In this document: positions 1-55,286 of the stretch, in pieces | Layout of the letters: every line of letters begins with the position of its first letter | Position numbering within the stretch: the first letter of the stretch is position 1 | NCBI GenBank assembly: GCA_016209145.1 | Contig: JACQWT010000394.1 | Span: forward strand, 1-55,286 | Source: Deltaproteobacteria bacterium | GTDB lineage: Bacteria; Myxococcota_A; Polyangia; Polyangiales; Polyangiaceae | DNA length: 55,286 nucleotides | Direction: 5' to 3' | Program-made: the position numbers and the translations under genes | Notes under the pieces: model-generated | Told to the model about the DNA's origin: nothing | Seen by the model: the letters and a program-made list of their open reading frames with translations, nothing else | Databases searched by the model: none

Positions 1-310
1 CTCTCCGCCGGCACCGTTCAGCGACCCCGACCGACTGACGACCGGGCCGCGGCTAGCCGCAACGCCTTGCGCACCGTCGGCCACCTGCTGTCACAGCCAC
101 ACACGAGCCCTGGCGGGTTTCGCCCGACACGCTCCTAGGCGCCGACGAATTGCTCATCATCCAGGTGCCGACCTCGGACCGCCGTGGCGCTGCGGTGGAC
201 AGCCGTCGCCGGCGGCTGGTGGCCGCCGGCCCGCGCCTTGCCGTTGTGGCGCGCTTCCGGGCGCCCGGCTGGGTGCGGCGGTAGGGCCGCCGTTGCGGCC
301 AGCCGCCCGG
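1..310. other. Gene-free left edge
   Basis: I see no convincing gene here. The long open frames crossing it are GC-rich shadows of the radical SAM gene to the right, with arginine/proline-rich translations and no homologous-looking motifs. Confidence 0.5.
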
Positions 311-1462
311 TCAGGCCCAGATCCCCGGTATGGCCCGCCCGCAGTCGGGGCAGCGGCCCGCCTTCAGGCGGTTCTCCAGCGCGGCCATGCCCAGGCGCCG
401 GATGAGCATCCGGCGGCAGCCGGGGCAGTAGGTGTTGTTCCCGGGGTGGGCGAGCACGTTGCCGACGTAGACGAAGTGCAGGCCCTCGCCGAGCGCGGCG
501 TCCCGCGCCCGCGTCAGCGTTGCCACCGGCGTCGCCGGCACGTTCATCAGCCGGTAGCTCGGGTGGAAGCGCGTGAAGTGCACGGGCACCTCGGGGCCGA
601 GCTCGGCGCGGACGAAGCGCCCGATCGCGCGCGCCTGCTCCACGCCGTCGTTCAGGCCCGGGATGAGAAGGACGACGATCTCGGTCCAGATCTTGCGCTT
701 CGCGAGCAGGCGCAGGGTGTCCAGCACCGGCGCGAGCCGGCCGCCGCACTGGTCGCGGTAGAAGGTGTCGTCCATGGCCTTGAGATCGATCTTCACCGCG
801 CCAAGCACGTCCCCGAGCTCGTTCATGGGCTGGGGCAGGATGAAGCCGTTCGAGACGAGCAGCGTGCGCACGCCGGCCTTCCGCGAAGCCGCGCCGATGT
901 CGTAGACGTACTCGGCCCAGACCACGGGCTCGCTGTAGGTGCAGGCGATGGTGGGCGAGCCCGTGCGGCGCGCCAGAGCGACGATGTCGTGGGGTGGGGC
1001 GGCGAGCGTGCGCACCTGCTCCGGCCGGACCTGTGAGATCTCCCAGTTCTGGCAGAACTTGCACTGCATGTTGCAGCCCGGATTGCCCAGCGAGAGCGCC
1101 GTCTGTCCGGGCAGCACGTGGTAGAATGGCTTCTTCTCGATGGGATCGACGTGCACGGAGCAGGGGCGCGCGTAGACGAGCGAGTAGTACTTGCCGCCGC
1201 GGTTCTCGCGCACGCCGCAACTGCCGCGCTCGCGATCGGCCACGCGGCACTCGTTGGGGCAGAGCGCGCACGCGACGCGGCCCTCGCCCGCGTCCTTCCA
1301 CCAGCGCGCGGGATGCAGGGTCAGGCCCGCCTCGGGGCCGGCGTCCAGGGCCGCGCCCTCCGCCCCGTCTTGCGCCGTCGCCCGATGCGCGAGGCACAGG
1401 GCGCCCGCGCCGCCCACGAGGGCGCCGAGCAAGCCGCGCCGGCCAAGGCCCGAGGCGCTCAT
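311..1462 (-). CDS. amrS: AmmeMemoRadiSam system radical SAM protein (AmrS-like), Tat-exported
   Basis: A 383-residue radical SAM protein. The N-terminus has a twin-arginine signal (GRRGLLG followed by a hydrophobic stretch), unusual for an iron-sulfur enzyme unless it is folded before export. A Cys cluster (CALCPNEC...GSCGVREN) precedes the radical SAM signature CNMQCKFC near residue 150, and a CPGC...CPDC pair near the C-terminus may bind zinc. These features match the AmmeMemoRadiSam radical SAM family, whose substrate is not established. The start ATG overlaps the stop of the DUF362 gene upstream (ATGA), so the two are probably co-translated. DUF362 proteins are often neighbours of this family. 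Confidence 0.85.
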   Translation of the reverse strand: MSASGLGRRGLLGALVGGAGALCLAHRATAQDGAEGAALDAGPEAGLTLHPARWWKDAGEGRVACALCPNECRVADRERGSCGVRENRGGKYYSLVYARPCSVHVDPIEKKPFYHVLPGQTALSLGNPGCNMQCKFCQNWEISQVRPEQVRTLAAPPHDIVALARRTGSPTIACTYSEPVVWAEYVYDIGAASRKAGVRTLLVSNGFILPQPMNELGDVLGAVKIDLKAMDDTFYRDQCGGRLAPVLDTLRLLAKRKIWTEIVVLLIPGLNDGVEQARAIGRFVRAELGPEVPVHFTRFHPSYRLMNVPATPVATLTRARDAALGEGLHFVYVGNVLAHPGNNTYCPGCRRMLIRRLGMAALENRLKAGRCPDCGRAIPGIWA

Positions 1463-2457
1463 ACGTCCACCACCTCGATGCGCGCCACATCGTGCTCGCC
1501 CAGGCCGAGCCTGGCGGCGGTGGCAATCCACTTCGGCTCCCGCCGCTCTGCGCCGAGCGACGGCAAGCCGATCTCCGCCCGGCGCTCCTCGATCGCGCGC
1601 CAGCAGACGGCGTCGATCGCCACCGGATCGGTGGAGCACAACACGCCGCTCCAGGGCCAGGCCCAGCGCGGGGAGCGCGCCGGGCCGCCGTGGCACTGCC
1701 CCACCAGGCCGTCTACCAGTGTGAGCCGCAGCTTGTCGCGGATGAGCGGGAAGGCGGCGAGATGGGCCACGTACGGATTGCAGCCGCCGCCGTGGTGCTT
1801 GTTCGGGTTGTGGATCGCGCCGTACCAGTTCTTCAGGCCCGCCGAGATGCCGGCCAGATCGTGGTCCTTTAGCACCGCGACGTTGATCAGGGCCGTGAGC
1901 TCGCTTGTGAGCAGCCGGGCGAAGCACGATCCGCCCGCGCCCCACTCCAGCGGCGTCCAGTCGTAGTCCTCGTTCGTGCCCAGGCAGCGCACGCCCGGGC
2001 CGTCGCGGTTGAGGGCGAAGCCGGCCCCGCTGAGCTCTCGGTCGGTGCGATCCCAGATGACGACGTTGCGCGCCGCCACGCCGGCCTCTTGCAGCCACCC
2101 GGCGAGCCGCAGCACGAGCTCGGGGTGAGGTGAGAGCCCGCGGCCGGCGATGGTGTTGACCTTGATGCCGACCACGTCGGCAGGCCGGAAGAGGCGGCGC
2201 AGAGCCTCGACCGGGCCCTTGGCGCCGCCAGCGCGCGTCAGGGCGGCACCGAGCAGGTCGGCGAGCTTGCCCGCGTCCACGGCGCCCGAGGCGGGATCGA
2301 TCGCGCCCGGCCGCCGCGCCCGCACGACCACCGGCCGGGCTGGCGCCCCGGCAGCTTCCGCCCGGGTGCCGCCGGGCCCGAGGCGCCCCGCGGTTGCCAG
2401 AGCGGCCACTCCGGCCAGGCCCTGGAGCATGCGGCGGCGGGTGCGTCGGCGAGCCAT
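1459..2457 (-). CDS. DUF362 domain protein with Tat-like signal
   Basis: A 332-residue protein beginning with an Arg-rich twin-arginine-like signal (MARRRTRRRML then a hydrophobic Ala/Leu stretch). The body has the DUF362 layout: a VGIKVN stretch, an LINVAVLKDHDLAG segment, an NWYGAIHNPNKHHG segment and LVDGLVGQCHGGP. DUF362 proteins are often iron-sulfur or redox related, but this copy shows no ferredoxin-type cysteine cluster, so the catalytic role is unknown. Its stop overlaps the start of the radical SAM gene by four bases. About 185 bp separate it from the next upstream minus-strand gene, so it may have its own promoter. Confidence 0.8.
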   Translation of the reverse strand: MARRRTRRRMLQGLAGVAALATAGRLGPGGTRAEAAGAPARPVVVRARRPGAIDPASGAVDAGKLADLLGAALTRAGGAKGPVEALRRLFRPADVVGIKVNTIAGRGLSPHPELVLRLAGWLQEAGVAARNVVIWDRTDRELSGAGFALNRDGPGVRCLGTNEDYDWTPLEWGAGGSCFARLLTSELTALINVAVLKDHDLAGISAGLKNWYGAIHNPNKHHGGGCNPYVAHLAAFPLIRDKLRLTLVDGLVGQCHGGPARSPRWAWPWSGVLCSTDPVAIDAVCWRAIEERRAEIGLPSLGAERREPKWIATAARLGLGEHDVARIEVVDV

Positions 2458-2642
2458 TGTCTACCTCGTTCGACTGGCGTCCACGTCGGCGATGGAGAAG
2501 CCGGCGAAGCCGCTGTGATGCGATGGGCCAACCACGACGACGCGCGCGAGGTCGCCCTTGTGACAAGCATAGGCGATGGCCGGCCGGCGCGCGACTCGCG
2601 TCACGGATGGCACTGCTGTGCGCGCCTCGCCCGGTTGCGGCC

Positions 2643-3167
2643 CTACGGCCGGATCTCCCCCGCGCCCAGGGCCCGATCCAGTCGCCGTGCCGCCGCGAGC
2701 AGGGTCCCGGCCGGCGCGGGCGTGTCGGCGATCAGGCGCACGTACGCCGCGCCGCGCCGAAAAAAGACGGCCTGCGCGCTCGCCCAGCCCTCGTCGCCAG
2801 GGCCACCCGGCGTGCGCTCGGTCCCGGCGTCGCGCTCCAGGGCGAGGCGGGCGCCGCCCAAGCCGGCAAACGCCAGCACCTCGATGTCGGCGGGCGGCTG
2901 CTCGGCGCGCCAGTAGAGCAGGCGGCGGCAGCCCGTGCGGAGCAGCAGCTCGGCGGCGCCGTCCACGCGCTCGTGCAGTCGCTCGGCCGGGTAGTCGGCC
3001 TGCGGCGCCGGGTAGCCCGCCGTCCGGGCGGCGCTCGCCGGGGCGGACGGCGGTGCCGGCACGGACGCCGGGCGCAGGACACCCCGGCCAAGCCACGCGG
3101 CAAGCGCGGCGAGCACGCCGAGCAGGAGCACGGCCATTGCCCGAAACGGCAGCCGCGTGCGCGTCAT
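2643..3167 (-). CDS. DUF6599-like membrane-anchored protein
   Basis: A 174-residue protein with one N-terminal hydrophobic segment (AMAVLLLGVLAALAAWLG), then a Pro/Ala linker and a compact globular domain. The domain has features of the DUF6599 family: a hydrophobic Tyr/Trp strand (CRRLLYWRA), an IEVLAFAG strand and a late AQAVFFRRGAAYVRLIAD strand. The start ATG overlaps the stop of the preceding zinc-ribbon gene (ATGA), so it is the third member of a tightly coupled minus-strand operon. The family assignment is by resemblance only; function is unknown. Confidence 0.6.
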   Translation of the reverse strand: MTRTRLPFRAMAVLLLGVLAALAAWLGRGVLRPASVPAPPSAPASAARTAGYPAPQADYPAERLHERVDGAAELLLRTGCRRLLYWRAEQPPADIEVLAFAGLGGARLALERDAGTERTPGGPGDEGWASAQAVFFRRGAAYVRLIADTPAPAGTLLAAARRLDRALGAGEIRP

Positions 3168-4159
3168 GACAAGCACCCGACCACCAGCGCGCCCACCAGG
3201 GCCACGATCGCGAGCAGCACGGCCGCGACCACGAGCAGGATCTTGGCGACCGACAGGGGCGCCTTGCCGAGCACGCAGCGCGCATCCTGGCCGTGCACGA
3301 TCGCGCGGTACAGGCCGCCGCCGTAGCGGTAGGCGAGCACGTACGTAGGCAGCGCCACGCGCCTCGTCTGCATGTCCTCGAGCAACGCGGCCACGTGCAC
3401 GTTGCGGAAGCTCGATCCCGGGATCGCGCCCTGCTGCAGCGCGGCGGCGGCCGTCGCCAGGATCGCCTCCACGATGGTGCGCCGTGCCGCCGAGCGCTGC
3501 ACGTCGAACTGCTCCAGCACCGCGCCCGCGGGCCCGATCCTCTCCGCGGGCTGCTGCCCCACCGGCAGGGCCGAACCGAGCTGAAAGCACGGGGCAAGGC
3601 GCGCGGCCTCGTCGGGCCCGAGGCCCCGGGAGGCGGAAACGAGCAGCCCCCTTAGCGGCAGGTGCGCCTGGCCGGCGTGCGGCGCCCAGGCCGCGCGCTG
3701 GGCGCCGGCGTTCGAGTCGGCCGTCCAGCTCACGAGCGCGCTCGCGTCCACGATCCACGCCGCCCACCAGATGGGGTGCAGGCCGGCAAGCGTCGCGCTC
3801 GTCGCCAGGTCGCCCGGCCGGAAGAAGCCGAGTGAGCCGAGCCACTGGCGCAGGGCGGCCTGCGCCAGCTCCGGCGCAACGGCGAATGGCAAGATCCAGT
3901 CGGCCTGGTCGACCGGATCCACGGGCTGCTCGATCCGCATCACCGAGGCGCAGAAACGGCACAGGGGCGCCTGTGCCTCGGCCGAGTACGACACGGCCGC
4001 GCCGCACTGGGTGCAACGCAGGATCTGCACGCTCCGTTGCACGGCCGGCCCGCTCGGGGCCGGGCAGGCCAGACCGCAGATGGCGCAGCGCAGATCCCCC
4101 GGCTCCAGGGGCCCGCGACAGCGCAGGCACGGCGCGCTCTGGGGCGCTCCCGCGCTCAT
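3164..4159 (-). CDS. Zinc-ribbon protein with C-terminal membrane segment
   Basis: A 331-residue protein. Residues 1-80 hold three paired-cysteine knuckles (CLRC, CAIC, CTQC...CRFC), enough for one or two zinc ribbons. The middle is a soluble domain rich in Trp (IWWAAWIVDAS). The C-terminus has the LPTYVLAYRYGGGLYRAIVHG motif followed by a long hydrophobic helix (ILLVVAAVLLAIVALVG). The next gene upstream has the same architecture, so the two are paralogues and may form a heteromeric membrane complex. ATGA overlaps on both sides indicate translational coupling. Function is not known. Confidence 0.7.
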   Translation of the reverse strand: MSAGAPQSAPCLRCRGPLEPGDLRCAICGLACPAPSGPAVQRSVQILRCTQCGAAVSYSAEAQAPLCRFCASVMRIEQPVDPVDQADWILPFAVAPELAQAALRQWLGSLGFFRPGDLATSATLAGLHPIWWAAWIVDASALVSWTADSNAGAQRAAWAPHAGQAHLPLRGLLVSASRGLGPDEAARLAPCFQLGSALPVGQQPAERIGPAGAVLEQFDVQRSAARRTIVEAILATAAAALQQGAIPGSSFRNVHVAALLEDMQTRRVALPTYVLAYRYGGGLYRAIVHGQDARCVLGKAPLSVAKILLVVAAVLLAIVALVGALVVGCLS

Positions 4160-5340
4160 CGCGGCCTCCCTCCGGCCGGCCCCGGCGCCTTGGGCGCAGG
4201 ACGCTTGCCGGTCGTCGCGGGCGGCGCCGGCCGCCCGGTCTTCGGCTTGCCCGCGCCGGCGCCGCGCGCGGAGCTCGCGCTCGTCGCACCGCGCGTGCCC
4301 GCGTCGGGGCCGGGCCAGCTCGCGGCCGCGGCGCTGGCCAGGCTGGCAGGCTTGCCGCCGCTGGCGGCTGCGGCCGTGGGCGGCGGGCCGCTCGCGGGCA
4401 GAAGGTGCGGGCCTGGCGGCCGCCCGGTTGCCTCCGGCCAGCACCACGCCAGGAGCGCCACGAGCGCGGCCCCGAGCAGCAGGACGGCCAGCACCACGAG
4501 CGCTATCTTGATCCAGGACAGCGGCGCCTTGCCGTGGATCTTCCCGGTCTGCCCGTTGATGAGCAGGCGGAACGGCGGTTTCCGCGGATCGTAGCGGAGG
4601 GCGAGCACCCAGGCCGGCACGTAGGTGAGATCGGCCGACTCGCGCTCCAGCACGGTGCGGTAGCTCAGGTTGCGGTGGCTGTCGCCGGGCATGAAGGGCG
4701 CAAGCTCTCGGCCCATCTTGACGAGGGCCTCCCCGCGGGCGAGCGCGAAGCAGTCGGCGAGCGACAGGGTGGGCTCCTCGGCCAGCCACCCGGAGAGCAG
4801 GGCGGGCGAGTAGCGCCGCATCAGGCGCAGATCGAAGGGCTCGATGGCCTCGAGCTCGGCGTTGGCCACGGCGCGCGACGCCGTCACCAGCACGTCCATG
4901 ACGTAGGCCGAATGCTGGCCGTGCAGGCCCCGGTACTCGGTGCGCGTCACGGTGCGCGTGCGCGTCACGGTCCTGCCGTCCGAGTCGGTGTCCGTGTACG
5001 TCTCGGTTTCCTCGTAGTCTTCACCGATCTCGGCGCTGTAGGCCGAGTGCGCCACGGCCGTGTACAGGTACGAGGGCACGTACACGCCGCGCATGGAATC
5101 GATGGCGGCGCGCTTGACGCCCGCATGGGCAAAGAAGCCGCGGGTGCCGAGCCAGGTGCGCACCGCCGCCGTCGCCGCCTCGCGCGTCAGCACGAAGCCG
5201 ATGGCGTAGACCGGCACGGGCATGCCTGGCGCAGCCGCCCGCTCGATCACCGAGGGCGACGCGCAGTAGGGGCACTCGGCCGTGCGCTCCGACTCGCCGA
5301 CGAGCAGCGCCGCACCGCACTCCTGACACTCGACGTGCAT
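4156..5340 (-). CDS. Zinc-ribbon membrane protein, paralogue of the next gene
   Basis: Start chosen at the internal ATG giving MHVECQECGAALL, because the first zinc knuckle (CQEC...CPYC) begins immediately; the track's upstream start adds only 22 residues. A soluble domain follows with an odd Thr/Arg-rich stretch (TDTDSDGRTVTRTRTVTRT). Near residue 285 is YVPAWVLALRYDPRKPPF, then INGQTGKIHGKAPLSWIK and a transmembrane helix. The last 90 or so residues are a low-complexity Ala/Pro/Gly tail of unknown purpose. This layout recurs in bacterial zinc-ribbon membrane proteins loosely annotated as primosomal or TFIIB-like; the role is unknown. First gene of the ATGA-linked operon running left. Confidence 0.7.
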   Translation of the reverse strand: MHVECQECGAALLVGESERTAECPYCASPSVIERAAAPGMPVPVYAIGFVLTREAATAAVRTWLGTRGFFAHAGVKRAAIDSMRGVYVPSYLYTAVAHSAYSAEIGEDYEETETYTDTDSDGRTVTRTRTVTRTEYRGLHGQHSAYVMDVLVTASRAVANAELEAIEPFDLRLMRRYSPALLSGWLAEEPTLSLADCFALARGEALVKMGRELAPFMPGDSHRNLSYRTVLERESADLTYVPAWVLALRYDPRKPPFRLLINGQTGKIHGKAPLSWIKIALVVLAVLLLGAALVALLAWCWPEATGRPPGPHLLPASGPPPTAAAASGGKPASLASAAAASWPGPDAGTRGATSASSARGAGAGKPKTGRPAPPATTGKRPAPKAPGPAGGRPR

Positions 5341-5501
5341 CGCGCTTCCAAGCCCAGCGCGCACGCGGCGCGGCGTCAACTGCGTTGGCGCCAAATCAGG
5401 GGTCATTTCAGTCCGTTGGATGCAGTACCCCGGGCCGCCGCCTGCGACGCCGTGACCGGAACGCCGCGATCCGCTATCCTACGCCCGACTTGGTTGCGGG
5501 T

Positions 5502-6302
5502 ATGCGCAGCAGAACGGTGCCCGGCGTCGCGCTCTCGTGCCTCGGCGCCTTCATTGCGGCCGTGGTGGGCTGTCACCTGATCGCGGGCATCGAGGACTAC
5601 ACGGACGCCCCCGGAGGCACGGGAACCTCGACCACGAGCCCGACGACCGCTGGGACCGGCGGCAGCGGCGCAGGTGCCGGAGGCACCGGCAGTGCCGGGG
5701 GCACCGGGACGGGAGGAAGCGGCGGCTCCTCCTACTGCGGCGACGGCACTTGCGATCCCCACGAGAACAACGGCTCCTGCCCGCACGACTGCGAGCCTGG
5801 TTGTGGCGACGGGACGTGCGACACCGGCCCCGACGCGTCGCCCCCGGAGAGTTGCTCGGTCTGCCCGGCAGACTGCCGCAAGTGCAACGGGCAGCCGTGT
5901 GGCGGGGCCGGGGAGTGCGAGAGCAACTTCTGCACGGAGGAGGGGGCGTGCTGCGCGGTCGACTGCGACGGGGTGTGCCGCGTGTGCAACCAGGCGGGGA
6001 CGGGCTGCGAAGCTCCGGGAGCGGACAGCGCCTGCCCGGGCCAAGGCTTCTGCTCGGGCATGTCCCAGTGCTCGTGCCAGGACGGCCTCCAGCAAGGCAA
6101 CGAGAGCGACGTCGACTGCGGCCTGGCCTGCCTGCCGGACAACAAGTGTGACGTCGGCGAGCACTGCGGCGTGAACGGCGACGACAACTGCTCGAGCGGC
6201 CACTGCTGTAGCTGTTGCGGCCAGAACCTCTGCCAGCCCGGGAGCCAGTGCGACACCTTCATCGGTCCACCCTGCGACGCGGACTGCGACGCGGGGACCT
6301 GA
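5502..6302 (+). CDS. Cys-rich lipoprotein with CGDGxCD repeats
   Basis: A 266-residue secreted protein. The signal peptide ends in a lipobox (AAVVGCH), followed by a Thr/Gly/Ser linker of about 50 residues and a Cys-rich body. Two copies of the CGDGTCD...CPHDC/CPADC motif are visible, then EGF-like CNQAGTGC and CSCCGQNLC stretches. The same repeat type is expanded nine-fold in the lipoprotein at 29.1 kb. Such proteins are common in Myxococcota and are assumed to be disulfide-rich outer-surface proteins. ATG at 5502 was chosen because it starts directly before the signal peptide. Confidence 0.8.
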   Translation: MRSRTVPGVALSCLGAFIAAVVGCHLIAGIEDYTDAPGGTGTSTTSPTTAGTGGSGAGAGGTGSAGGTGTGGSGGSSYCGDGTCDPHENNGSCPHDCEPGCGDGTCDTGPDASPPESCSVCPADCRKCNGQPCGGAGECESNFCTEEGACCAVDCDGVCRVCNQAGTGCEAPGADSACPGQGFCSGMSQCSCQDGLQQGNESDVDCGLACLPDNKCDVGEHCGVNGDDNCSSGHCCSCCGQNLCQPGSQCDTFIGPPCDADCDAGT

Positions 6303-6444
6303 TGAGGTCGAACCTCGAGGCGGATGCCGGGCCGCAGCCCAGCGCCGCGCGGCGTCCAGCCGCAGAAGGCTACGCGACCGCGCCAGGGATGATCTCGTCG
6401 ATCGGGCGGCCGAGCGGGCCCCGCAGCGCGCGGGATCGCGGCCT

Positions 6445-8226
6445 CTACGGTTTGTGCTCTCGGGCACCCATGTCCCAGCCGCTACGCTCGACGGCGTCGA
6501 AGTCCACGGTGAAGTACTTGCTCAGATCCGTTCCCGGCAGGGCTTCCTGGAGGCGGCAGAAGTCCGGCTGGTAGGCCCCCTCTGGTTGAGCCGCCCAGCT
6601 CGGATCGCCGTCGCTCTCGCCTTCGCCCAGCTCCACGCCGCGCGTTCCGCCGGGGAAGTAGTAGCGATTGAAGGAGTGGGTCGGCTCGTCGGTGAACCAC
6701 GCGAGCGCCGGTCCGGCGCCGGCCTGGACCAGGATGTTGTTCTGGATCACCAGTTGGCCGCCGGCCGCCATGGCGTCGATCACACCGCCCTTCTGGCTGT
6801 TGGTGTGCAAGCTGTTGTTCAAGATGCGCACGTCGGCCTTGATGCCGCTCGCCACCGAGATGGCCGAGTTGGGGCCTCCGTAGACCAGGTTGTTGTACAA
6901 CAGCACTTGTGGATTGTCGGCGTCGATCGAGCTGATGCGCACGTTGTTGGCGCTGCTGGTGCCCGGATCGCGAATCACGTTGGAGTGGAAACGGCCGCTG
7001 GTGTGTCCGCCGTAGACGAGGACCTGGTGGTGGCCGAGGCTGTGGCCGACCGACTCGGCCACGTCGTCGAAATGGGGCGAATCGTAGACCTCGTTGTGGT
7101 GGAAGTCGAAGCCCTTGACCCGGCGGATTTGGACACAGTAGAAGAGCGACGTCTTGCAGATGTTGTAGCGAACGGTGATGTCGAAGGCGTTGTCGACGTC
7201 CGCCGGTAGGTCGATCCCCGACGGGTGCGCGCCCCAGTACTCCGCGGGACCGTCCCAGTTCTCATACCAGCCGCAGCCGTCCACCAACGTCCATTCGATG
7301 GCCATGTGACTGGAGCCGTCGCCGATCTTCAAGCAATGGCCCTTCGTGTGCTCGCTGTTGCAGTGGTAGATCCAGCCGCGATCGACATTCAGGTAGTAGA
7401 CGTTGCCGTCGCCCGGCGTCTTTGCGTCGTTCTTGCAGTCGTACAGGGCCAAGTCGATCAGGCTGAAGTGACCATCCAGTTTCTTGTCGAGCTGGCCCAG
7501 CCGCACGCAGGTCGTCTTGCTGTCCTGCAGCTTCATTCGCTGGATCGTGACGAACGCATCCGGCTGCTTGGTGCCCTGGATGACGTAGTTGTCCGTGCCC
7601 CCGGCGTCGACCACCGGCCGCTCCTGTCCGTAGCCGACCAGCGTCCAGCGCTCGGTGTCGCTCTTGCCGACTCCCGGCTTGAGGCTGTGCTCGAGGTAGA
7701 CGCCGTCGAAGCCGTCATGGGCGCCTCGCACCACGATCGTCTTGTTGCCGTCGCCGGCGGCCGCGATGCCCGCGCCGATGGTCTTCTTCGCCTTGCCCGG
7801 CGACAGGCCGTCGTGGCCATCGTCGCCGCTCGCGCCGTCGACGAAGTACAGCGTGCCGAGTTGGTACGTCTTGGCGCCATCGTCGGTGGTGATCGCGTAG
7901 CTCGTCGACTTGTCGTCGATGGGGAACGGCGTCTTGTCGAATACGCCCGCCGGATTGCCGTTCCGGTCGGCGCGCTTGGCCCAGTCGAAGGACCAACCCG
8001 GGCTCGTGCCGCCCTGGCCGCCGCCAGCACCTCCTTCGGCGCCTCCGCCGGCGCCTCCCTCGGAGCTTGCCCCGGCCCCGCCCTCGGAGCCGCCGGCCGA
8101 GCTTGCCCCGGCCCCGGCGCCGGTGGCGGTGCTCGACGGAGCCAGATCGCTCGGCTCGGACGAGCAACTCGAGAGCGCGAGCGCCGCTGCGACCAGAGCG
8201 GTGACGAACCATGACTCGATTCTCAT
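6445..8226 (-). CDS. Parallel beta-helix lipoprotein
   Basis: A 593-residue lipoprotein: signal and lipobox (ALALSSCSS), a Gly/Ala/Ser linker to about residue 75, then a right-handed beta-helix domain. The helix part has repeated Asn-ladder-type turns (YNNLVYGG, ILNNSLHTN, IQNNILVQ) and an FHHNEVYDS stretch typical of pectate-lyase-like or Pel9/DUF1565-type folds. YFVDGASGDDGHDGLSP near residue 130 is the usual entry motif of such domains. It could be a polysaccharide lyase or an adhesive surface protein; no catalytic triad is assigned. It converges with the Cys-rich lipoprotein gene at 6302. Confidence 0.75.
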   Translation of the reverse strand: MRIESWFVTALVAAALALSSCSSEPSDLAPSSTATGAGAGASSAGGSEGGAGASSEGGAGGGAEGGAGGGQGGTSPGWSFDWAKRADRNGNPAGVFDKTPFPIDDKSTSYAITTDDGAKTYQLGTLYFVDGASGDDGHDGLSPGKAKKTIGAGIAAAGDGNKTIVVRGAHDGFDGVYLEHSLKPGVGKSDTERWTLVGYGQERPVVDAGGTDNYVIQGTKQPDAFVTIQRMKLQDSKTTCVRLGQLDKKLDGHFSLIDLALYDCKNDAKTPGDGNVYYLNVDRGWIYHCNSEHTKGHCLKIGDGSSHMAIEWTLVDGCGWYENWDGPAEYWGAHPSGIDLPADVDNAFDITVRYNICKTSLFYCVQIRRVKGFDFHHNEVYDSPHFDDVAESVGHSLGHHQVLVYGGHTSGRFHSNVIRDPGTSSANNVRISSIDADNPQVLLYNNLVYGGPNSAISVASGIKADVRILNNSLHTNSQKGGVIDAMAAGGQLVIQNNILVQAGAGPALAWFTDEPTHSFNRYYFPGGTRGVELGEGESDGDPSWAAQPEGAYQPDFCRLQEALPGTDLSKYFTVDFDAVERSGWDMGAREHKP

Positions 8227-8446
8227 CGTGCTTGCCTTTTCACTAGTCGGCAGCGCGCTGCTCGCTGCGGAACCACTTCTGCCGGCCGGGCCAGGATGCC
8301 ACGGGGGGCCAGAGGCGGGCCGACTTCACCCACGACTTCATCGTACCGCCAAGTCATCGTGGTGAACATGGAGGGCGATCGGGCCGCCGCGGGCAAGCTG
8401 CTGGCCGTGCTGGGGCGTTGGCCTTCCGCCGACGTGCGCGGGCGAG
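8227..8446 (+). other. Spacer holding a possible gene fragment
   Basis: Most of this stretch is the upstream region of the beta-helix gene. From about 8360 a plus-strand frame (VVNMEGDRAAAGKLLAVLG) has G/C-ending codons like real genes here, but it is cut short by the end of the HIT-PLD gene on the other strand. It may be a gene remnant; I cannot name it. Confidence 0.25.
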
Positions 8447-9338
8447 CTACGTCTCATCGACCGGGCGGGAGGCGGTCCGGTCGTGACCGAGCTCACGCCA
8501 GATCTCGGGGTCGACCTCGGGGATGGCCCAGGCGCCCTCCTCCTCGCGCCAGCGGCCGACGCCCAGGTAGCGCCAAGGGTCGCCCTTCCCACTGCGCGCG
8601 AGGACGAAGGCGGTCTCGGCCTCGCGCCGGTGGGCGACCGGTAGCGGGAGGCAGTCGGGCTCGGCGATCTCAGCCTCCCGGCCGCGGGCGAGGTCGAGCA
8701 GGCTGCGGAGAGCGCGCGCCTGGGTGAGGTTCAGGTAGTCGCCGGTGAGGACGCGGACGCGGGCGCCGCGGCGCAGGGCCGCGACGATCTCCCCCTGCAG
8801 GCGGTCGACGCCGCTTCCCTGGGCGAAGGCTACGAGGATCGCGATGTTGCTCGCTCCGCGCAGGAGCGGCAATAGGTGCGGCAGGAACGGGTCCTCGCGG
8901 CCGCCCGTGGCGAGCGGCGCGCCGCGCCGGGGTAGGCGCGGGATGTGCCCGGGCCTCTCGTAGTTGCCCTCGGAGGGGATCACGAAGCGCACGCCGCCGC
9001 GTGGATCGTCCACGTCGCCCCGGAAGCGGGGGATGACATGCACGTGGAGGTGCATCACCGTCTGGCCGGCGGCCTCGCCGACGTTGACGCCCACGTTGTA
9101 GCCATCGGGGCGGAGCTGCCTCTCGAGCTCGGCCTTTTGCCTGGGCGACCAGCGCCATGATGCCGTGCTGCTCGTCGGCGCCGGCGTCGAACCACGAGGC
9201 GACGTGCCTCCGCGGGATCACCAGCGTGTGGCCCCGGCTGACGGGGTAGCTGTCAGGGACGGCGAACGCGACGTCGTTCGCGGCGATGATCCGCGCCGAC
9301 TCGACGATGCAGAATGGGCAGTCCTGCGCTTGCGGCAT
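8447..9338 (-). pseudogene. HIT-PLD(-DUF3427-like) protein, frameshifted and internally deleted
   Basis: Two minus-strand frames together encode one protein. The first begins MPQAQDCPFCIVES and has HIT-domain features (CPFC, SYPVSRGHTLVIPRRH). The second resumes at GYNVGVNVGEAAGQ and carries the HIT motif HLHVHVIPR. One extra base in the TTTT run at 9135-9138 explains the switch. After the HIT domain comes a PLD-like domain (ILVAFAQGSGVDRLQ, ARVRVLTGDYLN). Larger relatives then have a DEAD helicase and a DUF3427 domain; here only a short DUF3427-like tail (YLGVGRW...) follows, so the helicase is missing. HIT-PLD-helicase proteins are defence-like nucleic-acid enzymes. The DUF3427 match is inference. 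Confidence 0.65.
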
Positions 9339-9347
9339 CAGCCTCGG

Positions 9348-9659
9348 GTGTCCGTGATCGTAGCCGCACTCGGCTCGAAAGCCCACGCGTCTGTCGGCAC
9401 CGACGCGATCCTGTACGAGCTCGACCCTGCCTACCGGCGGCGCGCCAGACAGCGGGAGGTCACCAAGGATCCGAGCTTCGGCGGCGCTCTGCGGCGGCTC
9501 CGCCTGCAGGAGGGGCTTGGCCGCGGTGACTTCGGCAAGGTCAGCGACAAGACCATCGCGCGCATCGAGCGGGGCGAGGTGGGCAAGCCCCACGCCCGAA
9601 CCCTGGCCGCCATCGCCAGGCGGCTCGGAGGCGCGCCGGACGAGATCCGGACGTTCTGA
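9348..9659 (+). pseudogene. HTH protein, probably 5'-truncated (DUF2442-HTH type)
   Basis: About 103 residues from GTG 9348. The C-terminal 65 residues form an XRE-like helix-turn-helix (FGKVSDKTIARIERGEVGKP, then TLAAIARRLG). The preceding DAILYELDPAYRRRARQRE looks like the end of a DUF2442 domain, which normally has some 70 residues upstream that are absent here. The gene starts 9 bp from the divergent HIT gene. I infer that the front part was lost. DUF2442-HTH proteins usually accompany DUF4160 proteins in toxin-antitoxin-like pairs; no such partner is visible. Confidence 0.45.
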
Positions 9660-9910
9660 CGAGGGGCGGCGTGCCGGCGGCGTTGCCTGGGCGGGCCTCG
9701 TGGCGCGCCCGGGGGTCGATCGCACTCCCTCGGCTCGCGCTCCAGGCTGCCCCTGGCGGCTGGGCATCCGGGCATGCTGACGAGTCCCGGACGCGGGCCC
9801 GCCGAGGGTGAAGAGCCGATCGGCTGGATGATGGCGAACGAGGAGGCGTGGCGCCGATGAGCGAGGTGAGAGGGCTCGACGGCGCCATCGTCGATAGTGC
9901 CCGGGCGGGC

Positions 9911-10327
9911 TCAGGCGAGCGGCAGCAGCCGTGCGATGTGCAGCCGGCGGATTCGACGGTAGGCCGGCTCGTCGAAGGTGAGCCAGATCCCGCCGAGGTG
10001 TCGCGCCAGGGCGGCGTACGCCGCGTCGTACGCGGTCAGGCGGTGCTCCAGGGCGATGTCGGCGGCGAGCTCGAGGAGGCGCTGGTCCGGCTGCACGACC
10101 GGGAGCGCCAGCGCCCAAAGCGCTCGCGCGTCCTCGTTCACCTCCGCCGCCGAGCGGCGCCGCCGGCACAGCACCGCGTGCACCTCATAGACGAACAGCG
10201 CGGGCACGGCAAAGTGCTCCGGAGCGCGCAGGACGCGATGCAGCACCTCGTCGGCTGCCGCGAGGCCGGCCTCGCCCTCGCGGACGAACCACTTCACCGC
10301 GACCGAGGCATCGAGGATCTCCGTCAC
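9911..10327 (-). CDS. vapC: PIN-domain toxin (VapC-like)
   Basis: A 138-residue PIN-domain RNase. The start is GTG 10327, overlapping the antitoxin stop as GTGA; the longer track ORF is a shadow upstream of that. Conserved acidic positions are visible: ILDASVAVKWF at the N-terminus, YEVHAVLCRRR mid-protein and TAYDAAYAALARHLG plus LTFDEP near the C-terminus, together the usual four-acid PIN site. VapC toxins cleave RNA, typically tRNA or rRNA, and are held inactive by the cognate antitoxin. It is the second gene of a two-gene operon driven by the promoter at 10607-10635. Confidence 0.85.
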   Translation of the reverse strand: MTEILDASVAVKWFVREGEAGLAAADEVLHRVLRAPEHFAVPALFVYEVHAVLCRRRRSAAEVNEDARALWALALPVVQPDQRLLELAADIALEHRLTAYDAAYAALARHLGGIWLTFDEPAYRRIRRLHIARLLPLA

Positions 10328-10599
10328 GGCAGCGAACCTCGCAGCCCCCGCAGCATCGCCTCGGCTGGCGCAGCATCGAGCGCCCGCACCTGCTGGCGTG
10401 CCTCGATCCAGCGCGCCAGCGCGAGCCGCTCCTCGTGGACGGCCAGATCCGCGAAGCGCTGGTGGAAGATGCGCAGCGGCAGGAGCACGGCTACCGGCCG
10501 GCGGCCTCTCTCGACGAGGATCGGCTCCTCGGTGGCGTCCAGCTCGTCCAGGACGCGGCCCAGGGACTGCCGCACCTGCAGGGCGTTCACGCTCTTCAT
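10324..10599 (-). CDS. Phd/YefM-type antitoxin
   Basis: A 91-residue antitoxin from ATG 10599: MKSVNALQVRQSLGRVLDEL is a Phd/YefM DNA-binding start, followed by EEPILVERGRRPVAVLLPL, the usual second strand. The C-terminal half should bind the PIN toxin. The track's start at 10638 would include the promoter itself and is rejected. ATG 10599 lies only eight bases after a -10-like box, so the mRNA may be leaderless, consistent with the absence of a ribosome-binding site. It should repress its own promoter. Confidence 0.85.
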   Translation of the reverse strand: MKSVNALQVRQSLGRVLDELDATEEPILVERGRRPVAVLLPLRIFHQRFADLAVHEERLALARWIEARQQVRALDAAPAEAMLRGLRGSLP

Positions 10600-10606
10600 G
10601 CATACA

Positions 10607-10635
10607 TGCATATCACCTGTACATACACATGTCAA
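10607..10635 (-). promoter_or_regulatory. Promoter/operator of the PIN toxin-antitoxin operon
   Basis: On the minus strand TTGACA (10635-10630) and TATGCA (10612-10607) are separated by 17 bp, a good sigma-70-type arrangement in otherwise GC-extreme DNA. The AT-richer block includes ATGCAT palindromes and two CACCTGT direct repeats 22 bp apart (10614 and 10636), about two helical turns, which could be antitoxin operator half-sites. The predicted transcription start falls at the antitoxin ATG. Confidence 0.6.
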
Positions 10636-10642
10636 CACCTGT

Positions 10643-10984
10643 CCATCGCCACAACTCCATCCGGGCCGTGCTCGACTGCGGCAACCGGCGACCCGTCGCC
10701 GCCGGCCGGTACGGCTACGCCGCGTCCCGCCACTCGTAGCGATGATGCGGCCGGCTGCCGGCCCTCACGCGCGCCTGCCGAACGGACACGGCGGGCGAGC
10801 ATGACACCGGCGTCAGGGGGGCCGTGAACTGCCTTGCGGCTCGCGCGCCACCGGGACGGCCAAGCGCCCGGACGGCAACGAGGAGCCGGTGCCGGCACGC
10901 GCGTTGCTACGGCGTTGGCATCGGCCGCCGAGCGGCGCCGCCGCTACGCGGCGCTTCGCGGCCGCGATGGAGGAGGTGTCTGCC
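10643..10984. other. Intergenic stretch without recognised gene
   Basis: Between the toxin-antitoxin promoter and the next lipoprotein I find no supported gene. A GGAGG motif at about 10970-10976 serves as ribosome-binding site for the lipoprotein gene starting at 10985. Confidence 0.4.
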
Positions 10985-11593
10985 ATGCGTATCGGACTTC
11001 CTTGTCTCGTGCTGCCCGCGCTGCTCGCGACCGCCTGCGGCCCGCTGGTCTTTGTCATCGACGAGGACGAGGGCTCTGCCGGGAACGCGCACCACGGCTC
11101 CGCGGGCGGGCAGGCTTCGGGCCAGGGACAAGCGGCCACGAGCGGCATGCCCTGCGAGTACCGCCACGGCCAGGCCACGCTGAGCGAGTACGACGGCGAC
11201 AACTACGCCTCGAGCGCGTTCAGCTTCGAGTACGCCTCGCAGGATCCCGCCGTCACCTACAACGAGCTCGACGTGCTCTACGAGGGCAACCAGTTTCGCG
11301 TGAACACCGTGGTGGACGACGAGTCGTTCCTCGTGGATCTGGGCGACGTGCCCCTGGCCGAGGTCCCCGAGACGGTGGATCCGGCCGGGTTCCCGGTCGG
11401 CCAGTTCGGCGAGCACGACTCCATCGACGCGGTCTTGGACCACACGTACTTCGAGCGCGCCGTGGACGGCTCCGGCGTCCTCGTGGCGGCCTTCCGCGTC
11501 GTGGGCTTGGAGCCGGGCGTCGCCGTCACCATTGAGTGGGTCCGCTCCACGGATCCTGACAAGATGGTCGTACCGCTCGACTGCGGCCTGTGA
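10985..11593 (+). CDS. Hypothetical lipoprotein
   Basis: A 202-residue lipoprotein. ATG 10985 follows a GGAGG box; the signal peptide ends at the lipobox LLATACG. A short Gly/Ser/Gln linker (about residues 28-55) precedes a single beta-rich domain of about 145 residues without cysteine pairs beyond CEY and the terminal CGL. I do not recognise a family. Downstream lies the Ser/Thr-kinase fragment. The real start is upstream-limited by the signal peptide, not by the track's earlier start at 10889. Confidence 0.7.
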   Translation: MRIGLPCLVLPALLATACGPLVFVIDEDEGSAGNAHHGSAGGQASGQGQAATSGMPCEYRHGQATLSEYDGDNYASSAFSFEYASQDPAVTYNELDVLYEGNQFRVNTVVDDESFLVDLGDVPLAEVPETVDPAGFPVGQFGEHDSIDAVLDHTYFERAVDGSGVLVAAFRVVGLEPGVAVTIEWVRSTDPDKMVVPLDCGL

Positions 11594-11645
11594 GCCGGAG
11601 CGCTTCGCCGACACCATCTCGCCTGCGCTGCGCTACCATGGCGGC

Positions 11646-11720
11646 GTGAAGCTCACGGGCGTCGTGGCCGGGCGCTTCGAGATCGATAGACTCGCCGGCG
11701 AGGGCGGCATGGGCGCGGTT
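11646..11720 (+). pseudogene. Ser/Thr protein kinase, N-terminal stub only
   Basis: GTG 11646 opens a frame reading VVAGRFEIDRLAGEGGMGAV, the typical start of a myxobacterial Pkn-type kinase: strand beta-1 and the glycine-rich ATP loop. The similarity stops exactly where the convergent porin-like gene ends (its stop codon occupies 11721-11723). Nothing of the invariant Lys or the catalytic loop follows. This is a gene cut by a deletion or rearrangement, or by an assembly join. Confidence 0.75.
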
Positions 11721-13415
11721 TCAGAACGCGAGCTGCGCCTGGATCTTGAGCACGTTCTTGTCCGGCTCGGTCTCCAGCGCGACCTGGCCCGGGCGCAGCG
11801 CCACGCGCTCGCCGTAGAAGTAGTGCGACCACTGCACGAAGATGAGCGCGTCGGCGTACCAGTGCGTGCGTAGGCCCAGGCGTGGCGAGAGGATACGGAA
11901 GCTCGATGGCTCGTCCTCGGTGTCGGGCACGAGCCGGTCGTAGCGCAGGGACGTTCCGAGCCAGGGCAGCGCCCACCAGCCGAGCTCGAAGCCGTGCTTG
12001 AAGTACTTGCGCTCGTCGCGGTTGACCAGCGGATCGGGGTCGGACTGCTCGCTGCCGACGTAGGCGTACGCGCCGAAGAAGCCCAGGGTGATGTCGCCGC
12101 CGCCCAGCGGCTTCTGGCCCGGCAGGAGCGCGCCCAGCAGCGTCGCCACGCTGTAGTCGTACTGGAAGCCGATGTTCCACAGGCCGCCCGTGCCGTTCTT
12201 GCTCTTCTCGGTGCCGAGGTAGTTCTCCGTGATGCCGCGGCCGCCCAGGGCGTGCATCACCTCGATGCTCGGCGCGAGGAAGGTGGCGGCGTCGGCCGTG
12301 AGCACCGAGGTGGCGAGATAGAGCCGGCCGAGAAAACGGCCGTCGGCGCGCAGATCGGCGCCCACGACGCGCATGCTCGCGTCCGTCAGCTCCTTCAACT
12401 GGCGCTTGTCCTGCGACCACGTGTGCAGGTGGTACAGGCCGAGCTCGACGTACCGGCCGTAGGCCGCCGCGAGGCCAAAGGTGGTCAGCAGCGATAGGCC
12501 CTGGTTGCTCTCGATCGCCTCCAGGTGCACGCCGAAGCCCTCCAGCGCCGAGAAGGTGAAGTCTCCCGCGTCGACCTCGAGGCGCACCTGTTCGCCCATC
12601 TGGTGCGTGCGGCCGAAGATGTAGGTGTCGTACTTCTCGAGCCAACCGAACCTGTCCGAGAAGGCGCCGCCCTTGACCTGGATCCTCGTCTTGACGGGCA
12701 ACCCGGGCTCGTAGCGCAACGTGAGATAGCCCTGCGCGATGCCGAGTTGGCGGTCGATGATAGGCCGGGCCGGATCGGAGTAGAGCGAGCCCATGAGGGC
12801 CACGGTCCCCGTCAGGTACTGGTTGCCGGCCTGGAAGTAGAGCTCGGTGTAGTCGGGCTCGTTGACGGGCGTGTAGACGAAGCCGGAGCGCAGGTAGTCG
12901 TCGTCGACGAGCCAGGGCGTGCGCAGATCGAAGCCCGACTCGTCTTCCTTGGTTTCCTCGCGCGGCTTCCAGCTCATGCGCAGCGGCGCGCGGAAGTAGC
13001 CGTGCAGCCCGAGCCGCAGCGCGTCGGCGTTCCCGGCGTCGTAGGGGGGCGGCCTCTCCTCGGGGAAGATGGGCCGCTCGACCCAGGCGCCGACGGCCGG
13101 CGTGTGCGCCACCCAGACGGGCGGGGCGGCCGGCGCACCGGCGGCAGGCTTCCCGCCCGGGGCCGGTGCCGGTGCGGCGGGCTTGGCGGCGGCCGGCGCG
13201 GGCGGCGTAGCAGAAGCGACAGGCGCCGCCTGCTTGGCCGCTGGTTGGTCCGACGGCGCGGCCGGCTGTTCCGGCGGCGCGGCCGGAGCGGGCGCCCGGT
13301 CGTCAGCCGCCGGCGTCTCCTCGTCCGCCGCTGGCGACTGCGCCGCGGCCGGTGCGGCACCGAGCACGGCGGCGAGCACTGTGGCGAGCGGAAAGAGGCT
13401 CTGGCGAGGGGCCAT
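11721..13415 (-). CDS. Outer-membrane porin-like beta-barrel protein
   Basis: A 564-residue exported protein. Signal peptide MAPRQSLFPLATVLAAVLGAAPAAAQ is followed by about 100 residues of Ala/Pro-rich linker, then a region of alternating, aromatic-rich strands ending in Phe (KIQAQLAF), the usual outer-membrane barrel C-terminus. Motifs such as LHGYFRAPLRMSW and GELGWWALPWLGTSLRYD support a barrel. It lies 19 bp downstream of the sugar-binding lipoprotein gene and is probably co-transcribed with it, which would make it the outer-membrane sugar channel of the system; that role is inferred from position. Confidence 0.7.
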   Translation of the reverse strand: MAPRQSLFPLATVLAAVLGAAPAAAQSPAADEETPAADDRAPAPAAPPEQPAAPSDQPAAKQAAPVASATPPAPAAAKPAAPAPAPGGKPAAGAPAAPPVWVAHTPAVGAWVERPIFPEERPPPYDAGNADALRLGLHGYFRAPLRMSWKPREETKEDESGFDLRTPWLVDDDYLRSGFVYTPVNEPDYTELYFQAGNQYLTGTVALMGSLYSDPARPIIDRQLGIAQGYLTLRYEPGLPVKTRIQVKGGAFSDRFGWLEKYDTYIFGRTHQMGEQVRLEVDAGDFTFSALEGFGVHLEAIESNQGLSLLTTFGLAAAYGRYVELGLYHLHTWSQDKRQLKELTDASMRVVGADLRADGRFLGRLYLATSVLTADAATFLAPSIEVMHALGGRGITENYLGTEKSKNGTGGLWNIGFQYDYSVATLLGALLPGQKPLGGGDITLGFFGAYAYVGSEQSDPDPLVNRDERKYFKHGFELGWWALPWLGTSLRYDRLVPDTEDEPSSFRILSPRLGLRTHWYADALIFVQWSHYFYGERVALRPGQVALETEPDKNVLKIQAQLAF

Positions 13416-13434
13416 GGCGTGGGATCCGCGCGGG

Positions 13435-14439
13435 CTACTTCGCGCAAGCCGGCAGCGCATTCGCCGCATGGAAGCCGCTGTCGATGAGCAGCACCTTGAC
13501 GTTGGCGGCCGTGACGAGATGCACCGCGACTGCCGCCACCGGCACCTTGCCCGGCCCGGCGGAGCCGCCCGGGACCGGCTTGCCCAGCGCCAGCGCGGCA
13601 GCCACCTCGGCCGCCTTCTCGGCCAGGGGCTTGATGTCCTTGAGCACCTCGACGGACTGCTTGCCCTCGCAGACGTAGTTCACGTTGGCAGCGTCGGCGT
13701 CGGCGCCGGCGATGAAGATCTTCTTGGCCGCGAGCCCCCCGGCCTGCACCGCCTGCACCGCGCCACGCGCCATCCCACTGTTGTTCGCCAGGATGGCCGC
13801 GATGTCGCCGCCGGTCTTGGCAATGGCGTCCTCCACGGTCTTGAGGGCCTGCTCGGGCGACCACGAGTCGTGGTCCTTCTGGACGACGATCTTGACGTCG
13901 CCCTTGTCCACGCTCGGGCCGAGCACGTCCATGTAGCCGCGGGCGATCTCCATGGCGACACTGTGCCCCGACTGCCCGTTGAGCAGCACGTAGTTGCCCT
14001 TGCCGCCGGTGGCGCCGAGCGCCGCCTTCGCCTGCAGCACACCGACCTCGTGGCTGTCGTGCGCGACGTAGTAGTCGAGCGCGTCACCGGCGATGCCCCG
14101 GTCGTAGGCCACGACCTTGGCCCCCTTCTCGTGCGCCTTGGAGACATAGGCTGCGGCCGCGGCGCTGTCCGTCGGCTGCACGACGAGCACCTTGGCGCCG
14201 CGCGAGAGCGCGTCCTCGACCTGCGCGAGCTGTTTGGCATTGTCGTTGTCGGCCGCGAGCGTGAAGGCGGCGAGGCCCAGGCGTCCCGCTTGCGCCTCGA
14301 AGTAGCGTTGGTCCTTCTGGTAGCGCTCCTCCTGCAGGGTCGAGAGCAGGAAGGCGACCTTCGGCCCCGCGGGCGCCACCCCACGGTGCTCGCAGCCGGC
14401 AAGAGAGAGCAGTCCCAACGCCAGGGCCAGCAGGCGCAC
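13435..14439 (-). CDS. xylF: Sugar ABC transporter binding lipoprotein (xylose/ribose type)
   Basis: A 334-residue periplasmic binding protein. GTG 14439 was chosen because a strong GGAGGAGG site lies just upstream; the track ORF runs far upstream through a repeat. Lipobox LLSLAGCE, then the type-1 binding fold: KVAFLLSTLQEERYQKDQ, NDNAKQLAQVEDALSRGAKVLVVQP, VVAYDRGI and GADADAANV, closely resembling XylF-family proteins. It should deliver a pentose or similar sugar to the permease encoded upstream (xylH-like). The separate ATPase gene is at 21.6-23.3 kb. Substrate is inferred from family resemblance only. Confidence 0.85.
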   Translation of the reverse strand: MRLLALALGLLSLAGCEHRGVAPAGPKVAFLLSTLQEERYQKDQRYFEAQAGRLGLAAFTLAADNDNAKQLAQVEDALSRGAKVLVVQPTDSAAAAAYVSKAHEKGAKVVAYDRGIAGDALDYYVAHDSHEVGVLQAKAALGATGGKGNYVLLNGQSGHSVAMEIARGYMDVLGPSVDKGDVKIVVQKDHDSWSPEQALKTVEDAIAKTGGDIAAILANNSGMARGAVQAVQAGGLAAKKIFIAGADADAANVNYVCEGKQSVEVLKDIKPLAEKAAEVAAALALGKPVPGGSAGPGKVPVAAVAVHLVTAANVKVLLIDSGFHAANALPACAK

Positions 14440-14507
14440 GCGTTTACGCCTCCTCCCCCCCGGCTCGTCAGGCGGCGCGGCGGGACTGGCAAGCGGAGCA
14501 GCGCTCC

Positions 14508-14625
14508 CCAGGGCCGGCCCGGAGCGTACTCCTGTACGCGAGGAGCCGGCCCGCGGACGAAAGCCGCGATCGCGGCCGACTCGGCGAGCCGTCGTTGCCG
14601 GCGCGCAAATGCCGTGAACGGATAC
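14508..14625 (-). repeat. Dispersed hairpin repeat, copy 1
   Basis: On the minus strand this reads like the copy at 31246-31342: a shared block (CAACGACGGCTCGCCGAGTC, then CGCGATCGCGGCT) and the core GTACAGGAGTAC, which here appears on the plus strand as GTACTCCTGTAC at 14527. GC-rich inverted arms flank the core. It sits between the permease and binding-protein genes and lies upstream of the latter's ribosome-binding site, so it may form part of its leader RNA. The outer limits are approximate. Confidence 0.7.
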
Positions 14626-14657
14626 CAGCAGGCGCGGGGCAATCGCCGCAGTGGTCG

Positions 14658-15809
14658 TCATGGCTGCCTCGCAGACGTGGTCAGGGAATCCAGCAGCGAA
14701 GCCCCGAGCAGGATCACTCCCGTGAGTATGAGCTGCCAGTTCGAGTTGATGCTCATGAGGTTCATGCCGTTCGAGAGCGTGCCGAAGACGAGCGCGCCGA
14801 TCACCGTGCCGAGCATGGTGGCGCGGCCGCCGGCAAGGCTGGTGCCGCCGATCACCACCGCGGCGATCACGTGCAGCTCGCGCATGAGGCCGGCGTTGCC
14901 CGGGGTGACGCCGTTGGTGCGGGCGGCGGCCACCAGGCCCGCCACCGCCGTGAGCACGCCCGTGAGCAGGTAGATGTGCACGGTCACGCGCTCGACCGGC
15001 ACTCCCGAGAGGCGCGCGGCCTCGGCGTTGCCCCCGATGGCGAAGCCGTAGCGACCCAGCCGGCTGCGGCCGAGCAGGAGCGCGCCCAGGGCCGTCGCCA
15101 GGGCCGCGATGAGCACGGGCGCCGGCATGCCGTCCTGGTAGATCACCGCGAAGAACGCCGCGGCCGCTACCATCGCGCCCGCGCGCAGCGCGAGCGTCGC
15201 GACCCCCTCGGGCGGCAGCCCCAGCTTGCGACGGCGTGCCTCCCGCGCGAGGAGCATGGCCAGGCCGACGCCCAGGCCCGCGAGGCACGCGGCCAGCGAG
15301 GCGCCCCGCGGCAGCCGGCCGGCGAGCACCGCGAAGTCCGCGCCCATGGGTGAGAGACCGCGCGCGTCCGAGATGACGAGCCCGATGCCGCGGTAGGCGA
15401 GGAAGCCGCTCAGCGTGGCGATGAACGCCGGGATGCGGAAGCGCGCCGTGAGCACGCCGTGCCAGACGCCGACCGCCGCCGCCACGGCCACGGCCGCGAG
15501 GCTGGCGACCCACACCGACTGCCGGTAGTCGATCGAGAGCTTGGCCGCGACGACTCCGCAAAGGGCCATGCCGGCGCCAACGGAGAGATCGATCCCCCGA
15601 ATCAAGATGACCAGGGTCATCCCCACGCCGATGATCACGATCTCGGAGATCTGCGCCGTCAGGTTCGAGAAGTTGCCGGCGGTGAGAAAGGCCGTCCGCG
15701 TCTCGGGGTGGATCGCCAGCGCCGCCCACAGGGCCAAGAGAACGATCACCATGCGCAGCGAGCGCGACCGGATCACGGCGCCGAGCGCGGAGGCCTCAGG
15801 GCTGGTCAT
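14658..15809 (-). CDS. xylH: Sugar ABC transporter permease (xylH type)
   Basis: A 383-residue integral membrane protein with about ten hydrophobic segments. It has the branched-chain/ribose-type permease signature regions: GNFSNLTAQISEIVIIGVGMTLVIL followed by RGIDLSVGAG, FRIPAFIATLSGFLAYRG, and late IGGTSLAGGRATMLGT. The length and the long RR-rich middle loop fit XylH more than RbsC. It lies upstream of the binding lipoprotein on the same strand with the hairpin repeat in between. Its ATPase partner is likely the xylG-like gene 5.8 kb upstream. Confidence 0.85.
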   Translation of the reverse strand: MTSPEASALGAVIRSRSLRMVIVLLALWAALAIHPETRTAFLTAGNFSNLTAQISEIVIIGVGMTLVILIRGIDLSVGAGMALCGVVAAKLSIDYRQSVWVASLAAVAVAAAVGVWHGVLTARFRIPAFIATLSGFLAYRGIGLVISDARGLSPMGADFAVLAGRLPRGASLAACLAGLGVGLAMLLAREARRRKLGLPPEGVATLALRAGAMVAAAAFFAVIYQDGMPAPVLIAALATALGALLLGRSRLGRYGFAIGGNAEAARLSGVPVERVTVHIYLLTGVLTAVAGLVAAARTNGVTPGNAGLMRELHVIAAVVIGGTSLAGGRATMLGTVIGALVFGTLSNGMNLMSINSNWQLILTGVILLGASLLDSLTTSARQP

Positions 15810-15940
15810 GCGGGGCGTCCTTCGGGATGGCGATACCCGCGTGGCGCACGCCGGTCAACGCCGGCGCGGCAAGCGGCCCGCGGCGGCCATGATGGCATCT
15901 ACCTTGGCGCCATGCCGCGCAGGGGGCGCGCCGACGGCAA

Positions 15941-16060
15941 CTCCAAGGGCGATGCGGCCGCATCCAGGGTCCAGTTGCCGAAATGCGGCAACTCGCAGGC
16001 CGATGCGCACCGTATCGGGGGTCGAGTTGCCGCGATCGGGCCATTCGAGGGCCGATGCGG
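15941..16060. repeat. REP cluster, left of the transposase
   Basis: Two to three copies of an imperfect palindrome with outer arms GGCAACTC/GAGTTGCC and inner arms GCCGATGCG/CGTATCGG, separated by short spacers. The outermost copies are incomplete (ending CCATTCGAGGGCCGATGCGG). Units are about 44-50 bp. Confidence 0.8.
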
Positions 16061-16066
16061 TCCACA

Positions 16067-16912
16067 TCACGCGCGGCGAGCGGTGCGCGGAGCCGCCCAG
16101 CGGCGAAGCCTTTCGTCGCCTAGGCATAGCTCGGCCGCGTCGAGGCCGGCCCCATCGGCGCGGCCGAGATTCCACCGAATTGCCCGTCGGGACGCGCCGC
16201 ACAGCTCGGCCAGCCGCGGAGCATCTCGCCAGCCGTGTCGTCCGGCGAGCTGGAGGAAGAGAGCGCGCGTCGCCGATCTGCGGCCAACATCGGCGGGGGT
16301 GGCGCGGCTGGCCGCGGCAGCGGCGGCGACGAGCGCCTCTAGCGGCCGAGCCGCGATCTGGGAAGGCGCGGCGGGCCTCGGGAAGGGCGTACCCGTGACG
16401 CAGACCGAACCAGCGGCCGAGACGTAGGCGTGATGCGCCTGCGCGAAGCCGCGCGCGGTCAGGCCGAGGGCCGCGGCCACCCGGGCGGCGTCGACCCATG
16501 GCTCCGCGATGGCGCCGATCACGTCCCGATGGGTGGACCAGGGCCAGCCGAGCGGGTCGTCGACCAGGCGTGCGCGGCAGGGGTTGAGCGCGAGGTAGCG
16601 GACCAGGCGGCGCAGGTGCTTCGCGTCCGGGACGAGCTCCGGCGGTGCCGCCGGCTCCCAGGCGTCGGGAGCCGCCGGGTTGTTGCTCCGGCGCAGGCCG
16701 CTGATGATCGAGCCCAAGCGCAGCAATGCGGCGCCGGGATTCTCGGGAGCCGTGACGAGGTGGATGTGGTTGGGCATGATGACTGCCGCCAGCGCCGCCG
16801 AGAAGCCCCGGCACAGCCGGCCCCAAAGCCAGGATGCGACCTCGTGCTCGGTCAGGAGCACCGGCAGCCGGTAGACGCGGGCAGTGAGATGGATGGCGAC
16901 GAAGCTGTTCAT
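16067..16912 (-). CDS. REP-associated tyrosine (Y1/HUH) transposase
   Basis: A 281-residue protein starting at ATG 16912, which has GGAGG seven bases upstream. It shows the Y1 transposase hallmarks: the metal-binding HUH motif in IMPNHIHLVTAPE near residue 45 and the downstream helix YLALNPCRARLVDDP carrying the nucleophilic tyrosine, then WPWSTHRDVIG. The C-terminal third (ATRALFLQLAGRHGWRD... LAELCGASRRAIRW) is a helix-turn-helix common in this family. It should nick and join single-stranded DNA at REP palindromes. It appears full length, so it may still be active. Confidence 0.9.
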   Translation of the reverse strand: MNSFVAIHLTARVYRLPVLLTEHEVASWLWGRLCRGFSAALAAVIMPNHIHLVTAPENPGAALLRLGSIISGLRRSNNPAAPDAWEPAAPPELVPDAKHLRRLVRYLALNPCRARLVDDPLGWPWSTHRDVIGAIAEPWVDAARVAAALGLTARGFAQAHHAYVSAAGSVCVTGTPFPRPAAPSQIAARPLEALVAAAAAASRATPADVGRRSATRALFLQLAGRHGWRDAPRLAELCGASRRAIRWNLGRADGAGLDAAELCLGDERLRRWAAPRTARRA

Positions 16913-17118
16913 CGAGCGTCCTCCGAGCCGGGAGAAGTGCACCGGCCCACTCGTACGGATCTATCGACGCGAGGCCGATCGCAGTTGCGCGCTTTCGCAC
17001 CGGGCCGCTGCGGCGCAAGACCGGGCTTGGAGGCGGCGCGTGCGGGCGTGACCGCCAACGGCACCGGCGTCCGAGGGGCCCGGGACGGCGAGACCTAGCG
17101 GGGTCCGCGCTGCCGCGC

Positions 17119-17247
17119 GGCAATTCAGGGGCCGATGCGGTCGCATCGGGGGTCGAGTTGCCGCAATGCGGCAAGTCGAGGGCAGATGCGCACCGCATCG
17201 GGGGCCCAATTGCCGCAATCCGGCAATTCGAGGGCCGATGCGGCCTC
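17119..17247. repeat. REP cluster, right of the transposase
   Basis: Three consecutive units beginning GGCAATTC or GGCAAGTC, each with the inner palindrome GGCCGATGCG/CGCATCGGGGG, and closing with GAGTTGCC or CAATTGCC. Units of about 44 bp are separated by 7-bp spacers (GCAATGC, GCAATCC). The third unit is half-length. They match the left cluster. Confidence 0.85.
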
Positions 17248-17295
17248 TAGCCATCGAGCAGCACGGGTGCTAGCTTCGCTTGCCGGGTTGCCCGA

Positions 17296-17823
17296 ATGCC
17301 CCAAGCCGCTCTGCCCCTCGCGACGCGCTGGATCGCTGCGGCGAGCGCAGTCGTGGGAAGCTGCGTTGCCAGCCTGCCGGCCTCGGAGCAGCACCCGCTG
17401 CTCGGCCAGGTGCCCCCCTTGGAGGAGCGGCCAAGCATCGACGGGGGGTTCATCACGCTGCCCGCCCGCGGCCACGTGACCGTCATGGACTTCTGGGCAA
17501 CGTACTGCAAGCCGTGCCTGGCGCTGATGCCCCAGTACGAGGCCATCTGGCGCGAGCGCCGAGACGACGGTCTCGTGGTCATCGGCGTGGCCGCCGACGA
17601 CAACCCCGGCCTTGTCGCTACGCGGCTGAAGATGCTCGGCATCAGCTACCCGAATGTCCTCGACGACGGGGAGCCATCGCTGCGCGGGACCTACGGCGTG
17701 CTCGACCTGCCGCGCGCGCTGGTGTTCGACCGCACGGGCCGGCTCCGGCTCGTCCTGACCGGCGGCCGCGCCGAGGAGGCGGGCAAGGTGCGCGAGGGCG
17801 TGGCCGCTCTGCTTGAGGAGTGA
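17296..17823 (+). CDS. TlpA/thioredoxin-like redox protein
   Basis: A 175-residue exported thioredoxin-fold protein. A hydrophobic N-terminus ends at a possible lipobox (VVGSC). The thioredoxin domain has VTVMDFWATYCKPC, giving a CKPC active site, then the VVIGVAADDN strand and GVLDLPRALVFDRTGR with the cis-proline region. TlpA-type proteins reduce disulfides outside the cytoplasm. The next gene starts four bases after its stop, so it heads a three-gene operon with two lipoproteins. The start was kept at the track ATG; no clear ribosome-binding site is seen. Confidence 0.8.
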   Translation: MPQAALPLATRWIAAASAVVGSCVASLPASEQHPLLGQVPPLEERPSIDGGFITLPARGHVTVMDFWATYCKPCLALMPQYEAIWRERRDDGLVVIGVAADDNPGLVATRLKMLGISYPNVLDDGEPSLRGTYGVLDLPRALVFDRTGRLRLVLTGGRAEEAGKVREGVAALLEE

Positions 17824-17827
17824 AGGG

Positions 17828-19048
17828 ATGGGTGCCTGCCGGTCACATGCTGGACGGGCCGCGGTCCTGGTTGCGCTCGCGGTCGTGGGCTCGGGTTGCA
17901 CGGGCACGGTGACGCAACCGCCGTCGATCGTCGCGATCGAGGGAGTTGAGACGTGCAAGGTTGCGAAGGACCCGTTCAACCCCTACGTGGTTGAGTGGCG
18001 CGGCGGTGATCTCACCGCGTTCGAGGCCCTGAGCAACAAGGGCCTGGTCATCGTGAGCTACGCCGCGTGCAGCCTGAAGCTGCTTGCCGGCTGCCGGGCC
18101 GAGGGCAGCTATGAGCTCAACCGCACGACGCCCAACCGGGACAGGATCACGATCGACTCCGAGCAGAAGCTCAAAGCCGAGCTGCCGCTCGGAGCCGTCA
18201 GCCTGAAGGGCTACGTGAGCGCAGGCAAGGAGCTGCGGCTCGACTACGTGGCAGTCGGCGTGCGCGAGGCCACCGTGCGGCCCGCGCTTCTGGAGGGCGA
18301 GTGCGACGGCGCCACGCACTACGTGCGCTCGGTCACGGTCGGCGCCTGGGCGCTCGACGCGCGCACGAAGGAGACGGCGGGCGGCGGCGTGTCGAACAGC
18401 TCCATGGGCGGCGCCGGGCTCGACCACGGGGGCTCGCAGGCGATCGTCAAGCGATCCGGCGACGTGGACGGCTGCATGGTGAACCCGCAGGCCGAGAGCT
18501 GTCGTGGCGTGATCCGCCTTGGGCTGGCGGGGCTGCCGGGCGCGCGCTCCGGCTTGGCGGCCGCGGGCTTCGGCGCGGGTCTCGGCGCGGCCGTCGAGGC
18601 GCCGCCGATCGCCGAGCTTGCGGCCCCCGAGCTGCCCGGGTTCAAGGCCGCCGATGTCGAGTTGCTGAGGAAGTTGCAGCTCGCCAAGCGCGCCGACAAG
18701 AACCCGGCGCTCAGCGCTCGCGAGAAGGCCCTGGCGTGGAACAACGTGGCCAACTACTCCAAGGGCGAGCTGTGGGCGGCCGCCGTTGCGCGGCTGGGCG
18801 AGTGGCAGCGCGTCGGCGAGGCCGAGCGCACGCGCGAGGCGCAGATCGAGAAGCTCGGCAGACAATACACGGCAGACCGGAAGAAGATCGAGGATATCCT
18901 CGCGCTCGACGACGAAGTCGTGACTCGAGTTCAGAAGGAGGCGTACCGTAGGGAGTTCGATCAGGCCTACACGCCCCACGTGAAGGCGATTGCCACCTAC
19001 TTTGCCAAGAAGCGGGGCCTGCTGCCCCGCCCCGCTGCTCCCCCTTGA
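17828..19048 (+). CDS. Hypothetical lipoprotein, 406 aa
   Basis: ATG 17828 lies just after the TlpA-like gene and gives a signal with lipobox AVVGSGCTG. The first 230 residues form a beta-rich domain with several cysteines (SYAACSLKLLAGCRAEGSY, CDGATHYVRSVTVG), then a Gly/Ala linker. Residues 270-390 are helical and charged (ELLRKLQLAKRADKNP, EAQIEKLGRQYTADRKKIED), possibly coiled-coil. I recognise the two-part layout from myxobacterial lipoproteins but not a named family. Its stop overlaps the TTG start of the next gene. Confidence 0.7.
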   Translation: MGACRSHAGRAAVLVALAVVGSGCTGTVTQPPSIVAIEGVETCKVAKDPFNPYVVEWRGGDLTAFEALSNKGLVIVSYAACSLKLLAGCRAEGSYELNRTTPNRDRITIDSEQKLKAELPLGAVSLKGYVSAGKELRLDYVAVGVREATVRPALLEGECDGATHYVRSVTVGAWALDARTKETAGGGVSNSSMGGAGLDHGGSQAIVKRSGDVDGCMVNPQAESCRGVIRLGLAGLPGARSGLAAAGFGAGLGAAVEAPPIAELAAPELPGFKAADVELLRKLQLAKRADKNPALSAREKALAWNNVANYSKGELWAAAVARLGEWQRVGEAERTREAQIEKLGRQYTADRKKIEDILALDDEVVTRVQKEAYRREFDQAYTPHVKAIATYFAKKRGLLPRPAAPP

Positions 19049-19704
19049 CCGGCACGGCAGGCGGCCGGCCCGTCCGCCGAGTAACCCGTATCTCGACGAG
19101 ACTAGCGCTTCTGCTGGCGGCCACGGGCTGTCAGGCCGCCGCGCCCGCTTCTCCCAAGGCGCCAGTTAAGGCGCCAGGCCCGGCTCCCCCGGTTGCGACG
19201 GTTCCCGCGCCCGGCCCCAGGTCGGAAGGCCCGCCCGGCTCGAAATGCGAGGAGCTCATCAACGGCCCCCTTGCCCGGTACGCTCGGAGCGAGCCCGTGC
19301 CGACCGAGCGCAGGAAGCCAGCCGAGCGCCGCCAGGTGGAGTTCATCTGCGTCGCCACGGGGGAGCTCAACATCGCTCCCGGAGGCGACCGTCTCCTCAT
19401 GGAGACCTGGTGCGTGGAGGAGAAACCCACGGATCGCGGCATCGCCATGTTTCAGGCGGACGACACCGCGGCGCCCCGCGTTCAGGGCAAGCACGTGTTC
19501 CGGGTCGCGTTCAAGGACGCGGTCGTCTCGGTGCAGGACGTGGGCGGTCAGCCTGAGGTCCGCCTGCACTACCGCGACCGCCAAGGGACATTCCACCACA
19601 TGGATCTCCCGCTCCGCAAGGGCGAGAAGTACTCCTTCGCCGAGCTGTCCACCGATGTCGTCGAGCCTATCGGCGAGCGCCGGACGATCGAGATGGACCG
19701 GTGA
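19045..19704 (+). CDS. Hypothetical lipoprotein, third gene of TlpA operon
   Basis: About 219 residues from TTG 19045, which overlaps the upstream stop (TTGA); no better in-frame start precedes the signal sequence ISTRLALLLAATGCQ. A Pro/Ala linker of about 35 residues leads to a compact domain with two cysteines (CEELINGP, FICVATGE) and beta strands such as VFRVAFKDAVVSVQDVGG. No family recognised. It converges with the SUMF1 lipoprotein gene 55 bp away. Confidence 0.65.
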   Translation: MTGTAGGRPVRRVTRISTRLALLLAATGCQAAAPASPKAPVKAPGPAPPVATVPAPGPRSEGPPGSKCEELINGPLARYARSEPVPTERRKPAERRQVEFICVATGELNIAPGGDRLLMETWCVEEKPTDRGIAMFQADDTAAPRVQGKHVFRVAFKDAVVSVQDVGGQPEVRLHYRDRQGTFHHMDLPLRKGEKYSFAELSTDVVEPIGERRTIEMDR

Positions 19705-19759
19705 AGATGGGTTGGTTTGCCGGCGGGCGACGATCGAGAATCGAGCCAGAGCAAGGGAA

Positions 19760-20710
19760 CTAGCGGGCGCAGCGAAAGCCGAGGGCATGGCTGCGGTACG
19801 TAGGCTCATGCCCCCAACGGATAGCCGCGCGGACGTCGGAGGCGAGCTGGCCCCGACCCCCGCCGCGGCTGACACGGTTGGCGGTCACGCCACTCTTGCC
19901 GTAGTCCTCGGAGTACCAGGAGGCCGTCCACTCCCACACGTTCCCCGCCATGTCGAAGAGGCCGAAGGGGCTGCGGCCTGCGGCGTAGCGGCCCACTGGG
20001 CAGGTCGAGTAGGGATTGTCTCTCCCGAGGTCGTTCCCGACACCTTCCCAGCAGAGCTGCCCGGCGGGCTCCTCCTTGCCCCAAGGGTACTTCCTGCCAT
20101 CGGTTCCCCTCGCCGCGTACTCCCACTCCTCCTCCGTCGGCAACCGCTTCTCGGCCCAGGCGCAGTACGCAATTGCCTGGTTCCAGTCCACGCAGTTTAC
20201 CGGGCGGTCCGCTCCCCAGGACTCGCCCCAGTTGCAGTCCGCCCCGGCGTCCGGCTTCGTGCAACTGCCCGCGTTCACGCACGCGCCGTAGGCATCGACA
20301 GTCACCTCAGTAAGGTCCATGCAGAACCTCTGCACCGGGACCTCGTGGACCCGCCTCTCGTCCGGTTCGCCGTCCTCCGACCCCATCATGAACGAGCCCG
20401 CGGGGATCCGGGCCATGCCCGAGGGGCAGTCGGCAGACGGCTGCGGCGGCTCGGACGTGTCAGGCGTCTCCGGCGCCTCGGGCGAGGCAGGCACCTCCGG
20501 TGCCTCTGGCCCGCCGGCGAGCGGGAGGCCAAGCTGCCGGCGCAGCTCCTGCGCGGCCTCCACCTCCTGCTCCGTGGGCCGCGCTGCCGCTGCCTGCTCG
20601 ACCTGCTCCTCGATGGCGTCCTCGATGAGGGCATACACTGCGGGCTGGGTGCTCGCGCCGCCGCAGGCCGGCAGGCCGAACAGCGCCAGCACCAGCAGAG
20701 GCCGCTCCAT
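19760..20710 (-). CDS. SUMF1/FGE-family lipoprotein
   Basis: A 316-residue lipoprotein (lipobox FGLPACGG) with a Glu/Pro-rich linker to residue 100 and a formylglycine-generating-enzyme-like sulfatase-modifying-factor domain. Family marks: MARIPAGSFMMGS, PVNCVDWNQAIAYCAWAEKRLPTEEEWEYAARG, FDMAGNVWEWTASWY and the C-terminal GFRCAR. In Myxococcota such domains are abundant and mostly serve as non-enzymatic surface or binding modules; the catalytic Cys pair of true FGE is not evident. A second member occurs at 43.4 kb. Confidence 0.85.
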   Translation of the reverse strand: MERPLLVLALFGLPACGGASTQPAVYALIEDAIEEQVEQAAAARPTEQEVEAAQELRRQLGLPLAGGPEAPEVPASPEAPETPDTSEPPQPSADCPSGMARIPAGSFMMGSEDGEPDERRVHEVPVQRFCMDLTEVTVDAYGACVNAGSCTKPDAGADCNWGESWGADRPVNCVDWNQAIAYCAWAEKRLPTEEEWEYAARGTDGRKYPWGKEEPAGQLCWEGVGNDLGRDNPYSTCPVGRYAAGRSPFGLFDMAGNVWEWTASWYSEDYGKSGVTANRVSRGGGRGQLASDVRAAIRWGHEPTYRSHALGFRCAR

Positions 20711-20772
20711 GAAACAGAGGATGCGGCTCGGCAGCGGCCCGCGTCAAGCGCTCGCTGGTTCGCTCCGGACCC

Positions 20773-20940
20773 CTACGGAGGCGTCTCCACGACTTGCTCG
20801 ATCTCGTGGGCGTCGAGAGAGCCCGCGAAGCTCACTGTGCCGGGCTCGAAGCCAGGCCCGAGCGCCTCCTCGATCCGCTGCCCTTCTCGCTCGATCACGA
20901 TGACGAGCTGGCCCTCCCGCTCGACGAGGACCGCACTTGC
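20773..20940 (-). CDS. Possible small protein, start uncertain
   Basis: A short minus-strand frame (LVEREGQLVIVIEREGQRIE..., ending EIEQVVETPP) has natural-looking amino-acid composition and G/C-ending codons, but no ATG upstream in frame; a GTG inside would give about 41 residues. It faces away from the antitoxin gene at 20972. It may be a real small gene with an unusual start or a remnant. Confidence 0.3.
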   Translation of the reverse strand, partial: ASAVLVEREGQLVIVIEREGQRIEEALGPGFEPGTVSFAGSLDAHEIEQVVETPP

Positions 20941-20971
20941 CGCGAAGTATGATCTGGAGCATGAGAACGGC

Positions 20972-21196
20972 ATGGAACGGGTCACGGCGACCTTCGACGA
21001 GCAGACGGTCGCGGCCATGCGGCGAGTCGCTGGCCGGCGCGGACTATCGCGCTTCCTGCAGTCCGCGGCGCGGGAGCGATTGGCGCGGCTGCGGCTGCTC
21101 GAGGTAGTCGACGAGCTCGACGCGCGCCACGGGCCGCCGTCGGCGGCGGTGCGCGCCGCGGTGGACGCGGACGCACGCCGCGTGTTCCGGCGATGA
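20972..21196 (+). CDS. Ribbon-helix-helix-type antitoxin
   Basis: A 74-residue protein from ATG 20972: ERVTATFDEQTVAAMRRVAGRRGLSRFLQSAAR fits a MetJ/Arc-type ribbon-helix-helix antitoxin that binds DNA with its N-terminal strand. The C-terminal part (ELDARHGPPSAAVRAAVDAD) would wrap the toxin. The track ORF runs upstream only as a shadow. Its stop overlaps the toxin ATG at 21193 (ATGA). Confidence 0.75.
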   Translation: MERVTATFDEQTVAAMRRVAGRRGLSRFLQSAARERLARLRLLEVVDELDARHGPPSAAVRAAVDADARRVFRR

Positions 21197-21624
21197 GGCG
21201 CCGCCGTTCGGCCCTGCCGCCGAGGTTGCCGCGCTGCGTGCTCGACAGCGGGGGGCTCTCCGCCCTGATCGACGGCTCGCAGCACGCCCGAGCAGGCTGG
21301 GTGGTCGAGCACCAGGGCTCCGTCCTCGTGCCGACGCCCGTGCTGGTGGAGACGATCACGGGAGAGCCAGGCCGGGACGCCGAGGTGAACCGCGTGCTCG
21401 GTGCGTTCGTGCGGGCGGGCGGCGTCCTGGTCGCACCGGACGAGGGCACGGCCCGCCGCGCCGGCGCTCTGCGGTTTCGGGCCCGGACGGACGATGGCAT
21501 CGACGCGCTCGTGGCTGCGGCGGCCCTCGGCGACGGCGGTGCGTGCGTGCTGCTCACGTCGGATCCGGACGATCTGTCCCGGTTGCTCCAGCACGCGCCG
21601 CAGGTGGCCGTCCGGGTGGTCTGA
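21193..21624 (+). CDS. PIN-domain toxin
   Basis: A 143-residue PIN protein. Acidic site residues are visible in CVLDSGGLSALID, LVETITGEPGRD, TDDGIDALVAAAAL and LLTSDPDDLSRLL, the spacing expected for a VapC-like RNase. It is translationally coupled to the RHH antitoxin. The N-terminal MRRRRSALPPR extension is basic. This is the second PIN system in the window but with a different antitoxin class. Confidence 0.8.
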   Translation: MRRRRSALPPRLPRCVLDSGGLSALIDGSQHARAGWVVEHQGSVLVPTPVLVETITGEPGRDAEVNRVLGAFVRAGGVLVAPDEGTARRAGALRFRARTDDGIDALVAAAALGDGGACVLLTSDPDDLSRLLQHAPQVAVRVV

Positions 21625-21646
21625 GGCAGGAGCTCGTCGTCGCGTC

Positions 21647-23250
<1,604 letters not shown>

Positions 23251-23254
<4 letters not shown>

Positions 23255-25599
23255 CGCCCGCCCCGGCGCCGGCGGCGCCGGTCGGCCGCCAGCCAGGCAC
23301 CAGCGCCCGTGCCGAGCACCAGGATCCACGCCGGGCCGCCCGGCGAGCCGGCGACGCGACAAAGGCAGGCCGGCTCCTGGCCGTAGGGAATGTTCGCCCC
23401 CGGCCCCCCGCTGCTCGTGCCGTCCCCGCCCGGCCCGCCGCTCGAGCTCCCCCCGGGCGGGGTCGTGTCGATGCCCTCGCACGAGAGCTTGGGCAAGCTC
23501 TTGCCCTTGCCGTCGCCGCAGTCGTTGGGCTCGATCAGGCCCGAGCGGTCGAGCATCGTGATGATGTAGGCGCCGCCGCCGTAGCCCACCATGGGAATGC
23601 TGCCGGCATAGCGGCCGATCGCGCCGTCCGCCGCCACCGCGTTGTACAGCTCGGGCAGGAGCAGGAAGTTGGCGCTCGCCTTGTCGATGATCTGCGCGAT
23701 GTACCCGTCGGCCTCGTCGCCGCGGCCGTGGCGCCGCAGCGCGTTCGCGATTCTGAGATCGACGAGGATCCACTCGTTGTTGTCGTAGGAGCTCTGCCCG
23801 TCGTCGTTGCGCTTGAAGCCCCCGCTCTCGACCCGCAGCTTGCCCAGCGCCTCCAACGTGGCGACGGCGGTGGGGCTACTGGCGCCGAAGTCGTCCAGGA
23901 TGTTCCAGGTGAAAGCTTCGGCCACCGCGCCGTCCAGGGCCTGGTTCATCTCCAGCTCCTCGAGCGACCCGCCGAGCGCGCCCTGCGCATCGACGAACGA
24001 GGCGAGAAAGACGCTCTTGACCTTGGCGGACAGGAGCTGAAATGCGCCCGCGTCGGCATCCCGGCCTGCGCTCTTGGCCAGGCTCGCCATGTCGCAGAAC
24101 CCACGCGCCGCCGCCATCGTCGTGTAGGCGTAGTGCCGCTTGTTGTCGTCGTGGACCTCCCAGATGGAGGAGTCCGCCTTGACGATGCCGTTGCTCTCGA
24201 GGTTCGCCTCGAGCGGCTTGGCCACGCCCTGGCTCAGAGCTTCGTAGACGCTGGGCCCGAGCTTGGTTTTCGACGACAGCCATGCCGCGTCGCCCGAGGC
24301 GGCGACGTACTGGCGCGCCGCCCACAGCACCATGCCCCATCCGTCGATCTCGACGTTCGGGCTGGGCTGCCCCGAGTAGTCGGCCTCCTCCTCGCCGTTG
24401 CCGAAGTAGCGCACGACCGAGATGCGGTAGTCCTGGTTCGAGACGTAGCTCTTGAACTTGCCGACGGGCTCCGCGTTGAGGAAGAAGTCGAGCGCGGCCC
24501 GGGCCTCGTCGTAGTGGCCGCTGCGCGCCAGCGCCACGACGGCGTACGTCGCGTCGCGCACCCAGCCGCTGTGCCACTCGCCCGGCGGCAGGCTCGCCAG
24601 AACCATCCCGTTGTTCTTGCGCGTGGAAGAGTACGGCTCGCGTACCTGCCCCATGCGCAGCACGGCCTCGCTCTGGCGCCAGAGCTGCTTCTCCAGCTCG
24701 GTGCACAGCGCGACATCGGCGCCGGGCGGCTTGCGCCACGCCTCCCACTCGGCCTTGGCGTCGTCCAAGATCTGCTGCGGCGAGCGCCCCGCGCCCCACT
24801 GGGCGATCTTCTTCGCGGCGGACGCTGCGCCGGCGCCGTCCTCGACGAAGCCAATGCCGAAGGCCATCCAGCCGTCCTGTCCGAGCGCCTGCCCGAAGAC
24901 CGGCACCACGTCGTCGCCGCTGCAGCTCCGGGCCTCGCCGATGTCCTGTCCCGCCGCTACCTTCTCGTACGCTCCGTCGCAGTCGGCGCGGTCGGCGCCC
25001 GACAGGGGCACGTAGACCATGGCGCCCCCGCCCGGCCCGGTCTCGGAGATCGCGCTCTGCGCCGCGATCGGGGTCAGGCTCTCGCCGTTCGCGTCGGGCG
25101 TGTCGGGCGAGCCGCCGCCCATGTGGAAGTTGAGCAGGATGTAGCCGTCGGTGGCGCCGGGCGCCTTGAGCAGCGCCACGAGCAGGTTGCCCTCGTAGCC
25201 GAAGGGCGCGAAGAAGTACGACTCGGCCTGCACCGATCCGAGCGTGACCGGCGCGAGGATGATGTTGGTCTGCGCGACGTAGCTCGGGTCGGCGGCGGCC
25301 GTGGGCTCGTTCAGCCAGCCACTCGCGCCGCCGCGCACGCCGAAGTACACGTCGAAGGCGAGGTTGCGGCGCGGGTAGCCGTCGCTCTTGGGGTCGGGCC
25401 GCGGCCCGAGGTAGCGGTAGGGGTGCTCGAGGAAGGAGACGATCTTGTTCTTGTTGAGGTCGTAGATCGAGAAGCCGTGCCCGTTGCCGGTGGTGAGGAA
25501 GTTCCAGGTCCGCTGCGGCGCGGCCTCGGCCCGCCCGGCGCCGAGCGAGCCGAGCAGGACGAGAGCGGCGGCCCGCACGCGCGTAGAGGAGAAGGTCAT
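23251..25599 (-). CDS. GH15-like glucoamylase with MYXO-CTERM-like tail
   Basis: A 782-residue secreted protein. Signal peptide ends near AGRAEAAP. An N-terminal beta-sandwich domain (to about residue 280) precedes an alpha/alpha-barrel with GH15 features: SGWVRDATYAVVALARSGHYDEA, PNVEIDGWGMVLWA, SSIWEVHDDNKRHYAYTTMAAARG and LLLPELYN near the C-terminal end. The barrel's Glu residues in these motifs are candidate acid/base. The tail is a Gly/Ser linker, ACLCRVAGSPGGPAW, a hydrophobic helix and an Arg cluster, like the MYXO-CTERM cell-surface sorting signal. It would release sugars for the adjacent transporter. The first gene of that operon. Confidence 0.8.
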
Positions 25600-25650
25600 T
25601 GCGAATGCCCTCGCAGACACCTCCATGCTAGCTGCGCACGATCGTGCGCC

Positions 25651-25678
25651 GCAAGCCCGAGCGCCACGGCGCGGATCT
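25651..25678 (+). repeat. 28-bp dispersed repeat, copy 1
   Basis: GCAAGCCCGAGCGCCACGGC followed by GCGGATCT recurs with one mismatch at 28282-28309, where it marks the end of the truncated NHL gene. It lies in the upstream region of the glucoamylase gene. Confidence 0.7.
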
Positions 25679-25815
25679 GGGCTTCTGCGGAGCGCGATCC
25701 CGGCCGGCCGGCAGCCCCCGGGGCCGGCGTCCGCGGTGGGGCCAGCCAGCCCGTTGCCGCGCGCAGTGGGCTCGCCGTCGCAGGCCGGCGCGGCGAGCAG
25801 TGGCGCGACCAACGG

Positions 25816-25995
25816 CATACGCGTTAAGCAAGAATCCCTCGATAGCAGCGACGGCGGCCGATCCATCCGCGCGGGCCGGCTTACGTCCTCGCGCCGGGCC
25901 CTCACGTACAGGAGTACGCTCGGGCCCGGCGCTGCGGGCGCGCTCGGCCGGCGCGGCGCCTCGACCGCCGGCCGATTGCCCGCATAAAGCCTATG
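25816..25995 (+). mobile_element. MITE-like element, copy A (180 bp) with 11-bp target duplication
   Basis: The element starts CATACGCGTTAAGC and ends GCATAAAGCCTATG; the ends are imperfect inverted repeats (the reverse complement of the end is CATAGGCTTTATGC). It is flanked by the identical 11-mer GCGACCAACGG at 25805-25815 and 25996-26006. Inside is a hairpin with arms CGCCGGGCCC/GGGCCCGGCG around GTACAGGAGTAC. No protein gene is inside, so it would need a transposase in trans. Copy C at 31735 is the same with an internal deletion. Confidence 0.85.
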
Positions 25996-26045
25996 GCGAC
26001 CAACGGCAGGCTGGCCGCATGCGCCAAGTGCGTCGCAGAGACGAC

Positions 26046-26075
26046 TTGACGCATGCTAGGATCCGCGGCGCTAAT
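26046..26075 (+). promoter_or_regulatory. Candidate promoter of the NHL-repeat lipoprotein gene
   Basis: TTGACG at 26046 and GCTAAT at 26070 are 18 bp apart, a weak sigma-70-like pair in a less GC-rich stretch about 115 bp upstream of the gene's ATG. No other signal in the 185 bp between the MITE and the gene is better. Confidence 0.3.
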
Positions 26076-26190
26076 TTCCAAGCGCTTCTCTCCAGGCACG
26101 CTGCACGCGAGGTCGCCTGCGCGTGGGCCTCGTGTGGACTGACAGGACATTGAGGCAGCAGTCGCCACCGAGCCACAAGGAGAGACTCAC

Positions 26191-28270
26191 ATGCCAGTGC
26201 GGAACAGAAGTCTGCTGCTGAACGATGTAACTAGCGGAAATAATAGGAGATTGCCCCCCGGCGACCTCGGGATCAGCGCCGAGCCGGTCAGAACCCGTGG
26301 CTCGTGCCGGCTGAGCGCCGCTCTTGCTCCCGCATCGTGCACCCTTGTGCTGTGCCTGGCTTCCGGGTGCGGAAGCGAGGAGCTGGCATATCCTTCCGAC
26401 CCTCCTGTCGCCGCCTGTCGCTCGCCTATGGAGATGGCCGGGCGGCTGCGAAGGTGATGCCCACCGGAGTGATCTCCGAGGCGCAGTACCCGGGCGACGA
26501 CGAGTCCTTCTGGTACAAGACCTTCTGCCCGAACTGCCCGGATCCGTACTCCGCGGTGATGGTGCTGCCGCACGACCCGCAGGTGTACTACGGGACCGGC
26601 GGCGGGCTCGTGCCGGCGGTCGATCCGGCCGCCGGCACGCGCGAGCTTCTGGCGCAGTTCGCCAGGGGCGAGCGCGTTTTCGTGCCAGCGGGCGAGCCGA
26701 TCGAGCGGCTGGCGCAGGCCAGCCTACCAGGCGACAAGCTGCTGCGCGGCGTCTCCTTGGATCCGAGTACGCCGTCGGTGGACCAGCAGCTCGCCAGCGG
26801 CTCGGCCGACGCCAGCCCACAGCTCTACGGGGTGCCTCCGTGCGTCATCTGCTCGCCGCTGCTGCGCGGCAACGAAGGGCTGGCGCTGAGCGGGGGGCTC
26901 GGCCGGCTGTTCGTCATCGGCGGGACCAAGGACGGAACGCTGTCTGGCGAGCCGAACGGCTCGGCCTGGGTCCTCGACGCGGAGAGCAACGAGTGGCAGG
27001 AGCTGGCCCTCGACCCGGCGGCGCGGCCGGGGGCAGTGCTCGCCGCGACCTTCCGGTTCCAGGACTTGGCGGTCTACCTGGTCGACCAGATCGCCGAGCG
27101 CGTCTCGCTCCGGCGCTGGCGGCCGCACGGCGCCCTGGAGTACTTGGCTCAGCTTCCGAGCGACTGGGCCGCGCTCGAGCGCAGGTGGCTGGTGGCCTCG
27201 GGCGACGGCGATCTGCTGTTCGCGGCCTCCCGTGCCAAGGGCGCCGGCTCCGACAGCTCCTTGTTGGCGCGCTTCTCGTTCGAGCGGAGCGGGAAGCTGT
27301 TGTTGTCCGGACTCGACCGCCGTGACGCGCGGGTGCTCGGCGCGCCCATCGTCGGGCCCGCCGCTCTGACGCTGGGCGTCCCGGATCCGGCAGGCCCGCG
27401 GCTGGTGCAATATGCGCAGCCGGTGGTTCGGGACACGCACGTGCCCAGGTTCATCGGCTCCTTCTACAGCTACGGCCCCGAGCTGGAGCCCTACGAGCAC
27501 CCGTTCGCCGTGGCCGACGACGTCCCGCAAGGCCAAGTCTTCGTCAGCGATACGCACCACGTGCGCGTGTGCCGCTTCGAGCACGACGGGACCAGCCCGC
27601 TGTGTTGGGGCTCGCAGTGCAACCTCTACGATGGCAACATCGGCTTCCCGCCCGGCTACGGCTGCGACCTGAGCGCGCCCGGAGCCAAAGAGCCCGGCGA
27701 CGGACAGTTCGCCAAGCTCGGGTACGGCCCCGACCTGTGGAGGCTCGACTTCGACCCGGTCGCCAAGAGGCTGTTCGTGGTCGATAGCTACAACGGCCGG
27801 ATACAGGCATTCGCCCCGGACGGCACCTTCCTGTTCAAGTTCGGCACGCCCGGTCACGGCCCGGGTCAGTTCAGGTGGGAGATGGACGTGGCCGTGGACC
27901 GCCGCAACGGCAAGCTCGTGGTGGCCGACACCAACTCGGATCGCATTCAGGTGTTCTTCGACCCCGAGCACAACCCCCTGCCCGAGCTGGTGTTCGGCTC
28001 GAGCTGCGACCTGTACCACCGCTATACTCCCGAGGATGACCCGAGCTGCCAGGTGCACCCTGTCACGGGTGAGCTGGGCGACGGGCAGTTCTACCAGCCG
28101 AACGGCGTGGCGGTGGACGCGCAGGGGCGCATCTGGGTGGTGGACACGGTGAACTGGCGCGTGCAGGTGTTCGACGAGGCGGGCCAGTTCCTGTTCAAGT
28201 TCGGCGCGCACGGCCCGGGCCCGGGCAAGCTCGAGTACCCGGTGGGCCTCGGCATCGACGGCGCGGGCAG
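26191..28270 (+). pseudogene. NHL-repeat lipoprotein, frameshifted and 3'-truncated
   Basis: ATG 26191 has a good AAGGAGA site. The first frame encodes a leader with lipobox CLASGCGSEELAY and runs to 26457. The rest is in the next frame from about KVMPTGVISEAQYPG; one extra base in the GGCCGGGCGG run near 26438 would explain it. The body is about 600 residues, with a PHECIC-like CVICSP site and, from residue 480, NHL blades (RLFVVDSYNGRIQAF, KLVVADTNSDRIQVFF, RIWVVDTVNWRVQVF). It stops inside a blade at about 28266, where the 28-bp repeat begins. It was probably an extracellular beta-propeller. The continuing ORF beyond is a shadow of the next gene. Confidence 0.65.
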
Positions 28271-28281
28271 CAGGCGCGGGT

Positions 28282-28309
28282 GCAAGCCCGAGCGCCACGG
28301 CGCCGATCT
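28282..28309 (+). repeat. 28-bp dispersed repeat, copy 2
   Basis: Differs from the copy at 25651 by one base (GCCGATCT instead of GCGGATCT). It lies exactly where the NHL coding similarity ends and just before the next gene, so it may be the deletion or insertion breakpoint. Confidence 0.7.
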
Positions 28310-28342
28310 AGATCTTTCCCGCGCCCGGTGCGTCGCAACGGC

Positions 28343-29011
28343 ATGCGCACGCCCTTGGCCCTGCTCCGCCTCGCCGCCTTCGCCCTGCTCCTGCTCGCCC
28401 CCGGCCTCGCCGCGGCCGGGCCGGTCGCGCCGCTTCCGTCCCCGGCGGGCGGCAAAAGCGCCCTCGCGGTGCGCATCGTCGGCTACACGGGCGGCGTCAA
28501 CGGCGAGATGGTCGTGGAGATCCGGAACACCGGGTCCAAGGCCGAGGTCTTCGGCGCCCAGGGGCTGTACTTCGTGCCGGACGGCAACCCCGAGGTGGCG
28601 CCGCAGCGCCTGGGCGCAGCCGGGCCCTTCCGGCTCCAGGACGACGCCGCGGGGAGTGCTCGGGACAAGCTCGCGCTCGCGCCCCGGGCCACGGCCCAGG
28701 TCCGGCTGCAAGTATTCTGCATCGACTCGCACCGATCGGCCCCCACGGCGCAGCACTCCTTCCACCTTGGCAAGGAGCGGCTGCCCCGCGAGCTGCGTGC
28801 GCAGATCGAGTCCAGGGCGAAAGCCGCGCTCGGCGCGCACGGGGGCAGCATGCCCGCGGCCAAGGCCGCCATCCAGTCGGAGGTGTGGCACGCGCGCGAC
28901 AGCAAGTGGATCCGGCTCGACGGCGAGCGCCGGCACGAGAAGGGCGGCCCGGAGCTACCGTTCCAAGAGCGGCTGCGCCGCGAACGCCGGCCGCTGCCAC
29001 GCCAGCAGTGA
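28343..29011 (+). CDS. Secreted protein of unknown function
   Basis: A 222-residue protein from ATG 28343 with a clear signal peptide (LLRLAAFALLLLAPGLAAAG). The first half is a beta-rich domain (GGKSALAVRIVGYTGGVNGEMVVEI, GLYFVPDGN) with one cysteine in the VFCIDSHR stretch. The second half is helical and charged, ending RLRRERRPLPRQQ. It may resemble the periplasmic domain called DUF4384-like or similar, but I do not recognise it. Any promoter would lie in the 28-bp-repeat region. Confidence 0.65.
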   Translation: MRTPLALLRLAAFALLLLAPGLAAAGPVAPLPSPAGGKSALAVRIVGYTGGVNGEMVVEIRNTGSKAEVFGAQGLYFVPDGNPEVAPQRLGAAGPFRLQDDAAGSARDKLALAPRATAQVRLQVFCIDSHRSAPTAQHSFHLGKERLPRELRAQIESRAKAALGAHGGSMPAAKAAIQSEVWHARDSKWIRLDGERRHEKGGPELPFQERLRRERRPLPRQQ

Positions 29012-29098
29012 CGCACACCCCCGCGCGGGCAGCGCACGAAGGGATGGCCGCAGCTACCTCTGGCCTTTCTGCCGGCTTGCGCCGATAATGGATGCACT

Positions 29099-30181
29099 AT
29101 GCGGCGATGGCTTCTAGGCATGGGGTTGGTTGCTCTGGCCCTCGGCGCCTGCGGGCGCTCGGCGCTGCGCGACAGCGAGGCGGCCCTGGCTGCCGGCGGC
29201 GGCGGCGGCAGCAGCAGCACGAGCAGCGGCAGCAGCAGCAGCGGCACGGGGGGCGAGGGCGGCGTGGTCGTGCCCGAGTGCGGCAACGGGCAGTGCACGG
29301 GCGGCGAAACCTGCCAGAGCTGCCCGCCCGACTGCGGCTTCTGCGCCGGCTGCGGGGACGGGATCTGCGACCAGGGCGCGGGCGAGAGCTGCGGCAACTG
29401 CGTGCAGGACTGCGGCGTGTGCCAGACTTGCCCCAACGGCGTGTGCGACGGCGGCGAGACCTGCGGCTCCTGCCCCGTCGATTGCGGCCACTGCGTGACC
29501 TGCGGGGACGGGGCGTGCGACCAGGGCACGGAGAGCTGTGAGACGTGCCCGCTCGACTGCGGGATGTGCCAGAGCTGCGGCAACGGCATCTGCGACCCGA
29601 ACGAGAGCTGCAGCAACTGCCCGGGCGACTGCGGCGTGTGCGACAAGTGCGGCGACGGCTTCTGCAAGCCGCCCGAGGACTGCCTGGTCTGCGCGCCCGA
29701 CTGCGGCGCCTGCGAGCAGTGCAACAACGGCAACTGCCAGCCCGGGCTGGAGGACTGCTACACCTGCCCGCAGGACTGCGGCAAGTGCCCCGGCTGCGGC
29801 GACGGGCTGTGCACCGGTTCGGAGACCTGCGCCTCCTGCCAGAACGACTGCGGCGTGTGCGCCGTCTGCCCCAACGGCGTTTGCGAGGACTACGAGACGT
29901 GCAGCATCTGCCCGGAGGACTGCGGCAAGTGCGAGCAGATCGGCTGCTTCGAGGTCGTGATGTGCTCCATGGGCTGCATCGACATGAACTCGAACCCGCC
30001 CAAGTTCAGCGTGACCTGCGTCGCGAACTGCGTGTCCAAGGGCTGCGCCGACGTGCAGTTCTTCGTCGACCAGGTGCTAAGCTGCGCCGTCATGCACTTG
30101 CAGGAGTGCGGTGGCGATCTCGGCTGCCTGCAGAACTACTGCGGGGCCGAGCTGGCCGCCTGCCTCGGAGCGGAGTGCTGA
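29099..30181 (+). CDS. Nine-repeat Cys-rich lipoprotein
   Basis: A 360-residue lipoprotein (lipobox ALALGACG), Gly/Ser linker, then nine tandem repeats of 22-26 residues with the pattern C-x-N/D-G-x-C-x6-8-C-x2-C-x3-D-C-G-x-C (for example CGNGICDPNESCSNC). Six cysteines per repeat suggest a disulfide-linked rod. A separate C-terminal domain of about 80 residues carries eleven or so cysteines (CSMGCIDMN, CVANCVSKGCAD, CGGDLGCLQNYCG). The repeats match those in the lipoprotein at 5.5 kb. Repeats of this type occur in Myxococcota surface proteins. A low-scale periodicity of about 70 bp at DNA level comes from them and is not a CRISPR array. Confidence 0.85.
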   Translation: MRRWLLGMGLVALALGACGRSALRDSEAALAAGGGGGSSSTSSGSSSSGTGGEGGVVVPECGNGQCTGGETCQSCPPDCGFCAGCGDGICDQGAGESCGNCVQDCGVCQTCPNGVCDGGETCGSCPVDCGHCVTCGDGACDQGTESCETCPLDCGMCQSCGNGICDPNESCSNCPGDCGVCDKCGDGFCKPPEDCLVCAPDCGACEQCNNGNCQPGLEDCYTCPQDCGKCPGCGDGLCTGSETCASCQNDCGVCAVCPNGVCEDYETCSICPEDCGKCEQIGCFEVVMCSMGCIDMNSNPPKFSVTCVANCVSKGCADVQFFVDQVLSCAVMHLQECGGDLGCLQNYCGAELAACLGAEC

Positions 30182-30200
30182 TCCCGCGGCCGGCCCGCCC

Positions 30201-31241
30201 ATGACAGAGCGGTTCTTCTCCACGCCTTCCGGCCCGGACGAGGTGCACTTCGATCGGCTCTTTCGGCCGACCTCGTTCGACGAGTACGTCGGCCAGGAGA
30301 GGCACGTCGCCAACCTGCGCGTCTTCGTGGAGGCGGCCCGGCGCCGCGGCGAGCCGCTCGATCACCTGCTCCTGTGCGGACCGCCCGGCTTGGGCAAGAC
30401 CACGCTGGCCCACGTCGTGGCGCGGGCGATGGCGGTGGCGCTGCACTCGACCAGCGGGCCGGCCATCGAGCACAAGGGCGCGCTGGCCGGCCTGCTGACC
30501 AAGGTGGAGCTCGGCGAGGTGTTGTTCATCGACGAGATCCACCGGCTCGGCCCCGCGGTCGAGGAAAGCCTGTACCCGGCCATCGAGACCTTCCAGATCG
30601 ATCTGATGACGGGCGACGGCCCGCACGCCACCACCATCCGGCTGCCGCTCCGCCCCTTTTGCCTCATCGGGGCCACCACGCGCACCGGGCTGCTCACGGC
30701 GCCCCTGCTCTCGCGCTTCGGCCACGTGATAAGACTCGACTTCTACCCGGTGGAGGAGTTGGTGCGCATCGTAGAGCGCAGCGCCCGACTGCTGGGGGCG
30801 CCGATCGACGCCGCCGGCGCGCTCGAGATCGCCCGCCGCTCGCGCGGCACGCCCCGCGTCGCCAACCGCCTGCTGCGCCGCGTGCGCGACTTCGCCGACG
30901 TGCGCGGCTCGGGCCGGATCGATGCCGCCATCGTGCGCACCACGGCGGAGGCGCTGGAGATCGACGCGGCCGGCCTGGACGCCATGGACCGGCGCCTGCT
31001 CGGCATCATCATCGACGACTACGACGGCGGGCCGGTGGGCATCGAGACGCTGTCGGCCGCCCTGAGCGAGCCGCGCGGCACGCTGGAGGACGTCTACGAG
31101 CCGTACCTGTTGCAGCAGGGCTCGCTCGGACGGACGCCGCGCGGCCGGATTGCCACCCGCAGGGCGCACGAGCACCTGGGCCGGCCCTACCGGCAGGCCG
31201 AGCAGGCCACGCCGGAGGACGAGCAGGGGGAGTTGTTCTGA
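30201..31241 (+). CDS. ruvB: Holliday junction branch migration ATPase RuvB
   Basis: A 346-residue protein of normal RuvB length. Start ATG 30201 gives the usual SGPDEVHFDRLFRPTSFDEYVGQ; Walker A is GPPGLGKTT (about residue 63), Walker B FIDEIHRL, sensor GATTRTGLLTAPLLSRFG, and the C-terminal winged helix has IETLSAALSEPRGTLEDVYEPYLLQQG ending RRAHEHLG. RuvB drives branch migration with RuvA and RuvC, which are not adjacent here. It is followed within 5 bp by a dispersed hairpin repeat. Confidence 0.95.
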   Translation: MTERFFSTPSGPDEVHFDRLFRPTSFDEYVGQERHVANLRVFVEAARRRGEPLDHLLLCGPPGLGKTTLAHVVARAMAVALHSTSGPAIEHKGALAGLLTKVELGEVLFIDEIHRLGPAVEESLYPAIETFQIDLMTGDGPHATTIRLPLRPFCLIGATTRTGLLTAPLLSRFGHVIRLDFYPVEELVRIVERSARLLGAPIDAAGALEIARRSRGTPRVANRLLRRVRDFADVRGSGRIDAAIVRTTAEALEIDAAGLDAMDRRLLGIIIDDYDGGPVGIETLSAALSEPRGTLEDVYEPYLLQQGSLGRTPRGRIATRRAHEHLGRPYRQAEQATPEDEQGELF

Positions 31242-31245
31242 GGGT

Positions 31246-31342
31246 ATGCGTTCACGCATTGCGGCGCTGGCAACGACGGCTCGCCGAGTCGGCCGCGATC
31301 GCGGCTTACGTCCTCGGCCCGGGTCCTCGCGTACAGGAGTAG
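31246..31342 (+). repeat. Dispersed hairpin repeat, copy 2
   Basis: Begins just after the ruvB stop (ATGCGTTCACGCATT...), shares CAACGACGGCTCGCCGAGTC and CGCGATCGCGGCT with copy 1 at 14.5 kb, and ends at GTACAGGAGTAG. It is related to the MITE copies through the core hairpin but is a separate subfamily. It is fused to the truncated gene that follows. Confidence 0.7.
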
Positions 31343-31653
31343 AGGCTCCGGGATGGGCGGCGATCGAGAAGGACGCCAAAGAGGGCAAGCTCGACTGGCG
31401 GCTGTTCGATCGCGACGCTTGGGTGCTGGTGCGCGGGAAAGAGGCGCCGACGTGCTACGAGGGCTTTGTGCCGGAATTGCCGGCCGACGGCGTGTACGTC
31501 GATCACCAGGGCAGGCCGGCCTACGTCGTGGGCGGCCGGGAAGTCGCCGGGCCGCGCGAGGTGATTGCGGCGTTGGGCCCGCAAGCGGAGGAGCTCCTCC
31601 AGAAGCTGGGCGACCCCGACGCCGTGCTCGAGCGGCTGGGCCGGGCGTTCTGA
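31343..31653 (+). pseudogene. 3' fragment of an unidentified gene
   Basis: About 100 residues in natural codon use (AAIEKDAKEGKLDWRLFDRD, then WVLVRGKEAPTCYEGF, GVYVDHQGRPAYVVGG, LQKLGDPDAVLERLGRAF) without a start codon; the frame opens directly out of the hairpin repeat. I infer that the repeat or a deletion removed the 5' end. No family recognised. Confidence 0.5.
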
Positions 31654-31708
31654 TCTACCAGGTCAGAGAATCGATGCGCTTCGGCACAGAAAGCCGGCCG
31701 GCCAGGGC

Positions 31709-31730
31709 GAACGGGGTTGGGGCCCCGTTC
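31709..31730. repeat. Perfect 8-bp-stem hairpin
   Basis: GAACGGGG TTGGGG CCCCGTTC. The MITE copy C is inserted directly at its right edge, splitting it from the hairpins that follow. Confidence 0.7.
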
Positions 31731-31734
31731 GCGG

Positions 31735-31877
31735 CATACGCGTTAAGCGAGAATCCCTCGATAGCAACGACGGCGGCCGATCCATCCGCGCGGGCCGGCT
31801 TACGTCCTCGCGCCGGGCCCTCACGTACAGGAGTACGCTCGGGCCCGGCGCTGCGGGCGCGCTCGGCCGGCGCTATG
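31735..31877 (+). mobile_element. MITE-like element, copy C (143 bp) with 11-bp target duplication
   Basis: Starts CATACGCGTTAAGC like copy A and ends GCGCTATG. It is flanked by the identical 11-mer CCCGTTCGCGG at 31724-31734 and 31878-31888. The interior is nearly identical to copy A through the hairpin and CTCGGCCGGCGC; copy C then lacks about 37 bp before the terminal TATG. Two insertions with different perfect duplications of equal length indicate true transposition. Confidence 0.85.
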
Positions 31878-31891
31878 CCCGTTCGCGGGGT

Positions 31892-32072
31892 CTGGGGCGA
31901 AGCCCCAGCGTGGAACTCTCCCGCGGACGGCACCCCTTAGTCCACAGCGCACAGCGGCCGCGGTGCGTTGCTGCTTGCGTCCGCCCGCTCCGTTCCCGCG
32001 GGCGTGTCGCCCCGATTCCGCGGCTGCGCGGAATCGACAATCAAACGCGCTTGGGTTGCGGGCGAAGCCCGC
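31892..32072. repeat. Cluster of GC-rich hairpins downstream of the UbiB-like gene
   Basis: Three strong stem-loops: CTGGGGC-GAA-GCCCCAG (31892-31908), GATTCCGCG-GCTG-CGCGGAATC (32014-32035) and GCGGGC-GAA-GCCCGC (32058-32072). The first and last share a GGGCGAAGCCC core. They lie after the stop of the minus-strand UbiB-like gene and could terminate or protect its mRNA; no T-run is present. Nothing coding is seen in the rest of 31889-32083. Confidence 0.6.
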
Positions 32073-32083
32073 GCTATGGGCGG

Positions 32084-33775
32084 TCAGCGCCGCCTTCGCG
32101 CCCGGCGCCTGCGGGCGGCAGCGCGCTGGCGCCACATCGAGCCCAGGAGCAGCACGGCGAAGACGCCCGCGGCCGCGACGCAGGCCCGGGCCGCGGGCCT
32201 CAGACCGCGCAGCTCCAGCAGCAGCGCGGCGACGAACCCGGCGGCGGCGAACAGGGCCCAGATGAGCTGGTGGCCCAAGGCGTAGAGCAGCTCGGCCGGC
32301 TCCTCGATGCCGCGGAAACGCACTTCCATGTCGCCGCGCAGGGAGCGCGAGATCAAGCGGCGGGCCTCGCCGGGCAGCGAGAGGGCCGCCACCAGGCCGT
32401 CGCGGCCGACCTTCACGAGGAACTGCGACCAGTCGCCCTGCTCGCCCAGGATGAACTGCTGCAAGTAGGGCGTAATCACGCTCATCGGGTTCATCCCCGG
32501 ATCGAGGTGGGTGCACAGGCCCATGAGCAGCAGCACCGTGCGCTCCAGGAAGACGTACTCCTTGGGCACGTGGAATGCGGTGGTCAGATCGCGGATGGAG
32601 ATGTCCATCTTGCGCAGATCCGCCAGGTTCTCAAGACTACGCTGGGGATCGATCTTGATGTCCTGCAGCGAGAGCTTGTCCAGGGGAAACTCGACCACGA
32701 GCTTGCCGTGGAAGTAGGTGACGACCTTCTCGAAGACCTCCGAATCGTCGGCCCGGGCGATGAAGCCCATGTGCTTCATCGAGGCGATGATCTTGTCGAC
32801 GTCGTTGATGAGCACGCCCTGGAGGAAGTCGATGATGCCGCGGCGCATCGTGTCGCTCAGCACCGCCACGGCGCCGAAGTCGACGAACACGATGCGGGGA
32901 TCGGCGGCCCTGTCCGCCGCAGGCTCGATCAGCAGGTTGCCCGGGTGCGGATCGGCGTGATAGACGCCGTCGCGGAAGATCTGCTTGCAGTAGGCTTCGA
33001 TCACCCGCTGCGCCAGCCGCGGCCGGTCGATGCCCAGCTCGTCGAGGCGCTCTGTGGCGCTTATCTTGACGCCGTCGATGAGCTCGGTGGTGAGCACGCG
33101 CGCGCTCGTCAGCTCCCAGTGCACGCGCGGGAAGCCGATGCCGGGCTCCGCGGCCAGGTTGCCGGCGATCCTCTCGATGTTCCGGCCCTCGGCCACGAAA
33201 TCGAGCTCCTGGGCGATCATGTCGCTGATCTCGGCGTGCACGGTTTCCAGGCCGTAGTCGCCCACGAAGAGCTCGATGATGCGGAAGATGCGCCGGAAGG
33301 TGTGCAGATCGACGCGCACGATCCGTTCGATCTCCGGGTACTGGATTTTGACCGCCACCTTCTCGCCGGAGCGCAGCCGCGCCACGTGGACCTGGCCGAT
33401 TGAGGCCGAGGAGATGGGGCTGGGGCTGATCTCGGCGAAGATCTCCTCCGGCTCCCGGCCGAACTCCTCGCGCAGCCGCCGGGCGATGTCCTCGTAGGGG
33501 TGGGGCGGGATCTGGTCCTGCAAGCCTTCGAGCTCCTCGCGGAACTCGGCCGGCAGGAAGTTGGTCATGATGCTGATGAGCTGCCCCACCTTGATGAACA
33601 TCCCCTTGAGCTCGAGGATGGTGCGCTCGATGCGGCGGGCGTTGCGCTTGTGCAGGCGCAAGAGGTGCGTCTGGTAGCGCCGCCGCGGCATGAAGTGGCC
33701 GAGCAGGCGCAGCAAGAGGTAGCTCGCAATCACCACGAAGGTGGTGGTGTAGGCCTTGACGAAGCGGCTGCGCAT
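32084..33775 (-). CDS. ABC1/UbiB-family atypical kinase, membrane protein
   Basis: A 563-residue UbiB-family protein. Motifs in order: KGMFIKVGQLIS (KxGQ), ASIGQVHVARL (Ala-rich nucleotide loop), VAVKIQYPEIER (Lys), HADPHPGNLL and IVFVDFGAV (metal site). Two hydrophobic helices close the protein (LIWALFAAAGFVAALLLEL and CVAAAGVFAVLLLGSM), as in UbiB/ADCK proteins involved in quinone biosynthesis or lipid handling. ATG 33775 gives a short membrane-proximal N-terminus; the track's longer start is a shadow of the lipoprotein next door. Confidence 0.9.
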   Translation of the reverse strand: MRSRFVKAYTTTFVVIASYLLLRLLGHFMPRRRYQTHLLRLHKRNARRIERTILELKGMFIKVGQLISIMTNFLPAEFREELEGLQDQIPPHPYEDIARRLREEFGREPEEIFAEISPSPISSASIGQVHVARLRSGEKVAVKIQYPEIERIVRVDLHTFRRIFRIIELFVGDYGLETVHAEISDMIAQELDFVAEGRNIERIAGNLAAEPGIGFPRVHWELTSARVLTTELIDGVKISATERLDELGIDRPRLAQRVIEAYCKQIFRDGVYHADPHPGNLLIEPAADRAADPRIVFVDFGAVAVLSDTMRRGIIDFLQGVLINDVDKIIASMKHMGFIARADDSEVFEKVVTYFHGKLVVEFPLDKLSLQDIKIDPQRSLENLADLRKMDISIRDLTTAFHVPKEYVFLERTVLLLMGLCTHLDPGMNPMSVITPYLQQFILGEQGDWSQFLVKVGRDGLVAALSLPGEARRLISRSLRGDMEVRFRGIEEPAELLYALGHQLIWALFAAAGFVAALLLELRGLRPAARACVAAAGVFAVLLLGSMWRQRAAARRRRARRRR

Positions 33776-33780
33776 GGTGA

Positions 33781-34164
33781 CTAGTCGAGCGAGACGTGCA
33801 GCGTGTACTTCCCGGACAGCGCCTTGCCGTCCGCGACGGCGATCCAGTCCGGCCCGCCCCCGGGTCCCTGCCGCACCGGCCCGGGCGAGCCCGCGCCGGC
33901 GCTCCGGCGCTCGCCGTCGGCGGGCGCGTCGTAGACGAAGTCCTTGTCGTAGGTGAACGCGCACGAGCTCGGCACGCCGCCGCCCGTCCCGCCGCCGCCC
34001 TGCAGGCCGCCACCTGTGCCGGCGCCGCCTTCACCGCCCGTTGCGCCGGCTCCGGCCGCACCGCTGCCCGGGCTGCCCAACGGCGGGCTCGCCGCCCGGT
34101 CCTCCCCGCCCCCGCAGCCGGCGAGGAGCAGGGCGAGGCCAAGGACGAGCAGGGGCCGAGACAT
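33781..34164 (-). CDS. Small Gly-rich lipoprotein
   Basis: A 127-residue lipoprotein with lipobox LALLLAGCGGG, a Gly/Ala linker of about 45 residues, and a short domain (SSCAFTYDKDFVYDAP, KYTLHVSLD). It ends 5 bp before the UbiB-like start and may be co-transcribed. No family known; similar to the small lipoprotein at 35.3 kb in size and linker. Confidence 0.65.
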   Translation of the reverse strand: MSRPLLVLGLALLLAGCGGGEDRAASPPLGSPGSGAAGAGATGGEGGAGTGGGLQGGGGTGGGVPSSCAFTYDKDFVYDAPADGERRSAGAGSPGPVRQGPGGGPDWIAVADGKALSGKYTLHVSLD

Positions 34165-34245
34165 GACGGGGGCAGGGTAGCACCATGGCCGGAGCGAGGG
34201 CAGGGCCGCGCGCGAGCGCCATGGCGGGCCGCGCGTGGCGGCGGC

Positions 34246-34776
34246 TCAGCGCGGCATCGTCGACGCGATGGTCTGGATGCCGAGGAACATCGGCAAAGGC
34301 TCACCGGCGAGCAGCCCTTCCCGCGCGCCTTCGAGCGGCATGAACCCGAGTGCCTCGTAGAAACGGACCGCGCCGGACTTGGCGTCGGTCACAACGCCGA
34401 CGCAGCCCAATTTATCGCGCTGCTCGATCGCCAGCGCGAGGACGTGGCGCAGCAGCGCCTTGCCGATGCCCAGCCCTTGGGCGCGCGTGTCCACGCCTAG
34501 GCGAGCAAGCCGAAGCACGGGCAGCGGGTAGCCCGGAAGGCGTCGACGCAGGCGGGCGCTGGGGATGCTCGCGCGTTCGAGCGACGACGCGGCGACGGTG
34601 GCGAAGCCCACGATGCGCCCGAATACGACGGCCACGTACGTGACCGCAAGGTGCAGCTTGAACTGGTTCTGGCCCGCGTAGTGCGCGAAGAACCGGTCTA
34701 GATCGGCCTGCCCGCACGAGAAGGCGTTCCGATCATCGTCCCGGCGCAGCGGGCGGATCTCAACGGCCTTGACCAC
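34246..34776 (-). CDS. GNAT acetyltransferase, probable type II toxin (TacT-like)
   Basis: A 176-residue GNAT-fold protein: an N-terminal EIRPLRRDDDRNAFSCGQADLDRFF, characteristic of the tRNA-acetylating TacT/AtaT toxin group, RLARLGVDTRAQGLGIGKALLRHVL with the acetyl-CoA pyrophosphate loop (QGLGIG), and AVRFYEALGFMPL. Its start overlaps the 3' end of a small DNA-binding-type gene by 17 bp, the usual toxin-antitoxin order. TacT-type toxins acetylate aminoacyl-tRNA and block translation; activity here is inferred. Confidence 0.8.
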   Translation of the reverse strand: MVKAVEIRPLRRDDDRNAFSCGQADLDRFFAHYAGQNQFKLHLAVTYVAVVFGRIVGFATVAASSLERASIPSARLRRRLPGYPLPVLRLARLGVDTRAQGLGIGKALLRHVLALAIEQRDKLGCVGVVTDAKSGAVRFYEALGFMPLEGAREGLLAGEPLPMFLGIQTIASTMPR

Positions 34777-35035
34777 GCATCAGCTCACGAAGGGCCTTGG
34801 TTGGAGCGGGCGGGTTCTCGATCAGCTCGACGATTCGGTCGAAGACCTTGTCCTCGAGCACGAGACGGGCCGGAATGAGCGCCTCATCGGGCAGGTCACG
34901 GCGGGACTCCAGGAAGTAGAGCAGCGCCTGCTCGACGACGAAGTTCTTCTTGAGCCCGTGGCTTTCGGTGAAGCGGTCGAGCCTCTCCTTGGTGGCTACC
35001 GAGATCGTGGCCGAGATCTGGGACTGCTCGCTCAT
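34760..35035 (-). CDS. RHH-type antitoxin of the GNAT toxin
   Basis: A 91-residue protein from ATG 35035, which has GGGAGG five bases upstream. QISATISVATKERLDRFTESHG is a ribbon-helix-helix start, FVVEQALLYFLESR the second helix, and the C-terminal tail (IVELIENPPAPTKALRELM) should mask the toxin's active site. It is likely autoregulated through the operator upstream. The track start at 35092 adds a non-homologous extension and is rejected. Confidence 0.75.
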   Translation of the reverse strand: MSEQSQISATISVATKERLDRFTESHGLKKNFVVEQALLYFLESRRDLPDEALIPARLVLEDKVFDRIVELIENPPAPTKALRELMRGQGR

Positions 35036-35062
35036 CGTCGCCTCCCACGTCGGCCATACAGG

Positions 35063-35080
35063 AACCATGACCAACCATGG
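35063..35080. promoter_or_regulatory. Candidate operator of the GNAT toxin-antitoxin pair
   Basis: Two AACCATG copies start at 35063 and 35073, exactly one helical turn apart, 28 bp upstream of the antitoxin start, next to an A-rich stretch (AAAAAC). RHH repressors bind such closely repeated half-sites. Confidence 0.4.
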
Positions 35081-35252
35081 AAAAACTAGCACGGCAGTGG
35101 CCGGGGGGCAAGGTCATCGGTTCATCTCAGCGCCCTGGACAGAGACGGGCCGGTCGTGAAAGCATGGGCCTTACGGCCAGGCGTGGTCGCGCTCCGCTCG
35201 TGAGGAGCGGCGGCCGCCAGGATGCCGTGTTGGAGCGAACACGGTGGAAGCG

Positions 35253-35795
35253 ATGCGACATGCGGTGGCAATCGCCTTGATGGGGCTCTGGGCCTGCGGC
35301 GGCGACGGGGGCGAGGCCGGCTCCGGCGGCGGATCTGGCGGTGGATCCGGCGGCGGCGAGGCGCACGAGCTGTACGTGCGCGCGCAGGTGACCGTGAACC
35401 AGGACGCTCCGTTCGCGTTCGACGAGATCTGCTCGGTCCACTCGAGCACGATCGAGGGCAAGGTGCTCTGGGGCCTGGATGCCAAGGACACCGATCGTCC
35501 CTTCGGCATCGGCTTCTCGTGGAACCAGGACTACGTCACGGGTCCCGGGACCTTCCAGGCGAACGAGGGATCTGGCGACTTCATGGTCTGGTTCGTGCGC
35601 GCGCACCCTACCGATCCGTCGAAGGTGCGCCTGTCCGGCGTGGGGCAGGGCAGCGTGACGTTCGAGGAGCTCGCCTATGCGCCCGGCAGCTCCATCGCGG
35701 GAACGTTCGACGGGCTCGTCATGGAGCGCGACGACGAAGAGGAGAAGATCCGCATCACGGCCGACGACGGCTCCTTCCGTTGTCGGGTGCCTTGA
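35253..35795 (+). CDS. Small Gly/Ser-linker lipoprotein
   Basis: A 180-residue lipoprotein from ATG 35253 (GTG 35244 is possible). Lipobox LMGLWACGG, linker GSGGGSGGGSGGG, then a beta-rich domain of about 140 residues (LYVRAQVTVNQDAPFAFDE, FGIGFSWNQDY, KIRITADDGSFRCRVP) with two cysteines likely paired. No family recognised. It converges on the S1 protein gene, 28 bp away. Confidence 0.65.
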   Translation: MRHAVAIALMGLWACGGDGGEAGSGGGSGGGSGGGEAHELYVRAQVTVNQDAPFAFDEICSVHSSTIEGKVLWGLDAKDTDRPFGIGFSWNQDYVTGPGTFQANEGSGDFMVWFVRAHPTDPSKVRLSGVGQGSVTFEELAYAPGSSIAGTFDGLVMERDDEEEKIRITADDGSFRCRVP

Positions 35796-35823
35796 GCCCG
35801 CGCCCGCCGAAAGCGGATCGAGC

Positions 35824-37035
35824 CTACTTGCGCAGCTTGCCCCGCAGCAGCTCGCCAAAGGTGCCGAGGCTCCCCGGGCCGCTGGGGCGGTAGCTCGCCG
35901 CCTGCTCGGCCTCCTGCTGTGCGGCCACCGCCTTGAGCGAGAGGCTGATGCGTCGTCGCGCCGGGTCCACGTCGATCACCACCGCATCGATCTCCTGGCC
36001 CGCGGACAAGATCTCACGCGCATGGTTGACGCGGCGGCCTTCGACCAGCTCGCTCGCGTGCAGCAGGCCCTCCAGGCCGCCGTCGAGCAGCACGAAGGCG
36101 CCGAAGGCCTCCAGGCGCACGACGCGCCCCTTGACGCGCGTGCCGCGCGCGAGCTGCGTGCCCGCCTGCTGCCAGGGATCGGGGCTCAGGGCCTTGAGCG
36201 AGAGCGCGATCCGGTCGGGCGCACCTGGCCCCGAGGCTGGCTCGACCTTCGTCACCTGGACTTCCACGGCGTCGCCCACGGAAAGCACGTCGCGCGGGTG
36301 CGAGACGCGGCCGTGGCGCAGCTCGCCCGTGGGGATCAGGCCGTCGATGCCGCCCAGATCCACGAAGGCGCCGAACTCCTTGATGCGCCGCACCGTGCCG
36401 CGCACGACGGCGCCCACCGTGAGGCTCGCGCGCAGCTCGGCCAGCCTCTTGGCGCGCTCCGCCTCGAGCAAAGCCCGGCGGGACAGGACCACGTCCGGGG
36501 CGCCCGCGCGGCGCGAGTCGCAGCGCGTGACGCGGAACTCCAGCGTCTGGCCCACCAGGCTCGCGGGCTCGGCCACGTAGCCGAGATCGAGCTGCGAGGC
36601 GGGGCAGAAGGCGCGCACGCCGGCTACCTCGACGTCGACTCCACCCTTGTTCACTCCCGCTACCCGCCCCAACACGGGCAGCGCGTGCTGGTAGGCCTGG
36701 ACCAGCTCCGTGGCGCCTTCGTCATGGCCGCGGGCGGCCCGCACGCGCAGCCGGATGCTCCCCTCGCGCGACTCCACCACCCGGGCGCGGATCGTGTCGC
36801 CGACCGCGACGCAGAGGCCTCCCTGCCCGTCGTCCAACTCGCCGCGATCGATGACCCCCTCCGTCTTCGCCCCCAAGTCCACGAACACGCCGTCGGCGCC
36901 GATGGCCGACACCGTGCCGCTGACCTCCTCGCCGACGGCCGGCCTGCTCCCGAACGCCTTGCCCCGGCCGGCCCGCTCGGCCTCGGCGAACAGCGCGGCG
37001 AAGCCCTTGCCCTCGTCCTCGTCCTGGGGTGCCAC
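35824..37035 (-). CDS. Four-S1-domain RNA-binding protein (RpsA-like)
   Basis: A 403-residue protein with four S1 motifs at about residues 30-105, 115-195, 205-290 and 300-375. The third and fourth are canonical (GTVRRIKEFGAFVDLGGIDG and GRVVRLEAFGAFVLLDGGLEG, each with the LIP/LLHASEL strand); the second is divergent. Shorter than ribosomal protein S1 (six domains) and closer to the stand-alone S1 proteins often found in Myxococcota. It should bind single-stranded RNA. A hairpin lies immediately upstream. Confidence 0.85.
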   Translation of the reverse strand: MAPQDEDEGKGFAALFAEAERAGRGKAFGSRPAVGEEVSGTVSAIGADGVFVDLGAKTEGVIDRGELDDGQGGLCVAVGDTIRARVVESREGSIRLRVRAARGHDEGATELVQAYQHALPVLGRVAGVNKGGVDVEVAGVRAFCPASQLDLGYVAEPASLVGQTLEFRVTRCDSRRAGAPDVVLSRRALLEAERAKRLAELRASLTVGAVVRGTVRRIKEFGAFVDLGGIDGLIPTGELRHGRVSHPRDVLSVGDAVEVQVTKVEPASGPGAPDRIALSLKALSPDPWQQAGTQLARGTRVKGRVVRLEAFGAFVLLDGGLEGLLHASELVEGRRVNHAREILSAGQEIDAVVIDVDPARRRISLSLKAVAAQQEAEQAASYRPSGPGSLGTFGELLRGKLRK

Positions 37036-37047
37036 GGCGCCAGGCTA

Positions 37048-37081
37048 GCACCACTGCCGGAGATTACGACGGCAGTAGTGC
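37048..37081. terminator. Long-stem hairpin between RCC1 and S1 genes
   Basis: GCACCACTGCCG and CGGCAGTAGTGC pair over 12 positions with one mismatch around a 10-base loop. It lies after the RCC1 gene stop and just before the S1 protein start on the same (minus) strand, so it may terminate RCC1 transcription or structure the S1 leader (autoregulation of S1 proteins is known elsewhere). Confidence 0.5.
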
Positions 37082-37106
37082 CAGCAGGCTATGGCCGGGC
37101 GCGCCG

Positions 37107-38972
37107 CTACCAAAGAAGCTCGACGCAGCGCACGTCCTTGCTCCTGAGGATGGCGCAGGCCCGGCCGCCCTCCTTGTCGGCGGTGATCGCCACCTGGGCG
37201 ATGCCGCGCAGCTCGGTTGCCGGCTCGGGCTTGGGACGCACGCTCTTCTGGAGCTTGCCCCAGCACAGGAGCCGGCCGCCGGTGAGAGCGCACGTGGCGT
37301 CGCCCCCGGCCGCGATGGCCGTCACCTTGCTGAGGCCGTCCACCACGAACGGCCGCGCCGCCGCGCTGGAGCCGCCGAGCTGCCCCTCGCGGTTGTCGCC
37401 CCAGCACATGACCGTGCCGTCCTCGCGCAGGGCGCAGGCATGTCTCGCGCCCGCGGCGATCTGCGTGCAGCGGCCAAGCTGCTCCACGATGTTGTGATCG
37501 GCATTGGCCATGATCGAGCCGAGCTTGCTCTCGTAGCCGAGCTGGCGCTGGAAGTTGTCCCCCCAGCACGATGCCGCCCCTTGGGTGAAGCGGGCACAGG
37601 TGAACCGCTCGCCTGCCGCAAGCTGGACGGCCGGGAAGAGACCGATCACCTTGACCGGATTGGTGCTGTCCTCGCGCAGGCCCTGGCCGAGCTGACCGGA
37701 CTTGCCCTCCCCCCAACACCACACGGCGCCCTGCGCATCGAGCGCGCACCCGTGGGCCGCACCCACCACGACCTGCTGGGCCTTCTCGATGCCCGCGATC
37801 TCGTAGTTGCCCTGCGCTCGCCAGCAGCGCAGCGCGCCGTCGCTGTGCGTGGCACATCCCTCGCCGTCGGCGATCGCCAGCGAGGTGACGTTGGCGAAGC
37901 CCTCCACGGTCCAGGCGGCCACGATGCTGTCGCCGGGCCAGCAGCTCACCGTCCGATCCGGGCGCAAGGCACAGCTCCGATCGGGCGACAGGGCGAGCCC
38001 AATCGCCTTGAGCGAGACGGCACCAGCACCGTCCGTCCCCGCGTCGGGCCCGGCCGCCTCCGGCCGCGGGGCCGGCCGGAAGGCCAAGACCGGCGCCGCC
38101 ACGTAGACCGCGAGCGCGAAGCCGGCCGACGAGGCAAACAGCACCAGGACCGCGCGCAGCCAGCGCCGCTTGGGCTCGCCCATCAGCTCCAGCAGGCGCC
38201 GCACGCCGGCCGCGGACAGCCCGCCCAGCACCAGCGCGGTGGCCACGGGGGCGAGGACCGGCATCAGGGGTCTCAGGCTCGACGCCAGGCGGGAGCCTGC
38301 GCCGACGGCGGCGATCATCAGCGCGAGCAGGGCGAGCCAGAGCACCAGCCCGAGGCTCGCGAGGCCCAGGCCCCACGACCCCCAACCCAGGGCGACGAAG
38401 CCTACGCGCACGAGGCCGAAGAACAGGGCGGCGGCCATGACGCCGTAGATCAGCCAGCCATATGCGCCGAGCCACGCCTGGAGCAGCGTGGCGCCATCGT
38501 CGCCCACAACCGGTGTGGCCAGCGCCAGCCCTAGCGCGAGCAGACACGCCTGCGCCAGGGGATCCAGCTCGCGGGGGCGTCGGCGTGGGGCCGGCTCCCG
38601 CTCGCCGCGCGAGCGCCGCGGGCGAGCGGCCCCGGACGCCCGGGCGGCGAGCCCCGCATCGGCCTCGGCCGGCGGCTGCGCCTCGTCAGAGGCAGGGGGG
38701 AGATCGCCGTCGGGCTCGGGCTGCTGCCCGGCTGGTGCGGCCCTGAGGTCATCGGGCGGTGGCTTGGCCGCAGGAGTCGGCACGGCCGGCTTGCGCTCGG
38801 CCGCCGCCGCGCGAGCCGGGCGAGGCGGCGGGGGCTCACCCGGAAGATCGAGCTCCCAGTCCTCGGGCGACGCGGCGGCCGCGGGCGTCGGTGCCGGGGA
38901 TTCGGGGCCCGGCCCCTCGCCGTCAGGCGCGGGCTCGGCATTGTCGCTTCCGTCGTGCTCGGGCTCGCCCAT
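37107..38972 (-). CDS. Membrane protein with RCC1-repeat domain
   Basis: A 621-residue protein. The first 150 residues are acidic, Pro/Ala-rich and disordered. Residues 155-310 have five or so hydrophobic segments (ACLLALGLALATPVVG, LIYGVMAAALFFGLVRVGFV and others). The C-terminal 300 residues are RCC1 blades with the CxLxxxGxVxCWG pattern (CALDAQGAVWCWGEGKSGQLG, CALREDGTVMCWGDN). RCC1 propellers are common in Myxococcota surface proteins; the membrane fusion is less usual. The propeller probably faces the periplasm. Confidence 0.75.
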   Translation of the reverse strand: MGEPEHDGSDNAEPAPDGEGPGPESPAPTPAAAASPEDWELDLPGEPPPPRPARAAAAERKPAVPTPAAKPPPDDLRAAPAGQQPEPDGDLPPASDEAQPPAEADAGLAARASGAARPRRSRGEREPAPRRRPRELDPLAQACLLALGLALATPVVGDDGATLLQAWLGAYGWLIYGVMAAALFFGLVRVGFVALGWGSWGLGLASLGLVLWLALLALMIAAVGAGSRLASSLRPLMPVLAPVATALVLGGLSAAGVRRLLELMGEPKRRWLRAVLVLFASSAGFALAVYVAAPVLAFRPAPRPEAAGPDAGTDGAGAVSLKAIGLALSPDRSCALRPDRTVSCWPGDSIVAAWTVEGFANVTSLAIADGEGCATHSDGALRCWRAQGNYEIAGIEKAQQVVVGAAHGCALDAQGAVWCWGEGKSGQLGQGLREDSTNPVKVIGLFPAVQLAAGERFTCARFTQGAASCWGDNFQRQLGYESKLGSIMANADHNIVEQLGRCTQIAAGARHACALREDGTVMCWGDNREGQLGGSSAAARPFVVDGLSKVTAIAAGGDATCALTGGRLLCWGKLQKSVRPKPEPATELRGIAQVAITADKEGGRACAILRSKDVRCVELLW

Positions 38973-38984
38973 CTGCCCCCGATG

Positions 38985-39113
38985 CTACCTCGCCGGCGGC
39001 CACCGCACGAAGAACATGTCCATCCGTGGGTTGAGGGCGCCCCCGTGCGCCGACGAATACTGCTTGTGTGCCGTGCCGGGACTGCATAGGTACTGCGCAC
39101 CAACGTTCCACTG
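38985..39113 (-). pseudogene. C-terminal fragment of an unknown gene
   Basis: A minus-strand frame ending at 38985 (QYLCSPGTAHKQYSSAHGGA... MDMFFVRWPP) has natural composition and strong codon bias, but upstream it runs into the sensor gene on the opposite strand. Probably the last 40-45 residues of a lost gene. Not identified. Confidence 0.35.
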
Positions 39114-39117
39114 CTCG

Positions 39118-41097
39118 ATGCCCTCCCGGAAGCTCATCGCCGTGATCGACGCCGACGGGCGGCGGCGCGACGGCTTGGCCAAGGCGCTGCACGCCGGCGG
39201 ATACGCCGTGCTCGCGCTGGGACGGGTGGGCGAGATCGGGGCGAGCGGAGTGGCGCCCGACGCCCTCGTGCTCGGTGTCCGTGGCGGCTCCCGGACGGTG
39301 GCGAAGCCCATCCGGCAGCTTCGCGCCGACGTGCGCCTGGCGGCGGCGCCCATCGTGTGCGTCTGTGCGCCGGGCTCGGGTCTGGCCGCGGAGGCGGTGC
39401 TCTCGCAGGGCGCGGACGACCTGCTCGAGCTCGGCGGCGCGCCCGGGGCGCTGTGCGCCCGGGTGCGCGCGCGGCTGCGCGCCGGGCAGAGCTTGGCCCC
39501 TGCCGGGCGGCGCGGGAGCACGGGCGCCATGGCTCTGGACCTCGTCCAGCAGCGCCTCCTTGCGGTCGCGCGGCGCTGCGCCGAGCTTTTCGGCATCGAT
39601 CGCGTCAGCATCGTCTTGAGCGAGGATGAGGCGAGCGGCTACGTCGTGGCGAGCAGCGACGACGAGAACGTGCGCGACCTGCCCATTGCTCTGGAGAGCT
39701 ACCCCGAGATCCGGCAGGCGCTGGCGACGCGCCAGCCCGTGGTCATCGCCGACTCGCGCCGCTATCCGCTCTTCGCGCGCGAGCATACTGATGTCCCCAA
39801 GCGCTTTCGCTCGCTCGCCCTGCTTCCCGTCGTGTCCGAGGATCGCCCCGCGGGCGTGCTCTTCCTGCGCTCGCGCGGGGGTCACGTGCTCGGCGAGGAC
39901 GATGTTGCGCTGCTCCGGACGGTGCCTACCGCGGCCGGGCTCGCGCTGCGCGGGGCGCGGTTGCTCGAACGGCTCGCGGCGCAGTCCCGACGCAGCCGCG
40001 AACATCGCGTGGCGGCCGAGCAGCAACTCGAGTCGCTGCGCCGGTACGCCGACTTCTTCGCCTCCGCGGCTGACGGCATCGTGGTAATCGATCTGGACGG
40101 CAGGCTGCTGTTCTGCAACCCGGCCGCGTGTCGCATCTTCGGGCGTAGCGCCGAGGAGCTCGGGCGGCTCGGCCTGGGGGAGTTGCTCGCGCCCGACGGC
40201 CGCCCGCGCCTGCGCCAGCTCCGGCAGCGCTTCCCCCGGGGGCTGTTCGCCCATGACGTGGATCTCCCGATCCGCCGGGGCGACGGCCAGCGCCGCGTGC
40301 TCAGCACGAGCTTCAGCCGCACGGCGTGCGACGACCGGGGCATCGTCGTGAGCCTGCGCGACGTCACGCAGGAGCGCGCCCTGGCCCGGGAGCTGCACCG
40401 CACCAAGGAGTTCCTGCAGCGGGTCATCGACAGCTCGGCCGACGCCATCGTCTCGGCGGACATGGATGGCATTGTGCTCCTGTTCAACCCGGCGGCCGAG
40501 CAGACCTACGGCTACGCCGCGGCCGACGTGGTGGGCAAGATGAACGTGCGGCAGCTCTACCCCGCGGGCGTGGCGCAGGCCGTGATGCGACACATCCGCT
40601 CCCCGGAGCACGGCGGTGCGGGCAGACTGCAGGGCTACCGCACGGAGTTGCTCGGCAAGAGCGGCGAGATCATCCCGGTCTTGCTCTCGGCGGCACTCAT
40701 CTACCATCGGCGCCGGGCCATCGGCTCGGTCGGCGTGTTTCGCGACCTGCGCCAGAGGATCGAGATCGAGGCGCGCCTCCAGGCCGCCCAGCAGCAGCTC
40801 GCCGTGCACGAGAAGAACGCGCTCATCGCCGAGCTGGCGGGTGCCACGGCCCACGAGCTCAACCAGCCACTGACCGCCGTCATGGGCCTCGCCGAGCTGC
40901 TGCTGCGTCGCTCGGGCGGCGACGCGCGCTCCGGCGACCTCGCCCTGGCCATCGTGCGGGAAGCCGAGCGCATGGCCGACATCGTGCGCAAGATTGGCAA
41001 GCTGATGCACTACGAGACGAAGAGCTACGTGGGCGAGGCCAAGATCATCGACCTCGACCGCGCCGCCGGGAGCGAGCCGCCCGGCGCCGAGAGCTAG
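39118..41097 (+). CDS. REC-like/GAF/PAS/PAS sensor with HisKA but no ATPase domain
   Basis: A 659-residue protein from ATG 39118. Residues 1-120 resemble a receiver fold (KLIAVIDADGRRRDGLAKAL) without a clear phospho-Asp. Then a GAF domain (residues 140-290; LFGIDRVSIVLSEDEASGY), two PAS domains (YADFFASAADGIVVIDLDGRLLFCNPAACRIFG and VIDSSADAIVSADMDG...), and a HisKA H-box ATAHELNQPLTAVMG with His at about residue 579. The protein ends about 80 residues later without N, G1 or G2 boxes, so it lacks a kinase core. It could be a phosphotransfer or dimerisation partner; another kinase must supply phosphate. The track's earlier start is shadow. Confidence 0.75.
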   Translation: MPSRKLIAVIDADGRRRDGLAKALHAGGYAVLALGRVGEIGASGVAPDALVLGVRGGSRTVAKPIRQLRADVRLAAAPIVCVCAPGSGLAAEAVLSQGADDLLELGGAPGALCARVRARLRAGQSLAPAGRRGSTGAMALDLVQQRLLAVARRCAELFGIDRVSIVLSEDEASGYVVASSDDENVRDLPIALESYPEIRQALATRQPVVIADSRRYPLFAREHTDVPKRFRSLALLPVVSEDRPAGVLFLRSRGGHVLGEDDVALLRTVPTAAGLALRGARLLERLAAQSRRSREHRVAAEQQLESLRRYADFFASAADGIVVIDLDGRLLFCNPAACRIFGRSAEELGRLGLGELLAPDGRPRLRQLRQRFPRGLFAHDVDLPIRRGDGQRRVLSTSFSRTACDDRGIVVSLRDVTQERALARELHRTKEFLQRVIDSSADAIVSADMDGIVLLFNPAAEQTYGYAAADVVGKMNVRQLYPAGVAQAVMRHIRSPEHGGAGRLQGYRTELLGKSGEIIPVLLSAALIYHRRRAIGSVGVFRDLRQRIEIEARLQAAQQQLAVHEKNALIAELAGATAHELNQPLTAVMGLAELLLRRSGGDARSGDLALAIVREAERMADIVRKIGKLMHYETKSYVGEAKIIDLDRAAGSEPPGAES

Positions 41098-41119
41098 GCT
41101 GGAGGGGGTGAGGCAGCCG

Positions 41120-43291
41120 ATGGCGGAGCAAGAGCGCGACGGCTCGCCCGGGACAAGCCTGTCCCGGGCCTGTGCGCTCGCCTGGCTCGGCTCGGTTGCC
41201 GCGGCGCTGCCGACGGCGGTGCGCACGAATCTCGCGGGCGGGGCGTGGGTCGAGGGATTGGTCGGCGCTGCTGCCATCTTCTGCTGCCTGCTGCTGCCCG
41301 CTGCCTGGCTTGTGCCGCGGGCGTGGCGCGGCCTGCGCGCCGTCGCCGGGCTGACGTCCCGCGCCGGCCCGCCTCCGGGGGCGCTCGTGGCCGGCATCGG
41401 GCTATGGGCGAGCTTCAGCGTCGCCGCCTTGACGGCGCTGGGAGCGCTGCTCAAGGCGACGACGCACCACCGCGGCCTGGGTGGCGCCGCCTTCGGCGCT
41501 CTCGGCCTGGCTCTCTGTCTCGCCGCGGCCGTGGCGGCGGGGCGGCTGGTCGGGGTCGGGCGACGTTGGATCGAACGTGGCGGGCCCCGGCGGCCGCTCC
41601 TCGCGGCCGCCGGCCTGCTCGTCGCCGGACCGCTCCTGCTGAGCGCCCTGCCGCTTGGCGGCTTCGGTGCCGGGCTCGGTCCGGCGGGCGCTCCGATCCG
41701 CGCGGCGCTGGTCGACGGCCTGCTCGCCGCCGTGGTGCTGGCTGCGCTGCTGCGGTTCAAGGTATTGGATCGGTCGGGGCGGGCGGCGCGCGTGGCTGCG
41801 CCGGCGCTGGTCGCCGCGACGCTGGTCGGCGGCTTCGGGCGCATCGAGCAGAGCCCGACCCTCGCGCGCGCCATGCGCGCCGGCGGCGGGCTGCCCGCGG
41901 CCGTGCTCTGGCTGTTGCAGGCGTGGGCCGATCGTGACGGCGACGGCGCTGCCGCGCACTTCGGCGGCGGGGACTGCGACGAGGGCGACCCGCACCGCCA
42001 TCCCGGGGCGGCCGATCGGCCGGGAGACGGCATCGATTCGGACTGCGACGGGATCGACGGACCGGCGGCCGCGGCGGCGTCTGCGGCCCGGTCGCCGGCC
42101 ACGGCGTCGGCGAGCGGATCGCCGGCGACTTCGGCCGCCACGTCGGCATCGCCGCGCGCGGCCTCCGCCTCCGCGCCGGCCGGCGAGCGAGTCGACATCA
42201 TCCTCGTAACGCTCGACACGGTGCGGGCGGACCACACCTCGGCCTACGGCTACGGCAAGCCCACGACGCCGGCCCTGGCGGCGCTCGGCGAGCGGGGCGT
42301 GCTGTTCGAGCACGCCTACGCCGCCGGCTGCGACATGCCGCAGGCGCTCGCGCCGCTCATCTCCGGCCGGCCGCTGGGCGAGACACCGCACAGCCGCGAA
42401 GAGTGGCCGTACGTCAAGCCCGAGACGGACACCGTGGCCGAGCGGCTCGGGCGCGCCGGCTATGCCACGGCGGCCGTCGTCTCGTTCACGTGGCTGCGCC
42501 AGGACAAGGGCGTCAGCCAGGGCTTCGACTACTTCGACGAGTCGCCATTTCGCGCCGATCATCCCGAGCGCAAGTCCACGGGACAGCGTGCCGGCGAGGC
42601 GGCCACGGCGCTGTACCGGCGCCTTGGCGCCGGAAGCCGGCCGCTGTTCTTGTGGCTGCACCTTTTCGACGCCCACGAGAAGTACCTTGCCCATCCGGGC
42701 CTCGACTTTGGCCCGGGCCCGTCCGGGCGCTACGACGCCGAGGTGGCCTTCGTCGATCGCCAGTTGGCCGCGCTGCGCGCCGTCGTCGACGCGGGGCCCC
42801 GGGCTGCCCGAACGCTATGGGTGGTGCACGGCTCGCACGGCGAGGGCTTTGGCGAGCACGGCGCTTTCGGCCACGGCCGCGAGCTGTACGACGAGGCGAT
42901 TCGGGTGCCACTGGTGGTCGCGGGCCCGGGCGTGCGGCCGGGCCGCTACGGGGCCGCCGCCGTGGGCACCCTCGACATCGCCCCCACGGTGCTCGACCTC
43001 GCGGCGGCCTCCCGCGAGGGGCTCGGCGGCGAGTCGCTGCGTCCCCTGCTCCGCGGCGACGGCTCGTGGCGTCGCGGCGCCCCGCTGCTTGCCTCCTGTG
43101 CCGGCCGCACGGCCGTGATCGACTGGCCCTTGAAGCTGCTCTCCATCGGCCGCGGCCGGCGGCGCGAGCGGCTGCTCCTGTTCGATCTGGAGGCCGATCC
43201 CGGCGAACAGCGGGATCTCTCGGCCGTGCGCGGCGCGGATCTCACGCGACTGGGCGCCCTGCGCGGCCGCGCGGCAAGCGGGGAGCGGTAG
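41120..43291 (+). CDS. Membrane sulfatase-like (alkaline-phosphatase-superfamily) protein
   Basis: A 723-residue protein. ATG 41120 follows TGAGG. The first 240 residues contain about six membrane segments. A Ca-binding-like Asp-rich loop (DRDGDG...GDGIDSDCDGIDG) and an Ala/Ser linker precede a sulfatase fold from residue 355: VTLDTVRADHTSAYGYGKPTTPALAALGERGV, CDMPQALAPLISGR, LWLHLFDAHEKY and GSHGEGFGEHG. The usual metal Asp of DHGE is Ser here and there is no CxPxR formylglycine motif, so classical sulfatase activity is doubtful; it may be a phosphotransferase or inactive. 22 bp after the sensor gene. Confidence 0.75.
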   Translation: MAEQERDGSPGTSLSRACALAWLGSVAAALPTAVRTNLAGGAWVEGLVGAAAIFCCLLLPAAWLVPRAWRGLRAVAGLTSRAGPPPGALVAGIGLWASFSVAALTALGALLKATTHHRGLGGAAFGALGLALCLAAAVAAGRLVGVGRRWIERGGPRRPLLAAAGLLVAGPLLLSALPLGGFGAGLGPAGAPIRAALVDGLLAAVVLAALLRFKVLDRSGRAARVAAPALVAATLVGGFGRIEQSPTLARAMRAGGGLPAAVLWLLQAWADRDGDGAAAHFGGGDCDEGDPHRHPGAADRPGDGIDSDCDGIDGPAAAAASAARSPATASASGSPATSAATSASPRAASASAPAGERVDIILVTLDTVRADHTSAYGYGKPTTPALAALGERGVLFEHAYAAGCDMPQALAPLISGRPLGETPHSREEWPYVKPETDTVAERLGRAGYATAAVVSFTWLRQDKGVSQGFDYFDESPFRADHPERKSTGQRAGEAATALYRRLGAGSRPLFLWLHLFDAHEKYLAHPGLDFGPGPSGRYDAEVAFVDRQLAALRAVVDAGPRAARTLWVVHGSHGEGFGEHGAFGHGRELYDEAIRVPLVVAGPGVRPGRYGAAAVGTLDIAPTVLDLAAASREGLGGESLRPLLRGDGSWRRGAPLLASCAGRTAVIDWPLKLLSIGRGRRRERLLLFDLEADPGEQRDLSAVRGADLTRLGALRGRAASGER

Positions 43292-43361
43292 TCCGATCCT
43301 CGCGTCGAATTCGTGGCGAGCACTTGGCTGGCGGCCAGATCCGTGGTGAGGTAGCGGTGCC

Positions 43362-44396
43362 GTGGGCGAGCGAGCTTGGATCGTCGGGGCCTGTGGGATC
43401 TTCGTCGGGGCGGCCGCGCTCTTCGGAGTCTTTGTCTGGGCCACGCGCAGCATGCTGGCGCAGGGGGAGCGTACGGCCGAGCAGGACGGCCTGCGCGGGC
43501 CGCCCCAGCTCGGCCACACCTGGCGCCTGGTGCGCGGCCGGCACTGGCAGATCGTCTCGGCCGACTACGAGGATCCGGAGGCGACGGACGGGCGCGAGCG
43601 CACTCGCGGCGCTTGCCCGGTGGGCATGGTCGACGTCAAGGGCGAGATGAAGGTCGAGCCCAGCGACAACCCGTACAGCGGCAATACCATAGACGACTTG
43701 CAGAGGAAGACCTGCACCGACTGGATCAGCCGCGACTACCCGGAGCGCTGCCGCACTTTCGATCGGGAGGCGTGGCTGAAGCTCTCCGAGGAGCTCGCCA
43801 CCAGATCCATGCACTTCTGCATCGACCGCTTCGAGTACCCCAACCGCAGGGGGCAGTACCCGATGATCTACGCGTCCTGGTGCGAGGCGCGCGAGGAGTG
43901 CCAGGGGCAAGGGAAGCGGCTGTGCACCGAGGACGAGTGGACCTTCGCCTGCGAGGGCGAGGAGGCCATGCCCTATCCGTACGGCTACGAGCGCGAGCCG
44001 GACAAGTGCCCGGTCGATCGTTCCTGGCGGCCCTACAACCAGAAGGCGATGGTGCCTCGCGACGGCGACGCGGCGCGCTACGAGATGGACCGGCTCTGGC
44101 AGGGGGTGGCCTCGGGTGCGCGCCCCGGCTGCCGCAGCCCCTTCGGCGTGTACGACCTGACCGGCAACGTGGACGAGTGGACCGTGTCGGCGCGTCCGGG
44201 CGAACGCCCCTCGATCCTCAAGGGCGGCTACTGGGGGCCGGTGCGCACGCGCTGCCGGCCGAGCACGCGATCGCACGACGAGAACCACACCTTCTACCAG
44301 CAGGGCTTCCGCTGCTGCGCGGACGTGGGTGCCAAGATCCGCCGCGCCGAGGCTTCCGACCCGATGGCCGCCCCGCTTCCCCAGGCGCTGCCGTGA
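43362..44396 (+). CDS. SUMF1/FGE-family protein, membrane anchored
   Basis: A 344-residue protein from GTG 43362: one N-terminal membrane helix (GACGIFVGAAALFGVFVW), a linker domain with several cysteines, then a SUMF1-like domain (KRLCTEDEWTFACEGEE, FGVYDLTGNVDEWT, TFYQQGFRCCAD). The family marks match, although the CEGEE and FRCC cysteines are not an obvious FGE copper/catalytic pair. Its proximity to the sulfatase-like gene could suggest maturation, but that protein lacks a modifiable Cys motif, so this is more likely a binding or surface module. The stop overlaps the next start (GTGA). Confidence 0.8.
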   Translation: MGERAWIVGACGIFVGAAALFGVFVWATRSMLAQGERTAEQDGLRGPPQLGHTWRLVRGRHWQIVSADYEDPEATDGRERTRGACPVGMVDVKGEMKVEPSDNPYSGNTIDDLQRKTCTDWISRDYPERCRTFDREAWLKLSEELATRSMHFCIDRFEYPNRRGQYPMIYASWCEAREECQGQGKRLCTEDEWTFACEGEEAMPYPYGYEREPDKCPVDRSWRPYNQKAMVPRDGDAARYEMDRLWQGVASGARPGCRSPFGVYDLTGNVDEWTVSARPGERPSILKGGYWGPVRTRCRPSTRSHDENHTFYQQGFRCCADVGAKIRRAEASDPMAAPLPQALP

Positions 44397-44863
44397 CCGA
44401 GAGGGCGAGCCGAGCCCGGCGCCTGGTCGATCTTGTGAGCGCGCTGCTGCTCGTCGCCTCCGCCGGCCTGGTGCTCGCCGCAGCCACGCCCCTGCTCGTG
44501 CGGTTGATGCAGCCCTCGGCGGCGCTCGCGGCCAAGCGGGGCCTCGGGCGGGCTCTGCGGGGCCGGGGCATCGCCGTGCCCGCGGTCGAGCTTGCTCCCG
44601 CCGTGGGGGAGCCCGACCCGCTGGGCCGCGCGCTGCCGGCATTGCCTGGGCTTTGCAGAGTTTTATTGAGCAACGTGGGCATCGCCCGGCGCGCGCTCGC
44701 GCTGCGCGCCGCCGCGGACAGCTCGGCCGAGGTGGTGGGCGAGGCCCTGCCCGGATCCGTCGTGCTCGTCGCGCGTGAGCAGGGCCAGTGGCTGCTGGTG
44801 GTGCGCCCCGGCGGCGAGCCGGCCATGGGCTGGGTGCGGCGCGCGGATGTGGCGGTGCAGTAG
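44393..44863 (+). CDS. SH3-like-domain membrane protein
   Basis: A 156-residue protein from GTG 44393 with one N-terminal membrane helix (LVSALLLVASAGLVLAAATPLLVRLM), a basic stretch and a C-terminal bacterial SH3-like domain (ALALRAAADSSAEVVGEALPGSVVLVAREQGQWLLV...GWVRRADV). Such domains bind cell-wall peptides or partners. Coupled to the SUMF1 protein gene by a GTGA overlap. Confidence 0.7.
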   Translation: MTERASRARRLVDLVSALLLVASAGLVLAAATPLLVRLMQPSAALAAKRGLGRALRGRGIAVPAVELAPAVGEPDPLGRALPALPGLCRVLLSNVGIARRALALRAAADSSAEVVGEALPGSVVLVAREQGQWLLVVRPGGEPAMGWVRRADVAVQ

Positions 44864-44950
44864 GGCGGGGCCGGGCCGCGGCCCGCGGTCTTCATTGCCG
44901 ATGGGTGTCGCCCTGAAACTGCCGGCGGGTGCATCGCTCGGGCGCCAGGC

Positions 44951-44968
44951 GGGCTCGCAAGCGAGCCC
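44951..44968. terminator. Perfect palindrome beside the tRNA fragment
   Basis: GGGCTCGC-AA-GCGAGCCC, an 8-bp stem two bases from the tRNA-like fragment. It could terminate the plus-strand SH3 gene 88 bp upstream or be part of a recombination site. No T-run follows. Confidence 0.45.
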
Positions 44969-44970
44969 TA

Positions 44971-45022
44971 GACCCCGGAGGGATTCAAACCCACGACATC
45001 CGGAGCCGAAGTCCAGAGCTCT
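44971..45022 (-). tRNA. tRNA-Arg(UCG)-like 3' fragment
   Basis: On the minus strand: an anticodon arm CTGGA-CTTCGGC-TCCGG with anticodon TCG (Arg), a five-base variable region, a T-arm GTGGG-TTTGAAT-CCCTC (one mismatch) and a G/C-rich acceptor-like strand ending GGGGTC. The 5' half is not recognisable: no matching D-arm or acceptor partner (GACCCCG) is found to the right. It is therefore not a functional tRNA, but looks like the remnant left when an element integrates into a tRNA gene. Confidence 0.5.
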
Positions 45023-45065
45023 GCGCCTGCTGTCGCTGCCGTGATCGCGGCCGTACGAAGCGTGC

Positions 45066-45473
45066 TCACCGTAGGCACAACTGTCGCCCGCGTAGTACGG
45101 CGACGACGATGCCGACGACAGACGCCCCAAGAGCACGCCACACGCCGGCTGCTCCTACCTCGAAGAAGAGGAGCACTGCGCGCGACCTGTCGCCAAGCGT
45201 GTCACGCTCGAAATTCGCGACCGCGAGTATCACGGTTGCGGCGACGCCGCCGCTGCATACGGGAAGCACCCAGAGCATCCGCGTCGCCCAATGGGCGAGG
45301 TTCCGGGTGAGACGTGCGCTGTTGGCACCCGCAGGGCCCCTGTTGAAAGGCACGGGATACCCAGATGCCTTCGACACCGCCCCAACGATGTTGAGGAACC
45401 CGAAGAGCCCGATGACAGCCACGAAGGTCGTGAGGTAGACCTGTATCAGCGCGTACGCGGGAAGGTACTCCAT
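45066..45473 (-). CDS. Four-segment membrane protein of unknown function
   Basis: A 135-residue protein with three to four hydrophobic helices (YLTTFVAVIGLFGFLNIVGA, MLWVLPVCSGGVAATVILAV, GVWRALGASVVGIVVAVL) and few charged residues outside. It begins 8 bp after the next gene's stop, so the two form an operon. Codon third positions are less GC-biased than elsewhere in the window, suggesting later acquisition. No family recognised. Confidence 0.55.
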   Translation of the reverse strand: MEYLPAYALIQVYLTTFVAVIGLFGFLNIVGAVSKASGYPVPFNRGPAGANSARLTRNLAHWATRMLWVLPVCSGGVAATVILAVANFERDTLGDRSRAVLLFFEVGAAGVWRALGASVVGIVVAVLRGRQLCLR

Positions 45474-45481
45474 CGTATCGC

Positions 45482-46210
45482 CTAGTCCTGGTTGGCCCCA
45501 AGAGACGCCTCAAGAGCAGCGATCACCTCGGCGTCGGCAGGGCTCGGCCGCCCCTCGGCGTCGAAGCTGAGGAACTGCCCATGCCGCTGGATGCCCTTGA
45601 CGAGGCACTGCCTATCAAGCGGCACCGCCCATTCGTCACACATCAGTTCGAACTGATCGGCGTACTCCTCCGCACAACCAGGGTCACGTTCGATCTCGTG
45701 ATACTCGAGCGGCTTCGTTCCAGGCGACAAGGCATGCCTAGCCTCTACGGTCACGTGCTTGCGATCCCCAACCAAAAAGTGTTGGAAACGCCAGCTCGGC
45801 ACGCCGTCCCCCGGCTCCACGCACTGCACGTCGCTACGATGGGCGTTGCTGATGAGGAAGGCTTCGACGTGCGGGTTTCGAGTGATGGCCTTCAACATGG
45901 CCGTGGCGCGCACGTCGACGTCTGGTCCGAAGAGGAATTGGACCCGAGCCTTCGAGGCGGCGATCTCCCGGGCAAACTCCGGGTGATCCCCGAGTCCCCC
46001 GTGCAGGCAACCGCTGAAGATCAGAGCTTCCTCGTTCGTATGCTTGAGGAGGTTGTCACGGAGCAATCCCTCAAGTCCTACGACACGCCGACGGGTTGGC
46101 CAAGGCAGTTGCCCCTTGATGAGGTCGCGGATGACCCACGCGACCATCATCAAGGACACGATGATCCCGAAGATCAGTGCAAATTCGGTCATGGCATCGG
46201 CCGTCCACAT
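45482..46210 (-). CDS. Membrane-anchored protein of unknown function (weak PLD-like features)
   Basis: A 242-residue protein from ATG 46210, which has GGAAGG six bases upstream. One N-terminal membrane helix (FALIFGIIVSLMMVAWVI) is followed by a soluble domain: RVQFLFGPDVDVRATAM, NPHVEAFLISNA and FQHFLVGDRKHVTVEARH resemble one half of a phospholipase-D-like fold, but no HxKxxxxD motif is present. It is clearly less GC-rich than its neighbours. With the small membrane protein downstream it forms a two-gene cassette next to the tRNA fragment and the CRISPR-associated genes; a defence role is only a guess. Confidence 0.55.
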   Translation of the reverse strand: MWTADAMTEFALIFGIIVSLMMVAWVIRDLIKGQLPWPTRRRVVGLEGLLRDNLLKHTNEEALIFSGCLHGGLGDHPEFAREIAASKARVQFLFGPDVDVRATAMLKAITRNPHVEAFLISNAHRSDVQCVEPGDGVPSWRFQHFLVGDRKHVTVEARHALSPGTKPLEYHEIERDPGCAEEYADQFELMCDEWAVPLDRQCLVKGIQRHGQFLSFDAEGRPSPADAEVIAALEASLGANQD

Positions 46211-46500
46211 CGGTTGCCTTCCAAGCACAACCGGGACCGTCCGTCAAGTCCTTGCTGCTCCTCGGCAGCGGCGGGGCGTCTCGGGAACTGGGCCGGCTGC
46301 GCGCCCGCGACGCCGGCGAGCCGGGGGTACTCCCGGAACGCGACGAGCTCGAAGCGCGTGCGGATCTTGCCGGCCTCGTGACCCTCCCGCGGCCACACGT
46401 AGGTCGTCTCGCGGTACCCGTCCTCGATCTGCGCGCGGTGCGCAGACCGCGGCGCTCTCCAGTCGGTGGACGGGGCGTTCCGCGAGCTGCTCGCGGCCTA
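46189..46500 (-). pseudogene. Unidentified gene fragment
   Basis: A minus-strand frame (DGYRETTYVWPREGHEAG, KIRTRFELVAFREYPRLAGV) reads like real protein with no start codon near its 5' end around 46445-46500, where it runs into an opposing plus-strand frame. Probably the C-terminal remnant of a gene. Not identified. Confidence 0.3.
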
Positions 46501-46789
46501 CGAGGACGCGGGCAAGAGCGTGTTCGCCTGGGCGCTCGCCAACCCGTCGCGCTCCGGGCCACGCTGCGTCGCGTTTCGCACCCCGCGGGGCGAGGCGCGG
46601 CTTGCGGCCATCGACGGCCGGCGGGTGAAGGCCGCCGGAAGGCTGGATCCGTCGAGCGGAACCGTGGAGCTGCTCACCTGCTATCGGGTGGATCGCAACC
46701 GGCCGCTCAAGTCGCACTGGCTCGAACTGTGCCGGGAGCGGGCCGGCCACAAGCGGATCGGGACGGCCATCGAGATCGGACTCGCGTGA
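46466..46789 (+). CDS. Unidentified ORF, probably 5'-truncated
   Basis: A 107-residue frame from GTG 46466 (AYEDAGKSVFAWALANPSRS, then CVAFRTPRGEARLAAIDGRR, HWLELCRERAGHKRIG). Codon use looks genuine; no ribosome-binding site is seen, so the N-terminus may be lost. It ends 57 bp before the frameshifted gene and is probably the first member of the plus-strand CRISPR-associated series. No family recognised. Confidence 0.4.
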   Translation: MDGAFRELLAAYEDAGKSVFAWALANPSRSGPRCVAFRTPRGEARLAAIDGRRVKAAGRLDPSSGTVELLTCYRVDRNRPLKSHWLELCRERAGHKRIGTAIEIGLA

Positions 46790-46845
46790 GCGGGACGGCC
46801 AACGGACACGGCAACCGCCGGAGCACTTGGGAGAGGACCTGGGAG

Positions 46846-48020
46846 ATGTGGCAACCGGACGACACGCTGCTCGCCGAGACCAGGGCGACCCTTGACGAGC
46901 AGCTCCGCAGCCTGTCGCAGGCCGACTGCCCGCCCGGCCCGGCGGCCCGCGAGGCGGCGCGGGGCGCCCTCGAGGCCGCCGGCACGCTTGCGTTTCTCGG
47001 TCTGGCGGACGAGGCGCAGCGCGCGCTGGCAGGAGCCGGCGTGCCGTTCGCGCGCGCGGCGCGGGAGCTGGTCGAGGGCCTCGACTCCGAGCCGCTCGAC
47101 CGGGCGCTCGGCGAGCTGCTCGAGCTCGCCCCCGAGCTCCAGCTCGCGTCGGACGACGAGCTCCCGGAGATCGAGGAGCGGATCGTGGACGCGCTCGGCG
47201 CGCGCGATGCGATGGAGCTCCTGCTCGCGGGCGCGGGCCTGATGCCGGGCGCCGCGCCCGCGCTCGGGGCCGACATCGAGTCCTCGATCGTGGCGTTCGA
47301 CGAGCTGCTGGCGCGCTCTGGCGGCTCGTGCCGCTCGGCTCGCGGCGCGCCGCCCGAGCGGCGTGGGCCGCGCCCGCGATGCGGCCGCGACTGTGGTGGT
47401 GGCACCGGGGCTCGGACCTGCCCCACACGGCGCTGTCCGATCTCGGCACGGCCGCGCAGCTCATCCGCATCTTCCCCGAGGCAAGGGAGGAGCTCGCGAG
47501 GCTGGTGCAGGCCGAGCGCGACCTCGATGCCCTCGTAAGGACGCCGCCGCGCGTGGCGACGGGCGGCGAGAAGGCAGGCCATGTGATCGCGCTGGTCGAG
47601 CTCGCGCTCCGCGACCTGCCCGCCAACGACCGCGGGCGCTTCGCCCGGCCTCTGCCCGTGCCCGAGCACCAGCCCCAGTTTGCAGCCGCGGCCCCCCAGA
47701 GCGCCGGGCCCATGACGGCGGAGTGGAGGGCGCTTGCAGGCAAGTGGTACGCCGAGATCGAGTGGCCTGCGCCTCCGGACGACGCGGCCGAGCGCGAGGT
47801 GGTGCTCGTGGTCTACGACGCGCCTGAGGATGCGGTGAGCGCGGTGCTGCTCGGCCTGGTCCGCACGCTCGACGGAAGCGGGACCCGGCGCCGGGCGCGC
47901 TTCCGGATCGGAGAGCTCCGCGCCCGGCGCGCGCAGGAGCTTGGCGGCCTCGTGCTTCTCGTGGGCGATCCGCCGTACGTCGAGCTCGGCGCGCTCCATG
48001 ACAAGGCCGTGCCGGGTTGA
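46846..48020 (+). pseudogene. Unknown CRISPR-neighbourhood protein, frameshifted
   Basis: ATG 46846 opens a helical N-terminal part (LLAETRATLDEQLRSLS, DELPEIEERIVDALGARD) that runs in one frame to about 47320 (VAFDELLARSGG). A second frame then continues (RPRLWWWHRGSDLPHTALSD, FPEAREELARLVQAERD) and ends with a beta-rich domain (REVVLVVYDAPEDAVSAVLL, LGGLVLLVGDPPYVELGAL). Both parts have coding character and abut, so I read one gene of about 390 codons with a single-base change. It ends 10 bp before the Lon-like protease gene. I cannot name the family. By analogy with CRISPR-Lon systems it is a candidate partner or substrate, which is speculation. Confidence 0.45.
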
Positions 48021-48030
48021 GGGCGCTCTG

Positions 48031-48864
48031 GTGTCCAAGACCATCACGCGAGAGAGGTTGTGCCAACGGAGTTCCGGGGGATTGCGCGAGCTCGCCGACT
48101 GGCTCGGCCAAGCGCTCGCGGGCTACTGGCTCAAGACCGAGCTCCGTACCGAGCTTGGGATCGCGACGCCGAAGCCGTGGGCAGGGCGGCACGGTGCGGC
48201 GGTGGCGCTCTTCGCGCCGACGGAGCAGGTGGATGGTCTCGCGGAAGGGCTCCCGCTACCAATGCAATGGCGACGAGAAGCCGCCGACTCCGACATGGTC
48301 CCGGCCGGGCTGAGCACCGTCGCCGAAAGCGTCCGCCGGGAGCTCGGGATCGATGGCTGGGGCCTCGCGCTCGCCCGCGACCTCGACGACTACGACCTCT
48401 CCGAGCTGCCGCTTGCCGCGGAGTCGGCGTGGGCGGCGCTCGCTGCGGCGCTCGTGGTGGCTTGCGAGGGCGGCGCGGTGCGGCCGTGGGTATTCGCGAC
48501 CGGAGCGTGGGACGGTCACGGGATCGCGCGCGTAGAGCACATCAAGGCGAAGCTCGCGGCAGTGCGGAGCCTCGGCTGGGCGCCCGAGGGGCAGCGTCCC
48601 GTGCTGTGGGTGCCGGCCGGGAACTACGACGAGGCGCGGGCGGCTATCACGGACGAGGTCGAGCTGAAGTCCTATCCCGCGGGCGAGACGAAGGCTCGCC
48701 AAGCGCTCAGCGAGCACTTGTACAGCATCGAGGTGCCCCCGACCACGGACGAGCCGCTCGCGCGGCGGCGTGACTACGCCAATCGACCGTACTCTGCCGT
48801 TCCCGGTGTTCCGCGATGGCCGCGCGCTGTGGTTGCCGTTCGGAGGGGCAGGGGCTGGCCATGA
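48031..48864 (+). CDS. Lon-like Ser-Lys protease, CRISPR-neighbourhood
   Basis: About 277 residues from GTG 48031. Residues 105-210 match the Lon proteolytic fold: a strand GWGLALARDLDD, then ELPLAAESAWAALAAALVVA with the candidate nucleophile Ser132 at the place of the Lon PSAG motif, RPWVFATGAW at the place of the MTGEI strand, and VEHIKAKLAAVRSLG with Lys172 at the place of GG(L/I)KEKLLAA. The Ser-Lys gap of about 40 residues is close to that of Lon (S679/K722 in E. coli). No AAA+ ATPase and no CARF or SAVED domain are attached. The ORF ends ATGA with csm5, but its last 30 codons look out of frame. Protease-type effectors are known in type III systems (CalpL). Confidence 0.6.
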   Translation: MSKTITRERLCQRSSGGLRELADWLGQALAGYWLKTELRTELGIATPKPWAGRHGAAVALFAPTEQVDGLAEGLPLPMQWRREAADSDMVPAGLSTVAESVRRELGIDGWGLALARDLDDYDLSELPLAAESAWAALAAALVVACEGGAVRPWVFATGAWDGHGIARVEHIKAKLAAVRSLGWAPEGQRPVLWVPAGNYDEARAAITDEVELKSYPAGETKARQALSEHLYSIEVPPTTDEPLARRRDYANRPYSAVPGVPRWPRAVVAVRRGRGWP

Positions 48865-48868
48865 GTGA
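48770..48868 (+). other. Frame-switched coding tail between Lon-like gene and csm5
   Basis: In the +2 frame this reads TPIDRTLPFPVFRDGRALWL then PFGGAGAGHE and stop, with natural composition and G/C third positions, whereas the Lon-like frame loses coding character here. It is either the true end of the Lon-like protein after a frameshift or the last 30 residues of a deleted gene that once preceded csm5, for example csm4. It overlaps the csm5 start by 8 bp. Confidence 0.4.
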
Positions 48869-49430
48869 AAGGCGTCTGTACGTCCTCGAGGTGCTGACCC
48901 CGGTTCACGTGGGCTCGGGCATGCTGCTCCCGTCGAGCGAGGTTGCGTACGACGAGCGGGAGAACCGAAGCCACGTGCTCGACCTGGACGCAGCCCTGGA
49001 CGCGATCGGTCCTGAGGGCTTCCAGAGTGCCAAGGTCCCAGGGCCGAACGAGCTCCTGGCGCTGCTCCGGCGCCGCGGTGTCGCGCTGGACGCGGTGTGC
49101 TGGGAGTCCCTGAAGGGCCGCTTCACGGCAAGGGATCTGCGCCTGTGTGTGCGCGATGGGCGCGGGTGCCCCATTATCCCGGGCAGCTCCCTCAAGGGCG
49201 CGCTGCGCACGGCGGTGTTGGCGGGGCTCGCCTGGGACGCTGAGCGAGCGACGCGGACCGAGCGGGGTGAGGCAGCCGTGGGCCGCGCGCTGGCGTCGGG
49301 CGCCGCCGGGCCCTTCGAGACCGCCCTGCTCCGCCCCGACCTGCCAGAGCGGGGACAGCAGAGGCTCGACCCGCACCACGACCCTTTCAGGCTGCTCGCT
49401 GTCACTGACGCGACCTTCTCGTGCCGCGCG
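48861..49430 (+). pseudogene. csm5: Csm5-like RAMP protein, N-terminal part
   Basis: ATG 48861 gives a RAMP start: RLYVLEVLTPVHVGSGMLLP is the typical Csm5 first strand and Gly-His loop, followed by VLDLDAALDAI, and near residue 105 the glycine-rich RAMP loop PIIPGSSLKGALRTAVLAGL. DPFRLLAVTDATF near residue 185 is the expected LRVSDA strand. The similarity then ends and the frame changes near 49430, so only about half of the usual 350-450 residues is present. Csm5 caps the type III-A interference complex and recruits nucleases; this copy is unlikely to work. Other csm genes and cas10 are not in the window. Confidence 0.75.
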
Positions 49431-49713
49431 ACACGAGGAACCCGACATCGCGTCCGGCATCCCGCTCCGAGCCGCCCGCGCGGCGGCGCAGACGCCGGCG
49501 GCCCGCATCATGGCGGAGCTCGCGGTGCTCAGGTCGCACGAGCTCGCGGGCCGGCTGAAGGACATCTGGGACCGCGCCTCCAGGCAGTGCGAGGATCCGG
49601 CGGATCGGCGCAAGGCGGCCGAGGCAATCCGAGACCGAATGCGGGAGGCGAACCTGCTCAAGAAGTGGAAGGACAAGGCATGGGTCGCCGAGTTGCTCGC
49701 CGTGCTCTCGTGA
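49431..49713 (+). pseudogene. C-terminal fragment fused behind csm5
   Basis: In a different frame from the csm5 start: PDIASGIPLRAARAAAQTPA, then HELAGRLKDIWDRASRQCED, AAEAIRDRMREANLLKKWKD and a stop at 49713. It is strongly helical and charged, unlike a RAMP C-terminus. It is either the rest of csm5 after a frameshift or, more likely, the tail of another lost gene joined by deletion. Confidence 0.4.
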
Positions 49714-49854
49714 TTCCTGGCACGCCCGCCGCGAAGGCCGGGACGCGGGATTCAAGGGCGGCGCAGAGGGGCGTCTACAGGTGACTGCCCGGTCGGCACG
49801 TAGAGGCCAGCCAAGGCGCGGCCGCCCCCCGGCTGAACGATGGAGGATCAAGAC

Positions 49855-50676
49855 ATGGCTAGCAACGTTCACGTAGTAAGCTGCGGCACGAGCCCCCTCA
49901 GTTGGCTCACGCGCACCGACCTGTGCCTGTCTGACGGCACGCCCTTCAAGGAGTTCGCCCGCAAGCAGGACGATCTCGCGCGCCGCCTCGGCGAGGACCG
50001 GGAGGCGAACGCGCGCGCCGAGCGGGCCGTGCACGACAAGCCGCGCGAGGCGTCGGCGGAGATCCACGCCCTTTGGGAGTACCTCGAGCGGCGCGAGGTC
50101 GACTGGGCCTACCTCGTGACCACCGAGACGCGGGCTTCGCAGTGCGCGGCCGCGTGGATCCGGAGCTACCTCGCGCGCGAGGCGAAGGTGGCCCGGGTCG
50201 ATCTCGGCACCAAGTTCGTGGGCTACGAGGCTTCCGACGACGACGACAACGACAACGGACGCCTGGCGGACTTCGCCGCGCGCCTCCAGTTGCTGCGCGA
50301 TCGCACGATGCGTTTCGTGGAGCAGCGCAAGGCCGCGGGGGATCGCGTCTTCATCGCCGCGCAGGGCGGCTACAAGCCGGAGACGGGCATCATGATGCTG
50401 GTCGGCGCCGACACCGGCACGCCCGTCTACTACCTGCACGAGGAGATGCGCCGGACGGTCACGCTCCCGGTCCTGCGCTACCGCGGCGATGTCGGCTGGC
50501 TGCGCGAGCTGATTGGTGAGGGCGCGTCCGGTCCCGCGCTCGCGGAGCTCAAGCGGGAACATGGTGCCGAGCTCGAGGAGGCCATTCGCTGCTACGCCGT
50601 CGAGGCTCGACGCGACGACACCGGGGCCGTGGTGCGCGCGAAGCTCACCGCCTACGGCAAGTCGCTCGTGCCCTAG
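49855..50676 (+). CDS. APE2256-type CARF-domain protein (TIGR02619-like)
   Basis: A 273-residue protein; ATG 49855 has GGAGG eight bases upstream, better than ATG 49840. The N-terminal NVHVVSCGTSPLSWL is the first CARF strand with its nucleotide-binding loop; LVTTETRASQCAAAW and VFIAAQGGYKPETGIMMLVGAD are the later ligand-loop motifs of the APE2256/PF09651 family. The family includes ring nucleases and CARF sensors of cyclic oligoadenylate made by Cas10. Residues 200-273 form a short helical tail without a HEPN RxxxxH motif, so it is either a ring nuclease that degrades the second messenger or a sensor subunit. It appears intact. Converges with the HNH fragment. Confidence 0.8.
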   Translation: MASNVHVVSCGTSPLSWLTRTDLCLSDGTPFKEFARKQDDLARRLGEDREANARAERAVHDKPREASAEIHALWEYLERREVDWAYLVTTETRASQCAAAWIRSYLAREAKVARVDLGTKFVGYEASDDDDNDNGRLADFAARLQLLRDRTMRFVEQRKAAGDRVFIAAQGGYKPETGIMMLVGADTGTPVYYLHEEMRRTVTLPVLRYRGDVGWLRELIGEGASGPALAELKREHGAELEEAIRCYAVEARRDDTGAVVRAKLTAYGKSLVP

Positions 50677-51500
50677 AACGCCGGGGCCCACGCGCCCGGC
50701 CCACGCGGCGCGGTCGCTCCCGCCAGCCCCGCCAGCCCCGCGGCCGCCGCCGTCACCGCCCGCCCTGCCGCCTCGTAGCCCCACGCCGTCCTGCGCACTT
50801 GGCCTCCGAGCTCGAGCTCCAGGAGCGCGGCCGAGACGGCGCCCGCGGGCAGGCCGGTCGCCTGGCACAGCCCATCAGTGTGCCAGCCACCGCGGCCGCC
50901 CATGGCCCCCAGCACCGCGCTGGCCTCGGCCGACAACGCTCCCGGCCATGACCCACCTTGGGTCATCGGCCCCGCGCCGCCGGCCAGCGGGTCGACCAGC
51001 AGCACCCCAGCCGCGTCGTAGAACCGCAGCTCGCCGTCGGCGTCGCCCTCGATGCGGAGCTTGCCCTCGTGCAGCAGGGCATGGTGCGTTGAGCACAAGC
51101 AGACGCACCCAGCCCGCGAGTGCTCCCCGCCCAGGGCCTGGGGCCGGATGTGATGCACTTCGACGTAGCGCCGCCGGGTGCAGCCAGGTGCCCGGCAACG
51201 GCACCGGTCCCGCAGCTTGACCGCCCGGCGCACCGCCGCCGGCAACTGTCCGCCACGCTGCACCACCCGGCCATCGGTCTCAAGGTCGCGCACCCGCGCG
51301 CCGCAGCCGAGCCGCGCCGCCGCCTCCGGAGCGAGCTCCACCGCGCCCGCGCCCGTCTCCAGCTCGGTCTGGCCGCACTGCCGGCATTCGTAGAGCACCA
51401 CCGTACGCTCCGGCTCCGCCGCCCCCTCGGCGCCCTCGGCCTGGTGCGCCAGGGCCTCGCGTGCCACCTCTCGCTCGTCACGGGCGCGCGGGCGGATCTG
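50673..51500 (-). pseudogene. HNH endonuclease, 5'-truncated
   Basis: The minus-strand frame encodes the C-terminal part of a myxobacterial HNH protein: VVLYECRQCGQTELETGAG, then RRAVKLRDRCRCRAPGC, RRRYVEVHHIRPQALGGEHS, CLCSTHHALLHEGKLRIEGD, with Cys pairs and the HNH His residues. Such proteins normally have some 250-300 residues before this. Upstream the frame dissolves at about 51490-51500, exactly where the Csm6-like HEPN sequence begins on the other strand. The 3' end overlaps the CARF gene stop by four bases. These HNH proteins are often multi-copy and may spread as mobile genes. Confidence 0.65.
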
Positions 51501-52316
51501 GTGCGCGTGAGCGGCGGCGCCGAGCGCGCGTGCCTGGTGGACGACAGCCCCCTGCGGGCGCGCTGGCTCCTCGGCGAGGCGGACCGCGCCTGGCGCAGGT
51601 TCGGCTACGCGGAGGCGGCCGCGCTGCTCGAGCAGTGCCGCCGCCAGGATGCAGCCGTCGACCGGGCCCTGCTCCTGAGCCGCGGCTTCGCGGCCTGGGA
51701 CCGGTTCGACCACGAGGAGGCGTACCAGAAGCTCCGGGAAGCAGCGGGTGGGGGGCTGCCCGAGTGGGTTCTGCCGGCACTCGGCGAGCTGCGGCGCGGC
51801 CGCGAGCAGGCCACCGAGAGGTCGGACGCGTACCGGCTCTGGGATCTGTGGCTCACGGCCTGCCGCCGCGCGGAGGCACAAGCCTACGATGTCGGTGTGC
51901 TCCTGCTCTACCGGTGCCTGGAGGCCATGGCGCAGTGGACCTTGCGCTGGCACCACCACGTCGACACGGGCGACGTGGCGCGCGACGAGGCCGAGCGGGT
52001 CGGCATCGCCGACCTGACCGCCCCCGACCACCACGGGCGGCTCGTCATGTCCATGCACAAGGCATGGAGCGCCGTTGCCCGGCTGGGCGGACCGCTTGCC
52101 GAGGTCGGAGCGAGGACCGACGAGCGCAGGCGGGATTTCGCCGACAGGCGCAACCACTCGCTGCTTGCGCACGGTGAGACGCCCCTTCGCGAGGAGCACT
52201 TCCGCAGCGCCCGCGAGCTCCTGGAGCGCGAGGCCATGGGACACTTCCGCAAGGTGGCGTTCAAGGGTCGCGAGCCGTACCCGCAGCTTCCCACGGCGAT
52301 CCCGCCCGTGCGGTGA
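51487..52316 (+). pseudogene. Csm6/TIGR02710-like HEPN protein lacking its CARF half
   Basis: The plus-strand frame from about 51487 has the middle and C-terminal layout of TIGR02710/Csm6-like proteins: RARWLLGEADRAWRRFGYAE, then LTACRRAEAQAYDVGVLLLY followed by RCLEAMAQWTLRW, and the HEPN active site RRNHSLLAHG (R-x4-6-H) near the end. Full-length relatives carry an N-terminal CARF domain of 150-200 residues, which is missing because the sequence turns into the opposing HNH gene. The RNase part could still fold, but without a start codon or CARF it is probably not controlled or not expressed. The longer track ORF upstream is shadow. Confidence 0.65.
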
Positions 52317-52425
52317 CGGCCAGTGCCGGCTCGCCGGGCTCCCCCGGGGCGCTCGCCCGGCCGCCTGTCAGGATCCGGGCGCCTGCTGCGTCTCCTCTGT
52401 GGAACAGCAGAGCGGAGGCAGCAAG

Positions 52426-53748
52426 ATGAGCACGAGCGCCGAACCCGTCGCGACCCTCACGGCCGAGTCGCTGCTCGGCACGCTGGCGGCGGCCAAGAAG
52501 CGCCGCGACTGGGAGGCCATCGCCCGGCACGCGGCCGAGGTGCCGGAGCAGCTCGCGGGCGCGTGGGTGCAGGTCGCCGACGAGATCGGCTTCGCCCTCG
52601 GTCAGCTCCGCCGCACCGACGAGGCCGCCGCGCTGTTCGAGCGCGTGTACGTCGTGGCCCCGTCGCGCCGCATCGCCAGCGCGCTCGCCTACGTGTACTA
52701 CGACGCGCTGCTCGGCCGGCGCACGCGCCAGGCCGAGCGCGGGGGCCAGGCGGCCGCGGCCGGGCGCGACCGGGAGGCCGACCGCAAGGCGTTCGCGCGC
52801 TGGATGGGCGAGGCCCTGCGCCTCGAGCCCCGCTCGATCAAGGATCTGTACCGGCTTGGGGTGTTCGAGGCCCAGGTCGAGAGCCGTCATGACAAGCCGG
52901 CGCTGCGCGCGTTCGTTGCGGCCATCGAGAGCTACCGGGCGCTGCCGGCCGACGAGCGCCAGTGGCGCGGCGACCTGCGCAAGCCCTACGTCCGCTCGCT
53001 GTACGCAGGGGCGAGATCCGCGCTGCGCCTGAGCGATCTCGACCGCGCCCGCCGGCTGTCCTTCGACTGCATCCGCGAGGACGAGCAGACGGACCACGTG
53101 GCGCCGGTGCACAAGCTCTACCTCGCCGGCAAGATCTGCGCCGCGCTCGGCCGCAGCGCGGACGCGGAGCGGGCGTATCGCAAGGCCCTGGCGGCCAAGG
53201 GCCCGCCCGAGCGCGACTACGTCCACGCCGCCCTGGCTGCGCTGGCGCTTGCCACGGGCCGCGCCGAGGACGCCGAGCGCTGGATCGAGGCCAACGTGCC
53301 GCCGCATCGGCGCAAGCCCGTGCTGTGGCGGCTGGTGGGCGACGTGAAGGTGGCGCGCGGCCGCGGGCGCGAGGCGCTGCTCGCCTACCAGAACGCGCTG
53401 CGCAAGGACCGGGCCGGCCGCCACCTGACGCTCACGGCGATGGGCGCCCTGGAGCTCGCGGCGGGCAACGCGCAGAAGGCGGCCGAGCACTTCCGCCAGG
53501 CCAACGACTTTCGGCGCCGCAAGTACCTCTCCGAGCACCTTCCCGCGCTCGACGGGCTGGCGACCGCGCTTTGGGCGCTCGGCCGCGACCGGGACGCTGC
53601 CGACGCACGGGCCGCGGCCGAAGGGCTGCGCGAGGGCCGGGCGGGCCGCGGCAGGCCGGGGCCGGGCGGGCTCGCCTCGGGGCGCGCCGTCGAGCCGGCC
53701 AGCGCGGACGACGCGCCCGCCGAGGACGAGGCCGCCGAGCAAGGGTGA
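52426..53748 (+). CDS. TPR-like protein of the primase-polymerase locus
   Basis: A 440-residue helical-repeat protein from ATG 52426 (GGAGG seven bases upstream). TPR-like units are visible: WVQVADEIGFALGQLRRTDE, LYLAGKICAALGRSADAERA followed by YRKALAA, LWRLVGDVKVARGRGREALL, TAMGALELAAGNAQKAAEHF. The last 40 residues are low-complexity and acidic. It overlaps the primase gene by GTGA, so the two are coupled. TPR proteins frequently accompany CRISPR-associated primase-polymerases, and the primase itself starts with a short TPR-like part. It probably scaffolds that enzyme. Confidence 0.7.
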   Translation: MSTSAEPVATLTAESLLGTLAAAKKRRDWEAIARHAAEVPEQLAGAWVQVADEIGFALGQLRRTDEAAALFERVYVVAPSRRIASALAYVYYDALLGRRTRQAERGGQAAAAGRDREADRKAFARWMGEALRLEPRSIKDLYRLGVFEAQVESRHDKPALRAFVAAIESYRALPADERQWRGDLRKPYVRSLYAGARSALRLSDLDRARRLSFDCIREDEQTDHVAPVHKLYLAGKICAALGRSADAERAYRKALAAKGPPERDYVHAALAALALATGRAEDAERWIEANVPPHRRKPVLWRLVGDVKVARGRGREALLAYQNALRKDRAGRHLTLTAMGALELAAGNAQKAAEHFRQANDFRRRKYLSEHLPALDGLATALWALGRDRDAADARAAAEGLREGRAGRGRPGPGGLASGRAVEPASADDAPAEDEAAEQG

Positions 53749-53771
53749 CAAGCGAGGAGCGGGGACGCGTG

Positions 53772-55286
53772 ATGCCGGCGATGGAAGATCCTCTCGAGGC
53801 GGCGCGCGCGGCGCTCTCCGGCAACGAGCCCGAGCACGTCGCCGAGCTGTGGCGCGAGGCCGATGCCCGGGCGCTCGATCCCGGCCGTCGCTTCGAGTGG
53901 CTGCTGCTGCTGCTCGAGGCCGGCGACGCCGCCACGGCGAGCGCAGCGGCCGGAGCGCTCGCCGGCACCGAGTGGGAGGCGCGGGCCGCCGCCCTGCTCG
54001 AGGCCGGCGAGGCCGATGACACGCCGGCCGGCGCCGAGCCGGCCGAGGACGACGTCGAGGTGGACGAGGTGCTCAGGCTCGCGGCGCCCGACACCGACGC
54101 CGCGCTCGTCGAGCGCTTCCTGCGCTGGTTCGGCGGTCGCAAGGATCTGCACGCGCGCCAGTGGTACGACGAGCGGCGGCGCCGCTCCGGCTACCGCCTG
54201 GTCGAGGAGCCGCTCACGGCCGAGGTCGCCCGCCTGCACCTCGCCGGCCGGCTCACCCTGGGTCAGTACCTGCTCTTCCCCGACGGGAGCTGCGCGTTCG
54301 GCGTCGTCGATCTGGATCTGTCCGCCAGTGCGCTCGCCGAGCTGCGCGCCACGCGCGGCGACGCGGTCCGGCCGGTCGAGCACGGGCCGCTGCGCGACTA
54401 CGCGCTGCGGCTGGTCGAGGCCGCGCGGCGGCTCGGGCTGGGGCTGTTCGCCGAGGACAGCGGCGGCCGTGGCCTGCACCTGTGGCTGTTCTTCGAGCCG
54501 CGGCGGCCGGCGCGCGCGGTCCGCGCGCTGCTCGGGCAGCTCGTAGTAGCCGCCGGGAGCCAACCGCCCGATGTCGCGGTCGAGATCTTCCCCAAGCAGG
54601 ACCGGCCGGGCCCGAAGGGGCTGTCGAGCCTGGTCAAGCTCCCGCTCGGCATCCACCAGGCGACGCTGCGGCGTTGCGCGCTGCTCGACGAGAAGCTCGA
54701 TCCCGTCGAGGATCCCTGGGCGGCGCTCGATCGGCTGCGCGCCGCGGCGCCCGACGTCGTGGACGACGTCCTCGGCCGCCGACTGGTGATCATGCCGACG
54801 CCCTGCCGCTGCCCGAGCTGCCCGCCGTGCCGAGCGCCCGCGGTCTGGCGGAGGCGCTGCGCGCCATCGAGCCCGGCAGGCCCGAGCGGGCGGCGTGCGA
54901 GGCCATGCTCGCGGGCTGCGCCGTGCTCCGGCGCCTGGTCAAGATCGCCTACGCCGAACGGCGTCTGGATCCGGCCCAGGCCCGCGCCGTGGTCTACACG
55001 CTGGGTCTCGTCGGGCCCGCCTGCGCGCTCGCCGACGAGATCTTCGACACGGCCGGGGCGTCACGCAAGGAGCTCGGCCGGGCGCGAGCCGGCCTGCCCT
55101 CGCCCGCCGGGTGCAAGGGGCTGCGCCGGCTTGCCCTGGCCGGGCCCCCCGACTGCCCGTGCCCCGAGCTGAGCGAGGCTCAGCCCTACGCGAGTCCGGC
55201 CCTGTTCGCCGTCGGCGCGGCGCCGCCCTCGCCGCCTGCCTGGGCCCAGTTCGGGCCGTTCCTCGAGGGCGTCACGGATCAGGCCG
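53772..55286 (+). pseudogene. CRISPR-associated primase-polymerase-like AEP protein, frameshifted, runs off the window
   Basis: From ATG 53772 (GTG 53745 possible). Residues 1-105 are TPR-like. The AEP domain follows: FLRWFGGRKDLHARQWYDER, FGVVDLDLSAS (catalytic DxD near residue 178), DSGGRGLHLWLFFEPRRP (catalytic His) and VAVEIFPKQDRPGPKGL. The layout matches the primase of CRISPR-associated primase-polymerases and TOTE-type systems. Near 54790 the coding signal jumps by one base to the +2 frame (ALPLPELPAVPSARGLAEAL, AVVYTLGLVGPA, GCKGLRRLALAGPPDCPCPEL), the expected PriCT-like C-terminal region, which stays open to the window end. Such enzymes fill or prime DNA during spacer acquisition with Cas1 and reverse transcriptase. 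Confidence 0.75.

Follow-up and report, generated by a model that had tools for sequence, protein, structure and literature searches.

At the right-hand end of a contig from a Deltaproteobacteria assembly we identified two adjacent genes, one for a TPR-repeat protein and one for a CRISPR-associated primase-polymerase (CAPP), which most probably (we put the probability at about 85%) are the first two genes of an adaptation operon with the order TPR–CAPP–cas1–cas2–array, serving type III CRISPR and carrying a CAPP of class A, TPR type. The locus belongs to an already known kind (i.e., CAPP_A, TPR type), and its most useful new detail is a reliable stand-alone TPR partner. Throughout, "the window" denotes the whole stretch of DNA that was analysed: its 55,286 bases make up an entire contig (C327), so that the right end of the window is the end of the contig, the CAPP reading frame is still open at position 55286, and the sequence to the right of CAPP is therefore unreadable. 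The assembly comprises 596 contigs and 7.9 Mb (92% complete, 8% contamination), and when it was searched for contigs that overlap C327 at its right end, only C327 itself and a 25-base chance match came up. In 3 of 9 assemblies the sequence breaks off within CAPP or at its end, namely in G192 (contigs C154 and C111), in G130 (C96 and C64) and in C327.

A primase-polymerase gene with intact catalytic motifs

The N-terminal helical region and the AEP catalytic domain of CAPP span positions 53745–54803 of the forward strand, with a start at either GTG 53745 or ATG 53772; the GTG start overlaps the stop codon of the TPR gene by 4 bases, as it does in several relatives. This part of the gene was matched, at levels well beyond chance, by the Pfam AEP-TOTE family (E = 1.9e-34), by NCBIfam NF040561 (CAPP type A1; 1.2e-47, 162.6 bits) and by PADLOC PDLC01101 (PrimPol, adaptation polymerase; 4.6e-34), while among solved structures the AEP part matched only the core of the Marinitoga CAPP (PDB 7nqd/7nqf; 1.3e-20, 77 bits). 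Together, the N-terminal region and the AEP domain shared 51–66% identity with the seven nearest complete orthologs. In the stretch of about 105 residues ahead of the AEP domain, Pfam TPR models gave no match.

A first-pass annotation had named the gene from its AEP motifs, and these did match CAPP. Motif I (VVDLDLS, 54303–54323, forward strand) aligns with the metal-binding DID pair of the Marinitoga protein, and motifs II (SGGRGLHLWLFF, 54459–54494, forward strand) and III (EIFPKQ, 54582–54599, forward strand) were placed by alignment with the orthologs and the PDB core. All three lie in one frame, conform to the AEP class pattern (hhhDhD, SxH-type, h(D/E)) and are kept across eight aligned CAPPs. 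The DxD pair is kept as well (residues 180 and 182 of the translated protein, P0006); its counterpart in the Marinitoga enzyme MpCAPP, D177/D179, is essential (PMC8211822). The gene is a CAPP with intact catalytic motifs.

The curated NF040561 cut-off of 200 bits applies to the whole protein and was not reached by either piece of this gene (162.6 bits for the N-terminal and 14.2 bits for the C-terminal piece), the pieces having been scored separately in a gene that is split and cut by the contig end. Since the best Pfam name is AEP-TOTE, and mobile elements can carry CAPP homologues with no CRISPR genes beside them (PMC8211822), one could read the gene as the primase of a mobile element or of a TOTE conflict system with no CRISPR link. 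We consider this scarcely credible: NF040561 matches better than AEP-TOTE, the closest relatives all adjoin cas1–cas2 or an array, and CARF and RAMP genes lie directly upstream in the window.

A frame break and a cysteine-bearing C-terminal domain

Between the AEP and C-terminal domains the CAPP gene is interrupted by a frame break of one base. The coding signal switches from frame 2 to frame 1 at approximately position 54793, and alignment puts the break at about 54800–54805 (forward strand), in the interdomain linker, with both sides aligning to unbroken relatives. The break is either a sequencing error or a real mutation.

The PriCT-like C-terminal domain occupies positions 54800–55286 (forward strand) and is cut off by the contig end, with some 30–60 C-terminal residues missing relative to relatives. 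The first-pass annotation had already pointed to a PriCT-like tail, GCKGLRRLALAGPPDCPCPEL, which is real and part of CAPP, though its frame (from 55109) is not that of the AEP motifs and it had been read across the frame break. On its own, the C-terminal piece matched PDLC01101 (7.8e-9) and, weakly, NF040561 (0.012), and the domain was 46–58% identical to its orthologs. PDLC01101 matches CAPP in both pieces; the profile records only that proteins of this sort are listed among defence genes.

Four conserved cysteines of this domain are encoded by codons starting at 54917, 55112, 55154 and 55160. Their spacing in the window CAPP is C-x64-C-x13-C-x-C, most relatives have a terminal CxxC, and the cysteines are also present in an RT-CAPP from Desulfovirgula (L019). 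They may possibly coordinate a metal or an Fe-S cluster in the manner of PriL. A review has proposed that the C-terminal domain of CAPP helps to hold the initiating nucleotide, like Pri2 (PMC10345425). An AlphaFold model of the domain (pLDDT 51, pTM 0.37) was not good enough to search for similar folds, and a PDB profile search with the domain returned two designed proteins only (E = 0.07 and 0.33).

A TPR gene strictly paired with TPR-type CAPP

The gene immediately upstream (52426–53748, forward strand; ATG at 52426, stop at 53748) encodes a TPR-repeat protein of 440 residues, the conserved partner of the CAPP gene. The first-pass annotation of a TPR protein beside a primase-polymerase was borne out by a Pfam TPR_2 match (1.1e-6) and by PADLOC PDLC01172 (TPR), which covers residues 14–401, i.e., nearly end to end (6.7e-50). 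The protein is 44–51% identical to seven orthologous proteins, and its PDB matches are to generic TPR only. The existence of a PADLOC profile means that the family has been seen before, the profile recording such proteins only as catalogued among defence genes; we found no paper describing the family among those searched, and the literature from 2021 on gave only the CAPP paper PMC8211822.

Wherever the contig permits, the TPR gene lies immediately 5' of CAPP in the orthologous loci. To quantify this pairing, we built a profile from eight TPR proteins of these loci and searched 318 genomes of the class at a threshold of E < 1e-20. Nine genomes matched, exactly the nine with a TPR-type CAPP; as the profile was made from the same genes, this result demonstrates the pairing of orthologs and does not speak to distant TPR relatives elsewhere. 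Within that scope, the pairing of the TPR gene with the TPR-type CAPP clade is strict.

Orthologous loci with cas1, cas2 and arrays

A search of 194 related genomes yielded eight close CAPP orthologs besides the one in the window. Seven loci extend beyond a complete CAPP, and in all of them the gene is followed directly by cas1 and then cas2, with nothing between CAPP and cas1 (G192, L048; G015, L049; G130, L050; G157, L051; G029, L053; G149, L054; G143, L055). Representative cas1 and cas2 genes were verified by Pfam (Cas1, 6.8e-87; Cas2, 7.8e-20), and CAPP and cas1 overlap by 4 bases in the three loci checked (L048, L050 and L053). A CRISPR array lies beyond cas2 in six of the seven loci (L049, L050, L051, L053, L054 and L055); at L048, the contig stops 451 bases past cas2. 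The arrays hold from 5 to 46 copies with a period of about 69–78 bases (mostly 72–77), and most share the repeat GTCTCAATCCCCT or a close variant of it, the repeats of G015 and G130 having been read from the other strand (GGGGATTAAGAC and GGGGATTGAAAC, respectively). Possible CAPP–Cas1 fusions at two further loci (L038 and L040) proved wrong, as a stop separates the two genes.

In the eighth genome, G037, a TPR-type CAPP (L056; contig C445, positions 1–875) is truncated after roughly 217 codons and runs straight into a CRISPR array, with no cas1, cas2 or leader; either a deletion or a wrong join in the assembly accounts for this.

We built a tree of 30 AEP domains, in which the CAPP of the window fell inside the TPR-CAPP clade with support of 100/99. 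Given that cas1–cas2 follow in 7/7 and an array in 6/7 of the relatives' loci, and that these lack a reverse transcriptase (RT), cas1, cas2 and an array very likely came next in the ancestral locus and an RT did not; in the present copy, cas1, cas2 and the array would lie, or once have lain, beyond the contig end. The earlier expectation of cas1, cas2 and an array to the right is in this way strongly supported by the conserved synteny of relatives.

RT-CAPP and the Marinitoga enzyme

The first-pass annotation had recognised a CRISPR adaptation module and expected that it might include an RT. Judging from synteny in relatives, the kind of system was correctly named, while the RT expectation was not supported. 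No RT was found between the TPR gene and cas2 in the seven orthologous loci, and Pfam, NCBIfam and PADLOC profiles showed no RT domain joined to the window CAPP and no RT immediately 5' of it.

RT-CAPP fusions do exist nearby. In relatives of the same order or class we found RT-CAPP loci (L061–L067) arranged as cas2–RT.CAPP–cas1 where readable, and Desulfovirgula L019 is a further RT-CAPP; Pfam confirmed the RVT_1 domain only in L019, L064 and L065. Both kinds coexist in one genome, G029, with the RT type on C375 and the TPR type on C234. RT-CAPP resembles the window CAPP in having a related AEP and C-terminal domain and cas1 and cas2 as neighbours, and differs from it in the RT at its N-terminus, in the cas2–RT.CAPP–cas1 order seen in the window's relatives and in forming a separate clade in the AEP tree. 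A module of the RT-CAPP or RT-Cas1 sort, with a reverse transcriptase, might be argued for from the fusions with cas1 and cas2 in relatives (L062, L064, L065) and Desulfovirgula L019, and from the presence of both kinds in G029. Nevertheless, the window CAPP groups with the RT-free loci of the TPR type (100/99), and all seven of these have cas1 directly after CAPP and no RT, which makes such a module highly improbable.

The closest characterised system is the Marinitoga CAPP (MpCAPP, AEX84846, and MsCAPP; PDB 7nqd, 7nqf, 7p9j and 7qaz), which is likewise CAPP_A of the TPR type (PMC8211822). The two have in common a region before the AEP domain, the same AEP motifs, a C-terminal domain with conserved cysteines and an operon shared with cas1 and cas2 in genomes that have type III systems (here, from the orthologous loci). 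By contrast, CAPP in the window has a separate, larger TPR gene ahead of it, we saw no Argonaute gene, and the CAPP gene is frame-broken and cut by the contig end.

Type III surroundings and the state of this copy

The forward strand carries a series of type III genes 5' of the TPR gene, several of them fragmentary. A CARF region like that of CARF-Lon (48080–48864; PDLC01981, 3.8e-37, profile positions 24–240 of 408) lacks the C-terminal part of the profile. It is followed by a short Csm5-like RAMP gene (48861–49713; TIGR01899 csm5, 3.7e-10; Pfam RAMPs, 1.5e-11), frame-broken near 49416–49432, and by a CARF protein of the APE2256/TIGR02619 family (49840–50676; Pfam, 3.2e-23; TIGR02619, 6.1e-18; PDLC01926, 1.8e-30). 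Closest to the TPR gene is the C-terminal part of a CARF-HEPN effector of Csx1/Csm6 type (51471–52316; TIGR02710, 2.5e-29, profile positions 101–378 of 384; PDLC01796, 8e-52, positions 130–399 of 401; Pfam Csm6 HEPN, 2.4e-14), whose N-terminal 100–130 residues or so (CARF) are missing.

Abutting this N-truncated gene in antisense is an HNH-type fragment (50673–51478, reverse strand), named from its sequence with no profile confirmation; its reading frame also matches the DprA winged helix (2.4e-13). A similar HNH-type fragment occurs in the same assembly on contig C146 (locus L007, 3260–3811, reverse strand), and a palindrome, TGACCCA..TGGGTCA, lies inside both fragments (at 50949 in the window; at 3452 and 3524 in L007). 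The 3.8-kb contig C146 also has a Cas4–Cas1 fusion gene near its left end (198–2181, reverse strand) and a PIN-like toxin gene; effector genes were not seen on it. Elsewhere in the window, roughly 50-base repeats that contain a palindromic TTGCCGCAATGCGGCAA core (15935–16060 and 17118–17243) flank a reading frame with an MPNHIHLV motif (16421–16910, reverse strand), like REP sequences around a RAYT transposase.

We searched the window's assembly for the remainder of the system. Two profiles found no Cas10; no RAMP gene was found except the broken csm5; no repeat of the orthologs' array family was found; and there was no cas1 of the TPR-CAPP clade, the best match being 35% identical (a Cas4–Cas1 fusion). 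As candidate neighbouring contigs we rejected C146 and C25, whose Cas4–Cas1 fusions are 35% and 32% identical to the clade Cas1, respectively, and which show no continuation of the window, as well as C56 and C389, where the Cas1 matches are weak or split and lie near repeats at a spacing of 60–61 bases, again with no continuation. A Csm1 match on C155 was weak and judged to be due to chance. Among the relatives, Cas10 is present in 7 of the 8 ortholog genomes, a count that covers the ortholog genomes only and not the class-wide background rate, and at L051 a cas6 gene and a Cas10/Cmr2 gene lie close 5' of the TPR gene.

Counted against the operon reading, then, are the absence of cas1, cas2 and an array from the window and of any such genes of the clade from the rest of the assembly, the lack of Cas10, the broken csm5 as the only RAMP, the CAPP frame break and the NF040561 score below its cut-off. 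With no clade cas1, repeats or Cas10 and with fragmentary type III genes, this copy may be decayed or merely unassembled. If decayed, the genome would once have had the complete operon together with a type III effector, cas1, cas2, the array and Cas10 would have been lost, and TPR–CAPP and the CARF fragments would be the remnant. Such decay is compatible with all the gene identities given above and differs from the operon reading only in the state of this copy. It accords with the damage to CAPP and csm5, with the CARF-HEPN gene that has lost its N-terminal part beside the antisense HNH fragment, with the missing C-terminal part of the CARF-Lon region, with an assembly that lacks Cas10, other RAMPs, clade cas1 and the family repeat, and with the relative G037, where CAPP is broken off directly at an array. 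On the other hand, the contig ends exactly where cas1 should start in a genome of 596 contigs that is 92% complete, and CRISPR arrays often break assemblies. The frame breaks could be sequencing errors; apart from them, the TPR gene and AEP domain show no damage, and every catalytic residue is kept. On balance we regard decay as rather unlikely.

A possible role in spacer acquisition

Primase, polymerase and strand-displacement activity and binding to Cas1–Cas2 have been shown only for MpCAPP and DbCAPP; MpCAPP uses GTP for priming, elongates DNA, carries out strand displacement on integration intermediates and binds Cas1–Cas2 (PMC8211822). By analogy with the Marinitoga enzyme, the window CAPP would be a DNA-dependent DNA primase and polymerase capable of priming, strand displacement and Cas1–Cas2 binding, and we infer a role in spacer uptake. 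Most likely, CAPP would bind the Cas1–Cas2 integrase and either make or complete DNA on captured prespacers or fill in and displace strands at the half-integrated array. The outcome would be a double-stranded new spacer–repeat. The separate TPR protein would most likely act as a scaffold bridging CAPP, Cas1–Cas2 and perhaps the type III effector.

We further suggest, tentatively and at slightly less than even odds, that there is a TPR–CAPP–Cas1–Cas2 acquisition complex of which the separate TPR protein is a dedicated and indispensable member, and that TPR–CAPP–cas1–cas2–array is a portable cassette moving independently of its type III effector. The location of Cas10 on a contig other than that of the cassette in G029 and G149 was counted in favour of portability.

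Few polymerases are believed to work in the acquisition of CRISPR spacers; CAPPs belong to these, and little is known of their partners. The TPR gene is a concrete candidate for such a partner, and one that can be tested in vitro together with Cas1–Cas2. The occurrence of RT-free TPR-CAPP and RT-CAPP loci within one order, and once within the same genome, provides a natural comparison that bears on DNA versus possible RNA sources of spacers.
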